From the NCBI GenBank assembly GCA_018057705.1, contig JAGPDF010000052.1, forward strand, positions 1 to 32,023: a stretch of DNA of 32,023 nucleotides. The letters are read 5' to 3'. Below the pieces are notes generated by a model. The model ran no database searches and was not told where the DNA came from. It saw only the letters and a list, made by a program, of their open reading frames with translations. Position numbers and translations under genes: made by a program. Shown here piece by piece: positions 1 through 32,023 of this stretch (the first letter of the stretch is position 1; each line of letters opens with the position of its first letter). Origin of the DNA: Thermoanaerobaculia bacterium (GTDB lineage: Bacteria; Acidobacteriota; Thermoanaerobaculia; Multivoradales; JAGPDF01).

Positions 1-2
1 AT

Positions 3-78
<76 letters not shown>

Positions 79-164
79 TCCGGTCGAGGCATTCTATCGG
101 ACAGCGAGGGCCTTGTCGAAATCCGCTCGCGCGACGAGCCGCCGCGCGAGTCGGCAGGCCGCCC

Positions 165-1523
165 TCAGGCGCCGCGCTGCTCGAGGACCCGGGCGAGGCG
201 CCCCGAGGTCCAGCGCTCGAGGAGAGCCGACGACTGCAGGATCGTCTCCTCGCGCCGCGGTCCGGTCGAGATGAGCGCCGCCTCGGCGCCGATCTCCTCC
301 TCCAGGAAAGCGATGTAGTCGCGCGCCGCCTGCGGGAGCTTGCCGTAGTCGAGGATGCCGACCGTATTCGTCCGCCAGCCGGGAAGTGTCTTGTAGACCG
401 GCTCGGCGCGCTCCAGATGGTCGAGGCGTGACGGCAGCTCGCGCGTCACCACGCCGTGAATGCGGTATCCCACGCAGACCGGGATCTCTGCCAGCTCGTC
501 GAGCACGTCGAGCTTCGTCAGCGCGACGAGCTTCGCGCCGTTCAGGCGCTGCGCGTAGCGCACCGCGACGGTGTCGAACCAGCCGCAGCGGCGCGGCCGG
601 CCGGTGACCGTGCCGAACTCGTTGCCGCGCTTGCGCAGGTACTCGCCCTGGTCGTCGAGGAGCTCGCCCGGGAAAGGGCCGCCGCCGACGCGCGTCGTAT
701 AGGCCTTGACGATACCCAGGACGCCGTCGAAGGCCGTCGGGGGAACCCCCGTTCCGGTCGCGGCGCCACCCGCCGTCGGGCTCGAGCTGGTCACGAACGG
801 ATAGGTGCCGTGGTCGACGTCGAGCAGAGAACCCTGCGCGCCTTCGAACAGCAGGCTCTTGCCCTCCCCGAGCCAGCGATGCAGCAGATGCTCGGTGTCG
901 CACAGGTAGGGCTCGAGGCGCTTCGCCCAGCCGCGGCAGTCGTCCTCGACGCGCTGCGGGCGGGCGAGCGCGGCGCCGTCGCCGGACGACCCCGGTGATC
1001 GCAGCGATCGCAGCTCGGGCTCGATGCGCGCCAGCTGCAGGCGCAGACGGTCCGCGACCCCTCCGGCCGCGAGCTCGCCCAGGCGCACGCCGGTGCGCGC
1101 CACCTTCATCTCATAGGCCGGGCCGATGCCACGCCCCGTCGTTCCGACCTTGCCCTCGCCCAGCGCCTGCTCGCGCGCCTGGTCGAGGATCGCGTGATGC
1201 GGCAGCAGCGCCTGGGCGCGATTCGACAGGAAGAGCCGGCCGCGCGTGTCGACGCCCGCCGCATGCAGCTGCTCGAGCTCCTCGAAGAAGGCCTCCGGCG
1301 AGACCACCATGCCGTTGCCCATGACGCATTGCATGCCTTCGTGCAGGATTCCCGACGGGATGAGCCGCAGCGCGAAGTGGCGATCGCCGAACTTCACCGT
1401 GTGCCCGGCGTTGTGCCCGCCCTGGTAGCGCACCACGGCGTCGAAGGCCGGGCAGAGAAGATCGACGATCTTCCCCTTGCCTTCATCTCCCCACTGCATA
1501 CCGACCACGACGACATTGGCCAT
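165..1523 (-). CDS. purA: Adenylosuccinate synthetase (PurA)
   Basis: Cytosolic enzyme joining IMP and aspartate with GTP to give adenylosuccinate, the first committed step from IMP to AMP. The 452-residue product has normal family length. Visible signatures: the N-terminal GTP-binding QWGDEGKGK (residues 10-18), the IMP-loop block GKVGTTGRGIGPAY, the FEGAQGSLLDVDHGTYPFVTSS region and a C-terminal guanine-site TKLDVLD. The reading frame stays open for 51 more codons upstream, but I chose the ATG at 1523 because it starts the family's conserved MANVVVVG strand and has a GGGAGAAG ribosome site just upstream. It is divergent from the amidohydrolase at 1700. The 176 bp between them contain a short imperfect GGCTGCCG tandem repeat (about 1575-1612) and no promoter that I would call confidently. 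Confidence 0.96.
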   Translation of the reverse strand: MANVVVVGMQWGDEGKGKIVDLLCPAFDAVVRYQGGHNAGHTVKFGDRHFALRLIPSGILHEGMQCVMGNGMVVSPEAFFEELEQLHAAGVDTRGRLFLSNRAQALLPHHAILDQAREQALGEGKVGTTGRGIGPAYEMKVARTGVRLGELAAGGVADRLRLQLARIEPELRSLRSPGSSGDGAALARPQRVEDDCRGWAKRLEPYLCDTEHLLHRWLGEGKSLLFEGAQGSLLDVDHGTYPFVTSSSPTAGGAATGTGVPPTAFDGVLGIVKAYTTRVGGGPFPGELLDDQGEYLRKRGNEFGTVTGRPRRCGWFDTVAVRYAQRLNGAKLVALTKLDVLDELAEIPVCVGYRIHGVVTRELPSRLDHLERAEPVYKTLPGWRTNTVGILDYGKLPQAARDYIAFLEEEIGAEAALISTGPRREETILQSSALLERWTSGRLARVLEQRGA

Positions 1524-1699
1524 ACCGCTGCTTCTCCCTGGGACCGTGGCTGCAGCGCCACGCTTCGCTTCCGGTTGACTGCCGGCTGGCTGCCGATTGG
1601 CTGCCGGCTGCTGCTCCGCCGAGCGGCCGAATGCTAGCATGCGGCCGAGCGCAGGCCGGCTCTGGAACTGCCGCAAGAGCCCTTTCGAAGGAGCGCCCC

Positions 1700-3430
1700 G
1701 TGAGCTCGACAGCCCGCCTGAGAGTCGCCGTCTCGTCCGCCCTCTGCCTCTGCCTCTCCGCCGCCGTTTTCGCGGAAACGCCCGCCGACATGGTCGTCCG
1801 CAACGCGAAGATCTGGACCGGCGTCGCCCTTGCGGCGGAGCGCGCCGCTCCAGCAGCCGAGCCCACGGCCCTCGCCGTGCGCGGCGAACGCCTCGTCGCG
1901 GTGGGCACCGAAGCCGAGATCGCGCCGCTTGTCGGCCCGGGGACGCGGGTCGTCGACGCCGGCGGCAAGCGGCTGCTCCCCGGCTTCATCGACAGCCACA
2001 CCCACTTCTTCTCCGGCGGCGAGAGCCTTCTCGGCGCCGACCTCCGGCTCACGGCGAGCCGCGAGGAGTTCGTCACCCGGTTCGCGGAGTACGCCGGGAA
2101 GATCCCCGCCGGACGCTGGATCACGAACGTCATCTGGGATCACGAGCGCTGGCCGGGAGCCCCGCTGCCGACGCGCGAGTGGATCGATGCCGCGGCCGGC
2201 GACCATCCCGTCTTCATCCCCCGGCTCGACGGCCACATGGCGCTCGCCAACTCGCGGGCGCTCGCCGCGGCCGGCATCACGCGCGCGACCCAAGACCCCG
2301 AGGGCGGGTCGATCGTGCGCGATCCGGCCACCGGCGAGCCGACCGGCGTCCTCAAGGAAGACTCCGCGATGGACCTCGTCTTCAAGGTCATCCCGCCGCC
2401 GTCGCCCGCCGAGCTCGCCGACGCCCTGGACGCGGCCATGGCCGAGGCGGCGCGCCTAGGGGTCACCTCGGTCGTCGACTTCGGCAACTGGCCGGAGTGG
2501 CCGCTCCTTGCGGAGTGGCCGGTCTACAAGCAGGCGCGTGCCGCGGGGAAGCTCACCGTGCGGGTCTCCTTCCGCACCCCGATCTCGCTCTGGGAGAAGC
2601 AGCGCGAGCTCGTCGCGGCGGAAGGGCGCGGCGACGAGTGGCTCGCGCTCGGCGGTTTCAAGGGCTACGCCGACGGCTCGCTGGGCTCCTCCACCGCGAT
2701 CTTCTTCGAGCCGTATGCGGACGCGCCCGAGACCTCGGGGCTCTTCGCCAGCGACATGTTCCCCGAGGGCGAGCTCGAACGGCGCATCACGGCGGCCGAC
2801 GCGGCCGGCTTCCAGACCTCCATCCACGCCATCGGCGAGCGCGGCAACGCCGTCATCCTGGATATCTACGAACGTGTCGCGAAGGCCAACGGTCCGCGCG
2901 ACCGCCGGCTGCGTATCGAGCACGCGCAGCATCTCCGGCAGTCCGAGGTCGAACGCTTCGCCCGTCTCGGAGTCGTGGCCTCGATGCAGCCGCTCCATGC
3001 CGCCGACGACGGCCGCTGGGCCGACAAGCGCCTCGGCGCACGCTCGCGCGACTCCTACCTCTTCCGCTCGCTGCTCGACGCCGGCGCGCACCTCGCCTTC
3101 GGCACCGACTGGCCGATCGCTCCGCTCGACCCGATGGCTGGTGTCGCCGCCGCGGTGACCCGCCGGACCCTCGACGGCAAGAACCCGGGCGGCTGGCACC
3201 CGGAGCAGAAAATCTCGGTGGCCGAGGCTTTGGCCGCCTACACCTCCGGCTCCGCCCGGGCCGCCTTCGCCGAGAACGACAAGGGCACCCTGGCGCCCGG
3301 CAAGCTCGCCGACTTCGTGCTCCTGTCGGACGATCCGCTGGCCATCGCTCCCGAGAAGCTCGAAACCGTCCGGACGGTGCTCACCGTCGTCGGCGGCCGG
3401 ATCGTCTTCGACCTCGCGGCAGCGCGGTGA
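1700..3430 (+). CDS. Secreted YtcJ-type (Amidohydro_3) amidohydrolase
   Basis: A 576-residue metal-dependent hydrolase of the Amidohydro_3/YtcJ group, which acts on cyclic or N-substituted amides; the substrate cannot be told from sequence. Metal-site residues are in place: H100 and H102 (DSHTH), K321 in the GGFKGYADG segment (candidate carboxylated lysine), H376 (SIHAIGERG), H408 (IEHAQH) and D470 (GTDWP). The GTG start at 1700 is preceded by GAAGGAG with 6-nt spacing. It also places a clean Sec signal peptide at the N-terminus (SSTARLRV, hydrophobic core, VFA cleavage site), so the protein is probably periplasmic or outside the cell. An upstream in-frame ATG at 1631 would bury the signal peptide and has no ribosome site. 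HMG-CoA reductase follows 41 bp downstream on the same strand, though a functional link is not obvious. Confidence 0.9.
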   Translation: MSSTARLRVAVSSALCLCLSAAVFAETPADMVVRNAKIWTGVALAAERAAPAAEPTALAVRGERLVAVGTEAEIAPLVGPGTRVVDAGGKRLLPGFIDSHTHFFSGGESLLGADLRLTASREEFVTRFAEYAGKIPAGRWITNVIWDHERWPGAPLPTREWIDAAAGDHPVFIPRLDGHMALANSRALAAAGITRATQDPEGGSIVRDPATGEPTGVLKEDSAMDLVFKVIPPPSPAELADALDAAMAEAARLGVTSVVDFGNWPEWPLLAEWPVYKQARAAGKLTVRVSFRTPISLWEKQRELVAAEGRGDEWLALGGFKGYADGSLGSSTAIFFEPYADAPETSGLFASDMFPEGELERRITAADAAGFQTSIHAIGERGNAVILDIYERVAKANGPRDRRLRIEHAQHLRQSEVERFARLGVVASMQPLHAADDGRWADKRLGARSRDSYLFRSLLDAGAHLAFGTDWPIAPLDPMAGVAAAVTRRTLDGKNPGGWHPEQKISVAEALAAYTSGSARAAFAENDKGTLAPGKLADFVLLSDDPLAIAPEKLETVRTVLTVVGGRIVFDLAAAR

Positions 3431-3471
3431 CGGGTTAAGCTAGCGCCACTCACGACATTGGAGGAGTTGGC

Positions 3472-5031
3472 ATGTTCCTGAAGATTCCCGCGCTCATCCT
3501 GAAGCAGCTCTATACCTTCGGCAGCCTCGCCAACACCGCCGAAGGCGTCCGGCTGACCCTCAAGAACCGGCTGAGCGACGCCTCGGTCACGCGCATCGCG
3601 AGCGTCACGATCGACGGCAAGGAGGCCCCGCATTCGGGCATCGAAATCGACCTCGGCGACGACGAGCGGCTGCGCGCCGCGGCGATCTCGAAGGCAGCAG
3701 CGCTCGATTTTCCGCTCAAGAAGACCGTCGTCCTGCACCTCGTCGGATTCGGCCCGCTCGCCAATGGGAACCATGAGATCGTCGTGAAGTTCGACGCCAC
3801 GCCGTTCGGCGAGCTCGACCTCAAGGTCACCGACGCCATCGCCGAAGAGACCCCCAAGCGCGTCCAGATCCCCTACGACAAGGAGGACGACCACAATCAG
3901 CGCATGGCGGAGGTGCGGCAGGGCTTCGTCGGCGACTACAGCGGCAAGAAGCTCGAGCACGTCAACCGCTATTCCTTCGATCCGGCGGTGACGCGCGGCA
4001 ACATCGAGAACTTCGTCGGCGTCGCCCAGATCCCGATCGGCCTCGCGGGTCCCCTGCGAGTCAACGGCGAGCACGCGCAGGGCGAGTTCCTGATCCCGCT
4101 GGCGACCACCGAAGGGACACTCGTCGCCTCCTACAGCCGCGGCATGAAGGTCCTGAACCAGGCCGGCGGGGTCAAGGCCACCGTGGTGCAGGACGCCATG
4201 CAGCGCGCCCCGGTCTTCGTCTTCGACGACGCCCGCGACGCGCGCGACTTCGCGCAGTGGATCGACCACAACCTGATCGCCATTCGCGAGCACGCCGAAT
4301 CGACCTCCTCGGTCGCGAAGCTCCTGAACATCGAGAGCTTCCTGGCCTCGAAGTTCACCTACCTGCGTTTCAACTACTCGACCGGCGACGCCGCGGGCCA
4401 GAACATGGTCGGCCGTGCCACCTTCGCCGCCTGCTCCTGGATTCTCGAACAGCCGTTCCTCAAGGAACGCTGCCGGAAGTTCTACCTCGAGTCGAACCTC
4501 GCCACCGACAAGAAGGCTTCGCACGTCAACGTCATGCGGACGCGCGGCAAGCGCGTCACGGCCGAGGCGACGATTCCGCGCGAAGTGCTGATCCAGAACA
4601 TGCGGGTCGAGCCCGAGCAGCTCCACTACCACTCGCAGGTCGCCAACGTCGGCGCCTTCCTTTCCGGCGCCAACAACAACGGCGCCCACTCGCCCAACGG
4701 CATCACCGCGATGTTCATCGCCACCGGCCAGGATGTCGCGAACGTCTCCGAGTCCTCGGCCGGCATCGCCTACACCGAGATCACCCCCGAGGGCGCGCTC
4801 TACATCTCGATCACGATTCCGTCGCTGATCGTCGCCACCCACGGCGGCGGCACCGGGCTCTCGACCCAGCGTGAATGCCTCGAGATCCTCGGCTGCACCG
4901 GCCGGGGCAAAGTGCGCAAGTTCGCCGAGATCGTGGCCGGCGTGGTGCTCGCCGGCGAGATCTCGCTCGCCTCCGCGATCTCCTCGCTCGACTGGGTCTC
5001 TTCCCACGAGAAGTACGGACGCAACCGTTGA
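3472..5031 (+). CDS. Hydroxymethylglutaryl-CoA reductase, class I-like, with extra N-terminal domain
   Basis: Catalyses NADPH-dependent reduction of HMG-CoA to mevalonate, the key step of the mevalonate route to isoprenoids. The 519-residue product has the catalytic set: E214 in ATTEG, D306 in TGDAAGQNM, K347/K348 in the ATDKK loop and a C-terminal histidine H512 in SSHEKYGR. The ENFVGVAQIPIGLAGPL block starts near residue 179, so about 110-130 residues precede the usual catalytic core. That part looks like a beta-rich domain (repeated strands such as IASVTIDGKE and HEIVVKFDA) and not a membrane anchor. The start has a strong GGAGGAG at 3460. The cofactor motif differs from the usual DAMGMN (DAAGQN here). 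A kinase-like gene of the ABC1/UbiB family begins 37 bp downstream, suggesting an operon linked to isoprenoids or quinones. No other mevalonate-pathway gene is in the window. Confidence 0.88.
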   Translation: MFLKIPALILKQLYTFGSLANTAEGVRLTLKNRLSDASVTRIASVTIDGKEAPHSGIEIDLGDDERLRAAAISKAAALDFPLKKTVVLHLVGFGPLANGNHEIVVKFDATPFGELDLKVTDAIAEETPKRVQIPYDKEDDHNQRMAEVRQGFVGDYSGKKLEHVNRYSFDPAVTRGNIENFVGVAQIPIGLAGPLRVNGEHAQGEFLIPLATTEGTLVASYSRGMKVLNQAGGVKATVVQDAMQRAPVFVFDDARDARDFAQWIDHNLIAIREHAESTSSVAKLLNIESFLASKFTYLRFNYSTGDAAGQNMVGRATFAACSWILEQPFLKERCRKFYLESNLATDKKASHVNVMRTRGKRVTAEATIPREVLIQNMRVEPEQLHYHSQVANVGAFLSGANNNGAHSPNGITAMFIATGQDVANVSESSAGIAYTEITPEGALYISITIPSLIVATHGGGTGLSTQRECLEILGCTGRGKVRKFAEIVAGVVLAGEISLASAISSLDWVSSHEKYGRNR

Positions 5032-5068
5032 CCGCGAAGACTCGCCCGCAGGGGAACTCTCCGGCCCG

Positions 5069-6715
5069 ATGAGCGGCGAGCGGGTCGGCGACTTTCCGCT
5101 GCTGGTCGAGACCCCGCCGCCAGGTCTCGTCGGGAGGTATTTCGGCACACAGAAGCACGTCCTCGGCCTGATCGGTGGCGGCATCACCGCCTGGGTGCGG
5201 AGCCGCACCCCGCCGTACCCGCGCGGCTACGGCCTGGCGCGCTTCGCCGCCTTCTGCGCGCGCCCCTTCCTCGACAAGAATCTCCTCGCGCTGCCGTTCC
5301 CGGTGCAGCTGCGCAAGCGCCTCGAGATCCTCGGGCCCACCTACATCAAGCTCGGGCAGGTGCTCTCGCTGCGCGAGGACATCCTGCCGGCCCAGATCAC
5401 CGACGAGCTCAAGAACCTCCTCGACCGCCTGCCGGCGGTGCCGCTCGACCGCCTGAAGGAGATCATCGAGAAGGACCTGAAGCGCCCGGTGATCGCGATG
5501 TTCTCCTGGATCGATCCCAATCCGCTCGGCTCGGCCTCGATCGGACAGGTGCACAAGGCGAAGCTCCTCGACGGCCGCGTGGTCATCGTCAAGGTCGTCA
5601 AGCCGGGCAATCGCGAGCTCCTGAAGCGCGACACGATCCTGCTCAATCTCCTCGGCCGCTTCCTCCAGACCTTCCTCGAGCGGCTGCAACCGCGCAAGGT
5701 CTTCAAGGAGTTCTCCGAGTACACCCTGCGCGAGCTCGATCTCACCCGGGAGGCCGACAACGCCGAGACCTTCGCCGCCAACTTCCGCGACATGCCGGAT
5801 GTCGTCTTCCCGAAGATCTTCCGCGAGTTCTCCGGCCGCGACGTTCTGTGCATGGAGTTCCTCGACGGCTACAAACCGACCGCGGCGGCGACGCAGGAGC
5901 TCGATCAGGAACAGCGCGCCCACCTGCTCGACCTCGGAGCCGCCTCGATCATCCGGATGCTCTACCGGGACGGCTTCTTCCATGCCGACCTCCACCCGGG
6001 GAACCTGATGATCCTGCCCGGACCCAAAGTCGGTTTCATCGACCTCGGCATGGTGGGCCGCTTCACCGAGGAGCTCAAGCGGTCGCTCATGTACTACTAC
6101 TACTGCCTGGTCATGGGCGACTCCGAGAACGCGGCGCGCTATCTCTCGATGGTGGCGCAACCCGGCCGCCGCGGCGACGTCGTCGGCTTCAGGAAGGAGG
6201 TCGAGGAGATTTGCCGGCGCTGGGCGAAGACCTCGAACTTCAAGGAGTATCCGCTCGCCCACCTGATCCTGCGCTCGGTGGCGCAGGGGGCGCGCTACGA
6301 CATGTACTTCCCCGTCGAAACGGTGTTGATGGTCAAGGCTCTGGTGACCTTCGAGGGTGTCGGCCAGATCCTGAACCCCGGTTTCGACGTGAAAGAGGTC
6401 TCGCAGAAGCACGTCAACGCGATCTTCCTCGAGCAGTTCTCGCCGTTCCGCCTGGCGAAAGAGGGCATGCGTGGCGCCCCCGAGCTCATCGAGGCGCTCT
6501 CGAAGGCCCCCATGCTCATCACCGAGGGCCTGCGCCTGCTCGAGTCGGCCCAGCACAAGCCACACGAGAATCCGTTCGCCGGCCTGAAGACGACCCTGCT
6601 CGCCGGCGCCTGCATCATCGCCGCGGCGATCCTCATCTCCTTCGGCCGCCCCTGGTACTACTACGCCCCCCTGCTGACTCTCGGCGGGCTGCTCGCCATC
6701 TGGCGCCGGCGCTAG
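5069..6715 (+). CDS. ABC1/UbiB-family atypical kinase-like membrane protein
   Basis: A 548-residue member of the UbiB/ADCK/AarF family, ATP-dependent proteins that support ubiquinone and other isoprenoid-lipid metabolism. Family marks in order: KxGQ (YIKLGQVLSLRED, near residue 93), the alanine-rich loop SASIGQVHKA, the VIVKVVKPG lysine, the EFLDG hinge, HADLHPGN (H305) and IDLG (D325, in place of DFG). Two hydrophobic segments close the protein (LLAGACIIAAAILISF and YYAPLLTLGGLLAIW), placing it in the inner membrane. The ATG at 5069 has a GGGGAAC site about 10 nt upstream. The open frame runs back into the HMG-CoA reductase gene, but that part is out-of-frame overlap without family similarity. 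Position directly after HMG-CoA reductase suggests a joint role in isoprenoid or quinone supply (inference). Confidence 0.87.
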   Translation: MSGERVGDFPLLVETPPPGLVGRYFGTQKHVLGLIGGGITAWVRSRTPPYPRGYGLARFAAFCARPFLDKNLLALPFPVQLRKRLEILGPTYIKLGQVLSLREDILPAQITDELKNLLDRLPAVPLDRLKEIIEKDLKRPVIAMFSWIDPNPLGSASIGQVHKAKLLDGRVVIVKVVKPGNRELLKRDTILLNLLGRFLQTFLERLQPRKVFKEFSEYTLRELDLTREADNAETFAANFRDMPDVVFPKIFREFSGRDVLCMEFLDGYKPTAAATQELDQEQRAHLLDLGAASIIRMLYRDGFFHADLHPGNLMILPGPKVGFIDLGMVGRFTEELKRSLMYYYYCLVMGDSENAARYLSMVAQPGRRGDVVGFRKEVEEICRRWAKTSNFKEYPLAHLILRSVAQGARYDMYFPVETVLMVKALVTFEGVGQILNPGFDVKEVSQKHVNAIFLEQFSPFRLAKEGMRGAPELIEALSKAPMLITEGLRLLESAQHKPHENPFAGLKTTLLAGACIIAAAILISFGRPWYYYAPLLTLGGLLAIWRRR

Positions 6716-6891
6716 GGCGCCGGCCAAGGTTGACTGACGGTCCCGCACTCAGATGTCCGGAACGCCGACACCGAGCGCGGAGAGGATCCAAAGAGCCGAA
6801 AGGGTGCCCATCCATTCCGAGTCTTGCAGCTGGATCCAGGTCCGTCCGGGACATCTCAATCTGTACAGACCGCAGGTCCCCGACCGATCGC
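6716..6891. other. Gene-poor junction between the ABC1 gene and the RHS/IS66 region
   Basis: These 176 bp follow the stop of the ABC1-family gene. They contain no convincing gene and no terminator-like hairpin with a T tract. One minus-strand frame ending at 6749 reads through a hydrophobic tail (MGTLSALWILSALGVGV), which could be another decayed membrane-protein fragment like the one at 6892-7110. It lacks a start with a ribosome site, so it is not called as a gene. This appears to be the edge of the accessory region. Confidence 0.4.
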
Positions 6892-7374
6892 TCAACGCCG
6901 CCGGCGCCAAGTCTCCAGGAAGGCCACACCAAGGACACCCAGTCCGAAACTCAGGAGCTTGTTCGCGATGAGTGGGGCGATCCAAGAGCCTCCCAATCGG
7001 ATTGTCCGATCTGGCCACTCCATCGAGACCCTGTTGCCCATCAGCGACTCCTCCATGACGAGACGCGGTTTCATTTGCGATCTCGGGTCATCGGGCGTAA
7101 GCTCGAGGCGCAGCGCGGAGCACGCATCATCGCGCCAAAGTGCAGCGAAGCGCCCGCGTTCGAGACGCTTGGCGTAGATGCACAGCCCGGTACCGTCCCA
7201 GAGCAGCACTTTCGCCCCCTGCCGCATCCGATTGACGAAGAGGTAGAGAGCGGCCGACAGCGGCTCGTGCTGCAGCTCGCGGCTGACCAGCGACGTCAGG
7301 CCATCGAAGCCCTTGCGCAGATCGGCTGGCGCGCCGAGGGCAAAGACCGAAACCTGCCGCGTCGAGCCGATCAC
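6892..7374 (-). pseudogene. Chimeric remnant: IS66 TnpB N-terminus fused to the tail of an immunity-like membrane protein
   Basis: The first ~85-88 codons (7374 to about 7110) match the IS66 accessory protein TnpB: the ADLRKGFDGL block, LYLFVNR, KVLLWDGTGLCIYAKRLERGRF and ALWRDD. TnpB then stops being recognisable, and the same frame continues as about 72 residues unlike IS66 proteins. This tail resembles the C-terminus of the membrane protein at 7852-8502: KPRLVMEESLMGNRVSMEW against RPKIVASRALFRTTVKVER, then a terminal membrane helix and a basic end (ETWRRRR against ARLRARAN). The simplest reading is that IS66 inserted into a second copy of that gene, or a deletion joined the two, leaving a chance in-frame fusion. 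The start is a GTG overlapping the tnpA stop (GTGA), normal for IS66. tnpC and the right IS end are missing. Confidence 0.72.
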
Positions 7375-7733
7375 GCGAGAACGCGCACCAGGCGCACCAC
7401 GCTCTCGAAGTCCAGGCCCTCGACGCGCACCGGGCCCACCGTCACCGCCATTGTCGAAGAGGTCGCAGGCGGCGCCGCTGGCGTCGCATCCGGCGCCAAC
7501 TTGACGCGGCGCAGCCGCCGCTTCGGCGCGGTCCTAAGCCACAGCGCCAAAGTTCGTGTGCGCACGCCCAGCTCCGCGGCGATCCGTGCCACCGGCACCC
7601 CCAGCGCACGACGCCCTCGCGCCAGGGCCACGACCTCTTCTCGAAACTCCGCTGAAAATCGCGTCGCCGTCGGATGCTCGCGATTCTCGAACCGCCGAGT
7701 CCGCGCGCGCACATCCCCACTCGTCTTGCTCAT
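7371..7733 (-). CDS. tnpA: IS66 family TnpA-like protein
   Basis: A 120-residue product with the helix-turn-helix region typical of IS66 OrfA: RFSAEFREEVVALARGR followed by VPVARIAAELGVRTRTLALW. A C-terminal segment (RVEGLDFESVVRLVRVL) is like the end of other IS66 TnpA proteins. IS66 TnpA is a small DNA-binding helper required for transposition along with TnpB and TnpC. The ATG at 7733 has GGGAGG 6 nt upstream; that site lies in a perfect 9-bp hairpin (7736-7759). An earlier in-frame start at 7802 would include the IS end and is less likely. The stop overlaps the tnpB start by 4 nt (GTGA), as is usual in this family. Confidence 0.82.
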   Translation of the reverse strand: MSKTSGDVRARTRRFENREHPTATRFSAEFREEVVALARGRRALGVPVARIAAELGVRTRTLALWLRTAPKRRLRRVKLAPDATPAAPPATSSTMAVTVGPVRVEGLDFESVVRLVRVLA

Positions 7734-7735
7734 CG

Positions 7736-7759
7736 TCAGCCTCCCTTTCTGGAGGCTGA
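7736..7759 (-). promoter_or_regulatory. Hairpin covering the tnpA ribosome-binding site
   Basis: A perfect inverted repeat, TCAGCCTCC - 6 nt - GGAGGCTGA, lies directly upstream of tnpA. On the minus-strand transcript the GGAGG of the 3' arm is the Shine-Dalgarno sequence, 6 nt from the ATG at 7733. Folding would hide it and lower transposase expression, a known way in which insertion sequences limit expression read in from outside. The repeat is seen directly; the regulatory effect is inferred. Confidence 0.55.
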
Positions 7760-7851
7760 GACTCCGGCTTTCTCGGGCCGCTAGCAACACGGGGTTGGGC
7801 AAGGAGTTACCGAATTCCGACCGGCGGTGAGAAGGCTAGGTTAGCCGACGC

Positions 7852-8502
7852 CTAGTTGGCTCGCGCTCGCAAGCGCGCCGCAAGCCGCAGGAGCATGACC
7901 CCGGCGATTCCCAGAATCCCCGCAGGAAATGGTACCTGCAGCAACGTTCCAAGAGTGGAGGTCGAAATGCTTGCGAATTCGCCTGCTCTTTCCACTTTGA
8001 CCGTCGTACGGAAGAGTGCCCTCGAGGCGACGATCTTTGGACGAACCAACTGTGCCGCAGCACCAAGACTCTTCGGCGAGATGCTCGTTGTGTCGCGAAC
8101 CGATCTGCGCCCACGACTATCGACCCGCTCGGATCGGTCGCCGCGCTCAATGTCCACCCGCAGGACGCCGTCGGCGACCTCCACGAGGCTGAACGCACCA
8201 CCGCTCGTGGGGACATTGAAGCCATAGGCGAAGGTGCCATCCACTCGGTACGCCTGTATTCGGCCGTATGGGCAAAGCGCTAGCAGCACGACATCCGAGT
8301 CCCGGCTCCAAGCTTCACCGCAGAGCTCCGAGAGCGGCAACTCGCGGGAGTCCACCGTCCCATCTAGATTTGCCTCCCGTGGAAGGAGAGTCAGAGCGAA
8401 ACCAGCCAAGAGAAGGAGCATCAAAAGTCCGCCGACGATGTAGCAGATGACGACCCCGACAACAGAGGCACCTGGACGTACTCTGCCTTCAAGAGCAGTC
8501 AT
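7852..8502 (-). CDS. Membrane protein, candidate immunity protein for the orphan RHS C-terminus
   Basis: I do not recognise a named family. The 216-residue product has an N-terminal membrane helix (about residues 12-36, VVGVVICYIVGGLLMLLLLAG), a beta-rich middle with many charged residues, and a second helix near the C-terminus (FPAGILGIAGVMLL) followed by a basic tail. This topology would place the central domain in the periplasm. The ATG at 8502 overlaps the stop of the orphan RHS gene as ATGA, implying translational coupling; a GTG at 8517 is the alternative. Being directly downstream of, and coupled to, an RHS variable C-terminus is the usual position of an immunity gene. A relative's tail survives at 6892-7110 beyond the IS66 remnant. 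Base composition is lower in GC than that of the house-keeping genes. Confidence 0.62.
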   Translation of the reverse strand: MTALEGRVRPGASVVGVVICYIVGGLLMLLLLAGFALTLLPREANLDGTVDSRELPLSELCGEAWSRDSDVVLLALCPYGRIQAYRVDGTFAYGFNVPTSGGAFSLVEVADGVLRVDIERGDRSERVDSRGRRSVRDTTSISPKSLGAAAQLVRPKIVASRALFRTTVKVERAGEFASISTSTLGTLLQVPFPAGILGIAGVMLLRLAARLRARAN

Positions 8503-11228
8503 GGGTTGCAGCCACACGAGTCGTCGGGACCTGGTCTCCTCCCATAGGGATCTTCGTCTGAGAAATCAAAGAGATCCTCGAGCCCATCCCAGGCGTCCCC
8601 GATCAGCTGACCCGCCCTCCGGACTGCCCCTGAAATAGGATCAAGCACGTTGTAGTCCCAGACTTTCGTCTGCGTCTCGGTAGAGAAGGCCCCGGCTCCC
8701 GGCGTTCCAAACTCTCCTCCCCAGTAGGTCTCTCCAGCGCCATCGACCCCAGGACCAGAGCGGGTCACGCCACCCGATGCCCAAGGCGTAGCTAGAGCCA
8801 GCCCCCCACCCTCGCCGCCATGGTCGGCGCCAGTTGGAGCGCCAGAAACTCCTACGGAGACGCCGTATCCCCTTCCCGCACCGAACGCCACGCCAGTGCC
8901 AGCAAAGGCGAAGACACTGCCCTCGGTATCGAGACCGACTCCAACGAATCCTGTTGCTCCCAATCCCGGACTTCCTCCCCATGCGCGGGTCCCGGACAAC
9001 TCGCAGTAGAGAGTTGCCAAACCCGTCGGATCCGCACTGTTCAGCGGATTCGAGCCCGAGTACTCGAAGAGGTTCGCCGCACGCGCTCGAAAGGCGAGAG
9101 GGTCTTTCGAAAGCCAACGCCCCTCTCGAGCAGAATAGTCGCGTGCGCCGAACCGGACCGTTGAGTGCTGATCGTCAGCGAGCCCACCAGCGAAACCAAA
9201 CGGCTGCCAGCCGGGACTTGTATCGGCTGCGACAATGCCCCACTCGTCAATATCGACATGTTGAACGACAGATCCAGTCGATGAGTTAACCACAAGCCTG
9301 GGACTCCCAAGGTGATCGTGAAGGACGCGATATACCTGTCCGCTTCGAATGATGAGGTCAGGGACATTCACCCGACTTGCGTAGACGAATCGAGAAACGA
9401 CGCTGCCATCATTGCCAACCTCGGCAGCAGGAGCGAGCTGACCCTGCCAGATCAAGCGGCCAGCTGGCACACCCTGGACGCTCCTGGAGATCCGACGGTT
9501 CTTCCCATCGACCACGTAGACGACCTGAGTCCCATCGGGAAGGTCAACCCTCACAAGATTTCCGAAAGCATCGTACTGAAACGTAGTGACCTCAGCGCCA
9601 TCAGTCTTCGTGAGCACCTCGCCGTTGGCGGTATAAGTGTACGCCGCGCCCGCGTAAGTGAGCATCCGATCCTGATCGTCGTAGGTGCCGGTTTCGGTGC
9701 CGCCGGGGGTGGTTTTCGACAGGCGGTTGCCGTTGAGGTCATAGTCGTAGTCGGCCTCGAGGATGCCGTCGATGGTGACGGTGTCGAGGCGGCCGGCGGG
9801 GTCGTAGCCGTACTCGTAAGTCTTCGTGACGCCCTGAATCATCTCGACCTTGGTCGTGATCCGACCCAGTCTGTCGCGCGTGTAGGTGGTTGTATAGATC
9901 GGAGTGCCCGAGACCGCGGCGCTCATCGTCGCGAGCTCACCGAACGCGGAGTAGGAGTAGTTCGTCATCACTACCCCAAGCGTCGTTCCGGTGAGGGATC
10001 CCGACTGCGGGTCGCGTGTCAGCGACATGTCGCCCGCCTGGATCACTAGGCCATCGTCGTCGTAGGCGTAGCTCACTGGATTCTCGCCGTTGACCGAGAT
10101 CGACGAGATCCGGAGGTCGTTGTCGTAGGTGCGCTCGACCGACCCCTCGACTTCGCCCGACCAGGTCGCGGCGGTTACGAGCGGCCCGTCCATCGTGTAC
10201 GAGAGCGTATTCCCTTCTGGCGTCTCCATCGAGGCGATATGCCCGGATACCGGATCGTAGGTGACCGTCGCAGCGCCGCGAGGTGAGGTGATCGAGGTCA
10301 GTCGCTGTGCGCTGTCGTAGCCGAGGGCGATCGTCTGTCCGTCCGGGCGCGTGATCATCGTCGGATTGCGGTCGAGGTTGTACTCGTACGTCGTTTCCGG
10401 CGGCCCCTGGCCGACCCCCGGCGGCGCATACTCCTCGGTCAGGTCGACCGGCGTGTACGAGAAACCATGGGCAGGCCTCCCCGGCGGCGTGAGCGAGGTG
10501 AGGTTTCCTTTGGGGTCCCAGGTGAATCCGACTGTTCGCCCGCCAGGAAGCGTCTGGCTCTGGACGCGGTTCGCGGCGTCGTAGGTGAAGGTTACCTCGC
10601 GCAGGAGCGGGTCAGTGATCGTGGAGACGCGGCCCAGCGGGTCGTATCCGAACTCGACTCTGCGCTGTTCCGCTCCAGCGCCGCGCACGATCGACTCCAG
10701 CCGACCGCGCGAGTCATAGGCGAAACTCGTTGGCAGGAGATTCGCCGCCTGGACTTCCGTCGGGCGCCCCAGATCGTCGATCACGGTCCGGCTCGCGCGC
10801 CCGAGCGGGCTCTCCCGCAGCCATTCATGCAGCGCCGCCTCGTAGGTCGCAGTATAGGTCCGCCCGTTGACCACGGTCGTCCGCTGTCGCGTCGCGAGGC
10901 TGAACGGATCCGGCGCGGTGACCGTAGCTTCCTCCGTCGTGTGGACCATCGACAGCAGCCCGCCGGGGGTCGAGAAGATCTGCTCGACCGGCCCGCCCGC
11001 CTGCGCTCCCCAGATCGGGTCGACTCCGCTCTGGCGCACGCTCACCGAGCCGTCGGAATGCACGGTACGCCGCCTGCCGTCGTTCCCGTCCACGGTGTAG
11101 GTCTGGATCGTCTGCCCCAGGTCGGCATGGACGGTATGCCAGCGTTTCCGACCGTTGCGCCAGCGCCAGACCGTGAACCGCAGGGTAGCCTCTCGGCCCG
11201 CGACCCTCGATGGTTTCCATTGGCTCAA
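8499..11228 (-). CDS. Orphan RHS/YD-repeat module with distinct C-terminus (N-terminally truncated copy)
   Basis: A 909-residue open frame that begins abruptly inside an RHS shell. From residue ~17 (RFTVWRWRNGR) it follows the large RHS protein at 12264-18395, nearly identical at first and diverging toward the end. It contains many YD repeats (GYDPLGRVSTITD, YDYDLNGNRLSKTT and similar) and the RHS core end (DHLGSPRLVV, RFGARDYSAREGRWLSKDP, DPTG). After DPTG comes an unrelated ~170-residue glycine-rich C-terminus ending DDSCGCNP. It has no signal peptide, no propeller and no N-terminal domains, so it is probably a stored alternative C-terminal cassette. The only start at its 5' end is TTG at 11228, overlapping the stop of the HExxH gene (TTGA), so weak coupled expression is possible. 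Toxic activity of the C-terminus is inferred from architecture only. Confidence 0.8.
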   Translation of the reverse strand: MSQWKPSRVAGREATLRFTVWRWRNGRKRWHTVHADLGQTIQTYTVDGNDGRRRTVHSDGSVSVRQSGVDPIWGAQAGGPVEQIFSTPGGLLSMVHTTEEATVTAPDPFSLATRQRTTVVNGRTYTATYEAALHEWLRESPLGRASRTVIDDLGRPTEVQAANLLPTSFAYDSRGRLESIVRGAGAEQRRVEFGYDPLGRVSTITDPLLREVTFTYDAANRVQSQTLPGGRTVGFTWDPKGNLTSLTPPGRPAHGFSYTPVDLTEEYAPPGVGQGPPETTYEYNLDRNPTMITRPDGQTIALGYDSAQRLTSITSPRGAATVTYDPVSGHIASMETPEGNTLSYTMDGPLVTAATWSGEVEGSVERTYDNDLRISSISVNGENPVSYAYDDDGLVIQAGDMSLTRDPQSGSLTGTTLGVVMTNYSYSAFGELATMSAAVSGTPIYTTTYTRDRLGRITTKVEMIQGVTKTYEYGYDPAGRLDTVTIDGILEADYDYDLNGNRLSKTTPGGTETGTYDDQDRMLTYAGAAYTYTANGEVLTKTDGAEVTTFQYDAFGNLVRVDLPDGTQVVYVVDGKNRRISRSVQGVPAGRLIWQGQLAPAAEVGNDGSVVSRFVYASRVNVPDLIIRSGQVYRVLHDHLGSPRLVVNSSTGSVVQHVDIDEWGIVAADTSPGWQPFGFAGGLADDQHSTVRFGARDYSAREGRWLSKDPLAFRARAANLFEYSGSNPLNSADPTGLATLYCELSGTRAWGGSPGLGATGFVGVGLDTEGSVFAFAGTGVAFGAGRGYGVSVGVSGAPTGADHGGEGGGLALATPWASGGVTRSGPGVDGAGETYWGGEFGTPGAGAFSTETQTKVWDYNVLDPISGAVRRAGQLIGDAWDGLEDLFDFSDEDPYGRRPGPDDSCGCNP
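9555..11181 (-). repeat. Direct repeat of RHS core, copy in the orphan module
   Basis: Aligned with 13251-14877 at a constant offset of 3696 bp without gaps at the points checked. By eye, positions 10309-11028 are identical to 14005-14724 (720 bp), while both flanks carry frequent substitutions. The repeat breaks sharply at 11181, upstream of which the sequence belongs to the HExxH gene. Homology continues below 9555 at lower identity into the RHS core end. Confidence 0.9.
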
Positions 11229-11767
11229 GATCGCTTTGCCGATTGCTTCGCCTTGGCGTTCGAGAACCAGCGAAGTGCCCGGGCCAAGGGTCGCGCGGGG
11301 ATCACCAGCACGCCATACCTCCGACGAAATGCGACGCGAGTCAACTCCTTGCGCCAGCGCTCGGCGTGAAGCTCTTTGTCGCCGGAGACCGGTTCGATGG
11401 AGCGGACGATGTGATGACCCAACTCATGGTAGAAAACCCTTGCGAGGAACAGCTCGCGCAGGAACCCCATACGCCAAGTCCACTCCGGACGTCCATTGAA
11501 AATCGCATCGACATAGAGCTCGATCGAGGCCGTTGCCGTGCTCGTCCCAGCGCGGTACGAACCCAATAGAGATCTTCCTGGCCTAGAGGTGTGTCGCTTT
11601 CGTTCGCGCGCGACCAGTTCGGAGGCCTCGACGAGCACGACCCTCTTCAACCCCGCAAGGTACTTGGCGTCTGACACCTGAATGAGACGAACAAGACTTT
11701 TCCGAGAGAGGTCGTAAATCCGCCACCCCTTGGCAAACACCACTACTTCAGGCAACGCTATCGCCAA
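11225..11767 (-). CDS. HExxH protein of unknown function (metallopeptidase-like)
   Basis: A 180-residue product with a zinc-site motif HELGHH (residues 114-119) and nearby acidic residues E132 and E136 (KELHAERW) as possible third ligand. The preceding segment SIELYVDAIFNGRPEW and following helix suggest a small gluzincin-like fold, and the C-terminus is strongly basic. It has no signal peptide. The start is uncertain: the frame opens at a TTG (11767) directly after an in-frame stop, with AGAAGGA too close upstream, so the gene could be 5'-truncated. It lies between an immunity candidate and the orphan RHS module, and its stop overlaps the orphan module's possible TTG start. It could be a cargo gene of the toxin locus, a second immunity or processing factor, or a passenger; I cannot decide between these. 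Confidence 0.6.
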   Translation of the reverse strand: MAIALPEVVVFAKGWRIYDLSRKSLVRLIQVSDAKYLAGLKRVVLVEASELVARERKRHTSRPGRSLLGSYRAGTSTATASIELYVDAIFNGRPEWTWRMGFLRELFLARVFYHELGHHIVRSIEPVSGDKELHAERWRKELTRVAFRRRYGVLVIPARPLARALRWFSNAKAKQSAKRS

Positions 11768-11830
11768 TCCTTCTGGAAGTGATCATCGGGCTCGGATCTG
11801 GGTGCTCGGCGCGGGTCGCCGATCGCCGGC

Positions 11831-12241
11831 TCACTCAGCAAGCCACTCTCCGGATTCGAGCGCCTCGCCTTCCAGGCGCATGGCACCGCTGGCACATTGG
11901 ACTTTGATCTTGGCGCCTGAAAAGAGCGAAAATTCAACCCGGCGCACCGGAACCTCTTCAGGAAGGTCCGGCCAGACTGACTGCTCTACATCTCCAGAGA
12001 CTATCGTCGCATCCATCACATAGTTGTCGCTTGCCGCCCAGGACCCCGTCACCTCGATCGACTCGCAGCCAGCAAGCGCGAGCGTCCCATTGAAGACCTC
12101 GCGAGTGAATCTGGCGTCGCGGAGGTGTCGGAATCTCGAGACTCCTTCGAGCGTGAATTCACAGATGCAGCCGACACTGATCGTCACCAAGCGAATTGTC
12201 GCATCGTGAAGTTCAAAGAAGTCTCGTTCCGGGATGGCCAT
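11831..12241 (-). CDS. Candidate immunity protein for the full-length RHS C-terminus
   Basis: A 136-residue soluble protein with no signal peptide or membrane helix. The start region FFELHDATIRLVTISVGCICEFTLEGV is a pattern (F-x-LHDA-x-I, then an alternating-hydrophobic strand) that I associate with small beta-rich proteins encoded after polymorphic toxins; the rest also alternates strands (TLALAGCESIEVTG, VRRVEFSLFSG). I assign no named family. The ATG at 12241 has GGAG at 5-nt spacing and lies 22 bp after the RHS stop; a TTG at 12277 would overlap the RHS gene. Its place directly downstream of the variable C-terminus is the main reason for the immunity call. GC is visibly lower than in the RHS core. 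Confidence 0.6.
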   Translation of the reverse strand: MAIPERDFFELHDATIRLVTISVGCICEFTLEGVSRFRHLRDARFTREVFNGTLALAGCESIEVTGSWAASDNYVMDATIVSGDVEQSVWPDLPEEVPVRRVEFSLFSGAKIKVQCASGAMRLEGEALESGEWLAE

Positions 12242-12263
12242 TGGATCTCCAGGCTGCGAATTC

Positions 12264-15200
12264 TCATCGGCTGCCAAAAAGTAGCGATGTGCCGAAAGCT
12301 AAGGTCGCCGGATCGTCTGCGACGCCGAGACCTCCAGTTAGAAAGTCCTCGATTATCGTTGCAGCGATAATTGCTCCTCCCAACGCTGGCAACGCATAGG
12401 CCGGCAGCTGCGGAGGAATAGCGTACATGTCAGGATCCTTCACAGCATCCATTTCAACAGGTTCACCTTCAGGGCCGGGACAGGCATCGGGAATGTCATC
12501 ACCTGGATCGAGAGGGCGGTGCCTTGGGCCTTCGCCGCCAGGGTAGTGATGCCAGTGGTCTCGACCCTGATGTCCGGGTTCCCCAGGCCTCCCGCGATGA
12601 AAATCCAAGATGTCGCCGTCCGGGCCCAGGAATCGATCTCCTCCTGGATGCCGATGGGTTGGATCGACGTTCCAGCCGCCTGGCAAACCGGTGGGGTTCG
12701 CGGGTAACTTCCAGTAACCCGTCTGATCCTGGAAGTCAATTGGATCCTGGGAGGAGTATCCGTACCCGTTCGTATCTCCGCCGAGAAAGCCCCGCGCATC
12801 GCGTGCCCACCAACGAGAAGAGCGGGAATCGAAGTCTCTAGCTCCGAAACGAACCAGCTCAGTGTCAGGATCCCAAAGCCCTCCGGCCCATCCGAAAGGT
12901 TGGAAGCCCGGGTTAGTGTCGATGGACTTCAACCCCCAGGCATCGTAGTCGATCCTCTCCCCGATGCTCCCAGCCGAAACCTCAACCACCAGACGTGGGC
13001 TACCCAGATGATCGGTGAGGATTCTGTAGCTAGCCCCATCTTTAGTGAAGTAGTCCGGGACATTCTCCTTCGAAGCGTAGATGAATCGGCTGACAGGGTC
13101 GCCATTGATGTCCAGACTCGCAATGGGAGAAAGCTGGCCCTGCCAGAGTAGGCCGCTTTCGAGAACGCCGTCGACCTTCTTGCCGATCCGGCGGCTTCTG
13201 GCGTCGACGATGTACTGGATGTCGGTCCCAGTTGGGAGAGCCGCGTTGAGAAGATTTCCGAAGGTGTCGTAGCTGAAGCCACTCGTCTCGGTGCCCTCGA
13301 TCTTCGAGAGCATTTCCCCGTTGGCGGTGTACGTGTAGCTAGCCCCTGCGTAGGTGAGCATCCGGTCCTGGTCGTCGTAGGTGCCGGTTTCGGTGCCGCC
13401 GGGGGTGGTTTTCGACAGGCGGTTGCCGTTGAGGTCGTAGTCGTAGTCGGCTTCGATGATGCCGTCGATGGTGACGGTGTCGAGGCGTCCGGCCGGGTCG
13501 TAGGCGTAGTCGCAGGTCTTGGTCTCGCCTTCGATCATCTCGACTTTGGTCGTAATGCGACCGAGCTTGTCGCGCGTATAGGTGGTCGCATAGATCGGGG
13601 TGCCCGAGACCGCGGCGCTCATCGTCGCGAGCTCGCCGAACGGGGAGTAGGTGTAGCTCGTCGTGACCACGCCCAGCGTGGTGCCGGTCAGAAAGCCGGT
13701 CTGCGGGTCTCGTGTCAGTGACATGTCGCCCGCCTGGATCAGTAGGCCATCGTCGTCGTAGGCGTAGCTCACTGGATTCTCTCCGTTGACCGAGATCGAG
13801 GAGATCCGGAGGTCGCTGTCGTAGGTGCGCTCCACCGACCCCTCGATCTCGCCCGACCAGGTTGTGGCGGTCACCAGAGGGCCATCCATCGTGTACGAGA
13901 GGGTATTTCCTTCTGGCGTCTCCATCGAGGCGACGTGCCCGGATACCGGATCGTAGGTGACCGTCGCGGTGCCCCGTGGCGAGGTAATCGAAGTCAATCG
14001 CTGCGCGCTGTCGTAGCCGAGGGCGATCGTCTGTCCGTCCGGGCGCGTGATCATCGTCGGATTGCGGTCGAGGTTGTACTCGTACGTCGTTTCCGGCGGC
14101 CCCTGGCCGACCCCCGGCGGCGCATACTCCTCGGTCAGGTCGACCGGCGTGTACGAGAAACCATGGGCAGGCCTCCCCGGCGGCGTGAGCGAGGTGAGGT
14201 TTCCTTTGGGGTCCCAGGTGAATCCGACTGTTCGCCCGCCAGGAAGCGTCTGGCTCTGGACGCGGTTCGCGGCGTCGTAGGTGAAGGTTACCTCGCGCAG
14301 GAGCGGGTCAGTGATCGTGGAGACGCGGCCCAGCGGGTCGTATCCGAACTCGACTCTGCGCTGTTCCGCTCCAGCGCCGCGCACGATCGACTCCAGCCGA
14401 CCGCGCGAGTCATAGGCGAAACTCGTTGGCAGGAGATTCGCCGCCTGGACTTCCGTCGGGCGCCCCAGATCGTCGATCACGGTCCGGCTCGCGCGCCCGA
14501 GCGGGCTCTCCCGCAGCCATTCATGCAGCGCCGCCTCGTAGGTCGCAGTATAGGTCCGCCCGTTGACCACGGTCGTCCGCTGTCGCGTCGCGAGGCTGAA
14601 CGGATCCGGCGCGGTGACCGTAGCTTCCTCCGTCGTGTGGACCATCGACAGCAGCCCGCCGGGGGTCGAGAAGATCTGCTCGACCGGCCCGCCCGCCTGC
14701 GCTCCCCAGATCGGGTCGACTCCGTTCTGGCGCACGCTCACCGAGCCGTCGGGATGCACGGTACTCCGCCTTCCGTCGTTCCCGTCCACCGTGTAGGTCT
14801 GGATCGTCTGGCCCAGGTCGGCATGGACGGTATGCCAGCGGTTCCGCCCGTTGCGCCAGCGCCAGACCGTGAACCGCTCGACGCGATCCTCGGGACTGGT
14901 GTACTTCACGGTGTACTGGGGAAAGAAGCGATTCGGTTCGAGCATGAGCCGGAGGAGCTTCTTCTCGCCGAGAACCGCATCCGTTTCGCCCTCGGCACGG
15001 CCGAGGCCGTTGAAGGAGAACGTCGTCGAATGCTCGTTCGGGTCGGTGACGCTCGTCAAGAGGCCCAGAAGACTCATCTCCGTCGACCAGGAGTGGCCGG
15101 CCTCGTTCTCTATACGCTGAAGGTAGCCGTTCGCGTCCAGCGTCACGCTCGTCGACTGTCCATAGGGGCCGACGATGGCCGTCGGGTCTCCGCTCGGCGT

Positions 15201-18200
15201 GCGAACGACTGAGGTGACGTTGCCGTTCCCGTCGGTGATCGTCGAGAGATATCCGCCCGCCGTGTACCCGAATTCCAGGAGCGTCGCTCCGGTCAGGCCA
15301 TGGCGCGTTCTCAAGTGCCGCCCCCGGGAGTCGAAGATGAACACTTGCGATCCATCGCCATTCGGGATGCGGTACTCGTTCGTTGCCTGGAGCGGGAGCT
15401 CTCCGCCGACGCGCAGGACCGAATGGGCTCCGCGATCGGAGACGAGGACTTCGCCTTCGGGTCCGAGGACGACGCCGCCCAGGTCGATGAGGTAGACCTG
15501 AAGGGCGAGATCTCCGGGCGGAGAGCCACCCGGGTCGTCCCCGACCCCGGCGACAGTGTCGATGATGCCGGAGGCGGTCACGCGCCGGATACGGTGGTTC
15601 CCGGCGTCCGCGATCCAGAAACTCCCGTCTTCTCGAGCGGCGATACCTCCCGGTCCGAGGAGCGCGGCGCTCGTCGCCGGCCCGCCATCTCCCGAATAGC
15701 CCGAAGCCGCCGAACCTGCGACGGTGCGGATGACTCCCGAGGGTCCGATCCTGCGGATCCGGTCGTTCGCAGTGTCAGCGATCAGCAGCTCCCCCGAAGG
15801 AAGCAAGGACAGTCCGCTCGGAGACGCAAGTTCCGCGAGACTGGCGGGTCCACCGTCTCCAGAAAAGCCGAAATCGCCCGTGCCGGCAGCGGTCGTGATG
15901 ATGCCGTCGGTTCCCACATGGCGAATCCGATTGGCGTCGCGCTCGGCGAGATAGAAACCTCCTCCTGGGAGGCTCGCGACCGCGACCACGCCAAAGAGCC
16001 GGGACTCCGTGGCCGAGCAGTCGTCGCAGAATCCCTCTCCGGCAATCGAACCGGGCAGGTAGCAAATGCCGGCCACCGTCTCGATCGACGCGTCGTCATT
16101 CACACGCCGCACACACCGCCAATCGGCGATGAGCAGCCGGCCTCTCGCGTCGAGCGCGACTCCCGACGGATAGACGAGCGGAGCCTCCGCCGCCGGGCCG
16201 CCTTCGCCGCAACCTTGCTGTTCGCAGGTGCTGCCGTTTCCGGCGACGGTCACGATAGTCCCGTCCGGAAAGACCCGGCGCACCCGAAAGGCGTTCGGGT
16301 CGGCAATGTAGACGCTGCCGTCGCTACCCATAGCGAGTCCATCGGGAGCTTCGAGCGTGGCCTGGCCCGCGGGGCCACCGTCGCCCGAGCTCCCCGGGCC
16401 TCCATCCCCGGCGAACCTCGGCGCCACGACGCCGGCATCCCTCGCGAAGCGTCGAGAGCCGTCACCGGTGAGCAACGTCCTGGTGCGCGGGTTGTAGCGG
16501 TGGTGGACATCGAACGACCAGCCGCCGAGCTTTTCGCCCTTGATGTCCCAGCCCCCGGCGAGCAGGCCCGCGATCTGTCCGAACGTGAAGCGCTTGGTGA
16601 GGCGCAGCACGACCTGTCTGGGTGCCTCGTTCCAGGAACCAACGATCGCGCTCCCCGGCCCCGAGATGCGCGCGAAGGCACGCGTCCACGAGTCCTTGGT
16701 CGAGTAGTAGACGAGGGGATAGAAGTACCGGACCTCGATCCAGCCGGGAGTCTCGCTGTGGAGGGGTCGACCGAAGCGGTCGTTGCCGTCCCACGTGATG
16801 TCCACGGTGAGATTCGGGGCTGGATTCTCGAATGAGGCTCCGAAGGGACGACCGGCGAAGAAGCCACCGGCCTCGACTCGAGCGAGGCCAGGCGGTAGCG
16901 AGCTCCCCGTCACGCGCATCGCAATCCGGTTCGGGAAAGCGCGCGCCTTGACGCGATCGCTCGAATACCTGAGGGCGAAGGGAATTCCCGTGAGCCGGAG
17001 CGATTCCCCGAGAATCTGGTTCTCGCACTCGAGCACCGAGCCGAACTTCCGGCACGGATCCCACTCCTCCGGCGCCCCGTCGTCCGGGTTCGAATCCGGC
17101 AGCGGGTCGGGTGGCGCCGGCGGATTTTGCCCGTCGTCCGGGTCGCCGGTGAACTCTGGGTCCGGTGGCGGCGCGGCGTCTTCCGGCGGGCCCCACGGGT
17201 GGTTGAAATCCCAGGGAGTGAAGTGATCGACCCGGACACGCCAGAGCTCTTGCCCCGGCTCGTAGAGCAGGGCGACCCGAACCAGTTCCTCCGCGGAGAT
17301 TCCGAGCGCCTCCAGTGCCTGTGCGTCCGCCGGTACCCCAAGGCCCTCGATGTCGAGGCTCGCGACCCCGGCACTCTCGCTCAGCACCTGGATGACGAGA
17401 CCGTTTTCCGAGGGCACCCACTCCGCGCGCTTGCGGTCGAAGTAGCCCGACGGGATGGGTGCCCCGACCGGAAACTCGAGGTAGTTTTCGAGGTAGACCG
17501 AAACAGGCTGACTCAGAACGACGGAATCCGCTCCTGCGGCCAGCGCCTCGTCCGCTGAGAGCTCGACGGCGTAGGTGTAAGCGGTGTTGTCCGCAAGCGG
17601 CGCCGGCATCGCCAGAAGACCGCGCTCGCCGACGGTGTATTCCGTAGCGCGAACGTGAAGCGAACTCTGAGGGATGAGCGAGCCGTCCGGCATCAGGAGA
17701 TCGGCGAGCGTCCCGCCTGGGAACATCAGGGTTGCCCGCCGCGACCCCTCGGTGTCGCTCTCGACCTCGCCACGGGCGATCTGCATCTCCGTCGCGTTCG
17801 AAGTGACCTCCGTCGACTCGGGATCGAGGCGGATCAGAACGACGTCCTCGGCCTCTCCATAGTCTGCGCCTGGAGCTTCGACCGTCCTGAACGCCGGCAG
17901 GAAGCCGTATTTCGCGAAGACCAGGATGATGGCGCCGCCGCCGTTCACGGCCAGATCGAAGACTCCGTCCGCTCGCGAGTAGGTGAATCCGAGCTGAGGC
18001 TCCTCGAACGCCGAAATCCGGACGCCTCGCAGCGCCGACCCGTCGATCCCGAGTACTCGCCCGCGCAGGAACGAGGCTAGCCTCGCCTCGATGGCGCCTG
18101 GGACGACGCCGATCTGAACCGGGTCGCTGGCTTCCCACAGAAAGCGGTTCGCTTCGAACACATCTGCAGCGACGGTCGGATCGTAGGGCGTGGCGATGAC

Positions 18201-18395
18201 GCCGGGGTCGGGTGGCAAGGCGGTGCCTGGTGGCTCGCCGACGGCTTGGTCCCACTCCGTGAGGTTGCCTGATTCGAAGCCGTCGGCGAAGACGAGCTCC
18301 AGTCCGGCGCGCACCGGCGAACCTGCTTCTCCCTCCGCCGCAGCTGCGAGTCCGAAGGCGAGCGCGAGCAAGGTGACCGTGAGTCTGGATCTCAA
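12264..18395 (-). CDS. Exported teneurin-like NHL-RHS/YD-repeat protein with variable C-terminus (putative polymorphic toxin)
   Basis: About 2043 residues. Order: signal peptide (RSRLTVTLLALAFGLAAAA); the ADGFESGNLTEW motif; a carboxypeptidase-regulatory-like beta domain (about 108-170, starting LRGRVLGIDGS); further beta-rich modules; a Pro/Asp-rich linker (about 400-445); an RHS entry domain; six NHL blades (about 670-1005) with SGDGGPA and IADxxNxRIRRV motifs; YD repeats to about 1850; the core end DHLGSPRLVV...RFGARDF; then a variable C-terminus of about 150 residues rich in His, Gly, Asp and Pro (GRDHWHHYPGG), ending in a hydrophobic stretch. NHL next to a YD shell is the arrangement of animal teneurins. 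In bacteria such shells enclose C-terminal toxins. I prefer the TTG at 18395, with GGGAGGGG just upstream and an ideal signal peptide; ATG 18497 is the alternative. The C-terminal activity is unknown. Confidence 0.84.
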   Translation of the reverse strand: MRSRLTVTLLALAFGLAAAAEGEAGSPVRAGLELVFADGFESGNLTEWDQAVGEPPGTALPPDPGVIATPYDPTVAADVFEANRFLWEASDPVQIGVVPGAIEARLASFLRGRVLGIDGSALRGVRISAFEEPQLGFTYSRADGVFDLAVNGGGAIILVFAKYGFLPAFRTVEAPGADYGEAEDVVLIRLDPESTEVTSNATEMQIARGEVESDTEGSRRATLMFPGGTLADLLMPDGSLIPQSSLHVRATEYTVGERGLLAMPAPLADNTAYTYAVELSADEALAAGADSVVLSQPVSVYLENYLEFPVGAPIPSGYFDRKRAEWVPSENGLVIQVLSESAGVASLDIEGLGVPADAQALEALGISAEELVRVALLYEPGQELWRVRVDHFTPWDFNHPWGPPEDAAPPPDPEFTGDPDDGQNPPAPPDPLPDSNPDDGAPEEWDPCRKFGSVLECENQILGESLRLTGIPFALRYSSDRVKARAFPNRIAMRVTGSSLPPGLARVEAGGFFAGRPFGASFENPAPNLTVDITWDGNDRFGRPLHSETPGWIEVRYFYPLVYYSTKDSWTRAFARISGPGSAIVGSWNEAPRQVVLRLTKRFTFGQIAGLLAGGWDIKGEKLGGWSFDVHHRYNPRTRTLLTGDGSRRFARDAGVVAPRFAGDGGPGSSGDGGPAGQATLEAPDGLAMGSDGSVYIADPNAFRVRRVFPDGTIVTVAGNGSTCEQQGCGEGGPAAEAPLVYPSGVALDARGRLLIADWRCVRRVNDDASIETVAGICYLPGSIAGEGFCDDCSATESRLFGVVAVASLPGGGFYLAERDANRIRHVGTDGIITTAAGTGDFGFSGDGGPASLAELASPSGLSLLPSGELLIADTANDRIRRIGPSGVIRTVAGSAASGYSGDGGPATSAALLGPGGIAAREDGSFWIADAGNHRIRRVTASGIIDTVAGVGDDPGGSPPGDLALQVYLIDLGGVVLGPEGEVLVSDRGAHSVLRVGGELPLQATNEYRIPNGDGSQVFIFDSRGRHLRTRHGLTGATLLEFGYTAGGYLSTITDGNGNVTSVVRTPSGDPTAIVGPYGQSTSVTLDANGYLQRIENEAGHSWSTEMSLLGLLTSVTDPNEHSTTFSFNGLGRAEGETDAVLGEKKLLRLMLEPNRFFPQYTVKYTSPEDRVERFTVWRWRNGRNRWHTVHADLGQTIQTYTVDGNDGRRSTVHPDGSVSVRQNGVDPIWGAQAGGPVEQIFSTPGGLLSMVHTTEEATVTAPDPFSLATRQRTTVVNGRTYTATYEAALHEWLRESPLGRASRTVIDDLGRPTEVQAANLLPTSFAYDSRGRLESIVRGAGAEQRRVEFGYDPLGRVSTITDPLLREVTFTYDAANRVQSQTLPGGRTVGFTWDPKGNLTSLTPPGRPAHGFSYTPVDLTEEYAPPGVGQGPPETTYEYNLDRNPTMITRPDGQTIALGYDSAQRLTSITSPRGTATVTYDPVSGHVASMETPEGNTLSYTMDGPLVTATTWSGEIEGSVERTYDSDLRISSISVNGENPVSYAYDDDGLLIQAGDMSLTRDPQTGFLTGTTLGVVTTSYTYSPFGELATMSAAVSGTPIYATTYTRDKLGRITTKVEMIEGETKTCDYAYDPAGRLDTVTIDGIIEADYDYDLNGNRLSKTTPGGTETGTYDDQDRMLTYAGASYTYTANGEMLSKIEGTETSGFSYDTFGNLLNAALPTGTDIQYIVDARSRRIGKKVDGVLESGLLWQGQLSPIASLDINGDPVSRFIYASKENVPDYFTKDGASYRILTDHLGSPRLVVEVSAGSIGERIDYDAWGLKSIDTNPGFQPFGWAGGLWDPDTELVRFGARDFDSRSSRWWARDARGFLGGDTNGYGYSSQDPIDFQDQTGYWKLPANPTGLPGGWNVDPTHRHPGGDRFLGPDGDILDFHRGRPGEPGHQGRDHWHHYPGGEGPRHRPLDPGDDIPDACPGPEGEPVEMDAVKDPDMYAIPPQLPAYALPALGGAIIAATIIEDFLTGGLGVADDPATLAFGTSLLFGSR
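13251..14877 (-). repeat. Direct repeat of RHS core, copy in the full-length gene
   Basis: Partner of 9555-11181. Positions 14005-14724 form the tract I read as identical to 10309-11028. Above 14877 the full-length gene continues with more YD repeats and the NHL propeller, which the orphan copy lacks. Recombination between the two repeats in the chromosome would delete 3696 bp and swap the orphan C-terminus onto the full-length N-terminus in frame. Confidence 0.9.
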
Positions 18396-18682
18396 GACCC
18401 CTCCCAACCTGAAGTGAAATCGAAGTCGGCTGCCGGAGGAACGGGCCCAGTCGGAAGCATCTTCGGACCTTCGCGAGGCGAGGATCCAGTATTCCATACA
18501 CGAACCGGAGCCCAGGCGCGACCCTGCGCCGCGGTCGAAAAGTGATTCGCCAACCTCGGAGCCTTGATCTGAGCGCAGCCGTCGCTCCTCGCAGAGCGAC
18601 AGTTGTGCGGTCCCGGGCAATTCCACGGCTTGAAGTCGAACTTGAATCTTCAGGTCGCCGACGTCCTTCGGCTCGGTTTCCG

Positions 18683-20212
18683 CTACCTTCGAGAAGCTGC
18701 CGTGCTGAGCGCTTCGAATTCGGCGTGGAAGCCGTCGACGATGCGGTCGGGGTCGGGGATGAGGCCGGCGTCGGTGCCGACGCCCATGCGGACGCCGCCG
18801 TTGTACGAGAGGATCGAGACACCGAGCCCGAGGTGACCCGCCTGGGGCACCCAGAAGTAGAGATCGGTGAGCGCCTGGCCGGCGAAGTAGACCGTCTGCT
18901 TGGGGCCGGGGACGTTGGTGAAGACCGCCGTCGCCTTGGTGCCGAAGATCGCCAGCATGATCGAGTGAATGAACTGCGGCAGGTAGCCCGCCGCCTGGAG
19001 GAGCGAGAAGACCACCAGCGGCTCGGCGGAGCGCTTGAGCGCCGCCGAGCGGCGCCGGAACTCCTCCAGCCGCTGGAGCGGGTCGGCGATACCGACCGGC
19101 ATCTTGAGGAACATGAGCCCGAAGCGGTTGCCCATCTCCGCCATCTCGGCGAGCGGCCGCAGGTTCACCGGCATCGCGGCGCGCAGCCCGAGCGACTCCG
19201 GCGGCGTGCCGAACTTGAGCAGGTAGCGCCGCAGGCTCCCGGCCATGGCCGTGTTGAGAACGTCGTTGATCGTGCCGCCCAGTCGCTTGCCGACCTCGCG
19301 CACCTCGTCGAGATCGAGACGCGCGGTCCAGGCGACCCGTTTGTGCACCCCGAGCTCGCCGCGCAAGGGAGTCGCCGGCTCGCTCGCGCTGGCGAGCAGC
19401 GAGGCGAGTGCTGCGGCCGAGCCGAGGGTGCGCAGCAGCGGGTTCACCCTCTCGAACGCCTCGACCGGCGCGAGCATGAGACGCAGGGTCTCCGGCATCA
19501 CCTTTTCGAGCGCTTTCTTCACCGCGCCGAGGCTCTCGTCGGCAGGATGCAGCAGGAGCTCGAGGAACGGATTGACGATCTCGTTCCGGTGGCCACCGTG
19601 CCCAGAATGCGCGCCGCGCCCATGAGCACCGCGGTGCCGGGGAGAATCGGCATGTTCGATGTGCCCGACACCGGCGCCGTGGCGGGTGAGATCGGTGAGC
19701 GCCAGGATGACCAGCATCAGGGCGACGCCGTCGCCGATCGCATGGTGCACGCGACCGAACAGCACCGTGCCGCCCTGGTGCCCGTGCAGCAGATGGAACT
19801 GCCAGAGCGGATGAGCGCGGTCGAACGCCTGCGACAGGTGTTTCTCGATCGTCGCCGCGAGCGCCGCGTCGTCGCCGGGCGCCGGGATGCGCTCCTCGAC
19901 GAGGTGGCGGTGGAGATCGAAGTGGGCGTCGTCCGTCCAGACCAACTCGCCGAAATTCGAGTCGTCGCGCGCCACCCGCTGTCCGAAGCGGCGGATCTTC
20001 GCCAGACGCTCCGAGAACGGCTTCGCCGCCTGCTCCCAGGTGATCTCGCCGGCGAGCGGCAGGACGCCATGAATATGCATGAGATTCGTCGCATCGTCCA
20101 TCCGCAGCCAGGCGATGTCGACAGCGGTGAGAGGGGTCCCCCGCTCGCCGCGCCTCAGAGGCTGCGGCTGCCGGTACCGGCGTTCGTGCGGATGTTTCTG
20201 CTTCCGGGCCAT
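18683..20212 (-). CDS. Wax ester synthase / diacylglycerol acyltransferase (WS/DGAT)
   Basis: A 509-residue bifunctional O-acyltransferase that makes wax esters or triacylglycerol from acyl-CoA at the membrane or lipid-body surface. The catalytic motif HHAIGDG (H156, H157, D161) is intact. Typical family blocks are the N-terminal LTAVDIAWLRMDDATNLMHIHG and the C-terminal NDVLNTAMAGSLRRYL, VNLRP, and FTNVPGP followed by LGLGVSILSYNGGVRMGVGTD. The ATG at 20212 has no clear ribosome site, but it fits the family length. A stretch of about 35 residues after LALTDLT (about 19583-19690) is His/Gly-rich and unlike the family. The +1 frame there reads more naturally (SGTSNMPILPG, TAVLMGAARILG), so two compensating frameshifts are likely. 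The genomic neighbourhood, with PHA-granule genes nearby, fits carbon-storage metabolism. Confidence 0.9.
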   Translation of the reverse strand: MARKQKHPHERRYRQPQPLRRGERGTPLTAVDIAWLRMDDATNLMHIHGVLPLAGEITWEQAAKPFSERLAKIRRFGQRVARDDSNFGELVWTDDAHFDLHRHLVEERIPAPGDDAALAATIEKHLSQAFDRAHPLWQFHLLHGHQGGTVLFGRVHHAIGDGVALMLVILALTDLTRHGAGVGHIEHADSPRHRGAHGRGAHSGHGGHRNEIVNPFLELLLHPADESLGAVKKALEKVMPETLRLMLAPVEAFERVNPLLRTLGSAAALASLLASASEPATPLRGELGVHKRVAWTARLDLDEVREVGKRLGGTINDVLNTAMAGSLRRYLLKFGTPPESLGLRAAMPVNLRPLAEMAEMGNRFGLMFLKMPVGIADPLQRLEEFRRRSAALKRSAEPLVVFSLLQAAGYLPQFIHSIMLAIFGTKATAVFTNVPGPKQTVYFAGQALTDLYFWVPQAGHLGLGVSILSYNGGVRMGVGTDAGLIPDPDRIVDGFHAEFEALSTAASRR

Positions 20213-20300
20213 CTCGCGGGCGAGTCTAACTTCTCCGGGCCGGTTTGAAGCGCCCCTCCGTCTTCGTGCCGGCGGCAGGACCCGCAGTAGGATCCGCCGC

Positions 20301-21077
20301 ATGCCGACGCCCACGCCCGACGCCCGCGACCGCTTCACCGGCCGGGTGGACGACTACGTCCGCGCCCGACCCGGCTACCCGCCGGCCATCGTGGACGACC
20401 TCGCTGCCGCGGGAATCCTCGCTCCGGGAGCCGTGGTCGCCGACATCGGGTCCGGCACCGGCATCTCCTCCGCCCTGTTTCTCGCCGCCGGCCACGAAGT
20501 CGTCGGCGTCGAACCGAACGCTCCGATGCGCGCCGCGGCCGAAGCCTCGCTGGCGCGCTACCCGCTCTTCCGGTCGCTACCGGGCTCGGCCGAAGCGACC
20601 GGCCTGCCCGACGGGAGCGTCGACCTCGTCGTCGCGGCCCAGGCGTTCCACTGGTTCGACGCTGCGCGGACGCGCACCGAGTTTCGGCGCATCCTCACCG
20701 ACCCCGGATGGGTCGCCCTGATCTGGAACGCCCGGCGGTCGTCGGGCACACCCTTCCTCGCCGCCTACGAGGCGCTGCTCCTTGCGTTCGGGACCGACTA
20801 CGCCCAGGTCGGCCATCGCGGCGTCGGCGCAGAACGCCTCGCACCGTTCTTCGGCGGGAGCTGGGAGACGAGGCGCTACGAGAACGCGCAGGAGCTCGAC
20901 TTCGAAGGTCTGCGCTCCCGGCTGCTGTCGTCGTCTTACATCCCCGCGCCGGACCGGCCCGAGCATGTCGCCATGCTCGAGCGGCTGAGGTCGATCTTCG
21001 ATCGCCATTCCATGGACGGCCGCGTCCGGATCCTCTACGACACCGAAGTCCACGCCGGGCGCTTGCCGCCGGAGTGA
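20301..21077 (+). CDS. Class I SAM-dependent methyltransferase
   Basis: A 258-residue methyltransferase. Motif I (VVADIGSGTGIS) binds S-adenosylmethionine. It is followed by the acidic strand VVGVEPNAPM and by VDLVVAAQAFHWFD, a form typical of the methyltransferase-11 type related to UbiE/Tam proteins. The acceptor is unknown. The frame is open for 74 codons further upstream, but that part overlaps the WS/DGAT gene antisense. The ATG at 20301 begins the conserved DRFTGRVDDYVRARPGYP segment and has AGGA about 9 nt upstream. It is divergent from WS/DGAT (88 bp apart) and convergent with the patatin gene. Confidence 0.87.
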   Translation: MPTPTPDARDRFTGRVDDYVRARPGYPPAIVDDLAAAGILAPGAVVADIGSGTGISSALFLAAGHEVVGVEPNAPMRAAAEASLARYPLFRSLPGSAEATGLPDGSVDLVVAAQAFHWFDAARTRTEFRRILTDPGWVALIWNARRSSGTPFLAAYEALLLAFGTDYAQVGHRGVGAERLAPFFGGSWETRRYENAQELDFEGLRSRLLSSSYIPAPDRPEHVAMLERLRSIFDRHSMDGRVRILYDTEVHAGRLPPE

Positions 21078-21124
21078 CCGCGGACCTGCGCCAGGCGAAC
21101 CGGCGCCCCGGACGTTCGGAGAAG

Positions 21125-21168
21125 GGGCTGAAGTGGCTGCCCCCCGCCGTGGAGCCGGCCTTCAGCCC
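21125..21168. terminator. Possible bidirectional terminator hairpin
   Basis: Between the convergent methyltransferase and patatin genes, GGGCTGAAG (21125-21133) pairs perfectly with CTTCAGCCC (21160-21168), and an inner GGCT/AGCC pair continues the stem. There is no T tract on either side, and the right arm overlaps the patatin stop codon, so it is only a weak candidate for termination or 3'-end protection. Confidence 0.35.
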
Positions 21169-22427
21169 TCGCGGACGAGGGCGGCCTGCAGGCGGTCGAG
21201 CACGCTGTCGAGGCGCTCGAGGGTCTCGTGGCTCGACTCGCGGCGGCCACCCTTGCGCGCCAGCTTCGCGGCGTCCGAGCTGTCGAGTCCGACGCCCCGC
21301 CAGAGCTCGCGCGACCGGTCCTCGAGAATGTCCCGCTGCAGCTTCAGGCCGTGTCGAGCGAGGATCGGCGCCAGAAGATCGTAGCGGTTGAGCAGGTCGC
21401 TCCGGGTCGAGGCATAGGCGTGGGCGCAGACGGCGCTGCGCTCCGAGAAGCTGAAGATGTTGCTGAAGAAGATCTCGTAATCGTCGCGATCCGGCTCGAG
21501 GAGGATGACGTCGGAGTCTTCGTAGAGCGAGTCGTAGCGCTTCATTCCGACTTCGAGGCGCGAATGGATGAGCGTGCGAAACGTCTGGTCGAGAACCGAC
21601 GGCAACCCGCGTCGCAGCAGCTCGCCTTCGGCATATTGCCCGGCGGCATTGTCGTTGGAGACGTCGACCGGGACGATCGGATTGATGCAGAAGAGAAGCT
21701 TGGCGCCGGCGTCGAGCGCGACCGAAGCGTGGACGGTGCGGTTCAGAACGCCGTCGACGTAGAGGTGGCCGTCGATCTCGACCGGTGAGTAGAGGCCCGG
21801 AAGAGCGCTCGAGGCCTGCACCGCCCGTGAGATCGGCACATGGTCGCGGCCGGGCTTCCCGAACACCACGGAGCGGCCGGATTCGAGCTCCGCCGCGACG
21901 ATGTAGAGCCGGTGCCCGAGCTCGCGGAAGTCGTCGCTCCTGCCCTTCATCGTGTAGATGTTGCGCAGATAGTGGCGGATCGGTTCGTTGTCGAAGATGC
22001 CGACCGGCAGCGCGTGGCCGAGGCGCGTGAACGACTCCATCAGGGTGAGGTCGCGCGGATTGCGGGCGAAGTCCCAGATCGCTTCGAGGGCGAGGCGGGG
22101 CACCGACAGCCCGCGCCGCGTCCACTCCAGGAACGCCGGCGTGAAGAAGGTCTCGGGGACGAACGGATGCTCGCCCGGCTCGTGCTTGACGATCGCCCGG
22201 CACATCTGGGCGCTGCTCAGTTGATTGACGAGGTTCGCGGCGACGAACGCCCCCGCCGAAACGCCGACGTAGACGTCGAGATCGTTCACCTCGAGGCCGT
22301 CGATCGCCTCGTCGAGCGCACGCAGAGCGCCGATCTCGTACACCGCGCCCGCCGGCCCTCCGCCGGCGAGCGCGATTCCGATCGAGGTCCTGCTGGCGGC
22401 TTTACGAACCTTCCGCCGCTCGGCCAA
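21162..22427 (-). CDS. Patatin-like phospholipase/esterase
   Basis: A 421-residue serine hydrolase of the patatin family. The oxyanion loop GGGPAG (residues 22-27), the nucleophile elbow GVSAGAF (S57) and the catalytic aspartate in LYVDGVLNRT complete the Ser-Asp dyad. The C-terminal ~200 residues are helical and charged. The start appears to be TTG at 22427, only 2 nt after the phasin stop, implying translational coupling; no better start lies before the oxyanion loop. It is the last gene of the phaR-phasin operon, so the substrate may be granule polymer or surface lipid, as patatins have been reported with PHA genes. That role is inference. No signal peptide is present. Confidence 0.88.
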   Translation of the reverse strand: MAERRKVRKAASRTSIGIALAGGGPAGAVYEIGALRALDEAIDGLEVNDLDVYVGVSAGAFVAANLVNQLSSAQMCRAIVKHEPGEHPFVPETFFTPAFLEWTRRGLSVPRLALEAIWDFARNPRDLTLMESFTRLGHALPVGIFDNEPIRHYLRNIYTMKGRSDDFRELGHRLYIVAAELESGRSVVFGKPGRDHVPISRAVQASSALPGLYSPVEIDGHLYVDGVLNRTVHASVALDAGAKLLFCINPIVPVDVSNDNAAGQYAEGELLRRGLPSVLDQTFRTLIHSRLEVGMKRYDSLYEDSDVILLEPDRDDYEIFFSNIFSFSERSAVCAHAYASTRSDLLNRYDLLAPILARHGLKLQRDILEDRSRELWRGVGLDSSDAAKLARKGGRRESSHETLERLDSVLDRLQAALVREG

Positions 22428-22429
22428 GT

Positions 22430-22924
22430 TCAGCGCGCCCGGCGGGGGGCGGTGGTCTGGCGCTTCGCCGTGGCCTTGCGCGTGGCCTTCTTCGGGGCCG
22501 CTGCCCGCTTCGCCGGCCGGGTGGGCTTGAGCTTCTTCTCGACCAAAAGCGTCAGCTCCTCGACGCGGCGGGTGAGCGTCGCGATCTCGTTCTTGCTCGG
22601 AACGCCGATCTTGCGCAGCACGCCGGCAACCCGGTCGTCGAGACGGTCCTGCACACCCTCGACCTTGTCCTCCGCCTTGCCCCAGGCCTCTTCGGCGCGG
22701 TCGCGGGCGGTTTCGGCGACGTCCTCGACCTTCGACTTCAGCTTGTCGAGCTGGGCGAGGCCCTTCTTCTCGAACGACTCACCCTTCTTCACCAGGCCAC
22801 GGAAGAGCTTCCCGCCCTCTTCTTCGGCCGTCGCGAGGGCTCCGAGACCCGCCATCCAGACCTTCTCCGCGTTCGCCTTGATCTCTTCCTTGAAGTCCTT
22901 GTCCGTCTGCTTCTTGGTTGTCAT
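22430..22924 (-). CDS. PHA granule-associated phasin with basic PhaF-like tail
   Basis: A 164-residue phasin family protein. The N-terminal part (KVWMAGLGALATAEEEGGKLFRGLV) is the amphipathic granule-binding region typical of PhaI/PhaF phasins. It is followed by a long charged coiled coil and RRVEELTLLVEKKL. The end is rich in Ala, Lys and Arg, like the histone H1-like tail by which PhaF binds DNA and spreads granules to daughter cells. The ATG at 22924 has a GAGGG/GAGAC purine tract upstream; the longer open frame back to 23110 is shadow sequence. It lies 64 bp after the preceding phasin gene and is followed at once by the patatin gene. Confidence 0.88.
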   Translation of the reverse strand: MTTKKQTDKDFKEEIKANAEKVWMAGLGALATAEEEGGKLFRGLVKKGESFEKKGLAQLDKLKSKVEDVAETARDRAEEAWGKAEDKVEGVQDRLDDRVAGVLRKIGVPSKNEIATLTRRVEELTLLVEKKLKPTRPAKRAAAPKKATRKATAKRQTTAPRRAR

Positions 22925-22988
22925 GTCTCTATCCCTCGTCGATCGCGAATCGTTGATGTTCGTGCAAGGCGATCCCTGCCCGGTCGTC

Positions 22989-23363
22989 TCAGATGACTTT
23001 CTGGCGCAGCGTCTCGACGCGACGCATGAGCTGACGAACGTCGTCGCGACTCGACAAGCCGAACTGGCCCAGGAGCTCCGAGACCTGCGCCTGCGCGACC
23101 TTGCTCGCATCGTTGGCGAACTTCATCATCTGCGTGCCGGTTTCGGTCAGGGCCCGCTGGGCCTTCTTCACCGGGGTCTCCCGGCGGCGGCGGCCCTTGG
23201 CGACCAGGGCATCGAAGACTTCGACGCTGGTCTCTCCGGCCGTCGCCGCGATGCCGAGGCCGAGCAGCCAGGCCGTGCGTCCGAGGGCGAAAGCGCCCTC
23301 TCCGGCAGTTTCGAGGCCGCTCTGGGCGGCGCTGGTGGCCATCTTCTGGAGGTTCTTTCTCAT
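22989..23363 (-). CDS. Small phasin family protein (PhaI-like)
   Basis: A 124-residue protein with a hydrophobic-amphipathic N-terminal half (AFALGRTAWLLGLGIAATAGETSVEVFDALVAKGRRR) and a C-terminal helical segment ending SRDDVRQLMRRVETLRQKV, the same layout as the next gene without its basic tail. Phasins coat polyhydroxyalkanoate granules and control their size. The ATG at 23363 overlaps the phaR stop as ATGA and has AAGGGAG upstream, so the two are translationally coupled. The pair of short and long phasins parallels phaI-phaF in pseudomonads. Confidence 0.83.
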   Translation of the reverse strand: MRKNLQKMATSAAQSGLETAGEGAFALGRTAWLLGLGIAATAGETSVEVFDALVAKGRRRRETPVKKAQRALTETGTQMMKFANDASKVAQAQVSELLGQFGLSSRDDVRQLMRRVETLRQKVI

Positions 23364-23887
23364 TTGACTTCTCCCTTCCCGCGCCGCACGGGGCGCACGG
23401 TGCCTGGTTTTCTGGACGACTTCACCTGACCCGCACGGGTCGGGCTCGGCACGGCGGCCGCAGTCCTGGCGCCGCCGCGGTCTTTCTCCAACTTGGTCAG
23501 CGAGCCTTCGAGCTCTTCGAGCCGCTCGCGCAGGCGCTCCATCTCCTCACGCGCCTTGCGCACCGGACCGAACTTGTCGATCGAGGCCTGGAAGAACTGA
23601 TCCACCTTGTGCTGCACCTGCTCGACGCCGGTCTCGACCGCCTTCTGCCCGGCACGGACGAGCTCATGGAGCAACTCCGTCGGCAGGAACCCCGTACCCC
23701 GCCGGCCCTCGTCCAGAATGATCTGGGTGAGCATCTGGGCAGTGACATCGGCACCGGTGGCGTTGTCGATGACCTTCACGTCCTTGCCGGTGCGGATCCA
23801 CTCCGCCAGCTCGTCGAGGGAGACGTAGCGGCTTTCCTCGGTGTCGTAGAGCTTGCGGCTCTCGTAACGCTTGATCAGACGGTACAT
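23360..23887 (-). CDS. phaR: Polyhydroxyalkanoate synthesis repressor PhaR
   Basis: A 175-residue regulator that represses phasin (and its own) genes until nascent PHA granules titrate it from DNA. The N-terminal PHB/PHA accumulation-regulator DNA-binding domain is clear: IKRYESRKLYDTEESRYVSLDELAEWI, then KVIDNATGADVTAQMLTQIILDEGR. The middle is a coiled coil (residues about 85-135) for oligomerisation, and the tail is basic. The ATG at 23887 has only a weak GGGTG purine stretch upstream. It heads the operon with two phasins and a patatin. Its promoter region carries three matching palindromes (separate entries), which points to autoregulation. PHA synthase (phaC) is not in the window. Confidence 0.94.
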   Translation of the reverse strand: MYRLIKRYESRKLYDTEESRYVSLDELAEWIRTGKDVKVIDNATGADVTAQMLTQIILDEGRRGTGFLPTELLHELVRAGQKAVETGVEQVQHKVDQFFQASIDKFGPVRKAREEMERLRERLEELEGSLTKLEKDRGGARTAAAVPSPTRAGQVKSSRKPGTVRPVRRGKGEVK

Positions 23888-23911
23888 CGTGGCACCCGGT
23901 TTTCTGCGGCT

Positions 23912-23987
23912 TGCCGCATCGCGGCATCCGCAAGAGATTTATACCGCAGTGCGGCAAGCCTGTCAACCGTCCTGCCGCAGCGCGGCA
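23912..23987. promoter_or_regulatory. Three palindromic operators, probable PhaR sites
   Basis: Three 15-bp inverted repeats of the form TGCCGC-N3-GCGGCA: 23912-23926 (perfect, spacer ATC), 23942-23956 (one mismatch, TACCGC left arm, spacer AGT) and 23973-23987 (perfect, spacer AGC). Centres are 30 and 31 bp apart, three helical turns, so all face the same side of the DNA. The middle site fills the gap between -35 and -10, the first lies just after the start point and the third lies upstream of -35. An overlapping palindrome TGCGGCTTGCCGCA is at 23905-23918. Known PhaR sites are also TGC/GCA-type repeats in phasin and phaR promoters; the binding here is inferred. Confidence 0.72.
23938..23966 (-). 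promoter_or_regulatory. phaR operon promoter (sigma70 type)
   Basis: On the minus strand, -35 TTGACA (23966-23961) and -10 TATAAA (23943-23938) are separated by exactly 17 bp, close to the sigma70 consensus. Transcription would start near 23931, about 44 nt before the phaR ATG. One of the three palindromes occupies the spacer. Confidence 0.8.
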
Positions 23988-24046
23988 ATGCCGATCCTCG
24001 GCGCACTCGCACACGCCCGGGCGAACCTCGACGGCGCCTCCGCCGG

Positions 24047-24075
24047 TTGAGCGGCTGCCTGCGAGCCGCTACAAT
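24047..24075 (+). promoter_or_regulatory. fdxA promoter with 21-bp palindrome in the spacer
   Basis: TTGAGC (24047-24052) and TACAAT (24070-24075) are 17 bp apart and point at the ferredoxin gene. The inverted repeat AGCGGCT-N7-AGCCGCT (24050-24070) fits exactly between and into both boxes, as expected of a repressor operator. Its sequence differs from the PhaR-type palindromes, so the regulator is unknown. Confidence 0.55.
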
Positions 24076-24143
24076 GCAGCGGCGCGCGAACGACTGGTTG
24101 TCAGCGACTGGTTCTCATGGCTGCGCCGAAAGGATCCGGGGGA

Positions 24144-24398
24144 ATGCCGCACATCATCGCCGAGCCCTGTATCGGAGTGAAGGACACATCCTGTGTCGAC
24201 GTTTGCCCCGTCGACTGCATCTACGGCAAGAACGAGGACGTCGAGATGCTCTACATCCACCCCGAGGAGTGCATCGACTGCGGCCTCTGCGTGGACGCCT
24301 GCCCGGTGCAGGCGATCTTCCCGGCCGAAGAGGTGCCGGACAAGTGGAAGCAGTTCATCGCCAAGAACTACGAGCACTTCGCGCTCCAGGCCCCCTGA
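24144..24398 (+). CDS. fdxA: 7Fe ferredoxin (3Fe-4S/4Fe-4S)
   Basis: An 84-residue low-potential electron carrier of the FdxA type. Cysteines follow the Azotobacter FdI pattern: C9, C17 and C53 for the 3Fe-4S cluster, and C21, C43, C46 and C49 for the 4Fe-4S cluster (CIDCGLCVDACP), with an extra C25. The tail VPDKWKQFIAKNYEHF is the usual end of this family. The ATG at 24144 has AAAGGA about 9 nt upstream; an in-frame ATG at 24117 would add nine residues not seen in the family. It is a single-gene unit with its own promoter and a strong terminator. The electron partner cannot be named from context. Confidence 0.94.
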   Translation: MPHIIAEPCIGVKDTSCVDVCPVDCIYGKNEDVEMLYIHPEECIDCGLCVDACPVQAIFPAEEVPDKWKQFIAKNYEHFALQAP

Positions 24399-24422
24399 AG
24401 CCGCGGCGCCGGGGAGCAGGTG

Positions 24423-24453
24423 AAAGGACGCGCTGCGGCGCGTCCTTTTTTTT
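24423..24453 (+). terminator. Rho-independent terminator of fdxA
   Basis: An 11-bp perfect stem AAAGGACGCGC / GCGCGTCCTTT closes a UGCG tetraloop (UNCG type, very stable) and runs into eight T residues (24446-24453). It begins 24 bp after the fdxA stop. Confidence 0.95.
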
Positions 24454-24493
24454 GCGCACCTGGAATGAACCGGGCTCTTCCTGGGTTACAAAA

Positions 24494-24514
24494 TATGATC
24501 TTCTTGGACTCAAG
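24494..24514 (+). promoter_or_regulatory. dnaJ-clpB promoter region with a half HAIR-like element
   Basis: TATGAT at 24494-24499 is a good -10 box 41 bp before the co-chaperone start; no clear -35 is seen. ACTCAAG at 24508-24514 equals the right half of the HspR operator HAIR (CTTGAGT-N7-ACTCAAG) and would overlap the transcription start, but the matching left half (TATGATC) keeps only 3 of 7 bases. HspR control is therefore a suggestion, drawn partly from its known role at dnaK/clpB promoters in actinobacteria. Confidence 0.35.
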
Positions 24515-24539
24515 TTAGGGCGCAAGGAGAGGGGGCCGG

Positions 24540-25556
24540 GTGGACTTCAAGGACTACTACAAGGTGCTGGGCGTCTCGCGCGATGCGTCGCAGGAGGAGA
24601 TCCAGAAGGCGTATCGGAAACTGGCGCGCAAGTACCACCCGGACGTGAGCAAGGAGAAGGGCGCCGAGGCCCGTTTCAAAGAGGTTTCGGAGGCCAACGA
24701 GGTCCTGAAAGACCCTGACAAGCGCGCCAAATACGACCAATTCGGCACGACCTGGAAGCAGCGCGAACAGGCCGGCCCACACGCCGGCGGAGCCGGTGGC
24801 TTCGAGGGCTTCGGCGCGGGCGGCGCCGGCTTCGGCGGCGGCGCCTCGGGCTTCTCGGACTTCTTCGAGATGCTCTTCGGCCAGGCCGCTCGGGGCTCGG
24901 CGGGTGGCGCGGGCAGCCCCGGCGGGGCTGCCGGCCCTGGCGGACGCGGCGGTTGGGCCTCCTGGGAGACCGAGGGCCGCGGCGGTTGGGCGCGCCCGGG
25001 AGCGAATCAGGAGGTCGTCCTGACGCTCAGCCTGGAAGAGGCGCTCGCCGGCGGCGTTCGGGAGTTCCAGATCTCCAACGGCACCCCGGGCGAGCCGCGC
25101 CGGATCAAAGTCAACCTGCCGCGCGGCATGCGTCCGGGACAGACCATCCGGGTCGCCGGCAAGGGCGAGGAGGGGCGCTCCGGAGGGGCGCCGGGAGACC
25201 TCTTCCTGAAGGTGGAGCTCCTCCCCCACCCGCGCTTCCGGCTGGAAGGTCGCGATCTCCTCACCAGCCTCGAAGTCACCCCCTGGGAAGCGGTCCTCGG
25301 CGGCGAAGCCGAGATCCGCACCCTGGACGGCCAGGTGCGCGTCCGGGTGCCCGCCGGGACCTCGTCCGGCCGGCGCATCCGGGTGAAGGGTCGCGGCTAC
25401 CCGGCCGGGAGCGGGGCCTCGGGAGCCCACGAGCCCGGGGATCTGTACGCAGAGGTCCGCATCGTCGTCCCGGAAAGCCCCAGTGAAAGGGAGAAGGAGC
25501 TCTTCGCCGAGCTGCGCAGCGCGTCGACGTTTCATCCCCGAGGGGAAGGAGTCTGA
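24540..25556 (+). CDS. CbpA/DnaJ-type co-chaperone (class II J-protein, no zinc finger)
   Basis: A 338-residue J-domain protein that stimulates Hsp70 ATPase and delivers unfolded clients. The J domain is residues 4-70, with the HPD motif (KYHPDVS). A long Gly/Phe- and Gly/Ala-rich linker (about 80-155) follows, then two beta-sandwich substrate-binding domains ([55 protein letters not shown]) and a C-terminal dimer region. There are no CxxCxGxG zinc motifs, so it is CbpA-like and not canonical DnaJ. The GTG start at 24540 is preceded by AAGGAG and a G-rich stretch. ClpB starts 2 bp after its stop, so they form a disaggregation operon working with DnaK. Confidence 0.92.
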
Positions 25557-25558
25557 GA

Positions 25559-28243
25559 ATGGACTTGAATCGCCTGACCCAGAAGTCCCAGGAAGCCCTG
25601 TCCACCGCGCAAACGCGCGCGGCCGAACGCGGGCATCAGGAGGTCGACGTCGAGCACCTGCTCGCCGCCCTGCTCGCCCAGCCCGAGGGTCTCGTTCCCC
25701 GGCTCTTCTCCCGGCTCGAGCTCGACCCGGCGGCCCTCCTTTCGAGCCTCGAGGCCGAGCTCGCGAGAAAGCCCCAGGTCGCCGGCAGCGGCGTCGAGCC
25801 GGGCAAGATCTACATCACGCAACGCCTGCAGAAGCTCCTTGGCGTCGCGGAGAGCGAAGCCAAACGCCTCAAGGACGAATACGTCTCCGTCGAGCACCTC
25901 GTTCTCGCCATTCTCGACGAGAGCCCGACCGGAGCGGCGCCGAAGCTCCTCAAGCAGTTCGGCGTGACGCGCGAGAAGTTCCTGCAGGCGCTCACCGCCG
26001 TTCGCGGCAGCCAGCGGGTGACCTCCGCCGAGCCGGAGGCCGCCTACGAAGCGCTCGAGAAATACGGCGTCGACCTCGTGAGTCAGGCGCGCGCCGGCAA
26101 GCTCGATCCGGTGATCGGGCGCGATGCCGAGATCCGGCGGGTGATCCGCATCCTGTCGCGCAAGACGAAGAACAACCCGGTGCTGATCGGCGAGCCCGGT
26201 GTCGGCAAGACCGCCATCGTCGAGGGCCTCGCCCAGAGGATCGTGCGCGGCGACGTGCCGGAGTGGCTCCAGGATCGCGTCCTCTTCTCGCTCGACATGG
26301 GGTCGCTCCTCGCGGGCGCCAAGTTCCGCGGCGAGTTCGAAGAGCGCCTGAAAGCGGTGCTGAACGAGATCAAGCAGAGTGAGGGCCGCATCCTCCTCTT
26401 CATCGACGAGCTCCACACCATCGTCGGCGCCGGCAAGACCGAGGGCAGCCCCGACGCCGGAAACCTCCTCAAGCCGATGCTGGCGCGCGGCGAGCTGCAC
26501 TGCATCGGCGCGACCACGCTCGACGAATACCGCAAGAACATCGAGAAGGACGCCGCTCTCGAGCGGCGATTCCAGCCGGTGATGGTCGACGCTCCGAGCG
26601 TCGAGGACACGATCTCGATCCTGCGCGGGCTCAAGGAGCGCTTCGAGATCCATCACGGCGTGAAGATCCAGGACAACGCCCTCGTCGCCGCGGCCACACT
26701 CTCGAACCGTTACATCTCCGATCGTTTCCTGCCCGACAAGGCGATCGACCTGATGGACGAGGCGAGCGCCATGATCCGCACCGAGATCGACTCGATGCCG
26801 CAGGAGCTCGACGAGCTGACGCGCAAGGTCCTGCGCATCGAAATAGAAGAAGCTTCACTGAAGAAGGAGAAGGACAAGGAATCCAAGCGCCGCCTGGAGG
26901 ATCTGCGCAAGGAACTGGGCGACCTCAAGGACCGCCATGGCGAGCTCAAGGCGCAGTGGGACGCCGAGAGAGAAGCGATCGGTAAAGTAAGGAAACTTCG
27001 CGAAGAGATCGAGCAGCTGAAGCAAGGTGTCGAAGCCGCGGAGCGCAGCTACGACCTGAACAAGGCAGCCGAGCTCCGCCATGGGCTCTTGCCTTTACTG
27101 GAAAAAAAGCTTGCGGACGCCGAGACCGCCGGTGTCGGAGCCAGCGGCGGAGCCGGCGCCGGCTCCGCCGGGTCAGCGAAGTTGCGTCTGGTGAGAGAAG
27201 AGGTCACCGATCAGGAGATCGCGGAGATCGTCTCGCGCTGGACCGGCATCCCGGTCACCCGGCTGGTCGAAGGGGAGAAGGAGAAGCTCCTCCGCCTCGA
27301 GGCCATTCTGCACGAGCGCGTCGTCGGCCAGGACGAGGCGGTGCAGGCGGTGGCCGACGCCGTGCTCCGCGCGCGCTCCGGAATCAAGGACCCGCGCCGG
27401 CCGATCGGCTCGTTCCTCTTCCTCGGCCCCACGGGCGTCGGCAAGACCGAGCTCGCCAAGGCCCTGTCGCGGGCGCTCTTCGACAGCGAGGAGAACCTGG
27501 TGCGCATCGACATGTCGGAGTACATGGAGAAGCACACCGTCTCGCGGCTGATCGGCGCCCCCCCCGGCTACGTCGGCTACGAGGAGGGTGGTCAGCTCAC
27601 CGAAGCGGTGCGGCGGCGACCCTACTGCGTCATCCTGTTCGACGAGGTCGAGAAGGCCCATCACGACGTCTTCAACGTGCTCCTCCAGCTGCTCGACGAC
27701 GGTCGCCTGACGGACGCCCAGGGGCGCACGGTGGACTTCAAGAACACGGTGGTCATTCTGACCTCGAACATCGGCTCGCAGTTCCTCGTCGAGGGGGTCA
27801 CCGATCGCGGCGAGATCCGCGAGGCGGCTCGCGACGCGGTCATGAAGGAGCTGCGCCAGCACTTCCGGCCGGAGTTCCTGAACCGGCTCGACGACACCGT
27901 GCTCTTCCGGCCGCTCACCCTGCCGGAGATCGAGCGCATTGTCGACCTGTTGACGACCGAGCTCCGCAATCGCCTCGCCGAGCGCCAGGTCGGTCTCGAG
28001 CTCACTGCGGAAGCGCGTGAGCTCGTCGCCCGCTCCGGCTACGACCCGGTCTACGGCGCCCGCCCGCTGAAGCGCTTCCTGCAGAAGCAGCTCGAGAGCC
28101 GCATCGCCCGTGCCCTGATCGCCGGCGAGGCCGTCGCGGGCACCGTCGTCCGGGTCGGAGTGGTTCCGCGAACGGGCGATGCGCTCGAGGTCGAGATCGT
28201 CCCGGCGCCGGAGCGCGCCGAGGCGACTCTTGCGGCAGGCTAG
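25559..28243 (+). CDS. clpB: ATP-dependent disaggregase ClpB
   Basis: An 894-residue Hsp100 protein that threads aggregated proteins through a hexamer together with DnaK/DnaJ. The N-domain (1-150) has two Clp-N repeats. AAA1 carries Walker A GEPGVGKT (near 210), Walker B LLFIDELH and the arginine-finger region ALERRFQPV. The M-domain coiled coil (about 410-520) is present, as needed for the DnaK link and absent from ClpA/ClpC-only types. AAA2 has GPTGVGKT (near 623), [11 protein letters not shown] and the sensor segment [12 protein letters not shown]. It is longer than the usual 850-870 residues, mainly from a Gly/Ala/Ser-rich insert (about 523-540) between the M-domain and AAA2. The ATG follows GGAG within the end of the preceding gene. 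Confidence 0.97.
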
Positions 28244-28279
28244 ACTCCCGGGAGACCCGCTCTCCATGAGGAGCCCGCC

Positions 28280-30421
28280 GTGCACCAGGCAACGCGCCCC
28301 GCCCTGCCGACAACGCTGATCACGATGCTCGCGCTGCTTGCCGGGCCCCTCGCGGCGGCCGCCGCAGGCGCACCTTCCCCGGCGGCGGCGGTCGGCGAGG
28401 TGCCCAATCCTCTGGCAGAGGTCTATCGCGCGCTCGAACAGCCGGCCGTTGGCGGGGCGTTCGAACTGGCTGGCGGCGTCCTGCGGATCGGGCGGGCGGA
28501 GTTCCGCACCGGACCAGGAGCGCGCGCCCGGCCGCTCATCGCCGCAGGCCGCGTCTGTGGGATCTGGATCGAAGGCACCACCACCCTCTCTTACCGCATC
28601 GAAGACCCGTTCTCGATCCCGCTCGCGCGGCGAAATCTCAAGCACTCGCCGGCACTCGTCGCGCGCCCCGATGGGGCGGCCGTCGTCCTCACCCTGCCGC
28701 TTCTCGGAGTAGCGGCCTGGGGCGCTGACCCGGCACTCGCCGACCTCAGCCCGGAGATCGATCCGGGGGCGCGCCTCCCCTCCTGGCTCACCGAGATCCT
28801 CGCGGCAAAACTCGGCGCCAATCCGGCTTCGGACAGCCTGGTCTCGGATCGCAACGGCGACCCGGGTTACCGCTGGGCCGCGCTGCGCGGCCAGGGCGAC
28901 GACTACCTCTTCGACTTCGATCCCCGCCGCCCGGTACGCCTCGAGAGCCTCGCCCGACTACGGCGGATCGACAAGGACGTCCGGATCTACGGCGGACGCT
29001 GGACATGGGAGGAGATCGTCGCGCAACCGATCGACTCGAAGTGGTGGGATCCGCGGCCGCTCGACGTCGTGTCGGTGGCAACCGAGGTCGAGCTGGTGAA
29101 CGACCGCGCCGACCACGCCACGATCCAGACGCGGGTGCAGGTCCAGGCGCTGCGCGCGGGTATCCGGGTGCTTCCCTTCTCGCTCCTGCAGGACTTCAGC
29201 GACTCCGACGGCCATGCCCGCCGGCTCGCCCTCGAGTCGGTGCGGGTCGACGGCGCGCCGGCGCTCTACGTCCAGGATGAAGGGACCCTGCTCGTGGAGC
29301 TCCCGCAACCGCTGGCGCTCCACCAGACCGCGACGCTCGAGATCCGCACTCAGGGCGACGTCCTGGATCGTCCGGAAAGCAACAGCTACTGGATACTGCG
29401 CACCCAGGCCTGGTACCCGAAGCTCGCGGGAGTCGGCGGCGAGTACTCGACCTTCAAAATGAGCGTCGAGTCCGCCGCGCCGTTCGTGCCGTTCGCTTCG
29501 GGCGAGGTCCTGAAACGCGAGAAGACCGCGACCGGCGAGCGCGTCACGACCTCGGTCGGCGTGCCCGCGCAATGGGCGGTCGCGATCGCCGGCAAGTACG
29601 AGACCTTTTCGCGCGAGCTCGACGGCCTGCGCGTGCACGTCTCGACCTACGCCGCCCAGAGGTCGGTCGAGGCCGAGCGCCTCTCCGGAATCATCTTCGG
29701 CATCCGCGCTTGCATGGAGCACTGGTTGGGCGTTCCGTTCCCGTTCCAGGATCTCCAGGTCGTGGAGATCAAGGACTGGGGTTGGGGACAGGCGCCCCCC
29801 GGCGTCATCTTCATCACCCAGGAGGCCTTCATGACTCCGGCACGCTCCCAGGGGGACGACGAAGCCGCGGTCATGGCCGCCTGGTACACCCGGGGCGTCA
29901 ACGAACGGATCGCGCACGAGGTCGCCCATAGCTGGTTTCCGCATGTCGCCAAGGTCTACCGCGACGAGGAGAACTGGCTCTCCGAGAGCCTCGCCGATTA
30001 CACCTCGGCGGAATGCCTGCTGCGCACCATGAAGGACAAGAAGCAGGGCGAGTACTTGTTCCATCGCCAGCTCTCCGACTGGAAGTCCCAGTCGAAGGAG
30101 ATCGGCGACGGCGGCAGTATTTTCCTGGCACCCCACATCTCCGGCGAGAAGGACTCGGATGCCTATGCCGTGCGCCACCTCTGGTACGCCAAGGGGCCGC
30201 TCGTCCTGCACGCGCTCCGCCAGGAGCTGCATCGCCAGGAGGGCGAAGCAAAGGGCGAGAAGGACTTCATGGCATGGCTGCGGGCCTACGCCCAGAACTT
30301 CAAGTTCAAGACGGGCGAGACCCGCCACCTCGTCGGAATTCTCAATCAGATCACCGGCAAGGACTGGCAGCCCTGGTTCGAAAGTTACGTTTACGGCACC
30401 GAGACGCCAAAGGTGAAGTGA
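28280..30421 (+). CDS. Secreted M1-family-like metallopeptidase
   Basis: A 713-residue protein with an N-terminal signal peptide (LITMLALLAGPLAAAAAG). The zinc site is complete: H546-E547-x-x-H550 with E569 after the gluzincin spacing (HEVAHSW...NWLSESLADY). The downstream Y-A-K-G-P-L-V-L-H-A-L-R segment matches the substrate-tyrosine region of M1 enzymes. The exopeptidase GAMEN motif is replaced by WGQAPPG, so a plain aminopeptidase specificity is doubtful. The first ~270 residues are a beta-rich region not typical of M1 cores. The GTG at 28280 has GAGGAG 6 nt upstream and gives the signal peptide. It follows clpB by 36 bp and is convergent with the lipoprotein gene (36 bp). Confidence 0.85.
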   Translation: MHQATRPALPTTLITMLALLAGPLAAAAAGAPSPAAAVGEVPNPLAEVYRALEQPAVGGAFELAGGVLRIGRAEFRTGPGARARPLIAAGRVCGIWIEGTTTLSYRIEDPFSIPLARRNLKHSPALVARPDGAAVVLTLPLLGVAAWGADPALADLSPEIDPGARLPSWLTEILAAKLGANPASDSLVSDRNGDPGYRWAALRGQGDDYLFDFDPRRPVRLESLARLRRIDKDVRIYGGRWTWEEIVAQPIDSKWWDPRPLDVVSVATEVELVNDRADHATIQTRVQVQALRAGIRVLPFSLLQDFSDSDGHARRLALESVRVDGAPALYVQDEGTLLVELPQPLALHQTATLEIRTQGDVLDRPESNSYWILRTQAWYPKLAGVGGEYSTFKMSVESAAPFVPFASGEVLKREKTATGERVTTSVGVPAQWAVAIAGKYETFSRELDGLRVHVSTYAAQRSVEAERLSGIIFGIRACMEHWLGVPFPFQDLQVVEIKDWGWGQAPPGVIFITQEAFMTPARSQGDDEAAVMAAWYTRGVNERIAHEVAHSWFPHVAKVYRDEENWLSESLADYTSAECLLRTMKDKKQGEYLFHRQLSDWKSQSKEIGDGGSIFLAPHISGEKDSDAYAVRHLWYAKGPLVLHALRQELHRQEGEAKGEKDFMAWLRAYAQNFKFKTGETRHLVGILNQITGKDWQPWFESYVYGTETPKVK

Positions 30422-30457
30422 GGTCGCTGCGGATCGGGATCGGGCGAAAAGGTCCGG

Positions 30458-31732
30458 CTAGCGCCAGCCGCCGACCAGGATCTCGAGGCCGAGGCCGACG
30501 GTGAGCGAGCCCTCGCGGTCGTCTTCGAGCTCGAAGCGCGGCCAGCTGTAGCCGAGAACGACCTCTCCCGCGAGCCAGTCGCGATGCATCAGCGGCTGAC
30601 GATAGACCCCGCGGACGCCCCACTCCTTGAGAGGAACCTCGTGCGAGGACTCGCCGCGGATGAACACCTCGTAGGCGAGCGCCCTGCCGACCGGATTCAG
30701 GCTCTGGTAGAGCAGCATGGCCGAGCGCCATTCGAGGCCGTCGGTCGCTTCCGAGATCGTCCCGATGTTGCCCCAGCGCAGGAGCATGGTGCGCTTGACC
30801 ACATGGTCGAAGTCCAGGCTCGTCGTGCTGCCGAAGCCATCGCGATTGGTCCAGAAGACGGTCTCGCGGAAGTGCCAGAGGTTGCGGTCGTTGATGAGCC
30901 AGTTTCGCCGGTGGCGGCCCTGAACGAAGATCTCCGGCTCGGATCCGAGCTTGCCGCCCACCCGGAAGTCGGTGCGCTGCTGGTAGGTTCCCGGCAGCGA
31001 GTAGCCGAGCCCGGCGAGCCAGCGGTTCTCGTCCGCGAAGTCGAGAAACTGCGAGCGCAGGGCGAGCCCCTCGGTGCGGTCGCGGATGAAGTCGTTCGGC
31101 TCGTCCCGGCCGATGAAGGCGTTCCACTTGCGGTCGAGGTTCGGAAAATCGAAGCGCACATTGCCGCGCACGCGGAACTTCGTGCCCTCGTAGTCGGAGT
31201 TCAGCCCGGAGATCTCGAGCCGGCCGCTGACGCCCCGCGCCGAGGCGATCGTGGCTTCGTTGCGCTCCCCGAAAAGCCCATCGAACCAGAGCGCTGCGCC
31301 GCAGAGCGTCTCGTAGAGCTTGCGGTGGGCCTCGTCGATGAGCTCTTCGTCCACGCCCCCCTTCTGCCGGCAGATGCTGCGCCCGACGCCCTTCTTCCTG
31401 CCTCTCCCTGTCTTCGTCTCCGCCACGGCTTCCGCCGCGTTCCCGGCGGCGGACGCAGCCGGATTCGGATCCGCCGCCTCCCCGGGTTCGATCTCCGCCG
31501 GCGACCCATCTGTCGCCGGGGGGGCGTTCCCCTCGGCCTGAGACGCCGCGGGAGAGGCTCCCGGCCCCGCTCCCGGTGCTTCGACCGGCTCGGCTCCGGC
31601 GCTCGCGCCTGCAACCTCGGCGCTCGGCGGCGTCCGTGGGGAGCGCCCACCCGCAGCACAACCGGCCAGGCCGAGGAGAACGAACCCCGACACCAGCACG
31701 ACTGCGGCCTTCTGCGTCCGGACAGGCTTCAT
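30458..31732 (-). CDS. Lipoprotein with predicted outer-membrane barrel-like domain
   Basis: I do not recognise a named family. The 424-residue product has a lipoprotein signal with lipobox LAGC (C25), then about 80 residues rich in Ala, Pro, Glu and Gly, then a basic patch (GRGRKKG) and a helical segment (EELIDEAHRKLYETLCGAALWFD). From residue ~165 it alternates polar and hydrophobic residues with aromatic pairs and tight turns (KFRVRGNVRFDFPN, EIFVQGRHRRNW, LAGEVVLGYSW), like beta-barrel strands. It ends in an aromatic-rich strand (GLGLEILVGGW), as outer-membrane proteins often do. The ATG at 31732 lacks a clear ribosome site but fits the lipoprotein signal. Function unknown. Confidence 0.72.
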   Translation of the reverse strand: MKPVRTQKAAVVLVSGFVLLGLAGCAAGGRSPRTPPSAEVAGASAGAEPVEAPGAGPGASPAASQAEGNAPPATDGSPAEIEPGEAADPNPAASAAGNAAEAVAETKTGRGRKKGVGRSICRQKGGVDEELIDEAHRKLYETLCGAALWFDGLFGERNEATIASARGVSGRLEISGLNSDYEGTKFRVRGNVRFDFPNLDRKWNAFIGRDEPNDFIRDRTEGLALRSQFLDFADENRWLAGLGYSLPGTYQQRTDFRVGGKLGSEPEIFVQGRHRRNWLINDRNLWHFRETVFWTNRDGFGSTTSLDFDHVVKRTMLLRWGNIGTISEATDGLEWRSAMLLYQSLNPVGRALAYEVFIRGESSHEVPLKEWGVRGVYRQPLMHRDWLAGEVVLGYSWPRFELEDDREGSLTVGLGLEILVGGWR

Positions 31733-31847
31733 GTCAAGGAAAGATTACCAGTCCCCTGCGGGAAAAGATCTCCGTAGAAAGGTGCGGTAAAGTACTCAAC
31801 AACGTCTCGCCGTCCTTCGAAGGCCTTTCCCTGAGGAGCAAAGTCCC

Positions 31848-32023
31848 ATGCACCGCCGATCGCTTCGGTTTGGTATTCCCGCGACTCTCGTCACCCTCTT
31901 CCTCACCCATCCACCCGCCGCCGCCAAGCGCCTCGGCGGTGTCTTCACCGCGGTCAAGGACGCCAACGTCGTCATCCTCGACTATGGCGAAGGCAGCTAC
32001 GACGTCCGCCTCTACGGCACCGA
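31848..32023 (+). CDS. Secreted protein, 5' part only (runs off the window)
   Basis: The ATG at 31848 is preceded by TGAGGAG (31832-31838). The 58 visible codons encode a signal peptide (RRSLRFGIPATLVTLFLTHPPAAA) followed by GGVFTAVKDANVVILD and YDVRLYGT. The strand pattern V-x-A-V-x-D-x-x-x-V-x-L...V-R-L-x-G resembles the start of a staphylococcal-nuclease/OB fold, although the usual DGD is DAN here, so catalysis is doubtful. The end of the gene is outside the window. It is divergent from the lipoprotein gene (115 bp). Confidence 0.7.
   Translation, partial: MHRRSLRFGIPATLVTLFLTHPPAAAKRLGGVFTAVKDANVVILDYGEGSYDVRLYGT

What the first reader, a model, noticed from the sequence alone, without database searches (positions are those of the whole stretch)
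8499..18395. Teneurin-like exported RHS protein with a downstream orphan C-terminal cassette
The full-length gene combines a signal peptide, a regulatory-like beta domain, six NHL blades, a YD shell and a variable C-terminus. The same strand then carries a second copy that begins inside the YD shell and ends in a different C-terminus. The NHL-plus-YD order is that of animal teneurins, for which a bacterial polymorphic-toxin origin has been proposed. Orphan rhs-CT modules are known from enterobacterial Rhs loci; here the parent is a Sec-exported NHL type.
Basis: partly seen in the sequence, partly recalled or inferred. Interest (0 to 1): 0.82.

Follow-up and report, generated by a model that had tools for sequence, protein, structure and literature searches.

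The report
Bacterial teneurin-like toxin with spare tip
A bacterium carries a close cousin of the animal nerve-wiring proteins called teneurins, built like a toxin in a protein shell, and right behind it a second shell fragment with a different tip that has recently exchanged DNA with the main gene, which suggests how such toxins swap their warheads.

Summary
The parent gene (12264-18398, minus strand) is a bacterial teneurin-like protein (TLP), a family described in 2026. Its profile aligns in one stretch to cryo-EM chains 9ifo/9pt5. The modelled shell superposes at 1.6 Å over 818 residues, and the NHL has six blades. It also has a TTR domain, a TIP-region match, an FN-plug with the conserved Gly-Ser cleavage site, and the shell-end aspartyl motif.

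The downstream copy (8499-11228) is an orphan cassette: shell from residue ~1248, an unrelated C-terminus and its own small downstream ORF. (1) Parent and orphan share 720 bp of perfect identity (dS = 0), flanked by dS 0.45: a recent recombination or conversion footprint. (2) TLP, orphan, small ORFs and IS66 remnants form an 11,967-bp accessory island; a congener has the empty site. (3) Orphan cassettes recur behind TLPs in other genomes, up to four in an array.

Best reading: a Sec-exported polymorphic toxin whose C-termini are exchanged by C-terminal displacement, as in enterobacterial rhs, but on a teneurin chassis. Protein family and mechanism are each known; I did not find the combination in the TLP paper's main text. 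Toxicity, delivery and switching are inferred.

The parts
6716..18682 (.). 11,967-bp accessory island holding TLP, orphan cassette, small ORFs and IS66 remnants, between convergent ABC1-kinase and WS/DGAT genes
   Evidence: In congener G001:C234 the kinase end (=window 6715) is followed 11 bp later by sequence matching window 18683-18755; G007:C103 also has the two genes adjacent and convergent; island GC 0.641 vs 0.686/0.679 in the flanks
12264..18398 (-). full-length teneurin-like protein (TLP), parent gene
18336..18398 (-). predicted Sec signal peptide (SPI-like, no lipobox Cys)
   Evidence: read from sequence; not run through a predictor
17835..18086 (-). TTR-like domain (Pfam TTR_TEN1-4)
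   Evidence: E 1.3e-19
17055..17834 (-). region corresponding to the TIP domain of bacterial TLPs (approximate borders)
   Evidence: continuous profile alignment to 9ifo/9pt5 residues 369-1306
16359..17054 (-). FN-plug (approximate borders) with conserved Gly529-Ser530, the TLP cleavage site, and Cys at Ser-5
   Evidence: Gly and Ser invariant or nearly so; BiTLP G723/S724, C719
15384..16337 (-). six-bladed NHL propeller
12717..15248 (-). YD/RHS shell of the parent, ending in the aspartyl-type motif DARG-X20-DQTG
12264..12716 (-). CT1: variable C-terminus of the parent (150 aa), unrelated to CT2
   Evidence: no Pfam hit; no homologue in 71 other genomes of the order; unresolved in the model
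11831..12277 (-). ORF1, 148 aa, overlaps the stop of CT1: candidate immunity gene for CT1
11225..11767 (-). ORF2, 180 aa, HELGHH zincin-like motif; relatives sit directly behind other TLP C-termini
8499..11228 (-). orphan TLP cassette (909 aa frame): 3' shell fragment plus CT2; no signal peptide, TTR, FN-plug or NHL
9021..11192 (-). shell fragment of the orphan, homologous to parent residues about 1246-1970, ending DPLA-X20-DPTG
8499..9020 (-). CT2: variable Gly-rich C-terminus of the orphan (173 aa)
   Evidence: distant relative as C-terminus of a non-TLP RHS protein, G011:C39
14005..14724 (-). parent copy of the 720-bp perfectly identical tract
10309..11028 (-). orphan copy of the 720-bp perfectly identical tract (3,696 bp downstream, same frame)
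7852..8517 (-). ORF3, 221 aa with hydrophobic stretches at both ends, overlaps the stop of CT2: candidate immunity gene for CT2
   Evidence: no homologue in the order
6892..7802 (-). IS66 remnant: TnpA-like and TnpB ORFs without tnpC

Best explanation
The locus is a teneurin-like polymorphic toxin with a displaced spare tip. The parent is Sec-exported, folds as a YD/RHS shell plugged by the FN-plug and carrying a six-bladed NHL propeller, and releases its C-terminal domain (CT1) inside the shell by the conserved aspartyl-type cleavage; a small downstream ORF protects the producer. The downstream ORF is an orphan cassette: a shell fragment, an alternative C-terminus (CT2) and its own small ORF, without export or plug domains, so it is silent as a delivered weapon. 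Tip exchange follows C-terminal displacement. An incoming shell-plus-tip module recombined within the shell-coding DNA and pushed the earlier tip downstream, leaving an identical tract at the crossover or conversion site. The reverse crossover in the 720-bp tract would load CT2 in frame onto the exported chassis and excise a 3,696-bp circle carrying CT1, ORF1 and ORF2. Shown: architecture and family, the orphan, the unrelated tips, recent recombination between the copies, island status, recurrence behind other TLPs. Inferred: export, cleavage, toxicity, immunity roles and actual switching.
For: Family: single-stretch profile match to solved TLP 9ifo/9pt5; model versus 9ifo Z 38.0, rmsd 1.6 A over 818 residues; six NHL blades. 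Recombination: 720 bp perfectly identical with 0 changes in 239 codons, next to 234 codons with dS 0.45 and dN/dS 0.11, then saturated dS near the tips; largest run in 5,000 permutations 208; three tandem RHS paralogues of the same genome at 86-90% DNA identity have no identical run above 83 bp. Modularity: protein identity parent/orphan 239/240, 212/235, 84/160, then 9/33 toward the tips; GC3 0.84-0.86 in the shared shell against 0.53-0.69 in both 3' shell ends, both tips and ORF1-3, and 0.88-0.92 in four flanking or nearby genes. Recurrence: of 70 complete TLP parents, five including this one have an orphan within 1.1 kb downstream, one an array of four. CT2 has a relative on a different RHS protein. 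Precedent: displacement in rhs (PMC2935791) and recombination over 522 bp loading an orphan tip in Salmonella (PMC3967940).
Against: No C-terminal domain here has a recognised toxin fold, and CT1 was not resolved in the model. Direction is undecided: neither 3' shell segment is clearly the native one. No recombinant molecule was seen, because reads are not available. The genome is a draft of 177 contigs, so the repeat region could be imperfectly assembled. The low dN/dS may date from before the copy became an orphan.
Confidence: 0.72

Rival explanations
1. The orphan is an internally expressed toxin-antitoxin module rather than a reserve for the exported gene: it is translated from its own start (coupled to ORF2 through a TTGA overlap) and acts inside the producing cell with ORF3 as antitoxin.
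For: Operon-like spacing: ORF2 overlaps the TTG start by 4 nt and ORF3 overlaps the stop. The frame is open for 909 codons and dN/dS is 0.11 over 234 codons. Precedent: Salmonella orphan rhs toxins expressed from internal promoters (PMC7043789).
Against: No convincing promoter was found (two weak matches against 1.1 expected). The recent conversion tract with the parent is not predicted by this role.
Confidence: 0.15
2. The orphan is a decaying partial duplicate or leftover of a past displacement, kept only because its downstream ORF gives immunity against kin that carry CT2.
For: It lacks signal peptide, TTR, FN-plug and NHL. Some orphans in relatives are truncated (L076 fourth copy, L080). 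The congener lacks the island entirely.
Against: The frame is intact, the shell-end cleavage motif is kept, and the copy was recently homogenised with the parent.
Confidence: 0.2
3. The 720-bp identity is an assembly artefact: a short-read assembler merged two similar shells, and the true copies differ.
For: The genome is a 177-contig draft, and many TLP contigs of relatives end inside the shell, as repeats cause.
Against: The tract has sharp ends with diverged flanks, and the diverged neighbouring segments were kept apart. A direct repeat with one loop has a unique path in an assembly graph, so spanning it is not suspicious (reasoning). Orphans with parents also occur in four independently assembled genomes.
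Confidence: 0.1
4. The parent is not a toxin but an adhesion or signalling surface protein, as in animals, and the variable ends are recognition modules.
For: Teneurin architecture; the TLP authors leave a signalling role open (PMC13018210).
Against: Hypervariable tips of 69-210 aa at 66 parents, those inspected followed by different small ORFs, and experimentally toxic tips with a matching immunity protein in other TLPs.
Confidence: 0.08

Closest known systems
Bacterial teneurin-like proteins (TLPs; BiTLP of Bacillus inaquosorum, PDB 9ifo/9pt5; PMC13018210)
   Same: TTR, TIP, FN-plug, NHL, YD-shell, small variable C-terminus; [quoted passage not shown] two Asp motifs 20 residues apart at the shell end; a gene directly downstream of the tip.
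   Different: An adjacent orphan shell-tip cassette with a recent recombination tract. The paper's main text holds no mention of orphan, tandem, cassette or recombination; its supplements were not readable here. No N-terminal adhesion or lipoprotein module was seen.
Orphan rhs-CT/rhsI modules and C-terminal displacement in Enterobacteriaceae (PMC2935791, PMC3150448, PMC3967940)
   Same: A downstream core fragment of variable length with an unrelated tip and its own small ORF; arrays of several; shared core sequence that permits recombination.
   Different: There the chassis is an enterobacterial Rhs protein; here it is a Sec-type teneurin-like chassis in Acidobacteriota. The orphan keeps about 2.2 kb of shell. 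Identity is 100% over 720 bp against 95% over 522 bp in Salmonella.
Animal teneurins
   Same: TTR, FN-plug, NHL and YD-shell in the same order; the shell model superposes on teneurins at about 2.5 A over 811 residues.
   Different: No transmembrane/EGF region, no C-terminal ABD/Tox-GHH; a TIP region and cleavage motifs are present; the C-terminus is interchangeable.
CDI orphan cdiA-CT/cdiI arrays (PMC3150448)
   Same: Arrays of detached toxin-immunity modules behind a full-length gene.
   Different: Unrelated chassis and secretion route.

Membership tests
Bacterial teneurin-like protein (TLP) | FN-plug, NHL and YD-shell adjacent, same frame, in that order, matching TLP sequences | tested here: met
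   Profiles of parent and relatives match 9ifo/9pt5 369-1306 and 1308-2146 as single stretches, E = 0 and 5.7e-267
Bacterial teneurin-like protein (TLP) | TIP domain upstream of the FN-plug (96% of TLPs) | tested here: met
   Alignment to the full-length TLP is continuous through this region; the best stretch in animal teneurins, which lack TIP, starts only at profile position about 496. No Pfam TIP model was hit, so the evidence is indirect
Bacterial teneurin-like protein (TLP) | closed shell and six-bladed NHL fold | tested here: met
   AlphaFold2 models and structure comparison
Bacterial teneurin-like protein (TLP) | autoproteolysis motifs (paired Asp motifs about 20 residues apart; Gly-Ser in the FN-plug) | tested here: met
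   DARG-X20-DQTG in the parent, DPLA-X20-DPTG in the orphan; Gly and Ser invariant or nearly so. Cleavage itself untested
Bacterial teneurin-like protein (TLP) | toxic C-terminus with cognate immunity protein | not testable with these tools
   Only the position of ORF1 and ORF3 and the lack of homology between tips were seen
Orphan rhs-CT type cassette | 3' core fragment with an unrelated tip and its own small ORF downstream of a full-length gene, no delivery domains | tested here: met
Orphan rhs-CT type cassette | recombination with the parent gene | tested here: met
   720-bp identical tract between diverged flanks. A fusion product was not seen
T6SS-type Rhs effector | PAAR/VgrG or T6SS linkage and a T6SS-type N-terminus | tested here: not met
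   N-terminus is TTR/TIP/FN-plug with a signal peptide; no T6SS family was hit among the window proteins scanned; shell closest to the TLP. The rest of the genome was not searched for T6SS genes
Animal teneurin | intracellular and transmembrane N-terminus, EGF repeats, C-terminal ABD/Tox-GHH | tested here: not met
   No such domain in the Pfam scan

The most novel reading that the evidence does not exclude
Teneurin-like proteins are actively switching weapons: a 720-bp homology tract kept identical by ongoing recombination lets individual cells excise a 3.7-kb circle and redeploy the exported teneurin chassis with a stored tip, so that bacterial relatives of the animal receptor run a tip-switching system.
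Probability: 0.25. Interest if true: 0.75.

Novelty: new variant of a known kind. Interest (0 to 1): 0.56.

Why it matters
Animal teneurins are thought to descend from a bacterial TLP, yet the closest bacterial relatives carry a different C-terminus, and the TLP authors suggest that chassis and C-terminal domain may have been acquired separately. This locus shows chassis and tip being separated and recombined in a TLP, with a recent molecular footprint, and shows that spare tips are stored behind TLPs in several lineages. It makes tip exchange on a teneurin chassis testable by PCR or long reads.

Tried and rejected
CT1, CT2, ORF1 and ORF3 gave no convincing family hit in Pfam or NCBIfam; CT1, ORF1 and ORF3 had no homologue in 71 other genomes of the order. 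The structure model did not resolve CT1 (pLDDT about 25). Deciding which 3' shell segment is native by identity to relatives was inconclusive. The promoter and terminator scan gave only chance-level matches. Contig ends inside the shell in relatives suggest repeats but were not turned into a statistic, because the locus search is biased to the 5' half. The hit 6 kb behind the L089 parent (35% identity) was not counted as an orphan. Foldseek superposition of the N-terminal model on 9ifo was globally poor (rmsd 13.6 over 604 columns), probably because domain orientations differ; the sequence profile was used for that part instead.

Full report
Check of the observation. The minus strand carries an ORF from 18626 to 12264; relatives start to align at about residue 75-79, so the gene most likely starts at the GTG at 18398. 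Pfam's own teneurin models hit it in teneurin order: TTR_TEN1-4, TEN_NHL, TEN_YD-shell. The second ORF, 8499-11228, aligns to the parent from parent residue about 1248 onward and ends in an unrelated C-terminus.

What the parent is. A profile from the parent and 57 relatives for the region before the shell matches the solved bacterial teneurin-like protein (9ifo, 9pt5) in one stretch with E = 0, and animal teneurins at about 1e-119. The shell profile gives E 6e-267 for the TLP and about 1e-121 for teneurin-3; T6SS Rhs effectors follow at 1e-77 or weaker. The AlphaFold2 shell model has pLDDT about 95 and superposes on 9ifo at 1.6 Å over 818 residues. The N-terminal model has six NHL blades. The TLP family was described in February 2026 (PMC13018210): tips inside the shell, some of them shown to be toxic, cleavage at a Gly-Ser in the FN-plug and at paired Asp motifs, a downstream immunity gene. 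The parent has the Gly-Ser with a Cys five residues before the Ser, and DARG-X20-DQTG at the shell end. It is a member of that family by every sequence and fold criterion tested here.

Relatives. A scan of genome contigs found 123 relatives, 80 kept, many spanning TTR to shell. The window belongs to the same family as genomes whose records name Thermoanaerobaculia (Acidobacteriota): G007's contigs of 7,308 and 17,485 bp correspond to JAIOJQ01 records, and G002's 8,990-bp contig to a JAHDVN01 record. In the relatives inspected, tips differ from gene to gene and are followed at once by different small ORFs.

The orphan and its neighbours. In reading direction the order is parent-CT1, ORF1 (148 aa, overlapping the CT1 stop), ORF2 (180 aa), orphan shell-CT2 (its TTG start overlaps ORF2's stop by 4 nt), ORF3 (221 aa, overlapping the CT2 stop), IS66 remnants. 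ORF2 has a HELGHH motif; relatives of it lie directly behind TLP tips in G007 and G021 and also stand alone, so it is probably the second gene of a tip module. CT2 has a distant relative (36% over 129 aa) as the C-terminus of a non-TLP RHS protein in G011.

Evidence for recombination. Parent and orphan DNA is identical for 720 bp (parent 14005-14724, orphan 10309-11028): 0 changes in 239 codons. The adjoining 234 codons have dS 0.45 and dN/dS 0.11; nearer the tips dS is saturated. The longest run in 5,000 permutations of the differences was 208. As a control, three tandem RHS paralogues on contig C38 of the same genome, 86-90% identical, share no identical run over 83 bp. The two copies are in the same frame, 3,696 bp apart, so a crossover would give an in-frame parent-CT2 fusion. 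GC3 falls from 0.84-0.86 in the shared shell to 0.53-0.69 in both 3' shell segments, both tips and ORF1-3, against 0.88-0.92 in four flanking or nearby genes. So both tip modules, with about 195 codons of 3' shell, look imported.

An accessory island. In the congener G001 the ABC1-kinase end (window 6715) is followed 11 bp later by sequence matching window 18683-18755, the 3' end of the WS/DGAT gene; in G007 the same two genes are also adjacent and convergent. The whole TLP locus is therefore an 11,967-bp presence/absence island.

Recurrence. Of 70 complete TLP parents in the collected loci (some contigs were fetched twice under two locus numbers), five including this one have a shell-tip orphan within 1.1 kb downstream; L076 has four in a row, three with complete different tips and small ORFs and one truncated. 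Orphans without a parent on the contig stretch also occur in relatives G003, G002, G019 and G028. Parent/orphan identity is usually highest on the 5' side and falls toward the tip. Only the window pair has a long identical tract.

Mechanism. The pattern is what C-terminal displacement predicts: an incoming circle with core fragment and tip recombines in the core and shunts the old tip downstream (PMC2935791). In Salmonella, recombination over 522 bp at 95% identity loads the orphan tip on the main gene (PMC3967940). I take the 720-bp tract as the crossover or conversion footprint of the last such event. Which tip is older could not be decided. Toxicity, immunity and delivery rest on the TLP and Rhs literature, not on results here.

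Novelty. The TLP family and orphan tips are each known. The main text of the TLP paper has no mention of orphans, tandem copies, cassettes or recombination, and a paper search found no other work joining TLPs and orphans; the paper's supplements could not be read. I file this as a new variant of a known kind.

Noticed in passing
G000:C38 (L031 6453-12284 and 13325-19207 minus; L032 4771-7986 minus): Three tandem RHS genes (two full length, 1,943 and 1,960 aa, one cut by the contig end) with 86-90% identical shells and three unrelated C-termini; the second ends in a matrixin-like HEIGHVLGLHH domain.
   Followed up: partly
L053, L054, L056, L068, L097 (Verrucomicrobia); L058, L059, L064, L121 (Chloroflexi); L063, L074, L100, L114 (Gemmatimonadetes); L062, L081 (Planctomycetes); L119 (Sulfuricurvum): TLP-like proteins spanning TTR to shell in records labelled as phyla outside the six reported for TLPs; labels are those of MAG records and were not verified.
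   Followed up: no
L076 13984-21112: Array of four orphan TLP cassettes behind one parent; the third tip looks like an L,D-transpeptidase (YkuD-like) by eye.
   Followed up: partly
window 11225-11767; relatives in L035, L046, L149, L145, L146: A HELGHH zincin-like small protein recurs behind TLP C-termini and also alone; whether it is immunity protein, detached toxin or accessory protease is open.
   Followed up: partly
L040 (G014:C1), C-terminus after 8257 (minus strand) and about 2 kb downstream: A relative's TLP tip carries HELVHW, a zincin-like motif, and about 2 kb downstream lies a short orphan tip beginning at a DPSG motif.
   Followed up: no
L070 12767-13242; L117 12377-15489: Interruptions inside the shell region of two TLP genes (0.5 and 3.1 kb), possibly insertions.
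   Followed up: no
window 6892-7802: IS66 tnpA-like and tnpB ORFs without tnpC at the island edge.
   Followed up: partly
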